DNA from: Microbacterium sp.
GTDB taxonomy: Bacteria; Actinomycetota; Actinomycetes; Actinomycetales; Microbacteriaceae
DNA length: 64,000 bases
NCBI RefSeq assembly: GCF_011620665.1
Contig: NZ_WOYQ01000031.1
Span: 1-64,000, forward strand
Reading direction: 5' to 3'
A program made the position numbers and the translations under genes. Below are positions 1-64,000 of this stretch, piece by piece. Every line of letters starts with the position of its first letter. Within the stretch, counting starts at the first letter, position 1. The notes under the pieces are model-generated. The model was given only the letters and a program-made list of their open reading frames with translations, did no database searches and was not told the DNA's origin.

Positions 1-398
1 TCGATGGCGCCCGCGGTCACGATGCGCCCCTCGCCGGAGATGATGTCGGTTGAGGGCCCGATGATCATGTCGATGCCGTCGCTGATATCGGGGTTTCCGG
101 CGTGGCCGATGCCGATGATGCGGCCGTCTCGGATACCGATGTCGGCCCGGACGATACCCCACCAGTCCAGGATGATCGCGTTCGTGATCACCGTGTCGAC
201 AGCACCCTCGGCTCGGGTCGCCGTCGACTGAGCCATCGATTCGCGGATCGACTTGCCGCCACCGAAGACAGCCTCCTCACCGCCGACGGTCAGATCACGC
301 TCGATCTGGATCCACAGGTCTGTGTCGCCCAGGCGCACCTCGTCGCCGACCGTCGGGCCGTAGATCGCGGCGTACCGCGCCCGGTCAAGCCAGACCAT
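1..398 (-). CDS. ureC: Urease subunit alpha, N-terminal part (cut by window edge)
   Basis: Catalytic subunit of urease, which hydrolyses urea to ammonia and carbamate in the cytoplasm. Only about the first 132 of a usual ~570 residues are here; the reading frame stays open to base 1. The N-terminus reads [19 protein letters not shown], followed by [13 protein letters not shown] and [14 protein letters not shown], all typical of UreC; the nickel ligands lie beyond the edge. The ATG at 398-396 overlaps the end of ureB by 14 bases, so the two are translationally coupled. The frame and family are clear; the rest of the operon (ureEFGD accessory genes) would be expected to the left of the window but is not visible. 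Confidence 0.93.
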
Positions 399-735
399 CG
401 AGCAGCTCCTGACCGTCGGTCTTGATCTGGATGCCGGGCACCCGGCGCGCTCCGCGCAGTGTGACGGCATCGAGTTCCCGGGATGCGCCCGGCTCGAAGC
501 GCTGTGACGTTCCAGAGGCGATGTCGAGGCGAAACCCATGAGCGCGGGCGCGATCGAACTCCAGGGACGCGTTCACGTCAGGCAAGTGGATATGCGAACC
601 GATCTGGATCGGCCGGTCGCCGGTGTTCACAAAGACGAGCCGGATGCGCTCGGCCTCGCTTCGATCGGCATTGAGCTCGATGCGTCCTGGTTGGATTCGA
701 CAGGCGCCCGGGCCCTGCGAGGGAGCAGATGACAC
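385..735 (-). CDS. ureB: Urease subunit beta
   Basis: Small structural subunit of urease, 116 residues (family usually 100-125). The core block [15 protein letters not shown] followed by [17 protein letters not shown] and [13 protein letters not shown] is diagnostic. It carries a short N-terminal extension (about 14 residues, [14 protein letters not shown]) before the conserved QPGRIELNA segment. It lies 9 bases downstream of ureA and its stop overlaps the start of ureC, giving the usual ureA-ureB-ureC order. The His in SHIHL and the RFEPG loop match the family. Start choice is the first ATG; a slightly shorter start cannot be excluded. Confidence 0.93.
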
Positions 736-744
736 GGCGACTCC

Positions 745-1047
745 TCAGTCGATCGGGTGGTGGACGGTGACGAGCTTGCGGCCATCGGGAAAGGTCGCCT
801 CGACCTGCACGTCGGCAAGCATTTCGGGAACCCCCGGCATCACCTGGTCACGCGTGAGGATGGTGCGGCCCACCTGCATCAGCTCGGCGACACCGCGTCC
901 CTCTCTAGCTTGTTCGATGACCCAGCAAGACAGCAGAGCGACTGTCTCCGGGTGGTTGAGCAGGATGCCACGTTCGAGCCGATCGCGCGCAACCATTGCA
1001 GCGACCGTGAGGAGGAGCTTCTCGGTTTCGGCGGGTGTGAAGTGCAT
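745..1047 (-). CDS. ureA: Urease subunit gamma
   Basis: Smallest structural subunit of urease, exactly the family length (100 residues). It begins [23 protein letters not shown] and contains [19 protein letters not shown] and [17 protein letters not shown], all UreA hallmarks. A GGAGG Shine-Dalgarno lies about 6 bases upstream of the ATG on the minus strand. It is the first gene of the ureABC operon and faces away from the urea transporter genes across a 413-bp intergenic region that probably controls both units according to nitrogen supply. Confidence 0.95.
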
Positions 1048-1185
1048 TCGGGCCTCCGACGGGTGATGTCAGAAGTGTGCCATATTGCGCGTGTTCGGGG
1101 CAGGCGCCGCGGTGCAGCACCGACCGTGTTCGGCGCTAAGAGGCCCGTGATTACAGGCAACATATCGCCGCGACGCGTCGAACGG

Positions 1186-1223
1186 TTAACAGAATCGGAA
1201 CAATCGAGAAATGTCAAAGTAAT
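1186..1223. promoter_or_regulatory. Candidate GlnR-like operator (four 5-mers phased by 11 bp)
   Basis: Four pentamers lie exactly 11 bp apart: TTAAC (1186-1190), GGAAC (1197-1201), GAAAT (1208-1212), GTAAT (1219-1223). The actinobacterial nitrogen regulator GlnR is known to bind alternating gTnAC-n6-GaAAC half sites with this spacing. The first two pentamers fit well, the last two are degenerate. The site overlaps the possible ureA -35 hexamer and lies ~240 bp upstream of urtA. The assignment to GlnR is inference from motif and context. Confidence 0.45.
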
Positions 1224-1397
1224 GTCACGCCCCCATGCTGACAACTACCGCAGCAGTCGGCGATCTCGTGTCGCCGATCGAAACCGGCACCCGAAGCCCG
1301 GCACCGTCCGGCACGAAGACGCCACCGCACCGCCCGGCCCACCCGCACTCCACACTGATTCGCCGATCAGACCGCTGGATCGGGCGTGCCATGGGGG

Positions 1398-1424
1398 CAC
1401 CTCACCTCACCTCACCTCACCTCA
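1398..1424 (+). repeat. CTCAC pentanucleotide tandem repeat (5.4 copies)
   Basis: A perfect 27-base tract of a 5-base unit: CAC, then CTCAC four times at 1401-1420, then CTCA. It lies 37 bases before the urtA start codon, probably in its 5' leader or between promoter and ribosome binding site. Since the unit is not a multiple of three and lies outside the coding frame, copy-number change would alter leader length or spacing, not the protein. Confidence 0.85.
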
Positions 1425-1460
1425 AAACATCACATGCACGACACAGAAACGGAGATCCAA

Positions 1461-2768
1461 ATGACTATGAACGGGACACGGCGGGCGCGCAGCCTGCTGG
1501 CCGTTTCCGCCCTCGCGGCGGCGACGGCTGTTGTGCTCGCCGGATGCGGTTCTCGCGCCGGCGACGCCCCCGCGTCGACCGAATCGGGAGCCGCAGCAGC
1601 CGAGAGCTGCATCGACACGTCCGGCGACACGATCAAGCTCGGCTTCCTCAACTCGCTCACCGGCGGCATGGCGATCTCCGAGAAGACGGTCTCCAACGTG
1701 CTGCACATGGCGGCGGACGAGATCAACGCCGACGGCGGAATCCTCGGCAAGCAGATCGAGTACATCCAGGAAGACGGTGCGACCGACTGGCCGACCTTCG
1801 CGGAGAAGACCGAGAAGTTGCTCACCCAGGACTGCGTCGCCGCGATCTTCGGCGGCTGGACTTCGTCCTCACGCAAGGCTGTCAAGCCGGTCGTCGAAGA
1901 GCACAACGGGCTCTTCTTCTACCCCGTGCAGTATGAGGGCCTCGAGTCGTCGCCGAACATCTACTACACCGGTGCGACCACGAACCAGCAAATCCTCCCG
2001 GCGATGGACTATCTCGCCTCGCAGGGGGTCAAGACGCTCTTCCTGGCCGGCTCCGACTATGTCTTCCCGCGCACGGCGAATGCGATCATCAAGCTCTACG
2101 CCGCAGAACTCGGCATCGAGATCGTCGGGGAGGAGTACGTGCCCCTCGACAAGGACGACTGGACCACTCAGGTGTCCAAGATTGTGGAGGCGGATCCGGA
2201 CTTCGTCTTCAACACGATCAACGGCTCGTCGAACGTCGGCTTCATCAAGGCCTACTACGACGCTGGGCTCACACCGGAGACGACCCCGATCATCTCGGTG
2301 TCGATCGCCGAGGAGGAGGCGCCGGCCATGGGTCACGAAGTCACCGGGAACTACGCATCGTGGAACTATTTCCAGTCGATGGACACCCCCAACAACCCGG
2401 GATTCATCGAGCGGTGGCAGGCCTTCCCCGACACCAGCGGGGTGACCTCTGACCCGATGGAGGCCGCCTATATCTCGCTCTACCTTTACAAGGCACTTGT
2501 CGAGGCGGCTGATTCCTTCGAGGTCGATGATGTGAACGCTGCCGCCGCAGCGGGCGGAATCACTGTCGACGCGCCGGAGGGTGTCGTCACGCTGGACGGT
2601 GAGAATCACCACATCTCCAAGCCGGGCAACATCGGCAGGATCAACGCCGACAACCAGTTCGACATCGTCTGGTCGTCCGACGGCTTCATCGATCCCGACC
2701 CCTACCTCGAGGGGTACGACTGGTTCCCCGCGGACGTGCGCGATGCACTGGTAGCCGCCGCAGGCTGA
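1461..2768 (+). CDS. urtA: Urea ABC transporter substrate-binding lipoprotein
   Basis: Extracytoplasmic urea-binding protein of the UrtABCDE importer. 435 residues from the ATG at 1461, which has GGAG at 1451-1454; a longer in-frame ATG at 1386 lacks a ribosome site and would run through the CTCAC repeat. An N-terminal signal peptide ends in a lipobox (VVLAGC), so the protein is lipid-anchored. The mature part shows the HAAT/FmdD-like signature IKLGFLNSLTGGMAISE, then FGGWTSSSRKAVKP, FYPVQYEGLESSPNI and GSDYVFPRTANAI, which separate UrtA from branched-chain amino-acid binders. First gene of the urt operon, 91 bp before urtB. Confidence 0.95.
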   Translation: MTMNGTRRARSLLAVSALAAATAVVLAGCGSRAGDAPASTESGAAAAESCIDTSGDTIKLGFLNSLTGGMAISEKTVSNVLHMAADEINADGGILGKQIEYIQEDGATDWPTFAEKTEKLLTQDCVAAIFGGWTSSSRKAVKPVVEEHNGLFFYPVQYEGLESSPNIYYTGATTNQQILPAMDYLASQGVKTLFLAGSDYVFPRTANAIIKLYAAELGIEIVGEEYVPLDKDDWTTQVSKIVEADPDFVFNTINGSSNVGFIKAYYDAGLTPETTPIISVSIAEEEAPAMGHEVTGNYASWNYFQSMDTPNNPGFIERWQAFPDTSGVTSDPMEAAYISLYLYKALVEAADSFEVDDVNAAAAAGGITVDAPEGVVTLDGENHHISKPGNIGRINADNQFDIVWSSDGFIDPDPYLEGYDWFPADVRDALVAAAG

Positions 2769-2859
2769 TCGCCACCGGTGCATGGGTCCCGCACCCGCCC
2801 GGGCACGGGACCCACGCACCGGAGCTGCCTCCAGAAACTTCCGACCGCAGAGAGAGCGA

Positions 2860-3750
2860 ATGCACGTGGATGCACTCTTACCGCCGCTGTTGAACGGCAC
2901 CGCGCTGGGCGCGCTTCTGCTGCTCGCGGCGCTCGGCCTCACCCTCACCTTCGGCCAGATGGGGGTGATCAACATGGCCCACGGCGAGTTCATCATGGCC
3001 GGCGCTTTCATCGCCTACATGACTCAGCTGGTCGTGACCTCGAGCGACGTCTCGATCCTGTTGGCCCTGCCGCTCGCGTTCGTCGGCGCGGGACTGCTCG
3101 GCCTACTTCTCGAGATCGGCATCATCCAGTGGATGTACCGACGGCCGCTGGACACTCTCTTGGTCACGGTCGGGGTGGCACTGATCCTCCAGCAGATCGC
3201 GCTGCAGGTCTTCCCGGCACAGGGCGTGCCGGTGGAGGCCCCCGGATGGCTCGACGGGCAGATCAACGTCTTCGGCTACGCCTGGCCGCTTCGCCAGGCG
3301 TTCACGATCCTGCTCGCCGCCGCATGCCTGGCTGCGCTCGCCGCCTGGCTCAGGTACTCGTCCTTCGGACGCCGGATCAGGGCAACCGTCCAGAATCGGG
3401 ATCTTGCTGAGACCAGCGGCATCCGGACGCGCAACATCGACCGGATCACATTCTTCGTGGGTTCCGGCTTGGCGGGCGTGGCTGGCGTTGCGGCTTCCCT
3501 GATCGGCGGCACGAATTCTCAGATGGGCACCCAGTACATCATCCCGGCGTTCCTCGTCGTGGTTGCCGGTGGTGTCGGCCAGATCAAGGGCACCGTCGTC
3601 GCCGCATGGGGGTTCGGGATCGCACTGTCACTCTTCGCGGACTGGGCGACGGGAAGCCTTGCGCAAGTGCTCGCCTTTCTCCTCCTGGTGGCGTTCCTGC
3701 AGTTCCGTCCGCAGGGCCTGTTCACGGTCCGCACCCGGGGGCTGACATGA
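2860..3750 (+). CDS. urtB: Urea ABC transporter permease UrtB
   Basis: Membrane permease of the LivH type, 296 residues from the ATG at 2860 (preceded by purine-rich AGAGAG). Several hydrophobic segments are evident, beginning LLNGTALGALLLLAALGLTL. The conserved GQMGVINMAHGEFIMAGAF motif, typical of LivH/UrtB permeases, is near the N-terminus, and ENRDLAETSG-like EAA loop sequence (QNRDLAETSGIRTRNIDR) lies in the C-terminal half. Its stop overlaps the urtC start (ATGA), so expression is coupled. Context with a UrtA-type binding protein and urease supports urea as substrate. Confidence 0.93.
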   Translation: MHVDALLPPLLNGTALGALLLLAALGLTLTFGQMGVINMAHGEFIMAGAFIAYMTQLVVTSSDVSILLALPLAFVGAGLLGLLLEIGIIQWMYRRPLDTLLVTVGVALILQQIALQVFPAQGVPVEAPGWLDGQINVFGYAWPLRQAFTILLAAACLAALAAWLRYSSFGRRIRATVQNRDLAETSGIRTRNIDRITFFVGSGLAGVAGVAASLIGGTNSQMGTQYIIPAFLVVVAGGVGQIKGTVVAAWGFGIALSLFADWATGSLAQVLAFLLLVAFLQFRPQGLFTVRTRGLT

Positions 3751-4847
3751 CGAAACTCAAACCGTGGCTTCCGGTCATCGGCATTGCGCTGTTCGCCGCG
3801 CTGCTCCTGGTCGTTGCGCCGGCCGTGCTGTCTATGCACTGGCTCAACAATCTCGGCAAGTACTGCTGCTGGGCGATCGCAGCGGTGGGGATCGGACTGG
3901 CCTGGGGGCGCGGCGGAATGCTGGTCCTCGGCCAAGGGGTCTTCTTCGGGCTCGGTGCCTACGCGATGGCGATGCACCTCACGCTGGAGAGCACGGCACC
4001 CGGCAGCCTTCCCGTCTTCATGATCCTCTATGATCCGCTAGCCGCGCTCCCGCCATTCTGGGAGCCGTTCCGCAATGAGGCGTTCACGCTGGTGGCCATC
4101 GTGTTGCTCCCGGTGATCGTGGCGGGGGCGCTCGGATTCGCCCTGTTCAAGCGTCGAATAAAGGGAGCGTACTTCGCGATCCTTTCACAGGCGCTGGCAG
4201 TGGCGCTCGCCGTGCTGATCAGTTCGACGATCCGCGAGACCGGCGGCGACACAGGGCTCAGCGACTTCAAGTACTTCTTCGGGTTCATTCTGAACGACGA
4301 TGCGAACAAGGTCATGGTCTTCATGATCGCCGCTTCGCTGCTGGTCCTGTGCCTGCTCGCGGTGTGGCAGCTGAACCGCAGTCGCTTCGGCGAACTGCTG
4401 ATCGCGACGCGCGATGCCGAAGAGCGCGTGCGGTTCCTCGGCTATGACCCCGCCAACATCAAGCTGGTCGCCTACGTGGTCGCCGCCGTGATGGCCAGCA
4501 TCGCGGGTGCGATGTTCGTCCCCATCGTCGGCATCATCACGCCGGCCGAGATCGGTGCATCCGCCTCGATCCTCATGCTCGCCGGAGTCGCGCTCGGCGG
4601 GCGTGCCTCGCTCTTCGGCCCGGCGCTGGGAGCGATGGCGATCGGCTGGGGACAGTCGAGTCTCGGCTCCACCTGGCCCGACGGGTGGATCTACATCCTG
4701 GGCCTGGTCTTCATCCTGGTGACCCTTTTCCTCCCCATGGGGCTGTCTTCACTGTTCGGCAAGGCGAAGGCTCTGCTGTGGCGCCCACGCGAATCGCCGG
4801 CCACGCCCGCGGCCAAGGCCCACGATCTCGAAGGGGTGCAGAAATGA
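3747..4847 (+). CDS. urtC: Urea ABC transporter permease UrtC
   Basis: Second membrane permease (LivM type), 366 residues. The start ATG at 3747 overlaps the urtB stop as ATGA. Several hydrophobic helices are visible; GLAWGRGGMLVLGQGVFFGLGAYAM is the UrtC version of the LivM motif, and the cytoplasmic EAA loop ATRDAEERVRFLGYDPANIK contacts the ATPases. The C-terminus overlaps the urtD start by 4 bases. Pairs with UrtB to form the channel through which urea passes. Confidence 0.94.
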   Translation: MTKLKPWLPVIGIALFAALLLVVAPAVLSMHWLNNLGKYCCWAIAAVGIGLAWGRGGMLVLGQGVFFGLGAYAMAMHLTLESTAPGSLPVFMILYDPLAALPPFWEPFRNEAFTLVAIVLLPVIVAGALGFALFKRRIKGAYFAILSQALAVALAVLISSTIRETGGDTGLSDFKYFFGFILNDDANKVMVFMIAASLLVLCLLAVWQLNRSRFGELLIATRDAEERVRFLGYDPANIKLVAYVVAAVMASIAGAMFVPIVGIITPAEIGASASILMLAGVALGGRASLFGPALGAMAIGWGQSSLGSTWPDGWIYILGLVFILVTLFLPMGLSSLFGKAKALLWRPRESPATPAAKAHDLEGVQK

Positions 4848-5611
4848 GCCTGTCTGAGGGTTCGCTCGTCGTCACCGACCTCAGGGTCGCGTTCGACGGA
4901 TTCGTCGCGGTCGACGGCGTCTCCTTCGACGCCCACCCTGGCGAGGTCCGGTTCCTCATCGGCCCGAACGGGGCCGGCAAGACGACCTGCATCGATGCCA
5001 TCACGGGTTTGTCGAAGGGCACCGGTTCGGTAAAGCTCGGCGACCAAGAGCTTCTCGGCAGGTCCACCCAGAAGATCGTTCGGCTCGGGGTAGGTCGGAC
5101 CTTCCAGACGGCGAGCGTGTTCGAGCAGCTCTCGGTCCTACAGAACCTCGACATCGCCGCCGGGCTGCACCGCTCCGCGCTCTCTCTCCTCCGAGCGAGA
5201 CGCGGCGTGGATCCGGCGATCGAGCTGGCTCTCGAGGAGACCGGGCTCGGTGATGAGCGTGAGACGCCGGCGGGCATCCTTTCTCACGGTCAGAAGCAGT
5301 GGCTGGAGATTGGGATGATGCTCGTCCAGGAGCCGCGGGCGCTCCTCCTCGACGAACCCGTCGCCGGTATGAGTCAGGATGAACGCACCGCTACGGGCGA
5401 GCTCCTGCAGCGCATTGCCCAGCGCCGCATCGTTCTGGTCGTCGAGCACGACATGGACTTCATGCGTCGCTACGCTTCGCGCGTCACAGTGTTGCACCAG
5501 GGAAAGGTGCTCTCGGAGGGTGCCGTTGCGCAGGTGCAATCGGATCCCAGGGTTCAGGAGGTCTACCTCGGCACCGCCGCGGCCGTGACGCCCCAGGTGG
5601 AGGGAGCCTGA
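4844..5611 (+). CDS. urtD: Urea ABC transporter ATP-binding protein UrtD
   Basis: ABC ATPase of 255 residues (LivG type). Walker A GPNGAGKTT, Q-loop region RTFQTASVFEQLSV, signature LSHGQKQWLEIGM, Walker B ALLLDEPVAGMS and the switch His in VVEHDMDFMR are all intact. The LSHGQKQWLEIGMML form of the signature is typical of UrtD rather than LivG. Start ATG 4844 overlaps the urtC stop; the gene ends 1 base before urtE. Confidence 0.94.
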   Translation: MSLSEGSLVVTDLRVAFDGFVAVDGVSFDAHPGEVRFLIGPNGAGKTTCIDAITGLSKGTGSVKLGDQELLGRSTQKIVRLGVGRTFQTASVFEQLSVLQNLDIAAGLHRSALSLLRARRGVDPAIELALEETGLGDERETPAGILSHGQKQWLEIGMMLVQEPRALLLDEPVAGMSQDERTATGELLQRIAQRRIVLVVEHDMDFMRRYASRVTVLHQGKVLSEGAVAQVQSDPRVQEVYLGTAAAVTPQVEGA

Positions 5612-5612
5612 A

Positions 5613-6296
5613 GTGCTCGAGCTGAACGATATCCAGGCCGGATACGGCCGTACCCTTGTGCTCCATGGCGTGACGTTGCCTGCCGCGAAGGTGGTCGCTG
5701 TCCTCGGCCACAACGGCGCCGGCAAGTCGACGTTGCTGCGCGTCGCGATCGGACTCATCAAGCCGCGCAGCGGCAGGGTGATCTTCGACGGCGAGGACGT
5801 CACCGCGTTGCCGCCCAACAAGCGCGTCGCGCGCGGCATGGCCTATGTGCCGCAGGGTCAGCAGTCTTTCCCTCAGCTCACCACGATGGAGAACCTACAG
5901 CTCGTCGCCGACGGGCGCAGAGCAGGCAAAGCGCTGATCGAACAGCAGCTTTCGCGCTTTCCCGCTCTGGAGAAGTTCGCCACCCGAAAGGCAGGTCTGC
6001 TCTCGGGTGGCCAGCGTCAGCAGCTCGCGATCGCCCGGGCTCTCATCACCGAGCCGAAGCTGCTCATTCTCGACGAGCCGACCGAGGGCATTCAGCCGAC
6101 GATCGTCGCCGAGATCGAGCAGACGCTCATGCAGCTCGCGAGTGGGGGCCTTTCCGTCCTTCTGGTCGAACAGCACATCGGCTTTGCGCTGGAAGCAGCG
6201 GACAAATACCTCGTGCTCGCGAGCGGCTTCGCGTCGAGCGCGGGTGATGGCGGATCGGCTGCCGCCGAAGGGGTACGGGCGGCGATGGCGATCTAG
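5613..6296 (+). CDS. urtE: Urea ABC transporter ATP-binding protein UrtE
   Basis: ABC ATPase of 227 residues (LivF type) from a GTG start. Walker A GHNGAGKST, signature LSGGQRQQLAIARAL, Walker B LLILDEPTEGIQP and switch region LLVEQHIGFALEAADKYLVL are intact; TEGIQP with PTIVAEIE is characteristic of UrtE. It forms the ATPase pair with UrtD. Last gene of urtABCDE; the next gene (NCS1 permease) starts about 80 bases later and could be co-transcribed. Confidence 0.93.
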   Translation: MLELNDIQAGYGRTLVLHGVTLPAAKVVAVLGHNGAGKSTLLRVAIGLIKPRSGRVIFDGEDVTALPPNKRVARGMAYVPQGQQSFPQLTTMENLQLVADGRRAGKALIEQQLSRFPALEKFATRKAGLLSGGQRQQLAIARALITEPKLLILDEPTEGIQPTIVAEIEQTLMQLASGGLSVLLVEQHIGFALEAADKYLVLASGFASSAGDGGSAAAEGVRAAMAI

Positions 6297-6377
6297 AACG
6301 CGGCTTGCTCGCAACACGCGTGAAACACGGTGCAGCGACAATGGCTCACGTGCGAGGCGCGGAGGGTGCAACGTGAT

Positions 6378-8096
6378 GTGCAGGTCTCGGTGAGCAGGGC
6401 GGGCAACGCGCGGGCAGCGGCCGAGGACAGTCTCGAGGACTATGCCTTCCGCTTTGTTCCACGGACGTTCCGGAGGTGGAGCGCGGGCTCCATCGGCGTG
6501 ACGGCTCTCGGCTCAATCGCGTTCCTCGCCGACTTCTCGATCGGCGCGAGTGTCGGAATCGATCACGGAACGAACAACGCCGTTCTCGGCATTCTGTTCG
6601 CATCGATCACGATCTTCATCGTCGGCCTCCCCATCGCGTACTACGCGGCTCGCTACAACCTCGATCTGGATCTGATCGCCCGCGGGTCGGGGTTCGGGTA
6701 CTACGGGTCCGCGATCACGACGGTGATCTTCGCGGTGTTCACGTGCATCTTCTTCGCCCTCGAGGGGGCGATCATGGCGCAGGGGCTGCATGTCGCGCTC
6801 GCCATCCCGCTGCCGATCGGCTATCTCATCTCGACCGTCGTCGTCATCCCGATCGTGATCTATGGGATGCGCGCACTCGAGCGCCTTCAGTTCTGGACCA
6901 CACCGCTTTGGCTCGCGCTCGCACTGCTGCCGCTGCTCTGGGTGATCGTGTCCGAGCCCGAAGCGGTGAGCGCATTCGGGGCGTTCACCGGCGAGTCGGA
7001 TGGCGCCGTCAGCTTCGATGCAGTCGTCGCGAGCGCCGCCGTCTGCTTTGCGCTGACGCCGCAGCTGGCCGAGCAGATCGACGTCATCAGAGCCATGCCG
7101 CCGCGCACACGACGCAATCGTCGGTCGTGGTGGACTTCGCTCCTGTTCGCGGGTCCGGGCTGGGTGCTCTTCAGCGGCATCAAGCAGGTCATCGGCGTCT
7201 TCCTTGCGGTCTACCTCATCACCCGCGTCGATCCGGGTCTCGGTCAGCAGGCTGCCGAACCGGTCCGCCAGTTCATTGCGCTCTACGAATCGATCATGCC
7301 GGAGTGGCTCGCGATCGCACTGGCGCTCGTTCTCGTCGTCGTTGCCCAGGTCAAGATCAACGTGACCAACGCTTATTCGGGCTCTCTTGCGTGGTCGAAC
7401 GTCTACACGCGGCTCACCAAGACCTACCCGGGCAGATCGGTTTTCATCTTCTTCAATCTCGCGATCGCCCTCGCTCTGATGCTGATGGATGTGTTCAGTC
7501 TCATCGGCTTCGTTCTCAGCCTCTATGCAAACGTCGTGATGGCGTGGCTCGTCACGATCGCGGCCGACATCGTGATCAACAAGCACATTCTGCGCATCGC
7601 CCCCGTCTACCCTGAGTTCCGCCGCGGGATGCTGCGCGACTGGAATCCGGTCGGCCTCGTCTCGGTGAGCGTGGCGTCCTTGCTATCGCTGGCTACGTTC
7701 GGAGGCGTGTTCGGGGAGGGGCTCCGGCCGTTCTCCGTGCTGATCGCCATCGGCGTTGCGGCGATTGCGACTCCGCTCATGGCGTTGGCCACGCGGGGGA
7801 GATTCTATTTGCGGCGCCAGACGGATGGCATCGCGTCGTCGAGACTTGATGCGGACGGCAACCCTTCGGGTGAGCGACTTCGCTGCCACGTCACCGGCTA
7901 CACGTTCGAACGTCCGGATATGCTGGCATCGGCTGAGCGCGGACCATACGGGGAGATGCAATATGTCTCGTCTCTCGCGCTGACGCTGGACCACTCTGAC
8001 CGCTATGTCCTGCCAGCCGACCCGGTGTCGCGGCGAAATCGTCCGGCGAGGCCGAAGACCAGGGCGATCAGACGAGAGAAGGGTGAGGGCGGATGA
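6378..8096 (+). CDS. NCS1-family purine/cytosine-type permease with soluble C-terminal tail
   Basis: Membrane transporter of the nucleobase-cation-symport-1 family, about 572 residues with roughly twelve hydrophobic segments between residues ~35 and ~490. Family features include SIGVTALGSIAFLADFSIG in helix 1, the RYNLDLDLIARGSGFGYYGS loop and the polar helix segment VKINVTNAYSGSLAWSN. The last ~80 residues are hydrophilic and include a block CHVTGYTFERPDM and YVSSLALTLDHSDRYVLP, suggesting a cytosolic domain of unknown role. Start is uncertain: GTG 6378 has GGAGG at 6361-6365; GTG 6390 and ATG 6330 are alternatives. Substrate is not readable from sequence; position after urtABCDE suggests a nitrogen compound such as a purine, allantoin or urea. 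Its stop overlaps the next gene (ATGA). Confidence 0.85.
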   Translation: MQVSVSRAGNARAAAEDSLEDYAFRFVPRTFRRWSAGSIGVTALGSIAFLADFSIGASVGIDHGTNNAVLGILFASITIFIVGLPIAYYAARYNLDLDLIARGSGFGYYGSAITTVIFAVFTCIFFALEGAIMAQGLHVALAIPLPIGYLISTVVVIPIVIYGMRALERLQFWTTPLWLALALLPLLWVIVSEPEAVSAFGAFTGESDGAVSFDAVVASAAVCFALTPQLAEQIDVIRAMPPRTRRNRRSWWTSLLFAGPGWVLFSGIKQVIGVFLAVYLITRVDPGLGQQAAEPVRQFIALYESIMPEWLAIALALVLVVVAQVKINVTNAYSGSLAWSNVYTRLTKTYPGRSVFIFFNLAIALALMLMDVFSLIGFVLSLYANVVMAWLVTIAADIVINKHILRIAPVYPEFRRGMLRDWNPVGLVSVSVASLLSLATFGGVFGEGLRPFSVLIAIGVAAIATPLMALATRGRFYLRRQTDGIASSRLDADGNPSGERLRCHVTGYTFERPDMLASAERGPYGEMQYVSSLALTLDHSDRYVLPADPVSRRNRPARPKTRAIRREKGEGG

Positions 8097-8689
8097 TGGC
8101 GGAGGGTCTGGACACTCCGACTGCGATCCTCGCCAATGCCGCCGCGGCTCTCCGCGAGCGCGCTTTCGACGAGATCTCGTACCGGACTTTAGGTGACTCC
8201 GTCGGCGTGTCGGAGAGGACGGTCTACCGCCACTTCCCGACGAGGTCCCACCTGCTGGAGGGCGTCGCCGGTTGGATCGAATCGACAGAGTTCCCCTTGT
8301 CATCCTTCGTGACGATCGACCAGTTCCAGGATGCTGTGCGCGCCCGGTTCGTGGCGTTCGATTCGTCGCCGGCCTTCGCGTTCGTGTGCGCTCGAGCGGC
8401 ATCGATTTCGCCGACCGGTGAGCCGGAACCCACGTTCTTCACTCGCGCGCTGGTGGCGATGCTCGCCGCCAGTCACCCCTCCGTGAACGAGCGGGATCTT
8501 CGCCGGGCCGCAGCGACCCTGCGCTACTTCGCCTCAGCTTCGTTCTGGGCTCGCATGCGTACCGGCTTCGAGATGAGCGCCCCAGCGATCTCCGACGTCT
8601 TCGAGCGCACGGTCGCAGAAGTTCTCGGAAATCGGTTCGCTCTCACCGCCACCGGCATGGATGGCACTTCGCAACGGGTGGCGGGCTGA
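8093..8689 (+). CDS. TetR-family transcriptional regulator (first of a tandem pair)
   Basis: 198-residue regulator with an N-terminal TetR helix-turn-helix (SYRTLGDSVGVSERTVYRHF, about residues 28-47) and a ligand-binding C-terminal half without recognised specificity. The ATG at 8093 overlaps the stop of the permease gene, so it is very likely in the same transcript and may control that permease, or urea/purine use. The downstream TetR gene begins 2 bases after its stop and shares clear similarity. A second ATG at 8096 is equally possible. Confidence 0.88.
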   Translation: MMAEGLDTPTAILANAAAALRERAFDEISYRTLGDSVGVSERTVYRHFPTRSHLLEGVAGWIESTEFPLSSFVTIDQFQDAVRARFVAFDSSPAFAFVCARAASISPTGEPEPTFFTRALVAMLAASHPSVNERDLRRAAATLRYFASASFWARMRTGFEMSAPAISDVFERTVAEVLGNRFALTATGMDGTSQRVAG

Positions 8690-8691
8690 CG

Positions 8692-9279
8692 ATGTCGGTG
8701 ACATCCGAGTGCGACGCACGAGCAAGCCTGAACGTCAGTCGCACGCAAGAGGCGATTCTCGCAGCCTATACCGACCTGATCGAGGAACTCGGCACGGACG
8801 ACGTGTCGTTCCGGCTGATCGCCAGACGTGCGGGCGTCGGTGAACGCACGATCTTTCGAAACTACCCGACAAAGGTCGATCTTCTGCTCGCGACAGCGGG
8901 ATGGATCGAGGCAGAGATCTTCCCGCGGCAGGATGCTCAGAGCATCTTCGACATGCCGCTCACGATTCGGGCCGCTATGGAGTCGTACGACCATCGTCCA
9001 GAGCTCGCCCACGTGGTCGCTGAAACGACCATGCGCGGGATCAGCGGGGGTGCGCCCAGCCCGCGACGTGCGACGCTCGAGGCGATGATCGATGCCGAGA
9101 TTCCTGCGCTCGGCGAGGGTGAGCGCAGGGCGATCGTCGCTGCGCTCGCCCACCTCGATTCAGCGGCGACTTGGGTCACGTTCCGCCGAGAGTTCGGGAT
9201 GGGCCGCGCCGATATCGCCGATGCCGCGGGATGGGCGGCGGAGGCAGTGCTCGATCCGATTCGCTCGCGGGTCGGCTGA
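8692..9279 (+). CDS. TetR-family transcriptional regulator (second of a tandem pair)
   Basis: 195-residue TetR protein with helix-turn-helix SFRLIARRAGVGERTIFRNY (about residues 42-61). It aligns with the upstream TetR over the DNA-binding domain and the start of the regulatory domain: both carry GVxERTxxRxxPTxxxLL and AGWIExxxFP, so they are paralogues by duplication. The start ATG is 2 bases after the preceding stop. The ligand is unknown. The two proteins may work as separate homodimers or as a heterodimer; the sequence does not decide. Confidence 0.88.
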   Translation: MSVTSECDARASLNVSRTQEAILAAYTDLIEELGTDDVSFRLIARRAGVGERTIFRNYPTKVDLLLATAGWIEAEIFPRQDAQSIFDMPLTIRAAMESYDHRPELAHVVAETTMRGISGGAPSPRRATLEAMIDAEIPALGEGERRAIVAALAHLDSAATWVTFRREFGMGRADIADAAGWAAEAVLDPIRSRVG

Positions 9280-9318
9280 AGCGGGCATCGTCGCGACGCG
9301 CGGCGCGGCGCGGACCTC

Positions 9319-10101
9319 TCACCAGGTCGAATCGCCCCGGATGACGGCATCCGAGCCGCCGTCGATGAATACGATCTGACCGCACAGGTGCGCGTTCTCT
9401 TCGCTCGTCAGCCATGTCAGCAGGTACGCGACGTCGCGCGGTTCGAACATCCCGTTCAGCGGCATCGGCACCGTGTCGAGCACCGCCTTGCGTGCGTCGT
9501 CGGAGCCGGTGAGCTCCGCTGTCATGGGCGTGAGCACGATCCCGGGAGCGACACCGTTCAGTGGTACGCCGGCGCCGGCCCATTCGGCGGTCGCGGCGTT
9601 GCGCCGGATCCACCGGGCGAGCGCCTGCTTCGTGGTGCCGTAGATGCGGCTGGCGGTGTCGCCGCCAGCCGCTTCGAGCTCTGCTCCGCGTGCAAGCGCA
9701 CCCGGCTCGTCGCCCGCGAGCAGCAGATCCAGGAGGGCGGCGTCGGGCGGGAACAATGATGCCATGGATGCCGTGGCGACAGCCCGCGGTGCGGACGAGC
9801 CGGCGAGCAGAGGGCGCAGACCCTCGAGCGTCGCGACCGTGCCGAAGAAGTTCACCGCGACCGTGGTCGCCGTCGGCGCGAGAAGGCCCGCGTTGGCGAT
9901 GATCGCATCGATCGTGCCGCCGCTGAGTTCGCTGACCTTCGCGACCATGGTCTCGCGTCCATCGGCGGTGGCGAGGTCGGCGTCGATATCGGTTCCCCGA
10001 AGGTCGACGCCGATCACGCGGTGTCCGCGCTCAGTGAGAAGCGTGGCCGTGGCCTTGCCGATTCCGCTGGCGGCACCGGTGATGACATATGTCCGAGACA
10101 T
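9319..10101 (-). CDS. SDR-family NAD(P)-dependent oxidoreductase
   Basis: Classical short-chain dehydrogenase, 260 residues. The cofactor motif TGAASGIG (residues 8-15), the NAG motif (IIANAGLL), and the catalytic YGTTK (Tyr and Lys spaced by three) are present, with a following PG motif (GVAPGIVLTPM). The pattern, including D34 after VIGV that favours NAD over NADP, resembles 3-alpha-hydroxysteroid dehydrogenase/carbonyl reductase-like SDRs, but substrate cannot be assigned. A Shine-Dalgarno GGGAGGA precedes the ATG. It is the last gene of a minus-strand run and is convergent with the TetR pair. Confidence 0.88.
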   Translation of the reverse strand: MSRTYVITGAASGIGKATATLLTERGHRVIGVDLRGTDIDADLATADGRETMVAKVSELSGGTIDAIIANAGLLAPTATTVAVNFFGTVATLEGLRPLLAGSSAPRAVATASMASLFPPDAALLDLLLAGDEPGALARGAELEAAGGDTASRIYGTTKQALARWIRRNAATAEWAGAGVPLNGVAPGIVLTPMTAELTGSDDARKAVLDTVPMPLNGMFEPRDVAYLLTWLTSEENAHLCGQIVFIDGGSDAVIRGDSTW

Positions 10102-10144
10102 GCGTGATCCTCCCCTCTGGTGTCGCAGTCTGCGACGGTGCGCA

Positions 10145-10738
10145 CTATACCCCTTCCGGGCTGACGAAGAGTGAAGGACGCATGACCAGCGACGTCCAGG
10201 CAGACAGGAGAGCGGTGCCGAGCGCGCCGAAGGCCAGCCACGTCAGTGCCGCGGCGAGCCACCCGGTGACGAAGAATCCGAGAAGCAGCGCGCCGATCCA
10301 CAGCAGGCCGACGGCCAGCAGTGTGGTGAGAGCGAGGGCAGCAGCACGCAGGGGTGTGCGGCGGAACGCGGCGAACGCCGTGGATCCGTCACCCGAAGCG
10401 ACCCCGGCGAGTACACCGAGGGCGATCGTCATCGCCGGCGGGACGAGCCACAACGAGGCCAGTCCGGCGAGGGCCACGGCCAGAACGACCACAAAGGCCG
10501 CCGCACCCTCGGCCCATCGGGGACGCGATCGGCGCGCGCCGGAAGCAGAAGCGCGCACCTCGGCGACAATCACAATGAGCGCGGCCCCACACGAGGACGC
10601 CGACACGAGGGCCAGCGCCACGAACGCGAGCGCGGTGGACGGCGTGGCGAACGGGGCCGCTGTCGCGGACTGCACGACAGCGTTGCCTACGACCGCGACC
10701 ACGAAAACAGGCCAGCCCCGAGCCATGAGCGCGATCAT
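10145..10738 (-). CDS. Multi-pass membrane protein of unknown function
   Basis: 197 residues, very rich in Ala, Val and Leu, with about five or six predicted membrane helices separated by short loops; a basic cytoplasmic loop (ARRSRPR) lies between the second and third. I do not recognise a family. The start ATG overlaps the stop of the upstream lipoprotein gene by four bases, so the two are co-translated, and both follow the exported phosphoesterase. It could anchor or assist the two exported proteins, but this is inference from position only. Confidence 0.65.
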   Translation of the reverse strand: MIALMARGWPVFVVAVVGNAVVQSATAAPFATPSTALAFVALALVSASSCGAALIVIVAEVRASASGARRSRPRWAEGAAAFVVVLAVALAGLASLWLVPPAMTIALGVLAGVASGDGSTAFAAFRRTPLRAAALALTTLLAVGLLWIGALLLGFFVTGWLAAALTWLAFGALGTALLSAWTSLVMRPSLFVSPEGV

Positions 10739-11091
10739 CCGTTCCTCGCGGCATTGTTCAGGACGTCGATGATTGAGCCTGAGTAGAGCTCGCGATCGCC
10801 GACCGTCACCGAGACGACGGCTTGATCGTCACCGGGCGAGACCACCATGATGTCGCCGCCGTCCATCGTCTCGCCCGCGCATGTCACCTCACCCGACGAA
10901 GCCTGCACACAGACCGGGGCAACGAGGATCGCCGTCTTCTCGGCGAGCAGGACGTCGATCGCCGCATACCGCACCTCGGCCAGATGGTCGCCGCCGACGG
11001 GGGCGATCGCCGCGACCTGCGAGCATCCCGCCAGCCCCATCACCCCGGCGAGCACGATCGCCGCCGCACGCACTCTCACCCGCACCATCAC
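10735..11091 (-). CDS. Small predicted lipoprotein of unknown function
   Basis: 118 residues with an N-terminal basic region, a hydrophobic stretch and a lipobox MGLAGC (Cys about residue 23), so it should be a membrane-anchored extracytoplasmic lipoprotein. The mature part contains two further Cys (APVCVQASSGEVTC) that could form a disulfide and a repeated acidic segment (TMDGGDIMVVSPGDD). It overlaps the phosphoesterase gene upstream (ATGA-type overlap at 11088-11091) and the membrane protein gene downstream. No family recognised. Confidence 0.72.
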   Translation of the reverse strand: MMVRVRVRAAAIVLAGVMGLAGCSQVAAIAPVGGDHLAEVRYAAIDVLLAEKTAILVAPVCVQASSGEVTCAGETMDGGDIMVVSPGDDQAVVSVTVGDRELYSGSIIDVLNNAARNG

Positions 11092-12869
11092 AGGCCGCGC
11101 GCCCTTTCATAGGCGACGAGCCTCGCCCGCTCGGTCATGTGCTGACTCTCGAGCGCGGCATCCGTGATCGCCGAAAGATCGAACGGTGCGCGCAGCAGCA
11201 GCTCGGTGTTGCGATCCAAAGGCGAGCCGCGCCGCATCATGGGTGTCTCGGCCCAGTCGTTCGCTGCGAACTCGCGACTGCGCGAAGCGAGATCCCGCAG
11301 ACTGCCGCTCGTGCCTGGCACCGCGGGGGAGGCATGATCGAGCACGGTGGTGAACAGCGAGAGCGTGCCGTCGCGGTTGTCGACGATCTCGACCACTTGC
11401 TGCTGCTGGGGGAAGTCGATGCACGACGCGGTCGTGATCTCCCAGAACCCTCCGCCGGGGGACGTGTGCGCGAGGATCTGGTTGAGGTGCGTGTGGCCGT
11501 TGAGCCATCCGACCACGGACGGATACCTCAGCAACAGGTCGATGAACTCTTCCGCACCGTGCAGCACTTCGGCATCACCGGGGCGCTGCGCGCGGTTCTC
11601 GAGGGTGAGGCTGTTGTGGTGGCTGAAGATGAGCGCGAGCTTCTTCTCCGTCCTCGCCTTCTCCAGCTCGCGTTCGAGCCAGCGGAACTGCACATCCGGT
11701 ACTGCCCCGTCGGGCCCGGCGACCTGGTTGCAGGTGTCGAGACCGAAGGCGCGGACGTGAGGCGAGAGATCGGCCCGCCACCAGGTCTCGCCCGTGTTGA
11801 GGTTGTGCTGGGTGAAGCCGTGGCCGACGGGACCCGGCGCCGATTGAGTGCGGAAATGCTCGGCCATGAAGTCGCGCTGCTCGAACAGGTAGCGGTCGGG
11901 GTTGGCGGTGACGCTCCGGAATCCCGGACGGCCCAACGCGAGCCCGAGCGCGTCGACTGCCTGCTGAAAGGCGCTCCCGCTCGAGGCGTAGCCGTTCAGG
12001 ATGCTGCCCGCCGTGCTCGTGAGCGTCGATGACTTCTGTCCGCCGACGGCCAGAGCGCGCAGCTGCGGGCTGAGGTCGAACGTGCCGAGCAGGAGCGTAT
12101 CGTGATTGCCGTAGACGGCATACCACGGCGCAGGTAGGCCGACCGATTCGACGGGCTCGGCGATCGCCTGAGCGAGCAGTTCCGGCAGGCGCGGGAACCC
12201 GTACTCGCCGAACGCACCGCCCGACGGGTCGCCCGGCCGGTAGGCCCACGTCGCTCCGGCCCAGGCCTGCACGCCCTGGAAGCTCGGGCCGGAACTAGCC
12301 GGGTCGACGCTGCGTCCGTCCATCAGATCGATGTACCAGCGCAGCTCGAGGTGAGAGTGCATGTCGGCGCTGTCGCCCGTGACGATTGCCGCAGCCATCG
12401 GCGCACCGGTGAGCGGACTGTACCGCGCGTCGGAAAACGCCTGCACCATGGCCGCGGTGGTGTGCGGACTGAGCGGGTCGTGCGGGTGGAAGGCCGACCC
12501 CCAAGCGGGGTGGTCCTGCACGATCATCGGTTCGATGCGCCCGGGCGACTGTGCGTCTATCACATGCAGATCGGAAAGGTGCCCCAGATAGAGGAGCGAC
12601 CGACGGGATCCCGAGCGAGCGGCATCGGGCTTGGCGCGCAGCACGTCGAGTCGCGGAACATAGGGCTCTCCGGGACCGATCATGAGGCCGCGGTAGCTGC
12701 GTTCGATGACCGAGCCCTGCCGGATCGTCTGGACGAGTGTCGTGGGGGTCTCCGCCGCGGTCGTCACTGCCGTCAGGCGCGGCGCAAGGTCGTCGATGCG
12801 CACTCCGGTGGCCGCTGCGAGCAGCGCGCTTCGGAACAGGAACTGCCTACGGGACAGCACGTGATTCAT
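11088..12869 (-). CDS. Tat-exported metallophosphoesterase
   Basis: 593-residue calcineurin-like phosphoesterase. The N-terminus SRRQFLFRSALLAAATG has twin arginines (residues 7-8) and a hydrophobic core, indicating Tat export of a folded metalloenzyme. The metal-binding signature is in order: HLSDLHVID (D100, H102), TGDSADMHSH, VYGNHDTLL, FSHHNS and GHTHLNQIL. Overall form matches the large actinobacterial TIGR03767-type metallophosphoesterases as I recall them; substrate unknown. It heads an overlapping three-gene set with a lipoprotein and a membrane protein, suggesting envelope phosphate-ester or phospholipid turnover, which is inference. Confidence 0.86.
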   Translation of the reverse strand: MNHVLSRRQFLFRSALLAAATGVRIDDLAPRLTAVTTAAETPTTLVQTIRQGSVIERSYRGLMIGPGEPYVPRLDVLRAKPDAARSGSRRSLLYLGHLSDLHVIDAQSPGRIEPMIVQDHPAWGSAFHPHDPLSPHTTAAMVQAFSDARYSPLTGAPMAAAIVTGDSADMHSHLELRWYIDLMDGRSVDPASSGPSFQGVQAWAGATWAYRPGDPSGGAFGEYGFPRLPELLAQAIAEPVESVGLPAPWYAVYGNHDTLLLGTFDLSPQLRALAVGGQKSSTLTSTAGSILNGYASSGSAFQQAVDALGLALGRPGFRSVTANPDRYLFEQRDFMAEHFRTQSAPGPVGHGFTQHNLNTGETWWRADLSPHVRAFGLDTCNQVAGPDGAVPDVQFRWLERELEKARTEKKLALIFSHHNSLTLENRAQRPGDAEVLHGAEEFIDLLLRYPSVVGWLNGHTHLNQILAHTSPGGGFWEITTASCIDFPQQQQVVEIVDNRDGTLSLFTTVLDHASPAVPGTSGSLRDLASRSREFAANDWAETPMMRRGSPLDRNTELLLRAPFDLSAITDAALESQHMTERARLVAYERARGL

Positions 12870-12981
12870 CCGTTTCGGGTGGAGCGAGGGAGACGATCGG
12901 CCGGTCCGCGCCGCGCGGCACGATCATAGCGTTTGCGTCGCGCCATGTGTGGACGCTTCTCGTTGCGCGCGTGCCGGTCAT

Positions 12982-14307
12982 TCACGCCCAGACGTCGCTG
13001 ATCGGGATGTCGTGTCCCAGCACGTCCTGTGCGGCGCGGTGACCAGACAGCATCGCGCCGGGCACGGTGGCCGGGTCGTCGCTCCAGGTTGCCTCGCCGG
13101 CGAGGTGCAGGACCCCGCCGATCGGAACCGCGAGCTGGTCGTGCTCTTCGGGGAGGGAGCCGATGGCCATGTACGCATAAGCGCCGTGTGAGAACGGGTC
13201 CTCCTGCCAGGAGGTCATCTTCACGTCGATCGGTTCGGGAACTCCTGCGCCGTACAGGCGGCGCAGCTGGACCATGACCGACGCGCCGACGTCGGCGGAC
13301 TCCCACCCACGTGTCTGGATGGCCGCCGGGCCTGCGGCGAAGGTCAGCAGTGTCGGTGCACCGTGCAGGGCAGAGAGGTCATACCAGGAGTGCCACCACC
13401 GGCTTTCAGAGCCCTGCTGACGGATCGCGTAGACGCCGTCGTCCCAGAACTTCTGCGGGAAGGTCAGGAAGATCTTCTCGAACGCGTTCATCTTCAACCG
13501 GCTCAAAGGATCGGCGTGCGTCTCGGGCAGGGGCGGGTCGATCGTGAATGCGCCCGAGGTGAGCACTCCGATGGGAACGGTCACGACCGCGCTCGCCGCG
13601 GTGAACCCCCCGCCGCGAGAAGTGCGTGCCGTGACCCCATGGGTCGACCACTCGACCGACTCCACGACGTGGTGAAGGCGCACATCGAGCCCCTCGGCGA
13701 TGTGCGCCGGCAGCCGGTCGTAACCGTCGGGAAAGACCACCTCGTCGCCGTTGACGGTGTCGTCGTCGAGACCGTGCGCGCCCAGCTCTTCGATCCAGAC
13801 GCCGTATTGCTCTTCGACACGGTGTTCGAGGTACTCGCGGACACGCTCTGTGCGCTCGGCGCTCCACTTTCGACGTGCCAGGACGACCTCGGTGACGTCT
13901 CGATAGGAATCCCCGGGGGCGGATGCTTCGATCACCTCGACGAGGTCGGCGTTGACCGCGTGGATATCGGCGGCGTACGCCGCGGCCTCCTCGTCGCTCA
14001 GGCGCGTGCCGTCGGGGGAGTAGTGGGCGATGGGCCGGCTGTCCGGCTGATAGCCACCGACGGTGAACTCCACCATCCGCATGCCGAACGCGGTCGCAGC
14101 CGCCGCGACCGGGCTGTCATCGATGCCGTGGATCCACGACGCGCCCCGGTCTGTGGGATTGCCGTCGGTGCGGTCGGTCCACGTGCGTCCGCCGATGCGA
14201 TCCCGTGCCTCGAGTACGACGACGCTCCTTCCCGCGCGCTGGAGCAGCTTTGCGGCCGTGACTCCCGAGACGCCGGCGCCGATCACGATGGTGTCAAACC
14301 CCTCCAT
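12982..14307 (-). CDS. Flavin monoamine oxidase family protein
   Basis: 441-residue FAD-dependent amine oxidase. N-terminal Rossmann motif VIGAGVSGVTAAK (from residue 8), the acidic end VVVLEARDRIGGRTWTD, and the C-terminal FAD motif HLAGEATWSDDPATVPGAMLSG identify the polyamine/monoamine oxidase family; WTDRTDGNPTDRGASWIHG is the usual second FAD contact. It probably oxidises a primary amine or polyamine to an aldehyde plus ammonia and hydrogen peroxide. GGAAGGAG precedes the ATG. The upstream phosphoesterase gene ends the same strand run with a 112-bp gap, so independent transcription is likely. Confidence 0.9.
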   Translation of the reverse strand: MEGFDTIVIGAGVSGVTAAKLLQRAGRSVVVLEARDRIGGRTWTDRTDGNPTDRGASWIHGIDDSPVAAAATAFGMRMVEFTVGGYQPDSRPIAHYSPDGTRLSDEEAAAYAADIHAVNADLVEVIEASAPGDSYRDVTEVVLARRKWSAERTERVREYLEHRVEEQYGVWIEELGAHGLDDDTVNGDEVVFPDGYDRLPAHIAEGLDVRLHHVVESVEWSTHGVTARTSRGGGFTAASAVVTVPIGVLTSGAFTIDPPLPETHADPLSRLKMNAFEKIFLTFPQKFWDDGVYAIRQQGSESRWWHSWYDLSALHGAPTLLTFAAGPAAIQTRGWESADVGASVMVQLRRLYGAGVPEPIDVKMTSWQEDPFSHGAYAYMAIGSLPEEHDQLAVPIGGVLHLAGEATWSDDPATVPGAMLSGHRAAQDVLGHDIPISDVWA

Positions 14308-14493
14308 GGCGTTCTCCTTCCGCTCCCTCTGACGCTACGGGAAGCCGCGATCTGGGCTTCGTCTCCATGATGGCGCACCTCGCGGGTGCGACGTACAAGC
14401 TTGCCGGCGGACGCCCAGGGGGCCGGCGCCGGGCGTGGCGCACCGGGACGCTGGGTCACCGCGAGCGCCTGAGGCGCATTTCGTCGTCTGGTC

Positions 14494-14499
14494 TATGAT
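14494..14499 (+). promoter_or_regulatory. Candidate -10 box for the prepilin peptidase gene
   Basis: TATGAT lies 55 bases before the GTG start in the 247-bp gap between the divergent amine oxidase and prepilin peptidase genes. No convincing -35 is visible. The rest of the gap (14308-14493) holds GC-rich inverted segments but nothing I can assign. Confidence 0.35.
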
Positions 14500-14554
14500 T
14501 CTGTGGACGCCGCGGGCAACGCGGTCGACACGAGCGGCGGGCGGCGGGAGCATC

Positions 14555-15367
14555 GTGACCGAATCTGCGGCCGCACTCGCCATACCGCTCATACCGGCCG
14601 CACTCGCGCTTCCCGTGGCCGCGGGCCTCGGCGCTCTGATCGGCTCGTTCATGACCGTGGTCGTCCAACGAGTGCCGCAAGGCATGAGCGTCGTCCGATC
14701 CTGCAGCCGCTGCCCTCAGTGCGCGCACCGGATCGCCTGGTTCGACAGCCTCCCGGTACTCTCCTACTTTGCGCTGCGCGGGCGGTGTCGGCACTGCGGA
14801 GCGCCCATTTCGTCGCGCTATCCGCTCATCGAAGCACTCACGGCCGTCGTGTTCGTGCTCGTCATCTGGGCCGCGTACCGCGGCACCCAGCCGGCGATCC
14901 TCACGCCGCTCCTGCTGTACTGGGCGGCGACCGCGGTGGCACTCGGCTTCATCGACCTCGAGCACCATCGGCTTCCGAACGTCATCGTGCTCCCGGCTTA
15001 CGTCGTCTCAGCGGTGATGTTGGTGATCGCGTCGATCGTCACCGGCGAGTACGGAAGGCTCGCCTCCGCCGCGATCGGGATGCTCGCGCTCGGCGGCTTC
15101 TATTTCGCGCTCGCGACGCTCCAGTCCGGAGGTATGGGATCAGGTGATGTCAAGCTCGCGGGCGCGCTCGGCATGATCCTCGGCTGGCTGGGCTGGGCGC
15201 AGCTGGTCGTCGGCGGATTCGCCGCGTTTCTGCTGGGCGGTGCGTTCGCCGTCGCGCTCATGGTCAGTGGGCGCGCGAACCGCAAGACCGCATTGCCCTT
15301 CGGCCCCTTCATGATGCTGGGCGCCGCCGTCGGCGTGTACGCGGATCCGGCGTCCGTTCTGCTGTAG
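14555..15367 (+). CDS. Prepilin leader peptidase / A24 family aspartic peptidase
   Basis: 270-residue membrane peptidase that cleaves (and usually N-methylates) type IV prepilin-like leaders. GTG start at 14555 with GGGAG at 14546-14550. The N-terminal domain has the two CxxC zinc pairs (CPQCAHRIAW and CRHCGAPIS) found in bifunctional enzymes. The catalytic aspartates are in FIDLEHHRLPN and GSGDVKLAGALG. About eight hydrophobic helices follow. No pilin genes are adjacent, so its substrates (for example Tad-type pilins) must be encoded elsewhere. Confidence 0.92.
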   Translation: MTESAAALAIPLIPAALALPVAAGLGALIGSFMTVVVQRVPQGMSVVRSCSRCPQCAHRIAWFDSLPVLSYFALRGRCRHCGAPISSRYPLIEALTAVVFVLVIWAAYRGTQPAILTPLLLYWAATAVALGFIDLEHHRLPNVIVLPAYVVSAVMLVIASIVTGEYGRLASAAIGMLALGGFYFALATLQSGGMGSGDVKLAGALGMILGWLGWAQLVVGGFAAFLLGGAFAVALMVSGRANRKTALPFGPFMMLGAAVGVYADPASVLL

Positions 15368-15440
15368 GCCGCGAACTGAGCGGGCCCGACGTTTCCGGAG
15401 GAGGCCTGTCAAGCCCTCCTCGCCGGGTCGCCGGGCGGCA

Positions 15441-15446
15441 TAGCCT
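15441..15446 (+). promoter_or_regulatory. -10 box TAGCCT, predicted leaderless start of the YihY gene
   Basis: TAGCCT ends exactly six bases before the ATG at 15453 (spacer GGGCTG), and no Shine-Dalgarno is present. This places the transcription start at or next to the start codon. Confidence 0.6.
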
Positions 15447-15452
15447 GGGCTG

Positions 15453-16448
15453 ATGAACATTGCGCGCATGATCGCGTGGGCGTTGACCCTGGTGCCGGTA
15501 CGCGCGTTCCTGCGGTACAGCGAACAGCGCGGACCCGTCCTCGCCGACAGCGTCACCTATCGCGCGCTCTTCAGTGTGTTCGCCGGCGTGCTGCTGGGCT
15601 TTTCCGCGGCGGCGCTCTGGCTCAGCGGGAACCCTGATGCGTGGAGCGCGCTCGTCGATGCCGTCGACCGCGTGATTCCCGGGCTCGTCGGCCCCGAGGG
15701 TCTCATCAAGACCGAAGCGATCGCGGTACCCGCGGGACTTTCGGTCGCCGGCATCCTGTCGCTGGTCGGCCTCATCGGCGCGGCGATCGGGGCGATCGGG
15801 TCGCTCCGCGCAGCGATGCGCGCGATCTGCGGGCAGGTCACCGACGACGTCCCCTTCTACTGGGTCATGCTGCGCAATCTCGGCCTCGCGATCGGCGCCG
15901 GCGGCGCGCTCGCGCTCTCGGCCGTCGTGACCGTGCTGGGCACAGCCGGCCTCGGCACGGTCGCGGGATGGCTCGGCATCCCTCCGGACGATGCGCTCAT
16001 CGCCTGGGGCAGCCGCATCCTCGCGATCGTGGTGACGTTCACACTTGACGCCATCGCGATCGCGGTGCTCTTCCGTGCACTCTCGGGAGTCCGCGCCCCG
16101 GCCCGCGCACTGTGGACGGGCTCGCTGCTCGGTGCCGTCGGCTTGAGCGTGCTCCAGCAGCTCTCCGGCCTGTTCGTCGGCGGAGCCGCATCCAACCCGC
16201 TGCTGGCCTCATTCGGGGCGCTGATCGCGCTCCTCATCTGGTTCAACCTCTCAGCGCAGGTCATCTTGATCGCGACCTCGTACATCGCGACCCTCGTCGA
16301 AGAGGAGGGTGACCGGGTTCGCGCCCGCTTCGGCGCGACGACCTTCGCTCAGCGCCGCGTGCGCCGCGCCGAGGACGCCGTGCGCGCCGCGGCCGCCGAG
16401 CTCTCCGCGGCACGCGAGGCGGCGGAGCGGGAGCGAACGGGCGCGTGA
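15453..16448 (+). CDS. YihY/BrkB family membrane protein
   Basis: 331-residue inner-membrane protein. The N-terminal segment VRAFLRYSEQRGPVLADSVTYRALFSVFAGVLLGFS is the actinobacterial version of the YihY signature (short amphipathic helix, then A/S-x-T-Y-x-A-L-F). Six hydrophobic helices are visible, ending with LLIWFNLSAQVILIATSYIATL. The last ~50 residues are charged and predicted helical. Function of the family is not settled; early names as RNase BN or serum-resistance factor are not a safe guide. It has its own predicted leaderless promoter. Confidence 0.88.
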   Translation: MNIARMIAWALTLVPVRAFLRYSEQRGPVLADSVTYRALFSVFAGVLLGFSAAALWLSGNPDAWSALVDAVDRVIPGLVGPEGLIKTEAIAVPAGLSVAGILSLVGLIGAAIGAIGSLRAAMRAICGQVTDDVPFYWVMLRNLGLAIGAGGALALSAVVTVLGTAGLGTVAGWLGIPPDDALIAWGSRILAIVVTFTLDAIAIAVLFRALSGVRAPARALWTGSLLGAVGLSVLQQLSGLFVGGAASNPLLASFGALIALLIWFNLSAQVILIATSYIATLVEEEGDRVRARFGATTFAQRRVRRAEDAVRAAAAELSAAREAAERERTGA

Positions 16449-16509
16449 CGCTCGGGTAAGCCCTGTGTTACAAGCCGCGTTCCAGAGCGCGACGGGACGG
16501 GCGGGGCAC

Positions 16510-16515
16510 TAGCGT
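16510..16515 (+). promoter_or_regulatory. -10 box TAGCGT, predicted leaderless start of glgP
   Basis: TAGCGT ends six bases before the GTG at 16522 (spacer GGAATC). There is no good Shine-Dalgarno, so a leaderless transcript is predicted. Confidence 0.6.
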
Positions 16516-16521
16516 GGAATC

Positions 16522-19053
16522 GTGCCAGAACATGAACCTGTGACTGTCCCCAGTTCCGCGGCGGCGGCCCCCCCTCCGCGCCGGGCGACCCACCCGCTGG
16601 CGCTCGCGCCGGTCGCCGGTCCGGCGAGCACGGTGGACGGTTTCGTGCGTCAGTTTCTGCGCAATCTGAACTATGAGCGTGGTGTGCCGCTCTCGGCCGC
16701 GAGCGCCAACGACCGCTACTTCGCCTTCGCGATGACGGTCCGCGACTACCTCATGGCCCGGTGGCTCGAAGACCTTCGTCGTCAGAGGGTCGCCCAGGCA
16801 AAGGGCGTCTGCTACCTTTCCGCGGAGTATCTGCTCGGCCGACAGCTCGACAACAACCTGCTTGCGAGCGGCCTCACCGACATCGCCACGACGGCGATGG
16901 CGGAGTGCGGCATCGACATCGAGGACCTGCGCGCGGCGGAGGTCGAGCCCGGTCTCGGCAACGGCGGACTCGGGCGGCTCGCGGCGTGCTTCATCGACTC
17001 GCTCGCCACGATGGGCGTGCCGAACATCGGCTACGGGATCCGGTACGAGTACGGGATCTTCCGGCAGACCTTCGAGGGCGGCCAGCAGGTCGAGCAGCCC
17101 GACTCGTGGCTGGCGATGGGCTCCCCCTGGGAGTTTCCGCACCCGGAGGCTGCTCAGCTCGTCTCATTCGGCGGTCGCACCGAACTCTACGACGACGAAG
17201 GCACCGAGCGCACCCGCTGGATCCCCGCCTGGAACGTCCTGGCGCTTCCGTACAACTACATGGTCCCGGGCTACCAGAATGGGCGCGTCAACACGCTCCG
17301 CCTGTGGAGCGCGAAGGCGACGAACTCCTTCGATCTCCGCGTCTTCAACTCGGGTGACTATGAAGAAGCTGTGCGGTCACAGACGTTCGCCGAGAACATC
17401 TCCAAGGTGCTCTACCCCGAGGACTCCACTCCGCAGGGCAAGGAGCTCCGCCTGCAGCAGCAGTATTTCTTCGTCGCGGCATCCATCAAGGACTTCTTCG
17501 ACTATCAGCTCTCCGCAGACTTCGACCTTGCCGCTCTGTCCGACCGGGTCATCTTCCAGCTGAACGACACTCACCCCGTGATCGGGGTTCCTGAGTTCAT
17601 GCGCGTCCTCATCGACGAGAAGAAGCTCGAATGGGATGACGCGTGGGCGATCACCCAGCAGTGCTTCGCGTACACGTGCCACACGCTGCTGCCGGAGGCA
17701 CTCGAGGTCTGGTCGGTCGATCTGCTGGGGCGGCTTCTGCCCCGGCACCTCGAAATCATCTACCGGATCAACGACGAGTTCCTCGCTGCCGTCCGCGCAC
17801 GCTTCGGCGATGACGAGATGCGCCTGCGCAACATGTCCATCATCAGCGAATTCCCCGATCGCTCGGTGCGCATGGCCTATCTCGCCACGGTCGCCGGAGC
17901 GAAGGTCAACGGCGTCGCGGAACTGCACTCGCAGCTGCTGCGCGACAAGGTGCTGCCCGACTTCAACGAGTTCTACCCGGGCAAGTTCACAAACGTCACC
18001 AACGGCATCACGCCGCGCCGGTTCGTCCGACTCGCGAACCCCGGCTTGTCCGACCTCATCACCGACGCCATCGGCACCGGATGGCTCACGGATCTCGAAC
18101 GGCTGCGAGAGCTGGAGGCTTCGGCCGAGGACCCGCAGTTCCGCGCCGCGTTCGCAAGCGTCAAGGCGGCGAACAAGCGGCACCTGAACGACGTGTTGCA
18201 CGCGCGCGACGGGTTCGACGTGAGTGACGGGCACATGCTCGACGTCATGGTCAAACGCTTGCACGAGTACAAGCGGCAGATGCTGAAGGTGCTGCACATC
18301 GTCACCGTGTACGAGAGCATCGTGTCGCAGCGGATCGCGGTGTCGGACGTCCAGCCTCGCACCTTCATCTTCGGAGCCAAAGCCGCGCCCGGCTATGCCA
18401 TGGCCAAGCGGATCATCCACCTCATCAACGCGGTCGGTACGGTGGTCAACACAGACCCACGGGTCGAGGGCCGCCTGAAGGTCCTCTTCCCGCCGAACTA
18501 CAACGTCACCCTCGCCGAACGGGTCATTCCTGCCGCGGACCTCTCCGAGCAGATCTCGCTCGCCGGCAAGGAAGCGTCGGGCACGGGCAACATGAAGTTC
18601 GCCCTCAACGGCGCGCTGACGATCGGCACGGATGACGGTGCGAACGTCGAGATCCGCCAGCTCGTCGGCGACGACAACTTCTTCCTCTTCGGAATGAGCG
18701 AGCCCGAAGTCGAGGCGCTGTGGGCGCGCGGCTACAAGCCGGCGGACTTCTATCAGCGCGACGAGAACCTGCGACACGCGATTGATATGATCGCCTCGGG
18801 TGTGTTCTCGGGCGGCGACAAGAGCGTGTTCGAGCCGGTCGTGTCGAACTTGCTCTACGACGACCGTTTCATGGTGCTCGCCGACTACTCGGCATATATC
18901 GCGGCCCAGGAGAAGGTCGATGCCGCATACGCCGATCAGGATGCCTGGACGCACGCGGCGATCCTCAACGTCGCTCGCAGCGGATTCTTCTCATCCGATC
19001 GGTCGATGCGCGACTACATCGATCGCATCTGGCACGCGCAGCCACTGCGCTGA
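16522..19053 (+). CDS. glgP: Glycogen/alpha-glucan phosphorylase
   Basis: 843-residue GT35 phosphorylase releasing glucose-1-phosphate from glycogen or maltodextrin using inorganic phosphate. The pyridoxal-phosphate lysine is in EASGTGNMKFALNGALTIGTDDGANVE-type sequence at about residue 692. Other conserved blocks: CYLSAEYLLGRQLDNNL, GLGNGGLGRLAACF and NDTHPVIGVPEFMR. Length and order fit the classical family. The first ~40 residues are a Pro/Ala-rich extension. Cytoplasmic. It stands alone between unrelated genes; no glg neighbours are present, so control is likely by allostery or by its own promoter. Confidence 0.95.
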   Translation: MPEHEPVTVPSSAAAAPPPRRATHPLALAPVAGPASTVDGFVRQFLRNLNYERGVPLSAASANDRYFAFAMTVRDYLMARWLEDLRRQRVAQAKGVCYLSAEYLLGRQLDNNLLASGLTDIATTAMAECGIDIEDLRAAEVEPGLGNGGLGRLAACFIDSLATMGVPNIGYGIRYEYGIFRQTFEGGQQVEQPDSWLAMGSPWEFPHPEAAQLVSFGGRTELYDDEGTERTRWIPAWNVLALPYNYMVPGYQNGRVNTLRLWSAKATNSFDLRVFNSGDYEEAVRSQTFAENISKVLYPEDSTPQGKELRLQQQYFFVAASIKDFFDYQLSADFDLAALSDRVIFQLNDTHPVIGVPEFMRVLIDEKKLEWDDAWAITQQCFAYTCHTLLPEALEVWSVDLLGRLLPRHLEIIYRINDEFLAAVRARFGDDEMRLRNMSIISEFPDRSVRMAYLATVAGAKVNGVAELHSQLLRDKVLPDFNEFYPGKFTNVTNGITPRRFVRLANPGLSDLITDAIGTGWLTDLERLRELEASAEDPQFRAAFASVKAANKRHLNDVLHARDGFDVSDGHMLDVMVKRLHEYKRQMLKVLHIVTVYESIVSQRIAVSDVQPRTFIFGAKAAPGYAMAKRIIHLINAVGTVVNTDPRVEGRLKVLFPPNYNVTLAERVIPAADLSEQISLAGKEASGTGNMKFALNGALTIGTDDGANVEIRQLVGDDNFFLFGMSEPEVEALWARGYKPADFYQRDENLRHAIDMIASGVFSGGDKSVFEPVVSNLLYDDRFMVLADYSAYIAAQEKVDAAYADQDAWTHAAILNVARSGFFSSDRSMRDYIDRIWHAQPLR

Positions 19054-19132
19054 CGCAGAGTCGGCCGTCAGCGGGCGGGGCGATCGTCTGCGCGGGTGGA
19101 CAGGAGCAGGGATCGCTTCAGAGTCTCCGGAT

Positions 19133-20038
19133 CTAGGAGAGTGCGAACCCGCCCTGCGCCACTCGAATGTGCTCTGTGATCGCCTGGAGCGTCGCTGCGA
19201 CAGCAGGATTGCGCGCACCCTCGTCGCGCGCCACGGCCCAGTACGCGAGCGGATGCTCGTACCGGCCGTCGAGCACCCGCATCAGCCGCGGATCGGGGTC
19301 ACCGAGGAAGTCCGGGAGGAGCCCGATGCCCGCCCCGGCCGCGGTGGCCTCGACGTGGGCGAACACGCTCGTCGACCGCAACGACGGAGGAGATCCGGGC
19401 AACTCCTGCAGAGCGCGGTCGAGTTCGTCGACCTGCAGCGAGCTCTCGACGTAGTAGATGAGGGGATGCCCTGCGAGATCGGCGACGGAGGCCGGGGTGC
19501 TGTGCATCCCGAGGTATTCCCGGCTCGCGTAGAGCCGCAGCGCGTATGCGCACACCGGGGTCGCGTACGCGCGGAGGACCTGCGGGCGACCGACGACGAT
19601 CTCGAGGTCGACGCCCGAGCGATTCTGCCGCACGCGCTGCGTCGCGGACAGGATCTCGACCGCGAGAGCCGGGTGCTCCTTCCGGAGAGCCGCCATCGCT
19701 GGTGCGAGAAACACCGACGTGAAAGCGTCGGGGGCGCCGATGCGCACCATCCCGTGCACGCGGTCGCCGTCGGCGCCGTCGATGAGCTCGCGCATCGCTC
19801 CTTCGATGCTCTCCGCGGTTCCGACGGCGCGGCGTCCGAGCGCGGTGACCTCCCACCCGCCGGTTCCGCGCACCAGCAGTCGACCTCCCATTGCAGCCTC
19901 CAGCGACGCGATCCGGCGCGAGACCGTGGAGTGGTTGACGCCGAGCACGCCACCGGCCGCCGTGTACCGTCCGAGACGCGCGACCGCGAGGAACGTCATG
20001 AGGGCATCCAAGGGAGGTTCCGGGGCGGGGGAGCTCAC
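19133..20038 (-). CDS. LysR-family transcriptional regulator
   Basis: 301 residues; N-terminal winged helix-turn-helix LDALMTFLAVARLGRYTAAGGVLGVNHSTVSRRIASLE (residues ~10-46) and a substrate-binding-like C-terminal domain. GTG start at 20038. It is divergently placed from mmsA with 110 bp between them, the standard arrangement for a LysR activator of its neighbour, so it probably controls methylmalonate-semialdehyde dehydrogenase and its own gene. It is convergent with glgP. The inducer is unknown. Confidence 0.9.
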   Translation of the reverse strand: MSSPAPEPPLDALMTFLAVARLGRYTAAGGVLGVNHSTVSRRIASLEAAMGGRLLVRGTGGWEVTALGRRAVGTAESIEGAMRELIDGADGDRVHGMVRIGAPDAFTSVFLAPAMAALRKEHPALAVEILSATQRVRQNRSGVDLEIVVGRPQVLRAYATPVCAYALRLYASREYLGMHSTPASVADLAGHPLIYYVESSLQVDELDRALQELPGSPPSLRSTSVFAHVEATAAGAGIGLLPDFLGDPDPRLMRVLDGRYEHPLAYWAVARDEGARNPAVAATLQAITEHIRVAQGGFALS

Positions 20039-20064
20039 TCACCAAGTGTGCGCCAACGCACAGC

Positions 20065-20099
20065 ATCAGTGCAAGAATGTCGCCCTTACGTGCATTGAT
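20065..20099. promoter_or_regulatory. Inverted repeat in the LysR-mmsA intergenic region
   Basis: ATCAGTGCA (20065-20073) and TGCATTGAT (20091-20099) form a 9-bp imperfect inverted repeat (8 of 9) separated by 17 bases, midway between the divergent starts. A dyad of this kind is the expected form of a LysR-type operator, although the classic T-N11-A form is not exact. Confidence 0.45.
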
Positions 20100-20148
20100 C
20101 TACATGCCTTGGGCGCCTAGCCTGACTCAGCCGGAGCAGGAGAACACC

Positions 20149-21669
20149 ATGAGCATCGAGACACCCACCCGCACTGACGCTGGTCTCACGACGGTCGCGC
20201 ATTTCGTCGGCGGACGCCGAATCGCCGACACCGGCGGTCGCCGCGGCCCCGTCTTCAATCCCGCGACCGGGAGGCGGACCGGCGAGGTCGTCCTCGCGTC
20301 GGCCGAATTCGTGCGCGCGAGCGCGCGAGCCGCGCAGGCGGCGCAGCGCGGCTGGCGCGACACCGCTCTCGGCAAGCGGCAGCAGGTGATGTTCCGTCTG
20401 CGGGAGATCATCTCGTCTCGCGCCGACGAGCTGGCCCGCATCATCACGGCGGAGCACGGCAAGACGGTCGACGACGCGCTCGGCGAAGTGGCCCGAGGGC
20501 TGGAGAATGTGGAGTTCTGCACGAGCCTCATGCACCACCTCAAGGGCGACTACTCGGAGCAGGTCGCGGGCGGTGTCGACGTGCACCAGGTGCGTCAGCC
20601 GGTCGGGGTCGTCGCGTGCATCACGCCGTTCAACTTCCCTGCCATGGTGCCGCTCTGGATGGTCACCACGGCCATCGCCGCGGGCAATGCCGTCATCCTG
20701 AAGCCCTCCGAGCGCGACCCTTCGGCGGCCGTGTGGCTGGCGGAGGCGTTCGCAGAGGCGGGGCTCCCGGCGGGCATCCTCAACGTCGTCCATGGTGACA
20801 AGGAAGCGGTCGACGCGATTCTGGACGACCCGATCATCCGTGCGGTCTCGTTCGTCGGATCGACCCCGATCGCCCGCTACATCTACGCGCGCGCCGCTGC
20901 GAACGGCAAGCGCGTCCAGGCTCTCGGCGGGGCCAAGAATCACATGGTCGTCATGCCCGATGCCGACCTCGATGCCGCGGCCGATGCGGCTGTCTCTGCC
21001 GCGTACGGCTCGGCGGGGGAACGCTGCATGGCTGTTTCGGTCGTCGTCGCGGTGGGCGAGGTGGCGGGCCCGCTCGTGGACAAGGTCGCGGAGCGGATCG
21101 CCGGCCTCACCGTCGGAGACGGATTCGATCCCACCAGCGACATGGGCCCGCTCATCACTCAGGACGCGCTCGACCGTGTCACGAGCTTCGTTGCCGGTGC
21201 CGCCGCCGAGGGCGCGCGCGTCGTCGTCGACGGACGGGAGCGGCAGTTCGATGGAGAAGGTTTCTTCATCGGCCCCTCACTGGTGGACGGCGTCACCCCC
21301 GGCATGCGCGTCTACGATGAGGAGATCTTCGGCCCGGTGCTCTCGGTCGTCCGCGTCCCCGGCTTCGACGAGGCTGTCGCCCTCATCAACGCGAACCCCT
21401 ACGCCAACGGCACGGCCGTCTTCACCCGCGACGGCAAGACAGCGCGCCAGTTCGAGTACGACATCGAGGTGGGTATGGTCGGCATCAACGTGCCCATTCC
21501 GGTGCCGATCGGTGCCTTCTCGTTCGGCGGATGGAAGGACTCGCTCTTCGGTGACACGCATATGTACGGGCCCGAGGCGTTTTCGTTCTACACGCGACGC
21601 AAGGTGGTGACCACCCGCTGGCCCGACCCCAGCGAAAGCCAGATCAGTCTCGGGTTCCCGACTCACTGA
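20149..21669 (+). CDS. mmsA: CoA-acylating methylmalonate-semialdehyde dehydrogenase
   Basis: 506-residue aldehyde dehydrogenase. It converts methylmalonate or malonate semialdehyde with CoA and NAD to propionyl-CoA or acetyl-CoA, as in valine, thymine or inositol breakdown. Diagnostic blocks: ITPFNFPAMVPLWM (with the catalytic Asn162), FVGSTPIARYIY and GSAGERCMAVSVVV (catalytic Cys293), plus INVPIPVPIGAFSFGGWK-type sequence near the end. GERCMA rather than GQxC separates the CoA-dependent MMSDH subfamily. Start ATG 20149 follows GGAGCAGGAG. It is alone apart from the divergent LysR; no iol or valine genes are adjacent. Confidence 0.93.
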   Translation: MSIETPTRTDAGLTTVAHFVGGRRIADTGGRRGPVFNPATGRRTGEVVLASAEFVRASARAAQAAQRGWRDTALGKRQQVMFRLREIISSRADELARIITAEHGKTVDDALGEVARGLENVEFCTSLMHHLKGDYSEQVAGGVDVHQVRQPVGVVACITPFNFPAMVPLWMVTTAIAAGNAVILKPSERDPSAAVWLAEAFAEAGLPAGILNVVHGDKEAVDAILDDPIIRAVSFVGSTPIARYIYARAAANGKRVQALGGAKNHMVVMPDADLDAAADAAVSAAYGSAGERCMAVSVVVAVGEVAGPLVDKVAERIAGLTVGDGFDPTSDMGPLITQDALDRVTSFVAGAAAEGARVVVDGRERQFDGEGFFIGPSLVDGVTPGMRVYDEEIFGPVLSVVRVPGFDEAVALINANPYANGTAVFTRDGKTARQFEYDIEVGMVGINVPIPVPIGAFSFGGWKDSLFGDTHMYGPEAFSFYTRRKVVTTRWPDPSESQISLGFPTH

Positions 21670-21703
21670 AGCGGTCAGGACCGGCGTGCGGCACCCCGGG
21701 CGA

Positions 21704-21709
21704 TAGGGT
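21704..21709 (+). promoter_or_regulatory. -10 box TAGGGT for the small protein-CYTH operon
   Basis: TAGGGT lies 17 bases before the ATG at 21727 and just upstream of the GAGGAGG ribosome site at 21716-21722, giving a very short leader. It fits the TAGNNT form seen at many genes here. Confidence 0.5.
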
Positions 21710-21726
21710 GGGCTGAGGAGGTTCAG

Positions 21727-21954
21727 ATGGCCATTGCACGACTGCACGGAGGTCCGCTCGACGGGCAGGTGCTTCCCCTCGACGACGACAGCCTCACGCG
21801 GCTGATCGTGCCATACAGCGAGACCCAGATCGTCTATGAGCGCCGAGGCGCTCTCGAGGGCACCGGCGACAGCGACGGGCCGACCACGGCGGCGTTTCAT
21901 TTCGTAGAGGCGCAGGACGACATCAATCCCGATCTGGATGGTCACGACGAGTGA
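21727..21954 (+). CDS. Small conserved-looking hypothetical protein with GGPLDG motif
   Basis: 75 residues, acidic, no signal or membrane segment. It opens MAIARLHGGPLDGQVLPLD, a GGPxDG turn that I have seen in various short actinobacterial and phage proteins of unknown function, and ends with an acidic tail. A strong GGAGG ribosome site and a 4-base overlap (GTGA) with the following CYTH gene show that it is real and co-translated with it. Function unknown. Confidence 0.75.
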   Translation: MAIARLHGGPLDGQVLPLDDDSLTRLIVPYSETQIVYERRGALEGTGDSDGPTTAAFHFVEAQDDINPDLDGHDE

Positions 21955-22583
21955 CCGAAGCCCGCGGCGCCGCCTCGGTCGAGATCGAGCTGAAGTTCGA
22001 CGTCGGCGAAGAGACGCCGCTGCCGGACTGGACCGGTCTGCCGGGTGTCGCGCGAGTCGACGGGCCAGAGCGCCGCAACCTCGACGCGCGATATCTCGAT
22101 GTCGCCGATGCCGCTCTCGGTCGCGCCGGGTACGCGCTTCGCCGCCGATCGGGCGGGCCGGACGAGGGATGGCACATCAAGGGTCCACGCCGCGCCGATG
22201 GCGGCCGCGTCGAGACTCACTGGCCCCTTGATGACAGGGATGGTGTCGTGGTTCCCGACGCCGTGGCCTCAGCCGTGTCCGAGATCGCACCCGGCACGCT
22301 GACGGCGCTTGCTCGTATCCGCAGTGCGCGTGTCGCCTATGCGTTGACCGATGCCGATGGACGCCTCATCGCCGAGTTCGTGGACGACCGGGTGCACGCG
22401 ACGGACGAGCGACGCGGCACAGTGTCGACCTGGCGCGAGTGGGAGTTCGAACTCGGTCCCGCGGCCCCGGCCGACGCGGCCGCTCGCGTTGCGCTACTCG
22501 ACGCGGCCACGGCCGCGGTTGAGCGAGCCGGTGGCCGGGTGGCGGCATCCGACTCGAAACTCGCCCGCGCGCTGGGTGTCTGA
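21951..22583 (+). CDS. CYTH domain protein (triphosphate-tunnel family)
   Basis: 210 residues from a GTG overlapping the previous stop. The N-terminal VEIELKFDV is the ExExK metal/triphosphate-binding strand that defines CYTH proteins; later strands carry the expected basic and acidic residues (RYLDVADAALGRAGYALRRR, GWHIKGPR, EWEFEL). Such proteins hydrolyse inorganic triphosphate, thiamine triphosphate or make cAMP, all inside a beta tunnel. No CHAD domain is fused. The exact substrate is not readable; tripolyphosphatase is the likeliest general activity. Confidence 0.88.
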   Translation: MTEARGAASVEIELKFDVGEETPLPDWTGLPGVARVDGPERRNLDARYLDVADAALGRAGYALRRRSGGPDEGWHIKGPRRADGGRVETHWPLDDRDGVVVPDAVASAVSEIAPGTLTALARIRSARVAYALTDADGRLIAEFVDDRVHATDERRGTVSTWREWEFELGPAAPADAAARVALLDAATAAVERAGGRVAASDSKLARALGV

Positions 22584-22634
22584 CCGGAACCAGCGCGCGA
22601 CGAGGGGGAGTGCGAGACGACTCCGTGAGGTCTT

Positions 22635-24032
22635 TCACATGTTGATCATGTGACCGACGAGGCCGTGAAAACCCTCCTGCAGCGCTTCCGACAACGTCGG
22701 ATGCGTGTGCACGTTGCGGGCGGCTTCGTGGGCCGTGAGATCCCACTTCTGCGCGAGGGTGAGCTCGGGAAGAAGCTCAGAGACGTCCGGACCGATCAGA
22801 TGTCCGCCGAGCAGTTCGAGATGCTGTCCGTCGGCGATGAGCTTGACGAAGCCGATCGGCTCGCCCAGGCCGTTGGCCTTGCCGTTCGCCGAGAACGGGA
22901 ACTTCGAGACCTTGACGTCGTATCCGGCGTCGCGGGCCTGCTGCTCGGTGAGGCCGAACGAGGCGACCTGCGGCGAGCAGAAGGTGGCACGTGGCATCAT
23001 TCGATAGTCGCCCAGGGCCTGTGTCTCCGCTTTGCCGATGGTCTCTGCAGCCACGACCCCCTGCGCCTCGGCGACGTGGGCGAGCTGCAGCTTGGCGGTG
23101 ACATCGCCGATCGCGTAGATATGCGGAACGTTGGTGCGCATGTAGTCGTCGATGCCGATCGCTCCGCGCTCCGTGAGCTCGACTCCGGTGGTCTCCAGGC
23201 CGAAGCCTTCCACGCGCGGAGCGAATCCGATGGACATGAGGACCTTGTCGGCCTCGAGCGACCCGTGCGAGCCGTCCTTGGCCGTGTACGTGACGGTGAC
23301 ACTGTCACCGGCATCCACGATCGTGTCGACTCTGGTGGAGGTGAGGATCTCGATGCCGTACTTCTTGTACTGGCGCGCGATCTCCTTCGAAACATCCGCG
23401 TCCTCGTTGGGCAGCGCGCGGTCGAGGAACTCCACGATCGTGACCTTCACGCCGTAGTTCGACATCACGTACGCGAACTCCATGCCGATCGCACCCGCAC
23501 CCACGATGACGATCGAGGCGGGCAGGTCGCGTGAGAGGATCTGCTCTTCGTAGGTCACGACGTTTTCGCTGAGCGTGACGCCCGGCAGAAGCCGCACGGT
23601 CGAGCCGGTCGCGACGATCGCATTGTCGAACGTGACCTTCTCGGTGGAGCCATCCGCCTTCGTCACGACGATCGAGTTCGCATCCGCGAACGCACCATGG
23701 CCGTCGTACTCCGTGACCTTGTTCTTCTTCATCAGGAAGTGGATGCCCTTGACGTGCGTCTCGGCAACGGTGCGGCTGCGATCCCACGCGACGCCGAAGT
23801 CGAACGAGACGTCGCCGGAGATTCCGAAGAGGTCGGCCTTGTGCGTGAAGGTGTGCGCGACCTCGGCGTTCTTCAGGAGCGCTTTGGAGGGGATGCAACC
23901 GACGTTGAGGCAGACACCGCCCCAGTACTTCTCTTCGATGACGGCGGTGGAAAGGCCCAGTTGAGCGGAACGCACAGCCGCGACATAGCCGCCAGGGCCG
24001 GCACCGAGGATGACGACGTTGTAGTGAGGCAT
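22635..24032 (-). CDS. lpdA: Dihydrolipoyl dehydrogenase (E3)
   Basis: 465-residue flavoprotein that reoxidises dihydrolipoamide of the pyruvate and 2-oxoglutarate dehydrogenase complexes. FAD motif [19 protein letters not shown], redox disulfide [13 protein letters not shown] (C41, C46), NAD motif [14 protein letters not shown] and the C-terminal active-site His in [12 protein letters not shown] are all present. No lipoyl domain is fused. A leaderless promoter is predicted. It is divergent from the FHA protein gene garA, whose mycobacterial and corynebacterial homologues inhibit 2-oxoglutarate dehydrogenase, so the pair is functionally related. Confidence 0.96.
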
Positions 24033-24038
24033 GTATTC

Positions 24039-24044
24039 AGCCTA
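24039..24044 (-). promoter_or_regulatory. -10 box TAGGCT, predicted leaderless start of lpdA
   Basis: On the minus strand TAGGCT (24044-24039) ends six bases before the ATG at 24032 (spacer GAATAC). No Shine-Dalgarno lies in the spacer. Confidence 0.6.
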
Positions 24045-24098
24045 GTCCTCGGGGGCGGATTGATCCCGGTGAGGCCTACCCAGTGGGAGCCGATCCGT

Positions 24099-24104
24099 TA
24101 GGGT
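24099..24104 (+). promoter_or_regulatory. -10 box TAGGGT for garA
   Basis: TAGGGT lies 18 bases upstream of the GTG start, followed by the purine-rich ribosome site GGAGGAGG (24110-24117). The divergent lpdA -10 is 54 bp away. Confidence 0.45.
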
Positions 24105-24122
24105 GAGACGGAGGAGGACAAC

Positions 24123-24644
24123 GTGGAGGACAACGATCGAATCGGTCGCCCGGCCGGACCGGAGGGCGACGGGCTCGACCTGCCCGCGGGCATCCACCGC
24201 GACGTCGATGGCGGCCCTGCCGACACGACGCAGACCTTCGGACACGACTCCGATCTGTCCTTCGTCCCGTTCGGCATCGATCTGACCGACGTCGAGATCG
24301 AGGCCATCAACGCCCTCCCGTCGCGCTCGGCACTGCTGCTCGTGCGCTCCGGCCCCACGGCCGGTGCCCGCTACCTCCTCGACGGAGATGTCACGACGGT
24401 GGGGCGGCACCCCGAGGCGGACATCTTCTTCGACGATGTGACCGTCTCGCGTCGGCATGCTGAGATCACGCGCACGGGCCGCATCTTCGAACTCGTCGAT
24501 CAGCGCTCGCTCAATGGGACCTACGTCAATGGGGAACGCGTGGACCGCGCCCTGCTCAGCGACGGCGCCGAGGTGCGCGTGGGCAAGTTCCGATTGAACT
24601 TCTTCGTCGCCCCACTTGACCGCGGTCAGGTGACCGGCGCGTGA
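24123..24644 (+). CDS. garA: FHA domain protein, GarA/OdhI type
   Basis: 173 residues. A C-terminal forkhead-associated domain (about 77-165) has the phosphothreonine-binding pattern VGRHPEADIFFDDVTVSRRHAEI and LNGTYVNGERV. The N-terminal tail contains DTTQTF (T35, T36, T38), which matches the ETTSVF-type site that PknB/PknG phosphorylate in GarA and OdhI; binding of this phosphorylated tail to the own FHA domain switches off inhibition of 2-oxoglutarate dehydrogenase and glutamate dehydrogenase. Thus it probably links kinase signalling to TCA flux. Divergent from lpdA and overlapping ftsR by 4 bases. Confidence 0.9.
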   Translation: MEDNDRIGRPAGPEGDGLDLPAGIHRDVDGGPADTTQTFGHDSDLSFVPFGIDLTDVEIEAINALPSRSALLLVRSGPTAGARYLLDGDVTTVGRHPEADIFFDDVTVSRRHAEITRTGRIFELVDQRSLNGTYVNGERVDRALLSDGAEVRVGKFRLNFFVAPLDRGQVTGA

Positions 24645-25321
24645 CGCCGGCGCCATCCCCCCGAAGTCGTTCAGCGGCGACGGGCCACCTCAGCATCGGC
24701 CAGGTGCTCGCACGCCTCGCCCCCGAGTTCCCCCAGCTCACTGCCAGCAAGCTCCGTTTCCTGGAGGTCCAGGGCATCGTCACGCCGGTGCGCACCGAGT
24801 CGGGCTACCGTAAGTTCTCGCCGTCGGACCTCGAGAGATTGAGGACGGCGCTCACTCTCCAGCGTGATCATGACTTCAAGCTCGCCCGCATCCGTGAGTA
24901 TCTCGATGTGCATGACGCCGAGGACGGCGCTGTGGTCCCTCCGTCGATCCTGGAGGTTCCGCGTCGGTACCGCCGCGACGAGCTGTTGGCCGCATCCGGC
25001 GCGAAAGCCGGGTTGCTCGGCGACGCCGTCGCGTCGGGTCTGCTCGTGGCGGCGGAAACGTATGACGACCGCGCGCTGGCTCTGCTGCGCGCGCTGGTCG
25101 CGCTCGAGTCGCACGGCATCCAGCCGCGGCATCTGCGCACGATCCGGCAGGCGGCGGAACGCGACGTCGCGCTCGTCGAGAGTGCGCTGGCGCCGCTCCT
25201 GCGCCGGACGGATGCCGGGTCCCGTGCCCGCGCGAACGAGATCGCGCCGGAGCTGCTCCGCCGTATCGACGATGTGCGTGCCGGGTTCGTCCAGACCGCG
25301 CTGGATCGGCTGACTCCGTGA
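24641..25321 (+). CDS. ftsR: MerR-family regulator FtsR
   Basis: 226 residues, GTG start overlapping garA. The N-terminal MerR-like winged helix starts LSIGQVLARLAPEFPQLTASKLRFLEVQGIV and continues RTESGYRKFSPSDLERLRTALTLQRD. This length and the position directly after the GarA-type FHA gene match FtsR (Corynebacterium Cg1631, Mycobacterium Rv1828), a regulator that affects ftsZ expression. No metal-binding Cys pattern is visible, so it is not a metal sensor. The C-terminal helical region has unknown ligand. Confidence 0.88.
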   Translation: MTPAPSPRSRSAATGHLSIGQVLARLAPEFPQLTASKLRFLEVQGIVTPVRTESGYRKFSPSDLERLRTALTLQRDHDFKLARIREYLDVHDAEDGAVVPPSILEVPRRYRRDELLAASGAKAGLLGDAVASGLLVAAETYDDRALALLRALVALESHGIQPRHLRTIRQAAERDVALVESALAPLLRRTDAGSRARANEIAPELLRRIDDVRAGFVQTALDRLTP

Positions 25322-25385
25322 TGACCCGTCGCGACACGCCACACCTGTCCGCTCGGATGTCGTTGCCGGTGGGCTCCGGCTCCTC

Positions 25386-25391
25386 TAGCGT
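25386..25391 (+). promoter_or_regulatory. -10 box TAGCGT for the second MerR gene
   Basis: TAGCGT lies 33 bases before the ATG at 25425; the ribosome site is GCAGGAGG just before the start. This suggests the gene has its own promoter in addition to read-through from garA-ftsR. Confidence 0.45.
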
Positions 25392-25424
25392 GGGAGCATC
25401 CCGACCGCACCGCAGGAGGCCACG

Positions 25425-25970
25425 ATGACCGCGCATGACGCGTTCGGCGACACACCATTCGCCACGGACCTGCTCTTCACCGACGGCTTGCCGCAGATGG
25501 ACGACGAGGTGGGCTATCGCGGTGCGATCGCTGCTCGAGCGGCCGGGATCACCTATCGCCAACTGGACTATTGGGCCCGCACCGAGCTGGTGGAACCCAC
25601 CGTTCGCGGGGCGAGCGGTTCGGGCTCACAGCGTCTCTACGGCTTCCGCGACATTCTTGTGCTCAAGCTCGTCAAGCGCCTGCTCGACACCGGCATCTCG
25701 CTGCAGCAGATCCGCACGTCGGTCGAGCAGCTGCGCGCCGCCGGCATCCGCGACCTGGCTGGCATCACGCTCATGAGCGATGGAGCATCGGTGTACCTGT
25801 GCACGTCGAACGACGAAGTGATCGACCTCGTCAGCCGCGGCCAGGGTGTCTTCGGCATCGCAGTCGGCAAAGTGCTCCACGAGGTGGAGTCGACCCTGCT
25901 CGACTTCGACGCGCAAATGCCGGACCCCGTCGATGAGCTCGCCGCGCGCCGCACGCAACGCTCCGCCTGA
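25425..25970 (+). CDS. MerR-family transcriptional regulator, Rv1830 type
   Basis: 181 residues with a MerR winged helix (GYRGAIAARAAGITYRQLDYWARTELVEPTVR, then RLYGFRDILVLKLVKRLLD) and a C-terminal domain with SDGASVYLCTSNDEVIDLVSRGQGVFGIAVGK. The domain order and location downstream of garA-ftsR match mycobacterial Rv1830, a MerR-like regulator connected to cell division. The only Cys is in YLCTS, so metal sensing is unlikely. Convergent with the orphan parA gene. Confidence 0.85.
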   Translation: MTAHDAFGDTPFATDLLFTDGLPQMDDEVGYRGAIAARAAGITYRQLDYWARTELVEPTVRGASGSGSQRLYGFRDILVLKLVKRLLDTGISLQQIRTSVEQLRAAGIRDLAGITLMSDGASVYLCTSNDEVIDLVSRGQGVFGIAVGKVLHEVESTLLDFDAQMPDPVDELAARRTQRSA

Positions 25971-25989
25971 TCTCGAGCAGCCGCTTCAC

Positions 25990-26796
25990 TCAGGCGCGCT
26001 GTTCACCGCCGACGATGCGTCCCGTGCGCATGACGCGATCCAGGAGCGCGTCGAAATCGCCCGCGAGCTCCTGCGCCGAGTCGCCCGGCCAGATGTGCAG
26101 CGGCTTGGCCGCTCCCTGCGCCTGCTGGAGCGATGTGCGCTCGGGCAACTGGGGCGAGAGTACCAATGGGCCGAACATGTCGCGCAGTTCCTTGATGCGG
26201 AACTGGTGCTCGATCGATTGAGGGCGCACGCGATTGACGACGATGCCGAGCGGTTGCAGACGCGGCGAGAGACCCCGCCGGATCTCCTCGATCGCCCGGA
26301 GGGCGCGGTCCGCAGCGGCGACGGAGAAGAGGCCGGGTTCGGTGACGACGATGACGCGGTCCGACGCCGCCCACGCGGTGCGGGTCAAAGCGTTCAGTGA
26401 GGGAGCGCAGTCGATGAGCACCAAGTCATAATCGGCCTCGATCGTCGCGAGCGCCTCCTCGAGTTTCCACACGTCGCGGACGCTCGGGTGCGGGCCGTCG
26501 AAGTTGATGGCGGACGGACTCCCGATCATGACATCGATCGTGCCTGGGTGCACCTTCGCCCACCCACTCGAGGTGATGGCCTGGCGGACGACCTTCTCCC
26601 TCGGATTCGCCAGAACATCGGCGACGTTGAGGCGTCCGCCCACCTGGATGTCCATCCCCGTGGACACGTCAGACTGCGGGTCGAGGTCGACGACAAGAGT
26701 TCGAACCCCGCGGGCGAACGCTGCTGAGGCGAGGCCGAGGGTCACGGTGGTCTTGCCGACGCCACCCTTGAGGGAGCTGACGGAAAGTACGTGCAC
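25990..26796 (-). CDS. ParA-family ATPase (orphan, no ParB nearby)
   Basis: 268 residues with a deviant Walker [10 protein letters not shown] starting at K10 (signature lysine) and K15, Walker A' VVDLDPQSDVS, and Walker B LVLIDCAPSLN. It binds DNA or membrane-linked cargo as an ATP-dependent dimer in family members. It is not next to parB, gidB or the origin and has no partner gene in the window, so it is not the main chromosome-segregation ParA; PldP-like or cargo-positioning roles are possible. GTG start. Divergent from pyruvate carboxylase. Confidence 0.88.
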   Translation of the reverse strand: MHVLSVSSLKGGVGKTTVTLGLASAAFARGVRTLVVDLDPQSDVSTGMDIQVGGRLNVADVLANPREKVVRQAITSSGWAKVHPGTIDVMIGSPSAINFDGPHPSVRDVWKLEEALATIEADYDLVLIDCAPSLNALTRTAWAASDRVIVVTEPGLFSVAAADRALRAIEEIRRGLSPRLQPLGIVVNRVRPQSIEHQFRIKELRDMFGPLVLSPQLPERTSLQQAQGAAKPLHIWPGDSAQELAGDFDALLDRVMRTGRIVGGEQRA

Positions 26797-26891
26797 GAGG
26801 CACCACGTTACCGTCCCCTAGGCTGTGAGGGTACTCAGCCCGCCGACGGTGGCTCGATGCACTGGAGCCCCGGCATCCCAGTGAGGTGTGC

Positions 26892-29800
26892 ATGTTCCGC
26901 AAGATCCTGGTTGCCAACCGCGGGGAAATCGCGATTCGCGCCTTCCGAGCGGCCGTCGAACTCGGCGCACGCACGGTGGCGGTCTTTCCCTGGGAAGATC
27001 GCGGGTCGCTGCATCGCCAGAAGGCGGATGAGTCGTACGAGATCGGGGAGCCGGGGCGGCCGGTCCGCGCCTATCTCGATGTCGAGGAGATCATCCGCGT
27101 CGCACTCGCCTCCGGGGCCGACGCAATCTACCCCGGCTACGGATTCTTGTCTGAGAACCCCGTTCTCGCCGCGCGCGCGGCCGAGAACGGCATCACGTTC
27201 ATCGGTCCACCGTCCCGCGCCCTCGAAATGGCCGGAAACAAGGTCACCGCGAAAGAGTATGCGATCGCAGCGGGCGTGCCGGTGCTGCGCTCGACCGCCG
27301 CCGCGGATGACGTGGACGCGCTCGTCGCGCAGGCCGCCGAGATCGGGTTCCCGATCTTCGTCAAGGCTGTCGCGGGTGGCGGTGGGCGCGGCATGCGGCG
27401 CGTCGAGACCCTTGCCGAGCTTCCGCCCGCCATAGCCGAGGCGATGAGGGAGGCCGGTGCCGCTTTCGGGGACGCCCGCGTGTTCCTCGAGCAGGCCGTC
27501 ATGCGCCCGCGTCACATCGAGGTCCAGATCCTTGCGGACGCCGCCGGCGAGACGGTTCACCTGTTCGAGCGCGACTGCTCGGTGCAGCGCCGGCACCAGA
27601 AGGTCATCGAGATCGCTCCTGCGCCGAATCTCGATCCCGCGATCCGCGACGCGCTACACGCGTACGCGGTCGCCTTCGCCCGCTCGATCGGCTACGTCAA
27701 CGCCGGCACGGTCGAGTTCCTGCTGGAGACCGCCGGTCCTCGCGCCGGCGAGGTCGTCTTCATAGAGATGAACCCTCGCATCCAGGTGGAGCACACCGTC
27801 ACGGAAGAGGTTACCGACGTCGATCTCGTCCAGTCCCAGATGCTCATCGCGGCGGGTGCGACGCTCGGCGAACTCGGCCTTCATCAGGAAGACATCCACC
27901 TGCGTGGGGCGGCTCTGCAGACCCGCATCACCACGGAGGACCCGGCGCAGGGGTTCCGTCCCGACACGGGGCGGATCACGACGTATCGTTCGCCGGGCGG
28001 CGCCGGCATCCGTCTCGACGGCGGCACGACGGCGGCCGGTTCGCAGATCAGCCCGTACTTCGATTCGATGCTGGCCAAGCTCACGTGCCGGGGCCGCGAC
28101 TTCCCGGCCGCCGTCGCGCGTGCCAAGCGAGCCCTGGCGGAGTACCGTATCCGCGGCGTGTCGACCAATGTGCCGTTTCTTCGAGCCGTCCTCGACGACC
28201 CCGCGTTCGTCGCGGGGGATCTTTCCACATCCTTCATCGACGAGCGACCCGAACTGCTCTCGGCCAACCCGTCGCGCGACCGTGCCACGAAACTTCTCAA
28301 CTGGCTCGCCGACGTCACCGTCAACCGTCCATATGGTGAGAAGCCGCTGTCGGTCTCGCCGGGCAGCAAGCTGCCCATCATGGATCTGACGTCTCAGCCT
28401 CCCCGCGGAAATCGTCAGGTGCTGCGCGAGCTGGGTCCGGCCGGGTTCGCGGAAGCGCTGCGTGCTCAGACCGCTCTGGCCGTCACCGAGACCACCTTCC
28501 GCGATGCGCACCAGTCGCTGCTCGCGACCCGCGTGCGCACCCGCGACCTCGTACGCGTCGGCCCGCACGTGGCGCGGATGACGCCGCAGCTGCTGTCCGT
28601 GGAGGCATGGGGCGGCGCGACGTACGACGTGGCGCTGCGCTTTCTCGCGGAGGACCCGTGGGAGCGGCTGGAGGCACTCCGTGACGCGATGCCCAATATC
28701 CCCATCCAGATGCTGCTCCGCGGGCGGAACACGGTCGGCTATACCCCGCGGCCGACGGCGGTGACGGACGCCTTCGTGAAGGAAGCCGCCGGGTCCGGCG
28801 TGGACATCTTCCGCATCTTCGACGCGCTCAACGACGTCGATCAGATGGTCCCCGCCATCACCGCCGTGCTCGAAACGGGAACCACCGTCGCCGAAGTGGC
28901 GCTCTGCTACACGGGCAACCTGCTGGATCCCGCTGAGCAGCTCTACACTCTCGACTACTACCTGAAGCTCGCGGAGCGGATCGTCGCGTCCGGCGCGCAC
29001 ATGCTCGCGATCAAGGATATGGCGGGGCTGCTTCGTCCTGCTGCGGCCGCGACGCTCGTCAGTGCGCTGCGGGAACGCTTCGATCTGCCCGTTCAGGTGC
29101 ACACCCACGACACCGCTGGGGGCCAGCTCGCCACACTGCTGGCCGCGAGCGCTGCCGGAGCCGACGCGGTGGATGCCGCCGCGGCACCGCTGGCCGGGAC
29201 GACGAGCCAGCCGTCGCTCTCCGCCCTGGTGGCCGCGCTCGCGCACACCGACCGCGACACCGGCCTGTCGCTGCAGGCGGTGAGCGATCTCGAGCCCTAC
29301 TGGGCGGGGGTCCGCCAGCTGTACCGCCCGTTCGAGTCGGGCCTCCCCGGCCCCACCGGGCGCGTCTATCACCACGAAATACCCGGGGGGCAGCTCTCCA
29401 ATCTGCGCCAGCAGGCGATGGCGCTGGGCATGGTCGATGACTTCGAGCGCATCGAGGACATGTACGCGGCTGCCGACCGGATCCTCGGACGGATCCCCAA
29501 AGTCACGCCGTCGTCGAAGGTCGTCGGGGACCTCGCCCTCGCTCTCGTGGCGGCGAAGGCCGACCCGGATGATTTCGAGCAGAATCCGCAGAACTATGAC
29601 ATCCCTGACTCGGTCATCGGGTTCATGGCCGGCGAGCTCGGCGACCTGCCCGGGGGCTGGCCGGAGCCGTTCCGTACGAAAGTCCTGGCCGGACGCGAGA
29701 TCAAGATCGACGTCGCGGCGCTGACGGCTGATGAGCAGCTGGGTCTCGCCGGTGATGGCGCGACGCGCCGCCGTACGCTCAACCGTCTGCTGTTCCCCGG

Positions 29801-30299
29801 TCCGGCCAAGGAGTTCGAAGCTCATCGCGCGGCCTACGGAGACCTGTCCGCCCTCGGCACACCCGACTACTTCTATGGCCTGAAGCCCGGAGAGGAGCAC
29901 GTCGCCGAGATCGACCCCGGAGTGCAGCTGTACGTGGGTCTGGAGGCGATCGGTGAGCCGGATGCCGCTGGAATGCGCACCGTCATGACCACCCTGAACG
30001 GGCAACTGCGCCCCGTCTGGGTGCGCGACCGATCGATCAAGATCGACAAGGTCACCGTCGAGAAGGCCGACACGAGCAAGGCCGGCCAGGTCGCGGCTCC
30101 GTTCGCCGGTGTGGTGACGATCAAGGCTACGGTGGGTGACCGTGTACGGGCGGGTCAGCCGATCGCATCGATCGAAGCCATGAAGATGGAGGCGGCGATC
30201 ACCGCTCCCGTCGACGGCACGGTGGAGCGCCTCGCGATCACCGGCACGACAGCGGTCGAAGCAGGCGACCTTTTGGTCGTCGTCCGGCCCGCCGAGTAG
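26892..30299 (+). CDS. pyc: Pyruvate carboxylase
   Basis: 1135-residue single-chain biotin enzyme that carboxylates pyruvate to oxaloacetate, feeding the TCA cycle. Order of domains: biotin carboxylase (FRKILVANRGEIAIRAF; ATP loop KAVAGGGGRGMR), carboxyltransferase (ETTFRDAHQSLLATRVRTRDL, later GRNTVGYTPRP, DIFRIFDALNDVDQM and VHTHDTAGGQ), and biotinyl domain with AMKM biotin lysine at residue 1098. ATG at 26892 is preferred (GTGAGG just upstream); an in-frame GTG lies two codons earlier. Length is standard. Followed after 50 bp by a MinD-like gene. Confidence 0.97.
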   Translation: MFRKILVANRGEIAIRAFRAAVELGARTVAVFPWEDRGSLHRQKADESYEIGEPGRPVRAYLDVEEIIRVALASGADAIYPGYGFLSENPVLAARAAENGITFIGPPSRALEMAGNKVTAKEYAIAAGVPVLRSTAAADDVDALVAQAAEIGFPIFVKAVAGGGGRGMRRVETLAELPPAIAEAMREAGAAFGDARVFLEQAVMRPRHIEVQILADAAGETVHLFERDCSVQRRHQKVIEIAPAPNLDPAIRDALHAYAVAFARSIGYVNAGTVEFLLETAGPRAGEVVFIEMNPRIQVEHTVTEEVTDVDLVQSQMLIAAGATLGELGLHQEDIHLRGAALQTRITTEDPAQGFRPDTGRITTYRSPGGAGIRLDGGTTAAGSQISPYFDSMLAKLTCRGRDFPAAVARAKRALAEYRIRGVSTNVPFLRAVLDDPAFVAGDLSTSFIDERPELLSANPSRDRATKLLNWLADVTVNRPYGEKPLSVSPGSKLPIMDLTSQPPRGNRQVLRELGPAGFAEALRAQTALAVTETTFRDAHQSLLATRVRTRDLVRVGPHVARMTPQLLSVEAWGGATYDVALRFLAEDPWERLEALRDAMPNIPIQMLLRGRNTVGYTPRPTAVTDAFVKEAAGSGVDIFRIFDALNDVDQMVPAITAVLETGTTVAEVALCYTGNLLDPAEQLYTLDYYLKLAERIVASGAHMLAIKDMAGLLRPAAAATLVSALRERFDLPVQVHTHDTAGGQLATLLAASAAGADAVDAAAAPLAGTTSQPSLSALVAALAHTDRDTGLSLQAVSDLEPYWAGVRQLYRPFESGLPGPTGRVYHHEIPGGQLSNLRQQAMALGMVDDFERIEDMYAAADRILGRIPKVTPSSKVVGDLALALVAAKADPDDFEQNPQNYDIPDSVIGFMAGELGDLPGGWPEPFRTKVLAGREIKIDVAALTADEQLGLAGDGATRRRTLNRLLFPGPAKEFEAHRAAYGDLSALGTPDYFYGLKPGEEHVAEIDPGVQLYVGLEAIGEPDAAGMRTVMTTLNGQLRPVWVRDRSIKIDKVTVEKADTSKAGQVAAPFAGVVTIKATVGDRVRAGQPIASIEAMKMEAAITAPVDGTVERLAITGTTAVEAGDLLVVVRPAE

Positions 30300-30302
30300 C
30301 CT
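30297..30302 (+). promoter_or_regulatory. -10 box TAGCCT for the MinD-like gene
   Basis: TAGCCT overlaps the pyc stop codon (TAG) and lies 47 bases upstream of the GTG at 30350, which has GGGAGAG before it. It suggests independent transcription of the MinD-like and def genes. Confidence 0.35.
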
Positions 30303-30349
30303 GGGTTGCTGGATGCCCGGCATCCGATGACCTTCTGGGAGAGTGCACC

Positions 30350-31612
30350 GTGAGCCATGACCATGACGAGAACTCATCGAACGACTCCGAGAACGGTGTC
30401 CTGACCCCTTCGGGTAGCGTCGACGTCTCGGGGGTGGGGATCGTCGACGGGTCCACTGCGCACGTGGACATCGCGGTGTCGACACCGGGTGACCGGGATG
30501 ATTTCGACGACGATGATGTCGTGCTCGACGACGCCCAGGCCCCGGTCGCCGCCGAGCCGACCGTCGACGTCGCCGCCAAGCGCGACCTTGACAGTCATGA
30601 GCGGATTCGGCCGCACGCGGCGGAGGTCGCGTTGCAATCACGGCGCCTGGGCGATTTCGAGGCCGATCGCGAGAGTTCTGATCTGCTGACCCCCGACCGG
30701 CTGCTTGATCCGGCCCACGTCGTCCGCCCCGAGCCTGAGGGAACCTGGCCGCACATCGTCTACACCCTCTCCGGCCGTCGCATCAACCTCGGCGACAGCA
30801 AGCGCGCTCGTGACCGCAAGGATCTGGACCGGCGAATCGCCGGCCCCCTGACCGGTGGGGCACGGTTCGTCCCTGTGCTCTCGCGCAAGGGGGGTGTCGG
30901 CAAGACGACGGTGACGACGCTGCTCGGCATGGCCCTCGCCGATGCGCGCGACGACCGCGTCATCGCCGTCGACGCCAATCCCGACCGGGGCACGCTGGCC
31001 GATCGGATTGGACGGCCCAGCGGTCAGACCGTCCGCGATCTCGTCCGCGCCCGCGCGGATGTCCGCGGCTTCAACGACATCTCACGCATCGTGGCCCGCG
31101 ACGAGACGCGTCTGGATGTGCTCGCGTCCGAAACCGATCCACACGTGTCGGAAGCCTTCAGCGACGCCGACTATCTGCAGGTCGCAGAGATTGCGGCGCA
31201 CTTCTACTCGATCGTGCTGACCGATACCGGCACCGGAATCGTGCATTCCGTCATGGAGGCGACGCTCGACCGGGCTGACGAATTGGTGATCGTCGCCGGC
31301 TTGAGCGTGGACGAAGCGCGGCTGGCCGCCGAGACGCTCACCTGGCTCGAGACGAACGGGTTCGCCGACCAGGTGCGGCGCGCAGTCGTGGTGCTCAACA
31401 CGGCCCGTCCGGGCGCTCCGCTCGTGCGTGCGGGCGAGCTCGAGACTCATTTCGGCAGCCGTGTCCGCGCCGTCGTTCGTGTTCCATACGATCCCCACAT
31501 CGCCTCAGGGAGCACCATTTCGTTCCTGGGCCTCCAGCCCGAGACTCGCCAGGCGGCGCGTGAGCTCGCCGCGACCGTCGTAGAGGGCCTGCGGGTCCCG
31601 GCTGCCGTCTGA
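30350..31612 (+). CDS. MinD/ParA-like ATPase with acidic disordered N-terminus (EspI-like)
   Basis: 420 residues. The first ~125 are acidic and low in complexity ([12 protein letters not shown] at 50-61), probably unstructured. A linker [36 protein letters not shown] leads to a MinD-type ATPase with [10 protein letters not shown] (K180, K185) and [18 protein letters not shown]. This GG[16 protein letters not shown] / DANPDRGTL form resembles the EspI ATPases of mycobacterial ESX (type VII) systems more than division MinD, as recalled from the family. No ESX genes are in the window. Its stop overlaps the def start (TGATG), so the two are coupled. Function not assigned. Confidence 0.8.
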
Positions 31613-32103
31613 TGCCGGTCCGCACGATCCGTCTCTTCGGCGATCCGGTCCTTCGCGCGCCGAGTGCGCCGATCGAGGCTGTGGACGACGGCATCCGCGC
31701 GCTCGTGCGCGACCTCCTCGATTCCGTTCAACCCGCCGGGCGCGCGGGCGTCGCAGCCCCGCAGATCGGAGTCGGCCTACGGGCTTTCAGCTACAACATC
31801 GACGGCGTCATCGGCTATGTACTCAACCCGGTCCTCGTCGAGGTTTCGGGGGATCCGCAGCTCGTGGGTGAAGGGTGCCTGTCGGTCCCCGGCCTGTGGC
31901 ATGACGCTCTGCGATACCCGTGGGCGAAGGTCGTCGGCACGGATCTCGACGGTAACGAGGTGGTGCTGGAAGGTGAAGGCCTTCTTGCTCAGGCGCTGCA
32001 GCACGAGACCGATCACCTCGACGGAAAGCTCTACCTCGACCGGCTTCCCGCCGAGAGCCGGCGCCAGGCGATGCGTGAAATCCGCGAGAGCTCCTGGTTC
32101 TGA
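31612..32103 (+). CDS. def: Peptide deformylase
   Basis: 163-residue metalloenzyme that removes the formyl group from nascent proteins. All three signature motifs are intact: GVAAPQIGV (residues 46-54), EGCLSVPG (Cys89) and QHETDHLDG (His131, Glu132, His135), giving a 2-His-1-Cys metal site. The ATG overlaps the stop of the MinD-like gene. It is convergent with the acyl-CoA ligase gene, 59 bp away. No formyltransferase gene is adjacent. Confidence 0.95.
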
Positions 32104-32162
32104 GGTTCACGCCCGGCGAACCCACGCGGAGGTGGCGCGAGGGTACGCCGAGCATGGTCGCA

Positions 32163-33998
32163 TCAGCGGGTGAGCGGGGTACTCGCGACCGACTCGGGTG
32201 TGTGGTAAAGGGCTTCGACCACGTCGGCGAAGTCCTGCAGGATCACACTGCGCTTGATGCTCATCTTCGGGGTGAGATGCCCGGACGCCTCCGTCCACTC
32301 CGTCGTGAGGATGACGAACTTTCGGATCGACTCAGCGCGCGAGACCTGCTTGTTGGCGGTGTCGATCGCGCGCTGCACCTCTTCACGCACCTTCGGGTTG
32401 ACGGCGGCGTCGGTCCGCGACATGTCGGTGGGCAGGTCGTTGTTGGCGAGCCAGGTCGGCAGCATTTCCGCGTCGAGAGTCACCAGGGCTGAGATGAACG
32501 GCTTCTGATCGCCGACGACGACGACCTGATCGACGATCGGGTTCGCGCGGATCGAATCCTCGAGACCAGCGGGAGCGACGTTCTTGCCGCCCGCTGTGAC
32601 GATGATCTCCTTCTTGCGGCCCGTGATCGTCAGGAAGCCCTCGTCATCGAACGCGCCGATGTCACCGGTGCGCAACCATTCGCCGTCGAACGCGTTCGCT
32701 GTCGCGTCGGGATCACGCCAGTACTCCTTGAAGACATTGATTCCGCGGACCTCGATCTCACCATCATCCGCCAGGCGGACGCCGACGCCCGGAAGCACGG
32801 TGCCGACCGAGCCGATCTTCGACTTCGTCGTGAGGTTGACCGTCGCCGGCGCCGTCGTCTCGGTCAGCCCGTATCCCTCGAGGATGGAGATGCCCAGGCT
32901 GTGGAAGAAATGCCCGAGTCGCGCACCCAGCGGAGCCGATCCGGACACCGCATACGTCACCCGGCCGCCCATGGCTTCGCGCAGCTTACTGTAGACGAGC
33001 CGATCGAACAGCGCGAACTTGATCTTCGTGCCCAGCGGGATCCTCTTGCCCTCCTGCAGCAGGCGGGAGTGCTCGACCGCGGTCTCGGCCGCGGCGCGGA
33101 AGATCCTGCCCCTGCCACCGGCTTCGGCCTTCTGCTCGGCGGAGTTGTACACCTTCTCGAAGACGCGCGGAACGGCCAGCAGAAGCGTCGGTTTGAAGGA
33201 TCCGAGCGCCGGCAGAAGCTGCTTCGTATCGGGCTGATGCCCCGTTCTGACGCCCGCGTGGATGTAGAGGATCGAGATCAGCCGGGCGAAGACGTGCGCT
33301 GTCGTGATGAAGAGGATCGTGGACGCGTTCGGCACCGAGAGCACATCGTCCAGCGCGGCGGCCGCGTTTCGGCTGAGTTCGACGAAGTTGCTGTGGGTGA
33401 GAACGCACCCCCGCGGACGCCCGACCGAACCGGACGTGTAGATCAGCGTCGCCATGTCGCTTCCGACGGCGAGCGAACGGCGACGGACGATCTCTTCATC
33501 CGCGATCCCGGTGCCTTCGGCCGTCAGCGCGTCGAGGTCTCCGGCGTCCATCATCCAGACGTGGCGGAGGAGGGGCACTTCGCTGCGGATCTCCGAGATG
33601 CGCGCCGCATGCTCCTCGGTTTCGGCGATGCACCAGGTGGCACCTGAGTCGGAGAAGATCCAGCTGATCTGCGACGCCGAGCTCGTCTCGTAGACGGGCA
33701 CCATCACCGCTCCCGCGTAGAGCAGCGCGAAGTCGACCAGAGTCCACTGATAGGTCGTTCGGGCGATGAACGCGACCTTGTCACCCGGCTCGATGCCAGC
33801 GGCGCAGAAGCCCTTCGCCAGGGCGATCACCTGGCGCTCGAACTCCGCCGCGGTGATGTCGCGCCAACCGTCACCGTCGGGGACGGAGAACAGCGCGCGT
33901 GACGGCGTGGCCTTCACGCGATTGACGAGAAGATCGGCGATGTTCGCCTGCGGATCGGCGGGGACGATCGCGGGCAGTTCGAACTGGACGGCGCTCAT
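32163..33998 (-). CDS. Long-chain fatty-acid-CoA ligase (AMP-forming), FadD15-like
   Basis: 611-residue adenylate-forming enzyme that activates fatty acids via acyl-AMP to acyl-CoA. P-loop-like YTSGSVGRPRGCVLTHSNFV, the A5 motif YGLTETTA and the A7 motif WLRTGDIGAFDDEGFLTITGRKKEIIV are present. ATG at 33998 is chosen because AAAGGAG lies 9 bases upstream; longer frames lack one. Location next to aroG and the PASTA kinase recalls fadD15 in mycobacteria. A consensus -10 TATAAT lies about 58 bases upstream. Membrane-associated activity is expected. Confidence 0.92.
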   Translation of the reverse strand: MSAVQFELPAIVPADPQANIADLLVNRVKATPSRALFSVPDGDGWRDITAAEFERQVIALAKGFCAAGIEPGDKVAFIARTTYQWTLVDFALLYAGAVMVPVYETSSASQISWIFSDSGATWCIAETEEHAARISEIRSEVPLLRHVWMMDAGDLDALTAEGTGIADEEIVRRRSLAVGSDMATLIYTSGSVGRPRGCVLTHSNFVELSRNAAAALDDVLSVPNASTILFITTAHVFARLISILYIHAGVRTGHQPDTKQLLPALGSFKPTLLLAVPRVFEKVYNSAEQKAEAGGRGRIFRAAAETAVEHSRLLQEGKRIPLGTKIKFALFDRLVYSKLREAMGGRVTYAVSGSAPLGARLGHFFHSLGISILEGYGLTETTAPATVNLTTKSKIGSVGTVLPGVGVRLADDGEIEVRGINVFKEYWRDPDATANAFDGEWLRTGDIGAFDDEGFLTITGRKKEIIVTAGGKNVAPAGLEDSIRANPIVDQVVVVGDQKPFISALVTLDAEMLPTWLANNDLPTDMSRTDAAVNPKVREEVQRAIDTANKQVSRAESIRKFVILTTEWTEASGHLTPKMSIKRSVILQDFADVVEALYHTPESVASTPLTR

Positions 33999-34055
33999 GG
34001 CGGCAGCTCCTTTGTTACCGGGTGGCGTCAGGTGATGACGATGGAATCGAGTCCA

Positions 34056-34061
34056 ATTATA
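34056..34061 (-). promoter_or_regulatory. Consensus -10 box TATAAT for the acyl-CoA ligase gene
   Basis: On the minus strand TATAAT (34061-34056) is a perfect housekeeping sigma -10 hexamer, rare in this GC-rich DNA. It would start transcription near 34049, giving a ~50-base leader with AAAGGAG before the ATG. No clear -35 hexamer is seen. Confidence 0.55.
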
Positions 34062-34366
34062 GGTGACACCCAGTACCGCGGGGAGCCGGGTGCTCAACGT
34101 CTGCATCCGGACCGGAGACGGTCATACCGGCTCCTTACATGTTTCGCGATCGGGCCGACCCTGAGAGCCGTCTTCCGGCCCTGGATCGCGGCCGTACGGA
34201 GATAGCGCGGATGGCTCTCGAAGCCCGTGTCATGGTCCCGCTTCAGCGATTCGGAGGCCGGCGACACCACGACGTGTACGCGTCGACCGTGAAGGACAGT
34301 CGCCCGACCGCCCGCGAGCGCACCGCACGCGGCGTGATGCGGCATCCACCCGCAGGGTGCCGCCAC

Positions 34367-34372
34367 TAGACT
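34367..34372 (+). promoter_or_regulatory. -10 box TAGACT, predicted leaderless start of aroG
   Basis: TAGACT ends six bases before the ATG at 34379 (spacer GGCCGG). No Shine-Dalgarno precedes the start, so a leaderless transcript is predicted. Confidence 0.6.
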
Positions 34373-34378
34373 GGCCGG

Positions 34379-35716
34379 ATGCCCACTCTGCACGACGACC
34401 TCGATCACTGGCGCTCGCTCCCGATCAAACAGCAGCCGAGCTGGACCGATCTCGACGCGGTCGCGGCGGTCTCGGACGAGATCTCGACGCTGCCGCCGCT
34501 CGTGTTCGCCGGCGAAGTCGACATCCTGCGTGAGCGACTCGCGCGCGCCGCGGCCGGGAAGGCCTTCCTCCTCCAGGGTGGCGACTGCGCCGAGACCTTC
34601 GCCGGGGCCACCGCCGAGCAGATCCGCAACCGGATCAAGACTGTACTGCAGATGGCCGTCGTCCTCACCTACGGCGCATCCATGCCCGTGGTGAAGATGG
34701 GCCGCATGGCCGGCCAGTTCGCCAAGCCCCGCTCGAGCGACACCGAAACGCGCGGCGATGTCACCCTGCCCGCGTACCGGGGTGACATCGTCAACGGTTT
34801 CGACTTCACCGAGGCTGCGCGCCAGCCCGATCCGAACCGGCTGCTGAAGGGGTACCACACGGCCGCCTCGACCATCAATCTCATTCGGGCATTCACGCAG
34901 GGTGGTTTCGCCGACCTGCGCGAAGTGCACAGCTGGAACCGCGGCTTCGCGGAGAACCCCGCCAACCAGCAGTACGAACGCCTGGCGACCGAGATCGATC
35001 GTGCCATCAAGTTCATGGAGGCGGCCGGTGCCGACTTCGACGAGCTCAAGCGTGTGGAGTTCTACACGGGACACGAAGGCCTGCTGATGGATTACGAACG
35101 CCCGATGACGCGCGTCGATTCGCGCACCTTGACGCCCTACAACACCTCGGCGCACTTCCTGTGGATCGGGGAGCGGACGCGCGAGCTCGATGGCGCGCAC
35201 GTCGACTACTTCTCGAAGATCCGCAACCCCATCGGAGTGAAGCTCGGGCCCACCACATCGCCGGAGGCGGCGCTGCAGCTGATCGACAAGCTCGATCCCG
35301 ATCGTGAGCCGGGCCGCCTGACCTTCATCACGCGGATGGGTTCCGGCAAGGTCCGCGATGCGCTTCCGCCGCTGCTGCAAGCAGTGAAGGATTCCGGCGC
35401 CACTCCGTTGTGGGTCGCAGACCCGATGCACGGCAACGGCATGACGACGCCCACCGGGTACAAGACCCGCCGCTTCGATGATGTCGTGGATGAGGTGCGC
35501 GGATTCTTCGAGGCGCATCGCGCCGTCGGGACGTTTCCGGGCGGCATCCACATCGAGCTGACCGGCGATGACGTCACCGAGTGTCTGGGCGGATCCGAGC
35601 ACATCGACGAGGCCACCCTCGCGACGCGCTACGAGAGCCTGTGCGACCCGCGCCTGAACCACAAGCAGTCCCTCGAGCTCGCCTTCCTGGTCGCCGAGGA
35701 GCTCGAGAAGCGCTGA
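34379..35716 (+). CDS. aroG: Class II 3-deoxy-7-phosphoheptulonate synthase
   Basis: 445-residue first enzyme of aromatic amino-acid synthesis, joining phosphoenolpyruvate and erythrose-4-phosphate. It is the plant/mycobacterial class II type: FLLQGGDCAETF with the metal-binding Cys, VVKMGRMAGQFAKPRS, HEGLLMDYERPMTR, DPMHGNGM and HIELTGDDVTECLGG. Length is slightly shorter than the mycobacterial enzyme, mainly at the N-terminus. Predicted leaderless. Convergent with the PASTA kinase gene and separated from it by a GAGACACC palindrome cluster. Confidence 0.96.
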   Translation: MPTLHDDLDHWRSLPIKQQPSWTDLDAVAAVSDEISTLPPLVFAGEVDILRERLARAAAGKAFLLQGGDCAETFAGATAEQIRNRIKTVLQMAVVLTYGASMPVVKMGRMAGQFAKPRSSDTETRGDVTLPAYRGDIVNGFDFTEAARQPDPNRLLKGYHTAASTINLIRAFTQGGFADLREVHSWNRGFAENPANQQYERLATEIDRAIKFMEAAGADFDELKRVEFYTGHEGLLMDYERPMTRVDSRTLTPYNTSAHFLWIGERTRELDGAHVDYFSKIRNPIGVKLGPTTSPEAALQLIDKLDPDREPGRLTFITRMGSGKVRDALPPLLQAVKDSGATPLWVADPMHGNGMTTPTGYKTRRFDDVVDEVRGFFEAHRAVGTFPGGIHIELTGDDVTECLGGSEHIDEATLATRYESLCDPRLNHKQSLELAFLVAEELEKR

Positions 35717-35757
35717 TCCCGCGCTGCGCCCCGCCCCGCCCTCCCGCCGACGGCCTA

Positions 35758-35832
35758 CCCCCGAGACACCATCCCTGCCCCGAGACACCGGTCCGCACCC
35801 GGTGTCTCGGGGCATAGCCGGTGTCTTGCGGC
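35758..35832. repeat. Nested GAGACACC inverted-repeat cluster (probable bidirectional terminator)
   Basis: Between convergent aroG and the kinase gene, four copies of one motif lie in the order forward, forward, reverse, reverse: CCCCCGAGACACC (35758-35770), CCCCGAGACACCGG (35778-35791), CCGGTGTCTCGGGG (35799-35812) and CCGGTGTCTTGCGGC (35818-35832). The inner two form a perfect 14-bp stem with a 7-base loop; the outer two can form a wider stem around it. No T-run follows, so termination is plausible but not proven; a REP-like repetitive element is the alternative. Confidence 0.8.
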
Positions 35833-35878
35833 ATCGGGCCCGGGCGCGGTGGAGCCTCGGCACGGGGGAGGGAACGCG

Positions 35879-37810
35879 TCAGCCGGTGACGGTCAGCTGC
35901 AGCGTGATCGTCGTACCCTTCGCGCGCAGAGCGCCGCCCTCCGGGTCCTGACTGTTCACGTTGGTGAATCCGTCGGGCCAGGCATCCCACAGGCGCGAGT
36001 AGGAGTAGGTGAACCCGGCCGCGTCGAGCGCGTCCTTGGCCTCGTCGCGCGTCATCCCCACGACGGTCGGCACTTCGAACAGCTCAGGGCCTTTCGACAC
36101 GACGAGCGTGACGGTGTCGCCGGGGCGCAAGCTGCCCTCATGATCGCCGATGCGGATGACGATGCCTTCGTCGACGTCGTCGTCGAACTCCTCCACGACA
36201 CCCGTCTCGAGTTGAACGGCCTTCAGGGTCGAGGTCGCCGTGTCGACGGTTTCGCCGACCACGTCGGGGATGGGGCCGAGCGATACGTCGAAGCTCACCG
36301 TCGATCCCTCGAGCGCCGCACAGCCGTTCGTGCAATCGGCGGCCTCGCCGCCGTCGGGCGGAGTGATCCGCGCGCCGATGATCGTGCCGTTCGGGGAATC
36401 GGTGAAGAAGGTCGCCGGGTCGCCGGAGGGGGTGATGTACATGTCCGCGAGAGTCGACGTCGCAGACTCGACGCTCATCCCGGCCAGCGCGGGGACGGCG
36501 CGGGATGCCGGGCCGAGCGACATCACGACGGTCACCTCGCTGTCCCGCTCGACCCGGGTCCCCGAGGGGGGATCGGTGCCGATCGCCTGCCCTGCCGGCA
36601 CATCGCGGCTGTAGTCCTCCGCGGGGATCGCGGCGAGCGATTGGCCGGCCAGCAACGCGGTGGCATCTTCGATGGAGCGGCCCGAGACGTCGGCGACGGC
36701 GACGAGGGAGCCCGGTCCCGATCCGAACCACCAGCCAGCGCTGCCGGCGAGACCTGCCAGCACGACGACGACCGCGATCAGCCAGCCTCCCTTGACGGAG
36801 TTGCGACGTGTCCGCACCAGCAGACGGGTCGCGTTGTCGGTGGCGTCTGTCACGGTGGGCGCCGTGAAGGTGCCGGGTATGATCTTGGTCATCCCGCCGG
36901 AGTCGAAAGCGTCGTCTTCGCGGGTGACGCCCGGGGCGACGGTGCGCACGACGTGCGGGAACACGCCGAGCTCCTTCTCTATCTCTCGAAGGCGTTCAAG
37001 CATGACGTGGGCATCGGTGGGCCGATTGTCCGGCTCGCGCTCGGTCGCCCACATGACGAGTTCGTCGAATTGTTCCGGTACACCTGGGTTCTTCGCGCTG
37101 GGGCGCGGCACCGATTCGGTCGCGTGCTGGTAGGCGATCTGCATCGGCTGCTCGCCCTTGTACGGCTGCTCGCCGACGAGCATCTCGTAGAGCATGATGC
37201 CGAGGGCGTAGATGTCGCTGCGGGCATCGGCCGTACCGCGGGTCACGAGCTCGGGGGCGAGGTAGGCGATCGTGCCCAGAAGCATCTGGCCGGTCGCCGT
37301 GTTCGCGCTCGTCGCCCGGGCCAGTCCGAAGTCGCCGATCTTGATCCGACCGTCTTCCGCCAGCAGCACGTTCTCGGGTTTGACATCGCGGTGCACGATG
37401 TCGGCGCGGTGAGCGGCCGCGAGGCCGGACAGGACGGCATCCATGATGGTGATCGTCTGAGGGATGCTGAGCCGGCGTTGTTCCCTCAGGAGCTCGCGCA
37501 TGGTGATGCCCGGGAGGTACTCCATGACGAGATAGGCGAGCTCGCCGTCCTGACCCTGGTCGAACACATTGACGACGTGCGGATCGGCGAGCCGCGCCGC
37601 GGCGCGCGCCTCCCGGATGAATCGGCTCTGAAAGACGGCGTCGTCCGACAGGTGACCGTGCATGACCTTCAGCGCAACGCGGCGCTCCAGACGCAGATCG
37701 GTGGCGACGTACACCGTCGCCATTCCTCCGCGGGCGATGCGAGCGCGGACTCGATAGCGGCCGTCCACCAGACGGCCGATCAGCGGATCCGTCTGCTGGC
37801 TCGTGCTCAC
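35879..37810 (-). CDS. PASTA-domain Ser/Thr protein kinase (PknL/PknB type)
   Basis: 643-residue membrane kinase. Kinase domain residues ~14-275: glycine loop ARGGMATVY, catalytic lysine K48 (VALKVM), HRDVKPEN (D142), DFG at 160-162 and an activation loop rich in Thr (ATSANTATGQMLLGT). One membrane helix at about 343-362 leads to four PASTA-like repeats outside the cell; the second contains a CTNGC insert (codons 36320-36334). PASTA domains sense muropeptides or lipid II, and such kinases phosphorylate division and metabolic proteins, here plausibly Wag31 and GarA. GTG start, predicted leaderless. Its place beside aroG and an Rv2175c-like gene matches the pknL locus of mycobacteria. Confidence 0.93.
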   Translation of the reverse strand: MSTSQQTDPLIGRLVDGRYRVRARIARGGMATVYVATDLRLERRVALKVMHGHLSDDAVFQSRFIREARAAARLADPHVVNVFDQGQDGELAYLVMEYLPGITMRELLREQRRLSIPQTITIMDAVLSGLAAAHRADIVHRDVKPENVLLAEDGRIKIGDFGLARATSANTATGQMLLGTIAYLAPELVTRGTADARSDIYALGIMLYEMLVGEQPYKGEQPMQIAYQHATESVPRPSAKNPGVPEQFDELVMWATEREPDNRPTDAHVMLERLREIEKELGVFPHVVRTVAPGVTREDDAFDSGGMTKIIPGTFTAPTVTDATDNATRLLVRTRRNSVKGGWLIAVVVVLAGLAGSAGWWFGSGPGSLVAVADVSGRSIEDATALLAGQSLAAIPAEDYSRDVPAGQAIGTDPPSGTRVERDSEVTVVMSLGPASRAVPALAGMSVESATSTLADMYITPSGDPATFFTDSPNGTIIGARITPPDGGEAADCTNGCAALEGSTVSFDVSLGPIPDVVGETVDTATSTLKAVQLETGVVEEFDDDVDEGIVIRIGDHEGSLRPGDTVTLVVSKGPELFEVPTVVGMTRDEAKDALDAAGFTYSYSRLWDAWPDGFTNVNSQDPEGGALRAKGTTITLQLTVTG

Positions 37811-37817
37811 CTACGAG

Positions 37818-37823
37818 ATTCTA
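37818..37823 (-). promoter_or_regulatory. -10 box TAGAAT, predicted leaderless start of the PASTA kinase gene
   Basis: On the minus strand TAGAAT (37823-37818) ends seven bases before the GTG at 37810 (spacer CTCGTAG), with no Shine-Dalgarno. It is the closest to consensus of the leaderless set. Confidence 0.6.
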
Positions 37824-37925
37824 CGGATCGGACCCTGTGCGGCGCGGGAACGGCTCACCCTGGGATCCAGGAGTGCTGGATCGTCACTGCGCCGAAAGCC
37901 ACCCGTGCAGTGGAATAGTGGAGGA

Positions 37926-38276
37926 GTGACTGGTGAGACACCCGCAGCGACCCCGACCGATTGGCTCACGCTTCCCGACCTCGTGGAGCGACTCCGCGAA
38001 CCTCTCGGGCGCGTGCGTCGCCTCCTCGACGACAAGCACCTGATCGGGTCTCGGCGGACCGGTCTGTTCGCGGTGCCCGAGGTGTTCGTCGTCGATGACC
38101 ATCCGCTTTCGTCGCTGCGCGGCACCGTGATCGTCCTGCAGGATGCCGGGTTCACCGACGATGAGGCGATTGATTGGCTCCTCGGGCACGACGAGACCAT
38201 CGGCCGCGCGCCGATCGCGGCTCTGCGGGACGGACGCAAGGCAGAAGTGCGGCGCGTGGCCCAGACCCTCGGCTGA
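37926..38276 (+). CDS. Rv2175c-like DNA-binding protein (kinase-linked)
   Basis: 116 residues: winged-helix-like TDWLTLPDLVERLREPLGRVRRLLDDKHLIGSRRTGLFAVPEVFV, then a C-terminal helical part (GTVIVLQDAGFTDDEAIDWLLGHDETIGRAPIAALRDGRKAEVRRVAQTLG). This matches Rv2175c, a small regulator phosphorylated by PknL in M. tuberculosis. Divergent from the kinase gene with 115 bp between them. GTG at 37926 is chosen because the family begins at this point; GAGG touches the codon and an AATAGT lies six bases upstream, so a leaderless start is possible. Confidence 0.86.
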   Translation: MTGETPAATPTDWLTLPDLVERLREPLGRVRRLLDDKHLIGSRRTGLFAVPEVFVVDDHPLSSLRGTVIVLQDAGFTDDEAIDWLLGHDETIGRAPIAALRDGRKAEVRRVAQTLG

Positions 38277-38286
38277 GCCCCTCAGC

Positions 38287-39378
38287 TCAGGCGGTGCGGA
38301 CCGTGGCCTCGCGGGCCAAGTCACGGAGCAGGCCGACCGCCGATGTTCCCAGTGGGGCGCCGCGCAGCGCCCGGTCGCCGTCCTTGGCGTATCGCACGAT
38401 GTGCTCCTCGACTCGCGCGAGTGCGCCGGAATCGATGATCGTCTGCTGGAGGGCTGCGATTTGGGTATCGTCCAGCGTCGGGTCGCCGATCAGCTCGTCC
38501 AGGACGCGGCGCGCACCGGGCGCCAGACCCTCGCGGGCGTAGGCGATCAACAGCGTCCGCTTGCCTTCGCGCAGGTCATCGCCGGATGGTTTGCCGGTCA
38601 CGGCGCTGTCACCGAACACGCCCAGAACGTCGTCACGCAGCTGGAAGGCGAGTCCCAGGGGATGGCCGAAGCCGCTCAGTGCGGCGGCTTGCACCGCGGT
38701 GGCGCCGGCAAGGGCACCACCGAGCAGGAGTGGATGCTCGATCGAATACCGTGCGGACTTCAATGACGCCACGCGCAACGCCCGCTTCGCCTGCGCGCCG
38801 TCGGGTGCGGTCAGGTAGGCTGCCTCCTCTGCTAGATCGAGGAACTGACCCACCGTCACCTCGCGGCGCATCAGTGCGTAGACATCTCGGGCCTCGGCGG
38901 CATGAATGCTCTCCCGGATCCCTTCCTCGAGCAGGTCGTCGCTCCACGCGACGAGGAGATCGCCCAGGAGGATCGCCGCCGAGCGGCCGAAGGCGGTGGC
39001 ATCGCCCGCCCAGCGGTCGTCACGATGGCCCGCCTCGAAAGCGCGGTGCGCTGCAGGGCGACCGCGGCGAGTGTTGGAATTGTCGATGATGTCGTCGTGG
39101 ACGAGCGCTGCCGCGTGAAAGATCTCCAGAGCGGCCGCGGCGGCGATGGCGTCCGCCGTGACCGACGCGGGACGCCCGTCGCCATGCTCGGCCACGGCGC
39201 GCCATCCGGTGAGGCAGAACCGCGCGCGCAGCCGCTTTCCGCCGCCGACGGCGTCCGCCGCCGACTGCACAAAACCGGCCGCTTCATCCCCCCATGCCCC
39301 CGCGGCATGTCGCTGCTGCGCCGTGAATCTCTCCAGTCGCTGAGAAACAGCCTCAATCGGGTCTGCAGGAGCGCTCAC
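38287..39378 (-). CDS. idsA: Polyprenyl diphosphate synthase (GGPP/IdsA type)
   Basis: 363-residue trans-prenyltransferase that extends isoprenoid diphosphates. First aspartate-rich motif DDIID (residues 95-99), followed by RRGRPAAHRAF; second motif DDVLGVFGD (LAFQLRDDVLG). The residues before the first motif (IFHAAALVHDD) are small to bulky, consistent with a short to medium chain product such as geranylgeranyl diphosphate used for menaquinone or carotenoids. Convergent with the Rv2175c-like gene (10-bp gap); GTG start with a predicted leaderless promoter. The symbol follows the mycobacterial neighbour idsA2; product length is not proven. Confidence 0.9.
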   Translation of the reverse strand: MSAPADPIEAVSQRLERFTAQQRHAAGAWGDEAAGFVQSAADAVGGGKRLRARFCLTGWRAVAEHGDGRPASVTADAIAAAAALEIFHAAALVHDDIIDNSNTRRGRPAAHRAFEAGHRDDRWAGDATAFGRSAAILLGDLLVAWSDDLLEEGIRESIHAAEARDVYALMRREVTVGQFLDLAEEAAYLTAPDGAQAKRALRVASLKSARYSIEHPLLLGGALAGATAVQAAALSGFGHPLGLAFQLRDDVLGVFGDSAVTGKPSGDDLREGKRTLLIAYAREGLAPGARRVLDELIGDPTLDDTQIAALQQTIIDSGALARVEEHIVRYAKDGDRALRGAPLGTSAVGLLRDLAREATVRTA

Positions 39379-39384
39379 GGGCCT

Positions 39385-39390
39385 AGCCTA
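39385..39390 (-). promoter_or_regulatory. -10 box TAGGCT, predicted leaderless start of idsA
   Basis: On the minus strand TAGGCT (39390-39385) ends six bases before the GTG at 39378 (spacer AGGCCC). Confidence 0.6.
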
Positions 39391-39407
39391 GTTCTCGAGT
39401 GCATGCG

Positions 39408-39413
39408 TAGAAT
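39408..39413 (+). promoter_or_regulatory. -10 box TAGAAT for the DUF3040 gene
   Basis: TAGAAT lies 27 bases before the ATG at 39441; the leader carries GAGGGGG. The idsA -10 on the opposite strand is only 17 bp away, so the two promoters are back to back. Confidence 0.45.
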
Positions 39414-39440
39414 CAGTGCACCGGAGCCCGAGGGGGATGC

Positions 39441-39818
39441 ATGCCGCTGTCAGAGCAGGAGCAGCGTCTGCTCGATGAGATGGAACGTCACCTCATGAGC
39501 AAGGACGCCGACGTTGTCACTGCGCCTCGAGAAGGTCAGACGCTGAGCTATCGCAACATCGTCTACGGCTCGATCCTCGTGCTACTCGGCCTCGGCGGAC
39601 TCATCGTCGGGGTATCCACCGATCTCATCGTCGTGGGCGTTCTCGCGTTCCTCGTCATGGTCGCCGGCGTCGTCCTGGCCGCCACACCCAACCGCAACGG
39701 TGGCCCGACGACGCGCGGCACGACCGGCGAGCGGAAGTCGGCGCCCGCCGCGCGCACATCCGCTTCCTTCATGGACCGCATCAACGAGCGATGGGACCGC
39801 CGCCACAGCGCTGAGTAG
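39441..39818 (+). CDS. DUF3040 membrane protein
   Basis: 125 residues. The N-terminus MPLSEQEQRLLDEMERHL is the DUF3040 signature; two membrane helices follow (NIVYGSILVLLGLGGLIVGV and LIVVGVLAFLVMVAGVVLAA), then a basic C-terminal tail. Homologues commonly lie just before mraZ in actinobacteria, suggesting an envelope or division role, but no function is established to my knowledge. GAGGGGG precedes the ATG; a strong terminator follows. Confidence 0.9.
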   Translation: MPLSEQEQRLLDEMERHLMSKDADVVTAPREGQTLSYRNIVYGSILVLLGLGGLIVGVSTDLIVVGVLAFLVMVAGVVLAATPNRNGGPTTRGTTGERKSAPAARTSASFMDRINERWDRRHSAE

Positions 39819-39850
39819 ACCTCGCGCCTCGAGCGGACCGCCGCACAAAA

Positions 39851-39878
39851 GCACCGACCTTCGGGTCGGTGCTTTTTT
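39851..39878 (+). terminator. Rho-independent terminator after the DUF3040 gene
   Basis: Perfect 9-bp stem GCACCGACC / GGTCGGTGC with a TTCG tetraloop and six T residues. It lies 32 bases after the DUF3040 stop and insulates the dcw cluster from upstream transcription. It is the clearest intrinsic terminator in the window. Confidence 0.95.
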
Positions 39879-39903
39879 GCGTGCGAGGGCGCAGCTCGAG
39901 GCG

Positions 39904-39950
39904 AAGTGACACGAGATGATGGTGAAGTGGAGGGAAGTGGAGTAAAGTGG
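39904..39950 (+). promoter_or_regulatory. MraZ-box repeats upstream of mraZ
   Basis: Three AAGTGG hexamers at 39925-39930, 39935-39940 and 39945-39950 are spaced exactly 10 bp; a related AAGTGA at 39904-39909 lies 21 bp (two turns) upstream. MraZ is known to bind such tandem G/T-rich boxes with 10-bp spacing before its own operon and to repress it. The mraZ start is 43 bases further on. Confidence 0.85.
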
Positions 39951-39992
39951 TGCACCTAGGCGACGGCCGGGTCGACGAGGGGGGAGGGTCCG

Positions 39993-40424
39993 ATGCTGCT
40001 GGGCACCTACACCCCCAAGCTCGACGACAAGGGCCGAGTCATACTTCCCGCGAAGTTCCGCACCGACCTCGGTGACGGCGTCGTCGTCACCCGCGGTCAA
40101 GAGCGCTGCCTGTACGTGTTCAGCACGAACGAGTTCGAGCGCGTCTACGAGAAGATCCGCGAAGCGCCGCTCACCAACAAGCAGGCCCGTGACTTCCAGC
40201 GCATGTTCCTCTCCGGGGCGAGCGATGAGAAGCCCGACGGGCAGAGTCGCATCACGATTCCTCCGCCTCTGCGCACCTATGCCCACCTCGGACGCGAGCT
40301 CGTTGTGACCGGAGTCGGCGCGCACGCAGAGATCTGGGACGCGGATGCCTGGAACGCCTATGCCGAAGGAAACGAAGACAGCTACTCGGACATGGAGCAG
40401 GAGGTGATCCCGGGCTTGTTCTGA
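39993..40424 (+). CDS. mraZ: Transcriptional regulator MraZ
   Basis: 143-residue AbrB-like DNA-binding protein, first gene of the dcw cluster. Two tandem MraZ folds are evident, with [13 protein letters not shown] (residues 11-23) and the partner [16 protein letters not shown]. MraZ binds the AAGTGG array upstream as an oligomer ring and represses the cluster. GGGGAGGG precedes the ATG. Length is standard. Confidence 0.95.
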
Positions 40425-40486
40425 TCCGTGGCCGTGACTCCCAGCCGCACGCCCTGACACACTTCCCCGGTGCCAGGTCGCGGCGG

Positions 40487-41482
40487 ATGGGGATCACGAC
40501 TCCGGATCACGCGCCCCGCGTCATGGACCTCCGCCATATCCACACTCCCGTCCTGCTGGACCGCTGCGTCGAGCTTCTCGGTCCTGCGCTGCACCGCGAC
40601 GGCGCAGTCCTGGTCGATGCGACCGAGGGCATGGGCGGCCACTCTGAGGCGCTCCTGGAGCGGTTCGGCAACATCCGACTCATCGGCCTGGACCGTGACA
40701 CCGATGCGCTCCGCATCTCGCGGGACCGGCTCGCGCGTTTCGGAGATCGAGTCACGCTCGTCCACACGGTCTACGACGGCATCGCCGACGCGGTCGCGTC
40801 CGCCGGTGCGCCGAAGGTCGACGGCATCCTCTTCGACCTCGGCGTCTCGTCTTTGCAGCTCGATGAGGCCGGTCGTGGCTTCGCCTATTCGCAGGACGCG
40901 CCACTGGACATGCGGATGGACCAGACCGCGGGAGCGACGGCGGCCGAGATCGTCGCCACGTACGGCGAGGGGGATCTGCGGCGCATCTTCGAGCGCTACG
41001 GCGAGGAGAAGCTCGCGGGGCGCTACGCGCGTGCCATCATCGCGGCGCGCGCTGTCTCTCCGATCGAGAGGTCCGGAGAGCTCGTCGACATCCTCATCGC
41101 TGCGACGCCGGTCGCCGTCCAGCGCGAGGGGCGTGGGCACCCCGCGAAGCGTGTCTTCCAGGCACTGCGCATCGAGGTGAACTCTGAGCTCGCGGTGCTC
41201 GAGCGCGCGCTGCCCGCAGCGCTGGGCGTGCTCGCGATCGGCGGTCGAATCGTCGTCATGTCGTACCAGTCGCTCGAGGACCGGCTCGTGAAGCATGTTT
41301 TCGCGGACGCCGCTGCCTCGACCGCGCCGCCGCGGCTCCCGGTCGAGTTGCCCGAGCACGCCCCTCGCTTCCGCCTGATCACCAAGGGTGCAGAGGTGGC
41401 GTCGGATGCCGAACGCGCCCGCAACCCTCGCGCCACCCCCGTGCGTCTGCGGGGCGCCGAACGAGTGAGGGAGGCACCATGA
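40487..41482 (+). CDS. rsmH: 16S rRNA (cytosine1402-N4)-methyltransferase
   Basis: S-adenosylmethionine-dependent enzyme that methylates N4 of C1402 in 16S rRNA (formerly MraW). Conserved [59 protein letters not shown] and [15 protein letters not shown]. Start is uncertain: the ATG at 40487 gives 331 residues, whereas ATG 40523 ([12 protein letters not shown]) gives 319 and starts close to where the family homology begins; neither has a good ribosome site. Ends overlapping ftsL by 4 bases. Confidence 0.94.
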
Positions 41483-42060
41483 GCGCTGATCTGCTGGCGG
41501 TCGGTTCGCCGGCGCCGGCGCCGGAGCGCGAGTGGACTGCCCGTCTACGCGCCGTCGAAACCCCGCAGCCCGCTCGTCGACCCCGCCTGCTCTATGGACT
41601 CGTCGCTGTCGCCGTGGCGATCCTGATCGGTGCGACGCAGATGGGACTGTCCGTCCTGACGACTCAGACGTCCTACGACATCGCAACGCTCACGCAGGAG
41701 CATCGCGCGCTCGACTGGCAGCAGCAGATACTCGAAGATCAGGTGGCCGGCCTCAGTTCGCCGCAGTATCTTGCAGCCAACGCCTCGGCTCTCGGCATGG
41801 TCGTCGGTCAGCCGCCCAGCTACCTCCGCCTCAGCGACCGCGCGATCATCGGCGACAGTGCGGGAGCCACGGGAGTGACCTCGATCGACGCGCTGACAAA
41901 GGCCGCGGTTCCCAACGCACTGATCGGTGGCGTGCCTCTCGTGACGGATCCGGCATCCAGCCTCAGCAGCGGCGCGACCGTCGAGACGGTCGCCCTCGCG
42001 GCCGATTCCCCGACACCCCCCGCGATCGCCGACGGTCTGCCGACTCCCGACACACACTGA
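41479..42060 (+). CDS. ftsL: FtsL-like septum formation protein
   Basis: 193 residues with a basic/proline-rich cytoplasmic N-terminus (to ~37), one membrane helix ([19 protein letters not shown]) and an extracytoplasmic leucine-zipper-like stretch ([36 protein letters not shown]), the pattern of FtsL/FtsB-type septal scaffold proteins. The long C-terminal tail is low in complexity. Position between rsmH and ftsI fits FtsL. Start overlaps rsmH (ATGA). Confidence 0.88.
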
Positions 42061-42065
42061 GAGAC

Positions 42066-43877
42066 ATGACGACTCGCGCCACCCGCAGTCCGCGCCGCCG
42101 CACGGTCGTCGCGCTCGCCGTCGTCCTCGCGGTGCTGTCGGTGTTCGTCGTTCGGCTGATTGACATCCAGGTCGTCAATGCGAGCGACCATGTCCAGGAC
42201 TCGCGGGACTACGCAACCGGGACGACCATCACGCTCCACGGCGGTCGAGGCGACATCATCGACACGAACGGGACGGTGCTGGCCGACAGCGCGACGCGCT
42301 ACGACGTGCAGATCGACCCGGCCCTGGCGGTCAAAGGTGCACCTCAGCGCGACGCCGACGGTGCCGTCGTGACCGGCCCCGACGGGGATCCCGTGATCAT
42401 CCCGTGGGCGTCGCTCGCGGCGCAGATCGCGACCATCACGGGACAATCCGCCGACGACGTGCAGAGGATCGTGGCGGACGCGCTGGCGATCGACTCCGAA
42501 TCGCAGTACGCGCTGATCAAGCAGCGGGTCTCGACCGAGCACTACCGGGCCCTCGCCGATCTGAAGCTTCCCTTCCTTTCGTTCCCGCCGGATCCGACGC
42601 GCACCTACCCCGATGGAGCGGTCGCCGGCAACCTGATCGGTTTCGTGGGATCGGATGGAACCCCCCTGGAGGGGCTGGAGAGCCTGCAGAACTCGTGCCT
42701 GGCGGGCGCAGACGGGAAGTTGATATACCAGCGCGGTGCCGACGGGGTCATCATCCCGGGCACCGAGGTGGAAACCGCTGCAACGGCGGGTGGCACTCTT
42801 CGTCTCACGATCGATTCTGACCTTCAGTGGTACATGCAGCAGCTGATCACCGAGGAAACCGACCGGCTGCAGGCCAACTGGGGCGGGATCATGGTCGTCG
42901 AGGTCGATACCGGGAAGATCCGGGTCGCCGCAGAAACCGACACCGTCGATCCGAATGATCCGGGCGCATCGGACGCGGAGAGCCGTGCCTCCAAGCTGCT
43001 GCGTTACTCCTACGAGCCCGGTTCGACGTTCAAGCCGGTGACCGCGGCGACCGGAATAGACGTCGGGGTCTTGACGCCGTTCACGACGGTCTACGACCCC
43101 GACCGGATGGAGTTCCCCAACGGCGCCGTGATCAACGACGACGAGCACCACGATCCGCTGACCCTGACCCTCAACGGTGCGCTCGTGCGATCCTCGAATG
43201 TCTCCATGTCCCAATTCGGCGCGATGATCGATCCGCAGACGCGACTGGACTACTTGCAGAAGTTTGGCGTGGGGCAGGGCACCGCTCTGGATTGGTCGGG
43301 CGAGCCACAGGGCAGCTATCACGAGGTCGCGGACTGGGACAATCAGACCTACTACACGACGACCTTCGGCCAGGCGTTCACCGTGACCGTCCCGCAGGTC
43401 GCGAGCGTGTACCAGACGATCGCAAACGGCGGGGTGCGTGAACCCCTGTCCCTCGTGGAGTCGTGCACCGCCGCGGACGGCACGGTGACCACCCCGGCGC
43501 GCCCTGAACCCGTCCAGGTCATCAGGCAAGACACGGCGGCGCAGGTCGGTCAGATGCTCGAGAACGTGTTCGCGCAGGGCACGCTGGCCGACGATGTGAG
43601 GATCCCGGGGTACCGCGTCGCCGGGAAGACCGGGACTGCCCAGGTCTCGAACGGGGCTGGCGGCTACAAGGACGGTGTGTATTTCACCTCCCTCATCGGT
43701 TACGCACCCGTCGACGATCCGAAGTACGTTGTCATCACGGTCTTCGACGAGCCGCAGACGGTGCGCATGTCGTCGGCCAACCGCACGTCGTTCAAGAAGG
43801 CCATGACCCAGGTGCTCACGCACTATCGCATCATGCCGTCCGGCTCGACGACGCCGTTGCTTCCCGTGACACCATGA
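42066..43877 (+). CDS. ftsI: Septal penicillin-binding protein (FtsI/PBP3, class B)
   Basis: 603-residue transpeptidase that crosslinks septal peptidoglycan. Short cytoplasmic N-terminus, one membrane anchor (VVALAVVLAVLSVFVVRLIDI), a dimerisation domain, and a penicillin-binding domain with SxxK (GSTFKP, S320-K323), SSN (S376-N378) and KTGT (K521). ATG at 42066 follows ftsL by 5 bases. The next gene is murF after 30 bp, not murE as in most dcw clusters. Confidence 0.95.
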   Translation: MTTRATRSPRRRTVVALAVVLAVLSVFVVRLIDIQVVNASDHVQDSRDYATGTTITLHGGRGDIIDTNGTVLADSATRYDVQIDPALAVKGAPQRDADGAVVTGPDGDPVIIPWASLAAQIATITGQSADDVQRIVADALAIDSESQYALIKQRVSTEHYRALADLKLPFLSFPPDPTRTYPDGAVAGNLIGFVGSDGTPLEGLESLQNSCLAGADGKLIYQRGADGVIIPGTEVETAATAGGTLRLTIDSDLQWYMQQLITEETDRLQANWGGIMVVEVDTGKIRVAAETDTVDPNDPGASDAESRASKLLRYSYEPGSTFKPVTAATGIDVGVLTPFTTVYDPDRMEFPNGAVINDDEHHDPLTLTLNGALVRSSNVSMSQFGAMIDPQTRLDYLQKFGVGQGTALDWSGEPQGSYHEVADWDNQTYYTTTFGQAFTVTVPQVASVYQTIANGGVREPLSLVESCTAADGTVTTPARPEPVQVIRQDTAAQVGQMLENVFAQGTLADDVRIPGYRVAGKTGTAQVSNGAGGYKDGVYFTSLIGYAPVDDPKYVVITVFDEPQTVRMSSANRTSFKKAMTQVLTHYRIMPSGSTTPLLPVTP

Positions 43878-43907
43878 CGCGCCTCGCCGCGTGAGAAACC
43901 AGACACC

Positions 43908-45320
43908 ATGATCCGCATGACCCTGGCCGAGGTGGCCGCCGCCGTCGCAGGGACCTTGCACACAGCGGGGGAGGACGCCCCTGCTACCGTGGTCAGCGGT
44001 ATCGTCGACACCGACTCTCGGACGATCGGCCCGGGTGACATCTTCGTCGCCAAACCGGGGGAGACGACCGACGGTCACCTTTTCGTGCCGGAGGTCGCCC
44101 GCGCGGGGGCGGCCCTCGCGATCGTCGAGCACTCGGTGGATGCTGCCATCTCCCAGATCGTGGTGCCCGATGCCGTGGCCGCCCTCGCCGACCTCGCACG
44201 TGAGGTCGTCGCCCGTGTCCGCGCCGGAGGGCAGCTGACGATCGTCGGCATCACCGGCTCCAACGGCAAGACCACCACGAAGAACCTTCTTGCCCGAATC
44301 CTCCAGGACGAGGGCGAGACCGTCGCCCCCCGCGGGTCGTACAACAACGAAGTGGGCGCACCCCTGACGATGCTCCGTGTCACGGAGGACACTCGATTCC
44401 TCGTGTCGGAGTTCGGCGCGTCCGGCCCCGGCCAGATCGCCCGGCTCGCGGGGCTGGTCACCCCGGATATCGGCGTGGTCCTGATGGTCGGCCTCGCGCA
44501 CGCCGGGGGCTTCGGAGGGGTGGAAGCGACGCTGAAAGCCAAGACCGAGCTCGTCGAAGCCGTCCGCCCGGGCGGCACCGCAGTGCTCAACGCCGACGAT
44601 GCGCGGGTCACGACGATGGCGGCCGTCGCGGAGGCGCGCGGTCAGTCCGTCCGCTGGTTCGGCCGGGGATCCTCTGCCGAGGTGCGTGCCGAGGACGTCG
44701 AGGTCTCGGCATCCGGGACGACCTGCACGATCGTCGTAGGAGAGGAGCGGCTGCCGTTGCGACTGCGCGTCCTCGGCGAACACCACGTGATGAATGCCCT
44801 TGCCGCGCTGACGGCGGCCCGGGAGATCGGCGTTTCGGCGACCGACGCGATCGCTCGGCTGGAGACGGTCGCGCTCGCCGAACGCTGGCGCATGCAGCCC
44901 CTGGGATCCGACCGTGTGCGCATCATCAACGATGCGTACAACGCGAGCCCGGACTCGATGGCTGCGGCGTTGCGCACGCTCGCGCAGATCGTGGAGCCCG
45001 GACAGCGCAAAGTCGCCGTGCTCGGCGCCATGAGCGAGCTAGGGGTGTACGCCGGCGAAGAGCATGACCGCGTGGGGCTGCTCGCGGTGCGACTGGGAAT
45101 CGAGCGCATCGTCGTGGTCGGCCCCGAGGCTCGACGGCTCTTCATCGCGGCGATCGGCGAGGGTTCGTGGGACGGAGAGGCGGTCTTCTTCGCAACGGCC
45201 GATGAAGCGTACGACTATCTCCTGGACGAGCTTCGCGACGGTGATCGCGTGCTGGTCAAATCGTCGAACTCTGCAGGGTTGCGGCATCTCGGTGATCGTC
45301 TGGGAGAATTCTTCTCGTGA
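43908..45320 (+). CDS. murF: UDP-MurNAc-tripeptide-D-Ala-D-Ala ligase
   Basis: 470-residue Mur ligase adding D-Ala-D-Ala to the tripeptide precursor. N-terminal MurF domain (LAEVAAAVAGTLH ... SGIVDTDSRTIGPGDIFVA), ATP loop GITGSNGKTTTKN, and the MurF-specific NDAYNASPDSMAAAL motif. MurE would instead lack the NAYNANP block and carry a DxxP/DNPR-type amino-acid motif, which is not present, so it is MurF. GTGA overlap with mraY. Confidence 0.95.
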   Translation: MIRMTLAEVAAAVAGTLHTAGEDAPATVVSGIVDTDSRTIGPGDIFVAKPGETTDGHLFVPEVARAGAALAIVEHSVDAAISQIVVPDAVAALADLAREVVARVRAGGQLTIVGITGSNGKTTTKNLLARILQDEGETVAPRGSYNNEVGAPLTMLRVTEDTRFLVSEFGASGPGQIARLAGLVTPDIGVVLMVGLAHAGGFGGVEATLKAKTELVEAVRPGGTAVLNADDARVTTMAAVAEARGQSVRWFGRGSSAEVRAEDVEVSASGTTCTIVVGEERLPLRLRVLGEHHVMNALAALTAAREIGVSATDAIARLETVALAERWRMQPLGSDRVRIINDAYNASPDSMAAALRTLAQIVEPGQRKVAVLGAMSELGVYAGEEHDRVGLLAVRLGIERIVVVGPEARRLFIAAIGEGSWDGEAVFFATADEAYDYLLDELRDGDRVLVKSSNSAGLRHLGDRLGEFFS

Positions 45321-46426
45321 GATCACTGCTTGCCGCCGCCACGATCTCGCTCGCGTTCACGCTGTTCCTGACGCCGCTGTTCATCCGCCTCTTCGAGAAG
45401 CTGGGGTGGGGTCAGGTCATCCGCACCCCGGAAGACGCGACGAATCCGAATCACGAATCGAAGCGCGGAACACCCACGATGGGCGGCATCATCTTCATCC
45501 TGGGTGCTGTCATCGGCTACTTCGTGGGAACGCTCACGGGTGGGGCGCCGCCGACGCTCTCCGGACTCTTGGTCATCTGGATGATGATCGGGCTGGGTGC
45601 CGTCGGCTTCGTCGACGACCTCATGAAGGTGCGCCAGCAGCGCAGCCTGGGCCTCTCGGGCTGGCGAAAGGTGATCGGGCAGATCGCTGTCGCGGTGCCG
45701 TTCGGCATCGTCGCGCTGAATTTTCCGAACTCCTACGGTCAGACGCCGGCGTCGCCCTACATCTCCTTCTTCCGCGACATCCCGATGCTGTCCTTCATGG
45801 CACTGGGTGCTGTCGTCGGCTGGATCGTCTACCTCATCTGGGTGTCCTTCATGTCGGTCGCGTGGTCCAACGCCACCAACCTCACCGACGGTCTGGACGG
45901 ACTGGCAACGGGCGCGGGCATCTTCACCGTGTCGGCCTACAGTCTCGTCACTTTCTGGCAGTTTCAGCAGCGGTGCCACACCAGCGAGCTGGTGGATGCG
46001 TATGTGACCGCGTGCTACCCGACCCGAGATCCCATGGACCTCACGATCGTCGCGGCCTCGTTCGTCGGCGCCCTCGTCGGATTCCTGTGGTGGAACGCGC
46101 CCAAAGCGCGGATCTTCATGGGCGACGTCGGCTCCATGGCCATCGGTGGAGTCATCGTCGCCATGGCGGTGCTCTCGCGCACCGAGATCTTGTCCGTGAT
46201 CATCGCGGGCGTCTTCATCATCGGTCCGGGATCGGTCATCCTGCAGCGCTACTACTTCAAGGCGACCGGGGGCAAGCGCCTGTTCCTGATGAGTCCGTTC
46301 CACCACCATCTCGAGATGCGCGGGTGGCCTGAGATCACGATCGTGGTCCGGATGTGGATCATCGCCGGCATGCTCGCCGTCGCTGGGGTGGGCCTGTTCT
46401 ACGTCGCCTGGCTCGCAGCACTGTGA
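45317..46426 (+). CDS. mraY: Phospho-N-acetylmuramoyl-pentapeptide transferase
   Basis: 369-residue integral membrane enzyme that makes lipid I from UDP-MurNAc-pentapeptide and undecaprenyl phosphate. About ten hydrophobic helices; signature residues in FVDDLMK, NATNLTDGLDGLATG, FMGDVGSMAIGG and the FHHHLEMRGW loop. GTG start overlaps murF by 4 bases and its stop overlaps murD (GTGA). Confidence 0.96.
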   Translation: MRSLLAAATISLAFTLFLTPLFIRLFEKLGWGQVIRTPEDATNPNHESKRGTPTMGGIIFILGAVIGYFVGTLTGGAPPTLSGLLVIWMMIGLGAVGFVDDLMKVRQQRSLGLSGWRKVIGQIAVAVPFGIVALNFPNSYGQTPASPYISFFRDIPMLSFMALGAVVGWIVYLIWVSFMSVAWSNATNLTDGLDGLATGAGIFTVSAYSLVTFWQFQQRCHTSELVDAYVTACYPTRDPMDLTIVAASFVGALVGFLWWNAPKARIFMGDVGSMAIGGVIVAMAVLSRTEILSVIIAGVFIIGPGSVILQRYYFKATGGKRLFLMSPFHHHLEMRGWPEITIVVRMWIIAGMLAVAGVGLFYVAWLAAL

Positions 46427-47970
46427 CGGCACGTACGGACTCCCTGAACAGTTGGCACGCTGACTGGGCGGGTCTGCGCGTCGCGGTTCTCGGGCTGTCC
46501 GTGACGGGTTTCGCGGTCGCCGACACGCTCGCCGAGCTCGGCGCGGACGTGTACGTCTTCACCGAGCGGGCAGACGAGGAGTATGAGCGGCTGCTTCCGG
46601 TCATCGGCGCTCGACAGTGGATCGGACTGCTCGACGCGGTTCCGGGTGTGCTGACAGACTTCGCACCGGAGATCGTCGTCGCGTCGCCTGGTTTCCCCCC
46701 GCACCACCCCGTGATCGCCTGGGCGCGGGAGAACGGCATCGAACTGTGGGGTGATGTCGAGCTTGCCTGGCGCGTGCGCGACAAGGTCACTCGCGGGGAC
46801 GGCCGTCCCGCCGACTGGGTGCTCATCACCGGCACCAACGGCAAGACGACCACGACACGACTGACCGCGACCATGCTCGCGTCCGGTGGTCTGCGGGCGG
46901 CGCCGTGCGGCAATATCGGCATCCCGGTACTCGACGCCGTCCGTGATCCGGCCGGGTTCGACGTCTTGGTCGTGGAACTTTCCAGCCACCAGCTCTGGTA
47001 CCTCTCGCAGCACAGCGGTCCGGATCCCCTCTCGCCCTTTGCAAGCGTCTGCCTCAACCTCGCCGACGACCACCTCGAGTGGCACGGATCGGCTCGCGCC
47101 TACCGCGACGCAAAGGCGTTCGTCTACCAGCACACGCGCACGGCCTGCGTTTACAACAAGTCGGATGCCGCCACCCGAGTGATGGTGGAGGAGGCGGACG
47201 TCATCGATGGATGCCGCGCCGTCGGGTTCGATCTAGGAGTTCCCGGACCCGGTGATCTCGGTGTCGTGGACGGCATCCTCGTGGACCGCGCCTTCCTGGA
47301 GGAGCGATCCACGAGCGCCCTCGAGCTGACCACGGTCGCCGAGCTCGCCGAGCGAGGGCTGGCTGCACCGCACATCGTGGCGAACGCGCTGGCCGCGGCG
47401 GCTCTCGCCCGCTCACTCGGCGTCACGCCCGAGGCGATTCGCGACGCGCTGCGTGGTTTTCACCTCGATCCGCACCGGATCGAGGTCGTCGCCGTCTCGG
47501 CCGGCATCACCTGGGTGGATGATTCGAAGGCCACCAACCCGCACGCGGCGGATTCGTCCCTGGCCGCCTATCCCGGCGCGGTGTGGATCGTCGGGGGTCT
47601 GCTGAAGGGGGTCGACATCGCCGGGTTGGTCGCCGGCCGTGGTGGCCGTGTGAAGGCCGCGATAGTGATCGGGGTCGACCGCAGCGAGATCACCGAGGCG
47701 TTCGCCCGACACGCGCCCGCGGTTCCCGTGTTCGAAGTCGACCACGCTCAGACTGAAGACATCATGGCAGAGGTCGTCGAAGTGTCGGCGGGCGTCGCGC
47801 ATGCCGGAGACGTGGTCCTTCTCGCTCCGGCTGCGGCATCCTTCGATCAGTTCGAGTCCTACTCGGACCGGGGGCGGCGCTTCGCCGACGCGGTCCGCGA
47901 ACGGATCGGGAGGGGGACCGGTGACCACCACGACGTCGAACCCGACCCGTCCGGCACATCCGAGGCCTGA
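46423..47970 (+). CDS. murD: UDP-MurNAc-L-alanine-D-glutamate ligase
   Basis: 515-residue Mur ligase that adds D-glutamate. Rossmann-like N-terminus LRVAVLGLSVTGFAVADTL, ATP loop ITGTNGKTTTTRL, and DDSKATNPHAADSSL, typical of MurD. GTG at 46423 overlaps mraY. The last ~20 residues are an acidic tail and the final 50 bases overlap the following ftsW gene in another frame, longer than the usual 4-base overlap. Confidence 0.95.
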   Translation: MTARTDSLNSWHADWAGLRVAVLGLSVTGFAVADTLAELGADVYVFTERADEEYERLLPVIGARQWIGLLDAVPGVLTDFAPEIVVASPGFPPHHPVIAWARENGIELWGDVELAWRVRDKVTRGDGRPADWVLITGTNGKTTTTRLTATMLASGGLRAAPCGNIGIPVLDAVRDPAGFDVLVVELSSHQLWYLSQHSGPDPLSPFASVCLNLADDHLEWHGSARAYRDAKAFVYQHTRTACVYNKSDAATRVMVEEADVIDGCRAVGFDLGVPGPGDLGVVDGILVDRAFLEERSTSALELTTVAELAERGLAAPHIVANALAAAALARSLGVTPEAIRDALRGFHLDPHRIEVVAVSAGITWVDDSKATNPHAADSSLAAYPGAVWIVGGLLKGVDIAGLVAGRGGRVKAAIVIGVDRSEITEAFARHAPAVPVFEVDHAQTEDIMAEVVEVSAGVAHAGDVVLLAPAAASFDQFESYSDRGRRFADAVRERIGRGTGDHHDVEPDPSGTSEA

Positions 47971-49189
47971 ACCGCCCGTGTCGCCACGCGGCCACGCCGC
48001 GCGCATCTCGCTCGGCCGCGTGTTCGCCCCGGTACCGAGCGAGTTCCTGCTGATCGCCTCCACGGCTCTCCTGCTCACCGGCTTCGGCCTCGTGATGGTG
48101 CTGTCAGCCACCATGGCGCGATCGGTGGCGGCGGGCGACAGCCCGTTCGAGGTGGTGCTGAAGCAGGGGATGTTCGCGATGATCGGCGTCCCGATGATGT
48201 TCGTCGCGAGCCGTTTCCCGATCTCCTTCTGGAAGAAGATCGCGTGGCCGGCACTGATCGTGACCACAATGTTCCAGCTCCTGGTCTTCGTGCCCGGGCT
48301 CGGTGTCAACGACGCCGGAAACCGCAACTGGGTCAACATCGCCGGGATGCAGATGCAGCCGTCGGAATTCATCAAGCTTTCGCTCGCCCTGTGGCTCGGG
48401 TACGTTCTGTACCGGAAGCAGACGCTGCTCGGGCTGTGGCATCACGTCTTCATTCCCGTCGTGCCGGTCGGCGGCCTTGTGATCGGCACGGTCCTCGGCG
48501 GGCATGACCTGGGTACCGCGATGATCCTGATGGCGATCCTGCTCGGGGGGCTCTTCTTCTCCGGCGTGAAGCTGCGCATCTTCGTTCTGCCCCTGCTCCT
48601 GGTGCTGGGTGTCGTCGCCGTGTTCGCCGTCACAAGCCCCAATCGCATGGCCCGCATCCTCAGCAACTTCAACGTCGACACCCTGGATTGCTACTACGCG
48701 GCCGTGGGTGACTGCTACCAGGCCGTGCACGGCGTGTGGGGTCTCGCGAACGGCGGGGTGTTCGGGCTCGGTCTCGGCAACTCGCGCGAGAAGTACGGGT
48801 GGCTGCCGGCGCAGTCCAACGACTACATCTTCGCGATTCTCGGCGAAGAACTCGGCCTGATCGGATGCCTCGTCGTGCTGGCGCTGTTCACTCTGTTCGC
48901 CGTCGGTGCGTTCCACGTCATCCGCAAGACGGACGACCCGTTCGTGCGCATCGTCGCGGGCGGCATCACGGTATGGATCATCGGCCAGGCCATCGTGAAC
49001 ATCGGCGTCGTTCTGCGGATCTTCCCGGTGCTGGGTGTCCCGCTGCCGTTCATGTCCCAGGGCGGCACGGCGCTGCTGTCGGTCCTCCTCGCGTGCGGAG
49101 TGCTCTTGTCCTTCGCGCGCAGCCTGCCGACGCGCACCGAACGAGCGGCGCCGGCGGCACGACCGGGACGGTCCCTCCGCGCCCGGTAG
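47921..49189 (+). CDS. ftsW: SEDS-family peptidoglycan polymerase FtsW
   Basis: 422 residues with about ten membrane helices. SEDS signature KLSLALWLGYVLYRKQ, a long periplasmic loop (NVDTLDCYYAAVGDCYQAVHGVWGLANGGVFGLGLGNSREKYGWLP) and LPFMSQGGTALLSVLLACGVL. It polymerises glycan strands at the septum with FtsI. GTG at 47921 is chosen for GGGAGGGGG at 47908-47916 in front; it starts inside murD. Two Cys in the loop (DCYYAAVGDC) are extracytoplasmic and could pair. Confidence 0.92.
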   Translation: MTTTTSNPTRPAHPRPEPPVSPRGHAARISLGRVFAPVPSEFLLIASTALLLTGFGLVMVLSATMARSVAAGDSPFEVVLKQGMFAMIGVPMMFVASRFPISFWKKIAWPALIVTTMFQLLVFVPGLGVNDAGNRNWVNIAGMQMQPSEFIKLSLALWLGYVLYRKQTLLGLWHHVFIPVVPVGGLVIGTVLGGHDLGTAMILMAILLGGLFFSGVKLRIFVLPLLLVLGVVAVFAVTSPNRMARILSNFNVDTLDCYYAAVGDCYQAVHGVWGLANGGVFGLGLGNSREKYGWLPAQSNDYIFAILGEELGLIGCLVVLALFTLFAVGAFHVIRKTDDPFVRIVAGGITVWIIGQAIVNIGVVLRIFPVLGVPLPFMSQGGTALLSVLLACGVLLSFARSLPTRTERAAPAARPGRSLRAR

Positions 49190-49199
49190 TCTCGATCCG

Positions 49200-50273
49200 G
49201 TGACGACTTACCTGTTGACCGGGGGCGGAACCGCTGGCCATGTCAACCCTCTGCTCGCTGTCGCCGACGCCCTCCGGGCGCGTGACGTCGAGGCATCCGT
49301 CCTCGTGCTGGGTACCCGGGAGGGGTTGGAGACCAGGCTCGTCCCCGACCGCGGTTACGAGCTCCTCTTCGTCGACAGGGTTCCCTTCCCTCGTCGCCCG
49401 AACGGGGCTGCAGCCCGATTCCCAGTGCGGTTCCCGCGTGCGATCGCGCAGGTACGCACGCACATCCGCACGCGCGCGGTCGATGTCGTCGTCGGGTTCG
49501 GCGGGTATGCGTCGGCTCCCGCCTACCTCGCGGCCCGCCGTGAGGGCGTGCCGTACGTCGTCCACGAGGCCAACGCCAAGCCCGGGCTCGCGAACGTCCT
49601 CGGTGCACGCGCAGCGTCCGGCGTCGGCGTCGTGTTCGAGGGCACGCCGATCCGCGGCGGACGCGTCGTCGGCATGCCGCTGCGGCGCGAGATCGTCGAT
49701 CTCGATCGCGATGAACGGCGTGCGGAGGCCGCCGACGCGTTCGGACTCGATCCTTCCCGACCCGTTCTGCTGGTCTTCGGAGGATCGCTCGGGGCGCGAC
49801 GACTCAACGGCACGCTGGCCGAGGCGTGGCGCGACATCGTGGGCGCGGGCTGGCAGATTCTGCACGCGACGGGAGAGCGCAATGACGCGGTCGACCCCGG
49901 GCAGCCGGACTATCGCATCGTGTCGTATCTGGACCGCATGGAGCTGGCCTTCGCACTGGCCGACGTGATCGTGTCGCGGTCGGGTGCGGCCACCGTCGCC
50001 GAGGTCAGTGCGCTCGGGATCCCCGCTGTCTATGTGCCCTACCCGGTGGGCAACGGTGAGCAGGCGCTGAACGCCGCGTCCGCCCTCCGCGCGGGTGCCG
50101 CGCGAATCATCCCCGACGCGGACTTCACTCCCGTCCGCGTGCGGAGCGAGGTGGTCCCGCTGCTGCAGGATGCCGCTGCACTCGCCGCTATGCGCGCGGC
50201 TGCCGCGACGATCGGCACGCGCTCCGGCACCGCGAACCTCATCGAGATGATCGACGCAGCGCTCGTCCGCTGA
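49200..50273 (+). CDS. murG: UDP-GlcNAc:lipid I GlcNAc transferase
   Basis: 357-residue peripheral membrane glycosyltransferase that makes lipid II. N-terminal TYLLTGGGTAGHVNPLLAVADAL is the GT28 donor loop, and C-terminal VIVSRSGAATVAEVSALGIPAVYVPYP is the UDP-GlcNAc site. GTG at 49200, 10 bases after ftsW. A 13-bp inverted repeat follows before murC. Confidence 0.95.
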   Translation: MTTYLLTGGGTAGHVNPLLAVADALRARDVEASVLVLGTREGLETRLVPDRGYELLFVDRVPFPRRPNGAAARFPVRFPRAIAQVRTHIRTRAVDVVVGFGGYASAPAYLAARREGVPYVVHEANAKPGLANVLGARAASGVGVVFEGTPIRGGRVVGMPLRREIVDLDRDERRAEAADAFGLDPSRPVLLVFGGSLGARRLNGTLAEAWRDIVGAGWQILHATGERNDAVDPGQPDYRIVSYLDRMELAFALADVIVSRSGAATVAEVSALGIPAVYVPYPVGNGEQALNAASALRAGAARIIPDADFTPVRVRSEVVPLLQDAAALAAMRAAAATIGTRSGTANLIEMIDAALVR

Positions 50274-50321
50274 CGGAGCGGAGGTTCTAGCCGCGTTCGC
50301 GATCGGACGAGATCATGCGTT

Positions 50322-50355
50322 CACCGTGGGCGCGCCCTCGGTCGCGCCCACGGTG
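50322..50355 (+). promoter_or_regulatory. 13-bp perfect hairpin between murG and murC
   Basis: CACCGTGGGCGCG (50322-50334) pairs with CGCGCCCACGGTG (50343-50355) around an 8-base loop. No T-run follows, and the murC start is 22 bases downstream. It is a strong RNA stem or a dyad operator. It may attenuate read-through from murG or cover the murC promoter region. Confidence 0.7.
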
Positions 50356-50362
50356 GCCGACT

Positions 50363-50368
50363 TAGACT
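50363..50368 (+). promoter_or_regulatory. Candidate -10 box TAGACT for murC
   Basis: TAGACT lies nine bases before the murC ATG with no Shine-Dalgarno between, so transcription would start within about three bases of the codon. It sits directly after the 13-bp hairpin. Confidence 0.45.
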
Positions 50369-50377
50369 TGACGGGTC

Positions 50378-51778
50378 ATGATTCGACCCGACCTCACCCT
50401 CCCGATACCCGCGGATATCACTGCCGCCCATTTCATCGGCATCGGGGGATCGGGCATGTCGGGACTGGCCGGCATGTTCCTGGACCGCGGCATCCGCGTG
50501 TCAGGATCGGACCGTGCCGACAGCGCTGCTCTTCGGGCACTCGCCGTGCGCGGCGCGAGCGTGCATGTGGGCCACGACGCGTCGAATCTGCCCGATGGCG
50601 TCGACGCCGTGATCCACACCGGTGCGATCTGGCCGGACAACCCCGAATTCGTCCTCGCGAGAGAGCGAGGACTGCCCGTCATCCATCGCTCGCAGGCCCT
50701 GCACTGGCTCATCGGCGGCCGCCGGCTCGTGTCGGTCGCCGGCGCGCACGGAAAGACGACCTCGACCGGAATGATCGTCACGGCGCTGCGCGCGCTCGAG
50801 GCAGATCCGACCTTCGTCAGCGGCGGTGTCATCGCCGACCTCGGCATCTCGAGCGGTACCGGCGCCGATGACCTCTTCGTCATCGAGGCGGACGAATCCG
50901 ATGGCACTTTTCTGCTCTACGACACCTCGATCGCCCTCATCACCAACGTCGATCCCGATCACCTCGACCACTGGGAATCGCGCGACGCTTTCTACGCGGG
51001 CTTCGTGCGCTTCGGCAACGCGGCCCGCGAGGCGGTCGTGATCTCATCCGACGATTCCGGGGCCCGGCGCGTGGCCGCGGCGCTCGCGCATCGCACGGTC
51101 ATCACGTTCGGCACGGATGACGGTGCGGATGTCCGAGTGGGCGACATCGTCACCGAGGGTTCGGTGCGCTTCACGCTCACTCACGCCGGAGTCACCGTCG
51201 ACGGCGCGCTGGTGCTCCCGGGAGCCCACAATGCGATCAACGCCGCGGGTGCCGTCGCGGTGCTGCTCACCCTCGGCTACCGGCTCGAGCCCGCTCTGCG
51301 GGCAGTGGAAGGCTTCGGCGGCACGGTGCGCCGCTTCGAACTCCACGGCATCGCGCGCGGAGTGAGCGTGTACGACGACTACGCGCACCACCCGACTGAG
51401 GTCGCCGCGGCGCTCGACGCGGCGCGCAGCGTCGTCGGACCGGGCCGCTTGATCGCCCTTCACCAGCCGCACACCTACTCCCGCACGCAGGAGATGTACC
51501 GTGAGTTCGCCGAGGTCCTCGAATCGCGAGCCGATCACACTGTGGTTCTCGACGTGTACGGCGCGCGCGAAGACCCCGTTCCGGGTGTGACGGGTGCGCT
51601 GGTCAGCGGGGCATTCGTGGACCCCGAGAAGGTTCATTTCGTCGCCGACTGGGATGATGCGGCCGCGTATGCGGCGTCGGTTGCGCGCGCCGGTGACTTC
51701 ATCATCACCCTCGGCTGCGGCAACGTGCACCTCATCATTCCGCAGGTACTGCAGGCCCTGTCCGCTGCGGAAGGCTAG
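50378..51778 (+). CDS. murC: UDP-MurNAc-L-alanine ligase
   Basis: 466-residue Mur ligase adding L-alanine, the first peptide step. [20 protein letters not shown] (UDP-binding), [15 protein letters not shown] (ATP loop), and [18 protein letters not shown] and [10 protein letters not shown], typical of MurC. Separated from murG by 104 bp containing a hairpin and a TAGACT box, so part of the cluster may be read from here. ftsQ follows 3 bases later. Confidence 0.95.
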
Positions 51779-51781
51779 CCT

Positions 51782-52777
51782 GTGCAACGGCCTGCACCGC
51801 TGTCGGCATCCACACCCGCGTCTCGTCCGGAGTTCGTCGGGGAAGAGATCGGTGTCACGCCGATCGGTCGCCCCGAGACATCGATCGCCGGCTCGACGAT
51901 CGACCCGTCTCAGGCCGCCCCGATCGCGTCGCTCCGGAACGACGGTCGGGATGCCGCTGACGGGTCGGAGTTCTTCTCCCCCACGCCCGAGGCCACGACG
52001 GACGCTGACGCCGAGATCGGTGCCCGCGCGGTCTGGGCGGCAGCCCGGGCGCGCCGCCGGGCGTTGCGCGCAGAGGTGCGTCGCTTCACGGGCCGTCAAC
52101 GGCGCCGGCGGATGCTCTGGATCACGGTCGCCGGCGCGTTCGTCCTGCTCGTCCTCGGCACGCTGGGCGCCGCGTACAGCCCGCTGTTCGCTGTTCAGCG
52201 GGTGCAGGTCGTGGGTACGACGACGTTGGAGGCCGGAGCGCTCGAGTCGGCGCTTTCCGACCTGATCGGGGTTCCGTTGCCGCTCGTGGATTCGTCTGCG
52301 GTGAAAGCCGTTCTCGTGCAGTTTCCCCTCGTGGAGACCTACACGCTTGAGGCACGCCCGCCGAACGGCCTCGTCGTCCGGATCGTCGAGCGCACACCGA
52401 TCGGCACCATCCGCTCCGCCTCCGGCTACACGCTGGTCGATGCGGCTGGTGTCGCACTGTCCACGACGGCGGAACCGCCCGCCGGCCACCCGGCGATCGA
52501 GGTCACCGGGGGAATCGGGACTCCCGCGTTCGCAGCCGTCGGTACCGTCTTCCGTGCGCTGCCGGACAGCATCCGCACGCAGGTGACGGGGATCACCGCG
52601 ACGACGGCCAACGACGTGACGCTCGCACTCGGCGGTTCCGGGACGTCGGTCGTCTGGGGCAACGCCGACGACTCGGAGTACAAGGCGATCGCGCTCGAGA
52701 CGATCATGACCGCTCGTCCGCCCGGCGCCGTGTACAGCTATGACGTGTCCTCACCCGACGCCGTCGTCGTCCGCTGA
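51782..52777 (+). CDS. ftsQ: Cell division protein FtsQ
   Basis: 331 residues from a GTG 3 bases after murC. About 111 cytoplasmic residues that are acidic then strongly basic (ARARRRALRAEVRRFTGRQRRRRML), one membrane helix (WITVAGAFVLLVLGTLGAAY), a POTRA domain (FAVQRVQVVGTTTLEAGALESAL) and the FtsQ domain. It links FtsL/FtsI/FtsW to the division site. The long N-terminal extension is common in actinobacteria. Confidence 0.92.
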   Translation: MQRPAPLSASTPASRPEFVGEEIGVTPIGRPETSIAGSTIDPSQAAPIASLRNDGRDAADGSEFFSPTPEATTDADAEIGARAVWAAARARRRALRAEVRRFTGRQRRRRMLWITVAGAFVLLVLGTLGAAYSPLFAVQRVQVVGTTTLEAGALESALSDLIGVPLPLVDSSAVKAVLVQFPLVETYTLEARPPNGLVVRIVERTPIGTIRSASGYTLVDAAGVALSTTAEPPAGHPAIEVTGGIGTPAFAAVGTVFRALPDSIRTQVTGITATTANDVTLALGGSGTSVVWGNADDSEYKAIALETIMTARPPGAVYSYDVSSPDAVVVR

Positions 52778-52940
52778 GCGAACGACGAAGCCTTTCTGCG
52801 CGACACGCCCGCGGCCTCGGCTGGTGCGTGCGTCCGGCCGCATACCTTCAACTCAGGGAATTGCATACTCGGCAATTTTTTAAACCTCAACTAGAGGGTA
52901 AGGGTTTACGGACAATCGTTCGGGACACGAAGGAGCCGGC
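52778..52940. promoter_or_regulatory. ftsQ-ftsZ intergenic control region
   Basis: 163 bp with an unusually AT-rich core at about 52858-52890. It contains an inverted repeat AATTGC (52859-52864) / GCAATT (52872-52877) followed by a T-run to 52881, which could be a weak terminator for ftsQ transcripts or part of a dedicated ftsZ promoter. AAGGAG precedes the ftsZ ATG. Confidence 0.5.
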
Positions 52941-54086
52941 ATGAGCCAGAACCAGAACTACCTCGCGGTGATCAAGGTCGTGGGTGTAGGCGGCGGTGGC
53001 GTGAACGCCGTCAATCGGATGATCGACCTGGGACTGCGGGGGGTGGAGTTCATCGCCGTCAACACGGACGCGCAGGCTCTCCTGATGAGTGACGCGGATG
53101 TCAAGCTCGACGTCGGCCGCGAACTCACGCGCGGTCTCGGTGCCGGAGCCGACCCCGAGGTGGGCCGCCGCGCGGCGGAGGACCACGCAGAGGAGATCGA
53201 GGAGGCGCTCGCGGGTGCTGACATGGTCTTCGTCACAGCCGGTGAGGGAGGCGGAACGGGCACCGGCGGCGCTCCCGTCGTCGCTCGGATCGCCAAGTCG
53301 ATCGGCGCGCTCACGATCGGTGTCGTCACGAAGCCGTTCTCCTTCGAGGGCCGTCGCCGGCAGGGCCAGGCCGAGGCCGGTGTCGACAAACTCAAAGAAG
53401 AGGTCGACACCCTCATCGTCGTGCCCAACGATCGCCTTCTTGAGATCAGCGACCGCGGCATCTCGATGATCGAGGCGTTCGCGACGGCCGATCAGGTGCT
53501 CCTCGCCGGTGTTCAGGGCATTACGGACCTGATCACGACCCCCGGCCTCATCAACCTCGACTTCGCTGATGTGAAGTCGGTCATGCAGGGCGCCGGATCG
53601 GCGCTCATGGGCATCGGCTCGGCACGCGGCGCCGACCGGGCGATCAAGGCCGCCGAGCTCGCGGTCGAGTCCCCGCTGCTGGAAGCGTCGATCGAGGGCG
53701 CTCATGGCGTCCTTCTGTCCATTCAGGGAGGGTCCAACCTCGGCATCTTCGAGATCAACGATGCCGCTCAGCTCGTCAAGGAAGCGGCCCACCCCGAGGC
53801 CAACATCATCTTCGGAACCGTCATCGACGACACTCTGGGGGATGAGGTGCGCGTCACCGTCATCGCGGCTGGGTTCGACGGGGGCGAGCCGCTCACGCGC
53901 ATCGAGCCGATCACCGCGCAGCGCACGGTGACTCCGCCGATCCTCCCGCAGGTGTCGGCAGACGACGCCGCGCGCGAGACCCCGGCCGCCGAAGGGAAGC
54001 AGCCGGTCTCGGTCGCGGCGTCGACCGAGCCATACGACTCGGTCCTCGGGGATGATGATCTGGACATCCCCGACTTCCTGAAATAG
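52941..54086 (+). CDS. ftsZ: Cell division GTPase FtsZ
   Basis: 381-residue tubulin homologue that forms the Z ring. N-terminal [17 protein letters not shown], tubulin signature [16 protein letters not shown]7 loop [11 protein letters not shown] and a C-terminal peptide ([11 protein letters not shown]) that binds SepF and FtsW in actinobacteria. No ftsA is nearby, as expected for this phylum, where SepF takes the anchor role. Own AT-rich upstream region. Confidence 0.97.
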
Positions 54087-54111
54087 GCGTTCGACGGCTT
54101 CGGGACTCACG

Positions 54112-54795
54112 GTGGATCTGCGGTCGCGCCTCTCCGCTCTCGATGCGCGCGTCGTGGACGCGGCGCGTTCGGCGGGTCGCGACCCTTCAGAGCTGACCCG
54201 CATCGTCGTCACCAAATTCCACCCGCCGGAGCTCATCACCCGGTTGTGCGAATACGGTGTCCATGACGTCGGCGAGAGCAGGCAGCAGGAGCTCACGGCG
54301 AAGCGGGGCGAGCTTGCGGCTCTGGACGGAGTGCGGTGGCACTTCATCGGCCAGGTGCAGACCAAGAAGGCACGCGCAATCCGGGCGGCATCCGACTGCG
54401 TCCATTCGGTCGACCGCGATCGACTCGCCGATGCCCTGCACGCTGCCGACCCTGATGGCGCGCGGCTCGACGTCTTCCTGCAGGTGAACCTCACCGATGA
54501 CCCGAGTCGCGGGGGAGCGGCCCCTGGCGATGTCGCCGGACTCGCCGAGCACGTTGCCGCCTCTTGTCCCTCGCTCCGCGTCCGCGGCGTCATGGCCGTC
54601 GCACCGTTGGGATCCGAGCCCGCCGAGGCATTCGGCCGGCTCGCGGGCGCGGGCGCGCTCGTCCGCCGGATCGTCCCAGACGCGACCTGGATGTCGGCGG
54701 GCATGTCAGGAGATTTCGCCGAAGCGATCGCGGCGGGCGCGACACACCTGCGGATCGGCACGGCAATCACCGGTCCGCGGCCCGCGCGCGATTAG
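54112..54795 (+). CDS. YggS-family pyridoxal-phosphate homeostasis protein
   Basis: 227-residue alanine-racemase-like barrel protein that binds PLP without known catalysis. The PLP lysine is in [40 protein letters not shown] and [27 protein letters not shown] are family blocks. GTG start 25 bases after ftsZ. Its position between ftsZ and sepF is conserved in Gram-positive bacteria. Confidence 0.93.
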
Positions 54796-54798
54796 CCT
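54793..54798 (+). promoter_or_regulatory. Candidate -10 box TAGCCT for sepF
   Basis: TAGCCT overlaps the yggS stop codon and lies 29 bases before the sepF ATG, which has GGAGG at 54817-54821. It suggests sepF can be transcribed on its own. Confidence 0.4.
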
Positions 54799-54827
54799 CA
54801 GAGCAGACGAGCAAACGGAGGATGCTG

Positions 54828-55283
54828 ATGTCGAACCCGCTCAAGAAGACCATGGTGTACCTGGGCCTCGCCGACGAAGAAGAGGCCTATGAGCAGACGG
54901 CTGCAGAGGCATCCTCGCGCCGCGAGCGTCCGGTCGAGAAGGCCGCTCCCGTGACTCCTCTGCACCGCCCGACCGTCGTGCGTCAGCCGACGTCCGGCAC
55001 GGTCAGCGAGATCCTCACGGTGCACCCCAAACAGTATCGCGACGCGCAGATCATCGCCGAGAACTTTCGCGAAGGCATCCCGGTGATCATCAACCTGTCG
55101 CAGATGAGCGATGCAGATGCGCGGCGTCTGATCGACTTCGCCAGTGGACTGTCGCTCGGGCTGTACGGCCGCATAGAGCGGGTTACCAGCAAGGTCTTCC
55201 TGCTCACGCCCGAGAACATCGCCGTGTCCGGTGATGGCACGCTTGCGCAGGCCGACTCCGAGACCGCAGCCTTCTCCGCATAG
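54828..55283 (+). CDS. sepF: Cell division protein SepF
   Basis: 151 residues: an N-terminal amphipathic membrane-binding helix ([18 protein letters not shown]), a variable linker, and the SepF fold ([49 protein letters not shown]). It anchors FtsZ to the membrane, replacing FtsA. ATG 54828 is chosen over 54822 because GGAGG at 54817-54821 has proper spacing only for the former. Stop overlaps yggT. Confidence 0.96.
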
Positions 55284-55585
55284 TGGAGATCGTGCGCGCG
55301 GCGGCCGGGGTTGCCGACGTCCTTCTCCTGCTCTATATCCTCATGCTGCTCGCGCGGCTGATCCTCGAGTACATCCCGATGTTCAACCGTGAGTGGCGCC
55401 CGCGCGGCATAGGTCTCGTGCTGGCAGAGGCGGTCTTCACGGTCACCGATCCGCCGTTGCGGTTCTTCCGACGCCTGCTCCCGCCGTTGCGCATGGGCCC
55501 CATCGCTCTGGACCTGGGATTTCCCGTCACGATGCTCACCTGCTTCGTGGCGCTGACGATCGTTCGCGTGGTCGAGCGCCTCTGA
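55283..55585 (+). CDS. YggT family membrane protein
   Basis: 100 residues with two membrane segments (GVADVLLLLYILMLLARLIL and the C-terminal FPVTMLTCFVALTIV) around the YggT signature FTVTDPPLRFFRRLLPPLRMG. Conserved between sepF and divIVA in Gram-positive bacteria and thought to be linked to the divisome or envelope, but without established activity. The GTG overlaps the sepF stop codon by one base. Confidence 0.93.
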   Translation: MEIVRAAAGVADVLLLLYILMLLARLILEYIPMFNREWRPRGIGLVLAEAVFTVTDPPLRFFRRLLPPLRMGPIALDLGFPVTMLTCFVALTIVRVVERL

Positions 55586-55616
55586 GGCGTTTCTCGCACC
55601 AAACGATACGGCCAGC

Positions 55617-55651
55617 TATGCTGAAGTTCGTACGGTGTTCAGTTCGCACGG
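55617..55651 (+). promoter_or_regulatory. wag31 promoter region with 16-bp-period direct repeat
   Basis: TATGCT (55617-55622) is a likely -10. Just after it AGTTCGTACGG (55625-55635) and AGTTCGCACGG (55641-55651) form an 11-bp direct repeat (10 of 11) with a 16-bp period inside the predicted leader, 64 bases before the wag31 ATG. Role unknown. Confidence 0.45.
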
Positions 55652-55714
55652 CATGCTGTAGGACACGCCGCGACGACCAGACCCGCGTAGTGAGCCCCCG
55701 AAAGAGGTAACACC

Positions 55715-56332
55715 ATGGCTTTGACCCCAGAAGACGTCGTCACCAAACAGTTCCAGCACGTTCGCTTCAAGGAGGGCTTCGATCCGGATGAGGTCGACGA
55801 CTTCCTCGATGAGATCGTGGTCGAGTGGCGGAAGACGATTGCCGAGAACGATGAACTGAAGGCGAAGCTCGCCGCGTACGAATCGGGCGACGCGCCCGCA
55901 CAGGTCGCGCTCGCTCTCGTCGACGAAGTGGTCGTTGAGGAAGAATCGGCGCCGATCTCTGCGATCGTCGCGGAGGTTCCCGTGGCCGCGGAAGAGCCGG
56001 CCCTGGTGGCAGGGGGCGGTGGTGCCTCCGCTTCGGCCGGCATTCTCGAACTCGCGCAGCGTCTGCACGATGAGCACGTCGCCGAGGGTCTGGCCCAGCG
56101 TGACAGGCTCATCTCCGAGGCCGAGATCCAGGCGCACGCGATCGTCTCTGAGGCCAAGGCGAAGGGACGCGACGAGCTCGCCCGTCTCGAGGCCGACCGC
56201 GCGACGCTCGAGACCCGCATCAGCGAGCTGCGCCAGTTCGAGAGCGACTACCGCAACCAGCTCCGCGGATTCATCGAGGAGAAGCTCCGCGATCTCGACG
56301 TCACCGGCGCGACCTCGACCGTCAGCCGCTGA
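55715..56332 (+). CDS. wag31: Polar growth protein DivIVA/Wag31
   Basis: 205-residue coiled-coil protein that marks the poles and directs apical wall growth. N-terminal membrane-binding domain PEDVVTKQFQHVRFKEGFDPDEVDDFLDEI, first coiled coil, a Pro/Ala/acidic linker (about 50-105), and a second long coiled coil to the end. Mycobacterial Wag31 is phosphorylated on Thr in the linker by PASTA kinases; Ser/Thr residues here (e.g. EEESAPIS) are candidates only. AGAGGTAA precedes the ATG. Confidence 0.95.
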   Translation: MALTPEDVVTKQFQHVRFKEGFDPDEVDDFLDEIVVEWRKTIAENDELKAKLAAYESGDAPAQVALALVDEVVVEEESAPISAIVAEVPVAAEEPALVAGGGGASASAGILELAQRLHDEHVAEGLAQRDRLISEAEIQAHAIVSEAKAKGRDELARLEADRATLETRISELRQFESDYRNQLRGFIEEKLRDLDVTGATSTVSR

Positions 56333-56337
56333 AGGCT

Positions 56338-56946
56338 TTGACGGGCGGAATACCTCCGCGCGCGGCGGCGGCCGGCATCCTCACGGCGATTCCCGCCGTT
56401 CTGGTGCTGGCCGCCGATCAGTTCACGAAGGCCCTCGCGCTCGAGAACCTTCCGTATCAGCAGCAGGTCCCGGTCATCGGGGATCTCCTCCAGTTCTACC
56501 TGACGGGCAATCCGGGCGCGGCATTCTCCCTCGGTGAAGAAGTCACGTGGATCTTCACGATCATTCTGGCTTTCGCCGCCGGGCTGATCATCTTCCTGGC
56601 CGCGACCCGTGTGCGTTCACGGTGGTGGGCGGTGGTGCTCGGGCTGCTCCTCGGCGGCATCCTGGGAAACCTGACCGACAGAGTGGTGCGCGAGCCGGGC
56701 TTCGCGGTTGGACACGTGGTCGACTTCATCTACACGCCGTGGATGATGCCGGCCATCTACAACGTCGCCGACATTTTCATCGTCACGATGATGATCATCG
56801 TTGCGATTCTCATCCTCTTCGGATTTCACCTGGACGGGACACGCGAGATCCGCGCCGCTGAGGGTCCTGACTCAGCTCCGGCGACGCACGACCACGCATC
56901 GCAGGCGGGCGCAGCCGATTCGTCCGGCAGCCAGGTGGACGACTGA
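56338..56946 (+). CDS. lspA: Lipoprotein signal peptidase
   Basis: 202-residue membrane aspartic peptidase that removes lipoprotein signal peptides. Four helices; catalytic aspartates in [12 protein letters not shown] and VVDFIYTPW ... [18 protein letters not shown] is conserved. Start is a TTG at 56338 with GAAGG upstream, 5 bases after wag31. The last ~45 residues form a hydrophilic acidic tail, as in several actinobacteria. Its substrates would include UrtA and the small lipoprotein in this window. Confidence 0.93.
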
Positions 56947-56947
56947 C

Positions 56948-57868
56948 GTGGGGGTTCGCACCCTTCCGGTTCCTGATGGTCTGGACGGATTGCGCGTCGA
57001 CGTCGCGCTGGCGAAGATGCTGGGCTTCTCACGCACATTCGCCGCGGACGTCATCGACGGGGGAGGCGCGCGTCTGGACGGCCGGGTCCTCGGCAAATCC
57101 GACCGCGTGCACGGCGGCGGCTGGCTTGAGGTGGAATGGCAGGACAAGCGCGCGCCGGAGATCATCCCGATCGCGGTCGCCGACCTCGGCATCGTCCACG
57201 ATGACGAGGACGTCGTCGTCGTCGACAAGCCGGCCGGCGTGGCGGCGCATCCGTCCCTCGGATGGGAGGGGCCGACGGTTCTCGGTGCTCTGGCGGCCGC
57301 GGGGTTCCGCGTCGCGACGTCTGGTGCCGCCGAGCGGCAGGGCGTCGTGCACCGCCTCGACGTGGGCACGAGCGGCCTGATGGTCGTGGCGAAAACCGAG
57401 CGTGCGTACACCGCGCTCAAGCGGGCGTTCAAAGAGCGTGAAGTCGAGAAGATCTACCACGCCGTCGTGCAAGGGCATCCGGACCCGCTCGCGGGCACCA
57501 TCGATGCGCCGATCGGACGGCATCCGTCCCACTCCTGGAAGTTCGCCGTCATCCCTCACGGCAAGGACTCCGTGACTCACTACAAGACACTCGAGGCGTT
57601 TCCGCGCGCAGCACTACTGGAGGTACACCTCGAGACGGGGCGTACCCACCAGATCCGCGTACACATGGCCGCACACCGGCATCCCTGTGTCGGTGACCCG
57701 CTCTACGGCAGCGATCCGACCCTCTCGGCGCAACTCGGCCTCACTCGCCAGTGGTTGCACGCTCGGGAACTCTCGTTCGCACACCCCGCGACGCATGAGT
57801 GGGTCACCTTCGGTTCGGAGTATCCCGCCGACCTCGCGCGTGCTCTCGAGATTCTCCGCGCCGATTGA
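56948..57868 (+). CDS. RluA-family pseudouridine synthase (RluD-like)
   Basis: 306 residues: N-terminal S4 RNA-binding domain ([31 protein letters not shown]) and a pseudouridine synthase domain with the catalytic Asp138 in [15 protein letters not shown]. RluD modifies 23S rRNA helix 69, and lspA-rluD adjacency is common. GTG start one base after the lspA stop. The exact target uridine is inferred from family. Confidence 0.93.
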
Positions 57869-57871
57869 GAC

Positions 57872-58345
57872 TCAGCGGCCACCCGCGAAGACGGCAGGAT
57901 CATCGTGGGGCAGAGCGAGGGCGATCTTGCGCAGGTGGAACCGGTCGACGTCGACCAGTTCGCCCAGTCCGTACCAGCCGACCTCGGTGAGCTCACCGTC
58001 GGCCGGGTGTGGCGCGCCCGAGACCCAATCGCAGCGGAAGACGATGTCGAGGTAGTCGGCCTGATCGCCGTTCGCGTAGGTAACTCGAGGCGTCTGCTGC
58101 AGGATCGCTAGGCGGGTCGCTTTCACGACCACGCCGGCCTCCTCGAGGCACTCACGCACAGCGGCATCGGCGGGCTCTTCGCCCGGATCGACGATGCCCG
58201 ATACGCACTGCCAGGAGCCGTTGTCGGCACGCTTGCCGAGCAGTACCTTCTCGTCTTTGAAGACCACAGCCGTGACTCCGACCAGGGGGAGCGGTGCGTG
58301 CCCGATCTTCTCACGGATCGACACGACGAATGGGGGAGTCGCCAT
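57872..58345 (-). CDS. NUDIX hydrolase
   Basis: 157 residues with an intact Nudix box: GIVDPGEEPADAAV then RECLEEAGV (pattern GX5EX7REUXEEXGU). The box follows VTAVVFKDEKVLLGKRADNGSWQCVSG, typical of MutT/ADP-ribose-type enzymes; the substrate is a nucleoside diphosphate derivative, not determined. Convergent with rluD (3-bp gap) and divergent from dnaE1 with only 42 bp, where both promoters overlap. Predicted leaderless. Confidence 0.9.
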   Translation of the reverse strand: MATPPFVVSIREKIGHAPLPLVGVTAVVFKDEKVLLGKRADNGSWQCVSGIVDPGEEPADAAVRECLEEAGVVVKATRLAILQQTPRVTYANGDQADYLDIVFRCDWVSGAPHPADGELTEVGWYGLGELVDVDRFHLRKIALALPHDDPAVFAGGR

Positions 58346-58387
58346 ACGCTCAGACTAGGCGTCGGACCGTCGACATAGACTCGTCGG
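58346..58387. promoter_or_regulatory. Overlapping divergent leaderless promoters of NUDIX gene and dnaE1
   Basis: Minus strand: TAGTCT (58357-58352), six bases (GAGCGT), then ATG at 58345. Plus strand: TAGACT (58376-58381), six bases (CGTCGG), then GTG at 58388. The -10 boxes are 18 bp apart, so each promoter's -35 position lies over the other's -10 region and only one polymerase can bind at a time. Confidence 0.6.
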
Positions 58388-61300
58388 GTGGCATCCGACT
58401 CCTTCGTTCACCTGCACGCGCACACCGAGTACTCGATGCTCGACGGGGCCGCCCGCATCGGCGCGATGGTCCAGGAGGCCGTTCGGTTGGAGATGCCTGC
58501 GATCGCGGTCACCGACCACGGCAACACTTTCGCGGCCTTTGAGTTCTATCACGCGGCGAAAAAAGCTGGGATCAGACCGATCATCGGAATCGAGGCCTAC
58601 GTCACCCCGGGCACGCATCGCTCGGACCGTTCACGCGTGCGCTGGGGAAGACCCGATCAGACTGACGACGATGTCTCGGGGTCGGGTGCCTACACTCACA
58701 TGACGCTGCTGAGTGAGACCACCGAGGGCATGCACAACCTCTTCCGGCTGAGCTCGAAGGCGTCGATCGAGGGCTACTACTTCAAGCCGCGTATGGACCG
58801 CGAACTGCTTCAGACCCATCGGAACGGCCTCATCGCCACGACCGGCTGTCCGTCCGGCGAGGTGCAGACTCGGCTCCGGCTGGGCCAGTACGACGCCGCG
58901 CGCTCGGCCGCGGCGGAGTTCCAGGACATCTTCGGCAGGGACAACTACTTCGCCGAGATCATGGACCACGGTCTGTCGATCGAGCGCCGTGTCATGGGCG
59001 ATCTGCTCAAGATCGCGAAAGACCTCTCCATCCCTCTCGTCGGCACCAACGACCTGCACTACACGCATCAGCACGACGCCACGAGTCACGCCGCACTCTT
59101 GTGCGTGCAGTCCGGTTCGACCCTTGACGATCCCAAGCGATTCAAGTTCGACGGCGACGGCTACTACGTCAAGTCCTCGGCCGAGATGCGTCAGATCTTC
59201 CGTGACAACCCCGAAGCATGCGACTCGACGCTGCTCATCGCCGAGCGATGCAATGTCGAGTTCAACGAGTCAGCCAACTACATGCCTCGCTACCCGGTGC
59301 CGGCGGGCGAGACGGAAGAGAGCTGGTTCATCAAGGAAGTCGAGAAGGGGCTCGAATACCGCTATCCCCACGGCGTGCCCGCGCACGTGCGCGCCCAGGC
59401 CGAGTATGAGACGCGTGTCATCGTCCAGATGGGCTTCCCCGGGTACTTCCTCGTGGTTGCTGATTTCATCAACTGGGCCAAGGACCATGGCATCCGCGTC
59501 GGCCCCGGACGCGGATCAGGCGCCGGTTCGATGGCCGCCTACGCGATGCGGATCACTGATCTCGATCCACTGCGGCACGGCCTGATCTTCGAGCGATTCC
59601 TCAACCCTGACCGCGTCTCGATGCCCGACTTCGACGTCGACTTCGACGATCGACGTCGCGGTGAGGTCATTCAGTACGTCACGGAGAAGTACGGCGACGA
59701 GCGCGTCGCCCAGATCGTCACCTTCGGCACGATCAAGGCCAAGCAGGCGCTGAAGGATGCGGGACGGGTCCTCGGTTTTCCGTTCAGCATGGGCGAGAGG
59801 CTCACGAAGGCAATGCCTCCCGCCGTCATGGGCAAGGACATGCCGTTGGAGGGCATGTTCGATCCGGCGCACGAGCGCTTCAAAGAGGCTGGCGAGTTCC
59901 GGGCGCTGATCGAGACGGATGCCGAGGCCAGGACTGTCTTCGACACCGCCGTCGGCCTGGAGAACCTGAAGCGGCAGTGGGGCGTGCACGCCGCCGGCGT
60001 CATCATGTCGAGTGAGCCGCTCATCGACATCATCCCGATCATGAAGCGTGAGCAGGACGGACAGATCGTCACGCAGTTCGACTACCCGTCCTGCGAGGCG
60101 CTCGGTCTCATCAAGATGGACTTCCTGGGTCTGCGCAACCTCACGATCATCGACGATGCACTGGACAACATCGCCGCGAACCGCGGCGAGCGGGTCGTGC
60201 TCGAGGATCTGACGCTCGACGACCCGGCGGCCTACGACCTGCTGGCACGCGGCGACACCCTCGGTGTGTTCCAGCTCGACGGCGGGCCGATGCGGTCACT
60301 TCTGCGGTTGCTCAAGCCCGACAACTTCGAAGACATCTCGGCGGTCATTGCGCTCTACCGGCCTGGCCCGATGGGCGCGAACTCCCACACCAACTACGCA
60401 CTCCGCAAGAATGGTCTGCAAGAGATCACCCCGATCCACGAAGAGTTCGAGGAGTCGCTCGCCGAGATCCTCAGCACCAGCTACGGCCTGATCATCTATC
60501 AGGAGCAGGTGATGGCGATCGCGCAGAAGGTCGCCGGGTTCAGCCTCGGCCAGGCCGACATCCTGCGCCGCGCGATGAGCAAGAAGAAGAAGGAAGAGCT
60601 CGACAAGCAGTTCGCGGGCTTCGAAGCGGGCATGCACGCGAACGGCTACTCGGCGGCAGCGGTGCAGACGCTCTGGGAGATCCTGATTCCGTTCTCCGAC
60701 TACGCCTTCAACAAGGCCCACTCGGCGGCGTACGGCCTGGTGTCGTACTGGACGGCATACCTGAAGGCGCATTATCCCGCCGAGTACATGGCGGCATTGC
60801 TGACGAGCGTCGGCGACGCGAAGGACAAGCTGGCCGTCTATCTCAACGAATGCCGTCGCATGGGAATTCGGGTGCTGCCGCCGGACGTGCGAGAGTCGAT
60901 CCGCTATTTCGCGGCGATCGGCGAGGACATCCGGTTCGGTCTCGGTGCCGTCCGCAACGTCGGCGCCAACGTCGTCGACGGGATCGTCGCCGCGCGAGCC
61001 GATGACGGCTTCACGAGCTTCCATGACTTCCTCACCAAGGTGCCGCTGCATGTCGCCAACAAGCGAACGATCGAGTCGCTCATCAAGGCGGGCGCGTTCG
61101 ATTCGCTCGGGTCGACCCGGCGTGCGTTGATGGAGATTCACGAGGATGCCACCGAGGCGGCTGTCGAGACCAAGCGCAAGGCGTCCACCGGCGCGATCGG
61201 ATTCGATTTCGACAGCCTTTACTACGAGGCTGAGGAGATCGTTCCGGCCAAGGTCCCCGCACGTCCGGAGTGGACCAAGAAGGACAAATTGGCGTTCGAG

Positions 61301-61906
61301 CGTGAGATGCTCGGACTTTACGTGTCCGATCATCCGCTTGCAGGACTTGAGATCTCGCTCGCCAAACACGCGTCGACCTCGATCCATGATCTTTTGGCCT
61401 CCGAAGAGGTCGACGACGGTGATCAGGTCACGATCGCGGGGCTCGTCACGAGCGTGCAGCACCGGGTCGCGAAGCAGAGCGGCAACCCGTACGGAATGAT
61501 CACGGTCGAAGACTTCGACGGCGAGGTCACCGTGATGTTCATGGGCAAGACCTACACGGAGTACCAATCGATCCTCATTGCCGATTCGATCCTGGTCGTA
61601 CGGGGCCGCGTGTCGCGCCGCGACGACGGTCTGAATCTGCACGGCCAGATGGCCTTTTCACCCGATCTCGGTACGACGGATGACGCGGCCCCGTTGGTCC
61701 TGGTGATGCCGGAGCATCGGGCGTCTGAGTCGACCATCGGTCAGCTTGCGGATGTCTTCGCGCGCCACCCGGGCGAGACGGAGATCACGATGAAACTACA
61801 CAAGGGGGGAGTGTCGAAGGTGTTCGATCTGCCCACGCGCGTCGGTGTCACGGTCGACCTCTACGGTGAATTGAAGGGGCTTCTCGGTCCGCACTGTCTC
61901 GGATGA
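58388..61906 (+). CDS. dnaE1: DNA polymerase III alpha subunit, DnaE1 type
   Basis: 1172-residue replicative polymerase. The N-terminal PHP domain keeps its metal-site residues (FVHLHAH at 6-12, D19, TDHGN at 42-46, GIEAY, YTHM, GCPSGE, GTNDLHY), so it is likely an active proofreading exonuclease as in M. tuberculosis DnaE1. The polymerase core has PDFDVDFDD with catalytic D416 and D418. OB fold (VTIAGLVTSVQHRVAKQSGNPYGMITVEDF) near 1015-1100. GTG start, predicted leaderless. Length fits DnaE1 (about 1180), not the shorter mutasome DnaE2. Confidence 0.97.
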   Translation: MASDSFVHLHAHTEYSMLDGAARIGAMVQEAVRLEMPAIAVTDHGNTFAAFEFYHAAKKAGIRPIIGIEAYVTPGTHRSDRSRVRWGRPDQTDDDVSGSGAYTHMTLLSETTEGMHNLFRLSSKASIEGYYFKPRMDRELLQTHRNGLIATTGCPSGEVQTRLRLGQYDAARSAAAEFQDIFGRDNYFAEIMDHGLSIERRVMGDLLKIAKDLSIPLVGTNDLHYTHQHDATSHAALLCVQSGSTLDDPKRFKFDGDGYYVKSSAEMRQIFRDNPEACDSTLLIAERCNVEFNESANYMPRYPVPAGETEESWFIKEVEKGLEYRYPHGVPAHVRAQAEYETRVIVQMGFPGYFLVVADFINWAKDHGIRVGPGRGSGAGSMAAYAMRITDLDPLRHGLIFERFLNPDRVSMPDFDVDFDDRRRGEVIQYVTEKYGDERVAQIVTFGTIKAKQALKDAGRVLGFPFSMGERLTKAMPPAVMGKDMPLEGMFDPAHERFKEAGEFRALIETDAEARTVFDTAVGLENLKRQWGVHAAGVIMSSEPLIDIIPIMKREQDGQIVTQFDYPSCEALGLIKMDFLGLRNLTIIDDALDNIAANRGERVVLEDLTLDDPAAYDLLARGDTLGVFQLDGGPMRSLLRLLKPDNFEDISAVIALYRPGPMGANSHTNYALRKNGLQEITPIHEEFEESLAEILSTSYGLIIYQEQVMAIAQKVAGFSLGQADILRRAMSKKKKEELDKQFAGFEAGMHANGYSAAAVQTLWEILIPFSDYAFNKAHSAAYGLVSYWTAYLKAHYPAEYMAALLTSVGDAKDKLAVYLNECRRMGIRVLPPDVRESIRYFAAIGEDIRFGLGAVRNVGANVVDGIVAARADDGFTSFHDFLTKVPLHVANKRTIESLIKAGAFDSLGSTRRALMEIHEDATEAAVETKRKASTGAIGFDFDSLYYEAEEIVPAKVPARPEWTKKDKLAFEREMLGLYVSDHPLAGLEISLAKHASTSIHDLLASEEVDDGDQVTIAGLVTSVQHRVAKQSGNPYGMITVEDFDGEVTVMFMGKTYTEYQSILIADSILVVRGRVSRRDDGLNLHGQMAFSPDLGTTDDAAPLVLVMPEHRASESTIGQLADVFARHPGETEITMKLHKGGVSKVFDLPTRVGVTVDLYGELKGLLGPHCLG

Positions 61907-61923
61907 ATCATCGTGTTGCCGAG

Positions 61924-61929
61924 TAGGAT
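61924..61929 (+). promoter_or_regulatory. Candidate -10 box TAGGAT for the membrane protein gene after dnaE1
   Basis: TAGGAT lies 34 bases before the GTG at 61964, with GGAAGGA (61948-61954) as ribosome site. Confidence 0.4.
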
Positions 61930-61963
61930 CGCTCTCGACCGCGTGCCGGAAGGATCAACCAGC

Positions 61964-62854
61964 GTGAGTGACGAGAAGACCAGCCCAGACCAGCCCCAGG
62001 CCGATGACCCGGATGTCGCCGCTCTCGATGCCGTTCCGCCGCAGTACGGCGTGGGACCGTTCTCGATCCGCGAGGTGGCCTTGGGCGCCGTGTGGCTGCT
62101 CGCATTCATCCTTTCCTTCTTCCCGGTGTACGGCTACATGCGTAGCGGCGTCTCAGTGTGGAACGGCATCGATTGGGTTCTCACGATCGGTGTGCCCACT
62201 GCGGCGGTGTTCCTCATCGGACTGCGTCGGCTGTCGCCGCAGGGCATCCGCCGCGTCGGCTCGCTCGGGATCGACCAGTTCGCGTCCGTGGCGTTCTCGG
62301 TCTCGACGGTGGTGTGGCTGGGCATCCTCTGGAGCTCCTTCGTCACTCTCGCCGATTCACGCATCTTCTACGCCACCTGGGTGGCCTGGGTGGAGTTCAT
62401 CCTCATGCTCGCCGGTGTCTTCCTGACGGTGCTCGCGCCGCTGTTCCCGACGATCGGTGATGACTTCCGCCATCGTCCCGAGATCCCGGCACACCGATCC
62501 GCCAGCCCCGCACGGCCTGTCGTCCCGCGACCGGCCGAAATGCGCCCGCCTGGCGCCGCCACGCCGACCCAGCAGCTCGGCGGCACGGCGTCTCCGCAGG
62601 CGGCGGAGCAGACGAGCGCGTTCGATGTGGCGATCGAAGATGACTCTCCCGCCGCCGCGCAGGCCACGCAGGCGTTCTGGGCACTGGTGCCCGTCGAGCG
62701 CGACGTCGTCGATGAGCTCGGCACGACTCTGTTCACGATCGACTCGACAGCCTGGGCGCTCGTGATCGAGGACCGTGGCGACAGCTTCGTCGTCCGCCAC
62801 GAGGATGGCCGAGTCGGATACTTGCGAGACGTCTCCGGCGTCACCCGCGGGTGA
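61964..62854 (+). CDS. Four-helix membrane protein with C-terminal soluble domain, unknown function
   Basis: 296 residues from a GTG with GGAAGGA upstream. Acidic N-terminus, four membrane helices (about 40-60, 72-92, 108-128, 136-158), a Pro/Ala linker, and a C-terminal domain (ALVPVERDVVDELGTTLFTIDSTAWALVIEDRGDSFVVRHEDGRVGYL). Family not recognised; the tail looks like a small folded domain conserved in Microbacteriaceae. It lies between dnaE1 and hisD with separate promoters. Confidence 0.72.
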   Translation: MSDEKTSPDQPQADDPDVAALDAVPPQYGVGPFSIREVALGAVWLLAFILSFFPVYGYMRSGVSVWNGIDWVLTIGVPTAAVFLIGLRRLSPQGIRRVGSLGIDQFASVAFSVSTVVWLGILWSSFVTLADSRIFYATWVAWVEFILMLAGVFLTVLAPLFPTIGDDFRHRPEIPAHRSASPARPVVPRPAEMRPPGAATPTQQLGGTASPQAAEQTSAFDVAIEDDSPAAAQATQAFWALVPVERDVVDELGTTLFTIDSTAWALVIEDRGDSFVVRHEDGRVGYLRDVSGVTRG

Positions 62855-62862
62855 CCTCGCGG

Positions 62863-62868
62863 TACCCT
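62863..62868 (+). promoter_or_regulatory. -10 box TACCCT, predicted leaderless start of hisD
   Basis: TACCCT ends six bases before the ATG at 62875 (spacer GATCCG), 8 bases after the upstream stop. No Shine-Dalgarno is present. Confidence 0.55.
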
Positions 62869-62874
62869 GATCCG

Positions 62875-64000
62875 ATGCTGCGCACCATAGACCTCCGCGG
62901 CCGCGCTCTGAGCAATGACGAGTTGCTGGCCACTGTGCCACGCGCTGCCGCCGCGCGCGACGAAGCGCTGGTGACGGCGGCGCGCATCGTCGGCGATGTC
63001 GCCGCCGGTGGTGAGGCGGCCCTGCGCGCACAAGCTTCTCGCTTCGACGGCGTCGACGGGCACGAGATCCGCGTGCCGCAGGATCACCTGGATGAAGCCC
63101 TGGCCGCGCTCGACGCGAGTGTGCGGGCCGCGCTCGAAGAATCCATCCGCCGGGTGCGGGTCGCGTCCGCAGCCCAAATTCCGCCGACCCGCGTCACCGA
63201 GCTCGGCTCCGGCGCCCGCGTCGAGCAGCGTTGGCGACCCGTACGACGTGTGGGTGTCTATGTTCCCGGCGGCAAAGCGGTCTACCCTTCGAGCGTCGTC
63301 ATGAACGTCGTACCCGCGCAGGTCGCCGGCGTCACCGAGGTCGCGCTCGCCTCGCCGCCGCAACGCGCATTCGGCGGGCGAGTCCACCCGGTGATCCTGG
63401 CGGCCGCGCGCTTGCTCGATGTCACCGAGGTGTACGCAATGGGCGGCGCCGGCGCCATCGGCGCCTATGCCCACGGTGTGCCGTCGCTGGGTCTGCACCG
63501 CGTCGACGTCATATCGGGCCCCGGCAACAACTTCGTCGCCCTCGCCAAGCGGGTTGTCGCGGGCATGGTGGGCACCGACTCCGAGGCGGGCGCGACGGAG
63601 ATCCTGATCGTCGCCGATGACTCCGCCGATGCGGACTGGGTGGCCGCCGACCTCGTCAGCCAGGCCGAGCACGATGAGCAGGCCGCCGCCGTTCTGGTCA
63701 CCGATTCCGCCGGCCTCGCGGCATCCGTCGCCGCCCGTGTCGCGATCCGCGCGGCCCGAACTCTGCACGCCGTCCGCGTGGGTGCGGCCCTCGCAGGCCC
63801 GCAATCGGCGATCGTGCTCGTCGATGACATCGCCGGGGCCACCGCGTTCAGCAATGCGTATGCGCCGGAGCACCTCGAACTGCATATCGCCGATCCTCAC
63901 CTGGACGACTTCGTCAACGCCGGGGCCGTCTTCGTCGGCCCGCATTCGCCGGTGAGCCTGGGCGACTACCTCGCCGGCAGCAACCACGTCTTGCCGACCG
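62875..64000 (+). CDS. hisD: Histidinol dehydrogenase, N-terminal part (cut by window edge)
   Basis: Zinc/NAD enzyme of the last two steps of histidine synthesis. The frame stays open to the end of the window: about 375 of a usual ~430 residues. Conserved blocks: RRVGVYVPGGKAVYPSSVVMNVVPAQVAGV, VYAMGGAGAIGAYAHG, ISGPGNNFVALAKR and QAEHDEQAAAVLVTD (Gln and His are zinc/substrate ligands), then YAPEHLELH. The remainder of the his operon would be expected to the right. Confidence 0.95.
   Translation, partial: MLRTIDLRGRALSNDELLATVPRAAAARDEALVTAARIVGDVAAGGEAALRAQASRFDGVDGHEIRVPQDHLDEALAALDASVRAALEESIRRVRVASAAQIPPTRVTELGSGARVEQRWRPVRRVGVYVPGGKAVYPSSVVMNVVPAQVAGVTEVALASPPQRAFGGRVHPVILAAARLLDVTEVYAMGGAGAIGAYAHGVPSLGLHRVDVISGPGNNFVALAKRVVAGMVGTDSEAGATEILIVADDSADADWVAADLVSQAEHDEQAAAVLVTDSAGLAASVAARVAIRAARTLHAVRVGAALAGPQSAIVLVDDIAGATAFSNAYAPEHLELHIADPHLDDFVNAGAVFVGPHSPVSLGDYLAGSNHVLPT

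Follow-up and report, generated by a model that had tools for sequence, protein, structure and literature searches.

The window, a 64,000-nucleotide stretch of a Microbacterium sp. genome (G000), carries a dcw cluster that begins with mraZ (39993..40424, + strand; PF02381) and ends with wag31/divIVA (55715..56332, + strand; PF05103). The genes follow the order mraZ, mraW, an ORF of 193 aa in the place of ftsL, ftsI, murF, mraY, murD, ftsW, murG, murC, ftsQ, ftsZ, sepF (a PF04472 match), and wag31. We named mraW, mraY, ftsW, murG, ftsQ, and ftsZ by reading and matched their order in related loci by tblastn. A Pfam search with the 193-aa ORF returned no match, and the name ftsL is therefore positional only. 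On the + strand, ftsI (P0001; 42066..43877) encodes a PBP transpeptidase (PF00905, PF03717) whose start is inferred; the mechanical ORF opens at 41532, and translation more likely begins at the ATG at 42066 (residue 179). Next on this strand come murF (P0002; 43908..45320), which scores 392.6 bits against TIGR01143 (cut-off, 288.6), and mraY (45317..46426), assigned by its position and by tblastn, which places it in the corresponding order in related loci. They are followed by murD (46354..47970, with a true start probably downstream of 46354) and murC (50378..51778), both + strand and above the cut-offs of TIGR01087 and TIGR01082, respectively.

Between the ftsI stop codon (43875-43877) and the murF ATG (43908) lies a gap of 30 bp (43878..43907, + strand). 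This is the murE site in most of the family, and here it holds no murE. Both observations from which the earlier note started are thus correct: ftsI and murF lie 30 bp apart without murE, and the rest of the cluster from mraZ to wag31 is in its usual order by profiles, reading, and tblastn. A search of the whole genome with the MurE described below (P0005) as query (E ≤ 10) detected no murE remnant in the gap.

P0005 is a full-length MurE of 521 aa encoded on contig C49 (22389-23951) of the same genome, between ispG and proS. All three genes share one strand, with 44 bp between ispG and murE and 78 bp from murE to the proS start as listed, and the neighbours read in order rseP, adcS, ispG (by TIGR00612), murE, proS, nusA, and infB; murE may be co-expressed with ispG and proS. 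In locus L006 of this genome (3275-5584), a long ORF reading like pyruvate formate-lyase lies between dxr and rseP on the opposite strand. P0005 scores 290.9 bits against the murE profile TIGR01085 (cut-off, 257.3) and contains the middle (PF08245) and C-terminal (PF02875) Mur ligase domains and the P-loop GTNGKT; the N-terminal domain PF01225 was undetected by the Pfam search. The carbamate Lys column (Lys238) is Lys in all 220 rows counted, with 4 partial rows excluded. The AlphaFold model has a mean pLDDT of 90.3. When it was compared with the PDB, the first 34 rows were MurE, MurE-MurF, or plastid MurE-like entries, followed by MurF, with TM scores of 0.90 to 8g6p and 0.86 to S. aureus 4c12.

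We searched the whole genome (2.2 Mb in 82 contigs, 99.55% complete, 1.5% estimated contamination) for Mur ligases and found five Mur_ligase_M loci: the window holds three of them (murF, murD, and murC), C76 carries folC (with flanking ORFs read as valS and ndk), and C49 carries the MurE. With P0005 as query (E ≤ 10), no second MurE was found in the genome, the remaining matches being murC and one chance-level match; murF, ispG, and MurE are each single-copy. The full-length gene on C49 rules out loss of murE. Replacement of MurE by another Mur ligase is likewise ruled out, as the other four loci score as murF, murD, murC, and folC. Since MurE is encoded on C49, murE has moved rather than been lost: it is relocated to C49 and retained as MurE by profile and fold. 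Of the relocated or replaced tripeptide ligase that the earlier note had envisaged, the relocated one is what the genome contains.

We then surveyed the position of murE across the genus. A match to P0005 was detected in 118 of 119 same-genus genomes, and 107 of the 119, G000 included, carry a P0005-like murE (53-100% identical). No contig of these 107 genomes carries this murE and murF 5 kb or less apart. Among the 103 that have murE and ispG on one contig, murE is upstream of ispG on the opposite strand in 98, upstream on the same strand in 4, and downstream on the same strand in 1; the 102 upstream genes are 3.5 to 16 kb from ispG. The single downstream case, in the ispG-proS interval, is G000. 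Because G000 alone has murE just downstream of ispG, the gene has moved a second time in its lineage, a step that none of the other 102 shows. The survey rules out an artefact of the G000 assembly alone and excludes the situation, named beforehand as a check, in which close relatives all keep murE inside the dcw cluster.

The closest genus MurE to P0005 is that of genus genome G132 (77% identical), which sits at the rseP-divergent place; the remaining P0005-like genus MurE proteins are 53-61% identical to P0005, with murF at 68-86%. Comparison with named genomes gave G000 murF identities of 73-76% to three Microbacterium genomes and 56-65% to Rathayibacter, Galbitalea, and Curtobacterium (the Curtobacterium match being partial). 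Gene order is shared with six named Microbacterium records. Together with the MurE tree described below, the murF identities and the gene order point to Microbacterium as the genus surveyed. In three genus genomes (G126:C1:1423057-1424605, G203:C1:1204653-1206205, and G209:C1:2994603-2996151), the P0005-like murE appears as two adjoining matches, a pattern that a frameshift or sequencing error would give. A literature search, covering titles and abstract openings of the papers listed, found nothing on murE outside the dcw cluster in Microbacterium.

Across the family, P0005 matched in 119 of 120 genomes, the one exception being G081 (78% complete). A P0005-like murE match lies no more than 3 kb from the murF match in 82 of the 120, which is the family norm from which G000 departs, in answer to the question of dcw synteny raised by the earlier note. 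These 82 include truncated copies in G020 and G100 and, in G015, a murE 1.2 kb away, behind mraY. In 10 genomes, murE follows ftsI in the dcw cluster (G114, G080, G074, G037, G067, G111, G029, G104, G065, and G030), before a reduced murF in nine and at a contig end in G065. Thirteen genomes, G000 included, have murE in the rseP region, divergent from rseP in 12 of the 13. It lies elsewhere in four (G097, G027, G053, and G054, the last as two contig-end pieces), and in 10 the sole match is 28-36% identical and away from murF (G003, G005, G018, G019, G024, G058, G059, G082, G088, and G099).

The family survey also revealed irregular murF and murE genes. In 10 family genomes, the dcw murF is an ORF of 164-344 aa, between murE and mraY, that best matches the C-terminal part of MurF (L039, L041, L042, L044, L045, L046, L048, L118, L065, and L069), and several of these genomes carry a divergent or second MurF-like gene elsewhere. 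On the dcw tree, the reduced-murF genomes do not group together as a single clade, so the reduction seems recurrent. The dcw murE copy has lost conserved motifs in G068 (L140) and is shortened in G020 (L177) and G100 (G100:C1:1595691-1596821), each of which has another MurE copy elsewhere in the genome; these decayed copies are possible intermediates of replacement. G116 and G045 each have three MurE genes, with dcw FHPR/GPGHE, HHPR/GPGHQ, and HHPR/GPGDT pockets (L047, L058, L049, L059), and the HHPR/GPGHQ copy of G116 is nearly identical to that of Rathayibacter Leaf185 (L195).

Alignment of P0005 with mycobacterial MurE revealed that TDDNPR is replaced by TDHHPR and GKGHE by GPGHQ, giving pocket residues H435, H436, R438, and Q493. 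Both acidic positions that bind the side-chain amine in characterized MurE enzymes are thus His and Gln in P0005. The meso-DAP signature (DNPR and the Glu of GKGHE) is absent, with HHPR and Gln493 in its place, and P0005 falls below the cut-off of all seven listed NCBIfam 2,6-diaminopimelate ligase equivalogs (best score, 359.4 versus 476). The L-Lys signature is absent as well, with His and Gln at the acidic positions and 150.6 bits against NF010628 (cut-off, 536). Judged by its sequence, the pocket speaks against a standard meso-DAP wall, the other refuting condition named in the earlier note.

We next read the same pocket across the surveyed genomes. HHPR/GPGHQ is present in 34 of 89 dcw rows, in 4 of 13 rseP-region family rows (G000, G106, G043, and G115), and in all 33 further genus rows; FHPR/GPGHE is present in 27 of the 89 dcw rows. 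Pocket readings cover 35 of the 107 genus genomes carrying a P0005-like murE (the 33 further rows, G000, and G106). There is no pocket row for G054 (murE split over two contig ends) or for G081 (without a match), and the partial rows G058, G099, G113, and G020 were left out of the pocket counts and of the 172-row MurE tree. The other nine rseP-region rows have HHPR/GLAGK (4), HHSR/GLASQ (3), or HQPR/GLAEK (2). They belong to nine genomes of Microbacterium-related genera (L052, L053, L055, L057, and L060-L064) in which the rseP-region MurE has a DSGH motif together with HHPR, HQPR, or HHSR, and GLAGK, GLAEK, or GLASQ replaces GPGHQ. Fifteen further genus MurE-like rows have other pockets (DNPA 6, DNPY 5, DDPH 2, and DNPR 2, the last short), and 5 of those 15 genomes also carry the rseP-region copy (G137, G199, G179, G236, and G176). 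A distance of some 50 kb separates the DNPA-type MurE (L290-L294, L289) from murF in G137, G199, G155, G166, and G198, and this type is the sole MurE found in G155, G164, G166, and G198.

A set of named relatives extends this picture: 51 rows from the best 80 of at least 427 relatives (at least 595 stretches). Within these 51 rows, 15 have HHPR/GPGHQ and 10 have FHPR/GPGHE. Streptomyces, Amycolatopsis, Saccharothrix, and similar genera, which have DAP walls in the three named, account for 10 rows with DNPR/GKGHE, and Arthrobacter, Promicromonospora, and relatives, the two named having Lys walls, for 7 rows with DDPH/GRGHE. ENPR/GKGHE occurs in Cellulomonas and Buchananella. The pocket is FNPR/GPGDA in Agrococcus, YNPR/GPGHE in Leucobacter, and FHPR/GPGHE in the Subtercola, Herbiconiux, and Cryobacterium genomes; HHPR/GPGHQ was found in a Rhodoluna sp. 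MAG and, outside the dcw cluster, in Rathayibacter Leaf185.

Relocation as the cause of the pocket is ruled out: 34 of 89 dcw rows share the P0005 pocket and 9 of 13 relocated rows have others, so relocation and specificity are unlinked. The earlier note had proposed a ligase of different specificity. That proposal is supported as far as a non-DAP pocket is concerned (HHPR for DNPR, Gln for Glu), but the implied tie between departure from the dcw cluster and a change of specificity is unsupported by these counts. The location of murE says nothing about its substrate.

To place the move in time, we built trees of dcw proteins and of MurE. On a FastTree phylogeny of seven dcw proteins, comprising the 135 of 169 assembled rows with at least three of six core proteins, the 13 rseP-region family genomes form one clade (support 0.99), which is consistent with one old move, and we infer a single ancestral relocation of murE. 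The MurE trees (172 rows and 73 rows) are quick trees built without a mixture model. On the former, G000 and G106 form one clade (support 99) with the P0005-like genus rows and the records named as Microbacterium, and the MurE of Microbacterium is nested together with HHPR/GPGHQ enzymes that other genera encode in the dcw cluster. On the reduced tree of 73 chosen rows, Microbacterium groups with G043 and G115 (support 91). In the best MurE trees, the MurE proteins of nine of the 13 rseP-region genomes, those with HHPR/GLAGK, HHSR/GLASQ, or HQPR/GLAEK pockets, branch apart from Microbacterium, and the grouping of G043/G115 with G002/G086 on the dcw tree (0.96) is missing from the MurE tree. Because the MurE tree splits the rseP-region rows and conflicts over G043/G115, replacement at the site is possible. 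A single clade of the 19 rseP-region rows of the reduced set was not rejected (p-AU 0.355).

Taken together, we consider it very likely that murE relocated in two steps and that its product is a complete ligase acting in trans on behalf of MurF and MraY, which are encoded in the dcw cluster. The departure from that cluster would go back to an ancestor of the Microbacterium clade, in which murE came to lie in the rseP region close to ispG, as a rule with rseP and murE divergent; a second move, on the branch leading to G000, would then have inserted it between ispG and proS in the orientation of these two genes. P0005 would act as a complete UDP-MurNAc-tripeptide ligase, supplying tripeptide to MurF and MraY. 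It is very improbable that an assembly or binning error underlies the pattern, with murE truly in the dcw cluster or C49 a contaminant. The genome is a draft with some estimated contamination, but the junctions lie deep in contigs (at 43.9 kb of C18, which is 70.1 kb long, and at 22.4 kb of C49, which is 41.1 kb long), the genome has one copy each of murF, ispG, and MurE, and the genus survey placed murE near murF in none of 107 genomes.

An unlikely alternative history is that a foreign gene at the new place replaced the dcw copy and brought the new specificity with it. Such a history would be in keeping with the second copies alongside decayed or truncated dcw copies in G068, G020, and G100, with the DNPA, DNPY, and DDPH MurE genes at other genus loci, whether beside a rseP-region copy or as the sole MurE found, and with the failure of the rseP-region MurE genes to form one clade in the best tree. 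G000 and its genus also have HHPR/GPGHQ, whereas their sister clade on the dcw tree mostly has FHPR/GPGHE in the dcw cluster. However, the topology test leaves a single rseP-region clade standing, and Microbacterium MurE nests among dcw-borne HHPR/GPGHQ proteins, so the move itself brought no pocket change. A foreign origin of P0005 alone is unnecessary, given its 77% identical relative at the rseP place in G132, although P0005 is more distant from the other P0005-like MurE proteins of the genus (53-61% identity) than murF is from its counterparts (68-86%).

Residue 3 of the stem is a long-used taxonomic marker of these bacteria, and homoserine is found at position 3 of the ornithine wall types of Microbacterium. 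Agromyces, Leifsonia, and Rathayibacter have diaminobutyrate walls. Judging from its genus, G000 would have a B-type peptidoglycan, cross-linked from D-Glu. Since H435 and Q493 replace both amine-binding acidic residues, and in light of the chemistry of related genera, we predict that stem residue 3 is probably L-homoserine, which is a testable prediction. Diaminobutyrate and homoserine differ only in an amine versus a hydroxyl, which the Glu-to-Gln exchange would suit. The chances are slightly better than even that the HHPR/GPGHQ MurE is a dedicated L-homoserine ligase, in which Q493 and H435 would switch recognition from an amine to its hydroxyl isostere and the pocket would read out residue 3 across B-type bacteria. 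Some observations count against homoserine. Arg438 is kept in P0005 although homoserine has no distal carboxylate, the FNPR/GPGDA pocket of Agrococcus misfits a simple rule equating Glu with diaminobutyrate, and Rathayibacter Leaf185, from a genus with diaminobutyrate walls, has a HHPR/GPGHQ MurE outside the dcw cluster.

Studies of characterized enzymes and walls bear on this prediction. In E. coli MurE, two residues of DNPR, Asn and Arg, contact the distal carboxylate of DAP, while its amine is bound by the Asp together with Glu468 (PMC3829189), the counterpart of Q493 in P0005. Rhodoluna lacicola has homoserine, with diaminobutyrate as D-Dab, in type B2beta (PMC4156110), a match to the HHPR/GPGHQ pocket at the level of the genus rather than the strain. 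Diaminobutyrate is reported for Subtercola, type B2gamma (PMC5945732), for Cryobacterium, with ornithine as well in one species (PMC12113805), and for Leucobacter (PMC4804768). Herbiconiux has type B2gamma with D- and L-diaminobutyrate, likewise in the five strains studied, although the species descriptions in the same source word the diamino acids differently; its strain CPCC 203407 is the strain of L235 (PMC10011130). In titles and abstract openings of the papers listed, we found no homoserine measurement for Microbacterium and no report of the enzyme or residues choosing homoserine or diaminobutyrate; passages of PMC12823222, PMC6113628, and PMC10384088 contain nothing on stem residue 3.

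It is also conceivable, if rather doubtful, that the P0005 pocket accepts L-Lys, L-DAB, or ornithine, with Gln and His tolerated. The Lys-wall genera Arthrobacter and Promicromonospora have DDPH/GRGHE, and P0005 lacks both acidic residues. The S. aureus enzyme grips the lysine amine through Asp406 and Glu460; an Ala in place of either lowers the affinity for lysine, and the E460A variant is very weak (PMC3829189). On the other side, the diamino acid reported for Microbacterium walls is D-ornithine, L-lysine, or diaminobutyrate (PMC10757982). MurE specificity is also set by more than the motif: DNPA, the lysine motif of S. aureus, is not the sole determinant, and metabolite pools matter (PMC3829189).

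If L-homoserine is the substrate, the pocket would tell stem residue 3 across B-type bacteria, wherever murE sits. Swaps of pocket type, as in the DNPA, DNPY, and DDPH copies, would then explain mixed wall chemistry in one genus, and the mixed lysine/ornithine walls of Microbacterium may come from such swaps. More generally, a gene absent from the dcw cluster need not be lost. The relocation is real and is shared by the genomes sampled from the genus; the function of the enzyme is ordinary and its pocket unusual.

The meso-DAP-adding mycobacterial MurE is like P0005 over the whole fold (TM 0.90 for 8g6p and 0.76-0.88 for the four 2wtz chains) and has the P-loop and domain order in common with it. 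In contrast, its TDDNPR/GKGHE corresponds to TDHHPR/GPGHQ in P0005, which would not be expected to bind meso-DAP. The L-Lys-adding MurE of S. aureus (4c12; TM 0.86) has a similar fold and adds a residue other than meso-DAP at position 3; its D406 and E460 are His and Gln in P0005, as placed via the mycobacterial MurE alignment (PMC3829189). The MurE proteins of Agromyces, Leifsonia, Cryobacterium, Subtercola, and Herbiconiux belong to the same family and are encoded in the dcw position, but have FHPR/GPGHE rather than the HHPR/GPGHQ of P0005. Alike in pocket are the dcw MurE proteins of Curtobacterium sp. 9128, Galbitalea soli, Salinibacterium sp., and Rhodoluna sp., which share HHPR/GPGHQ and are 50-53% identical to P0005 (among the best 80 of at least 427 relatives). 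These four are encoded between ftsI and murF, whereas P0005 is encoded near ispG.
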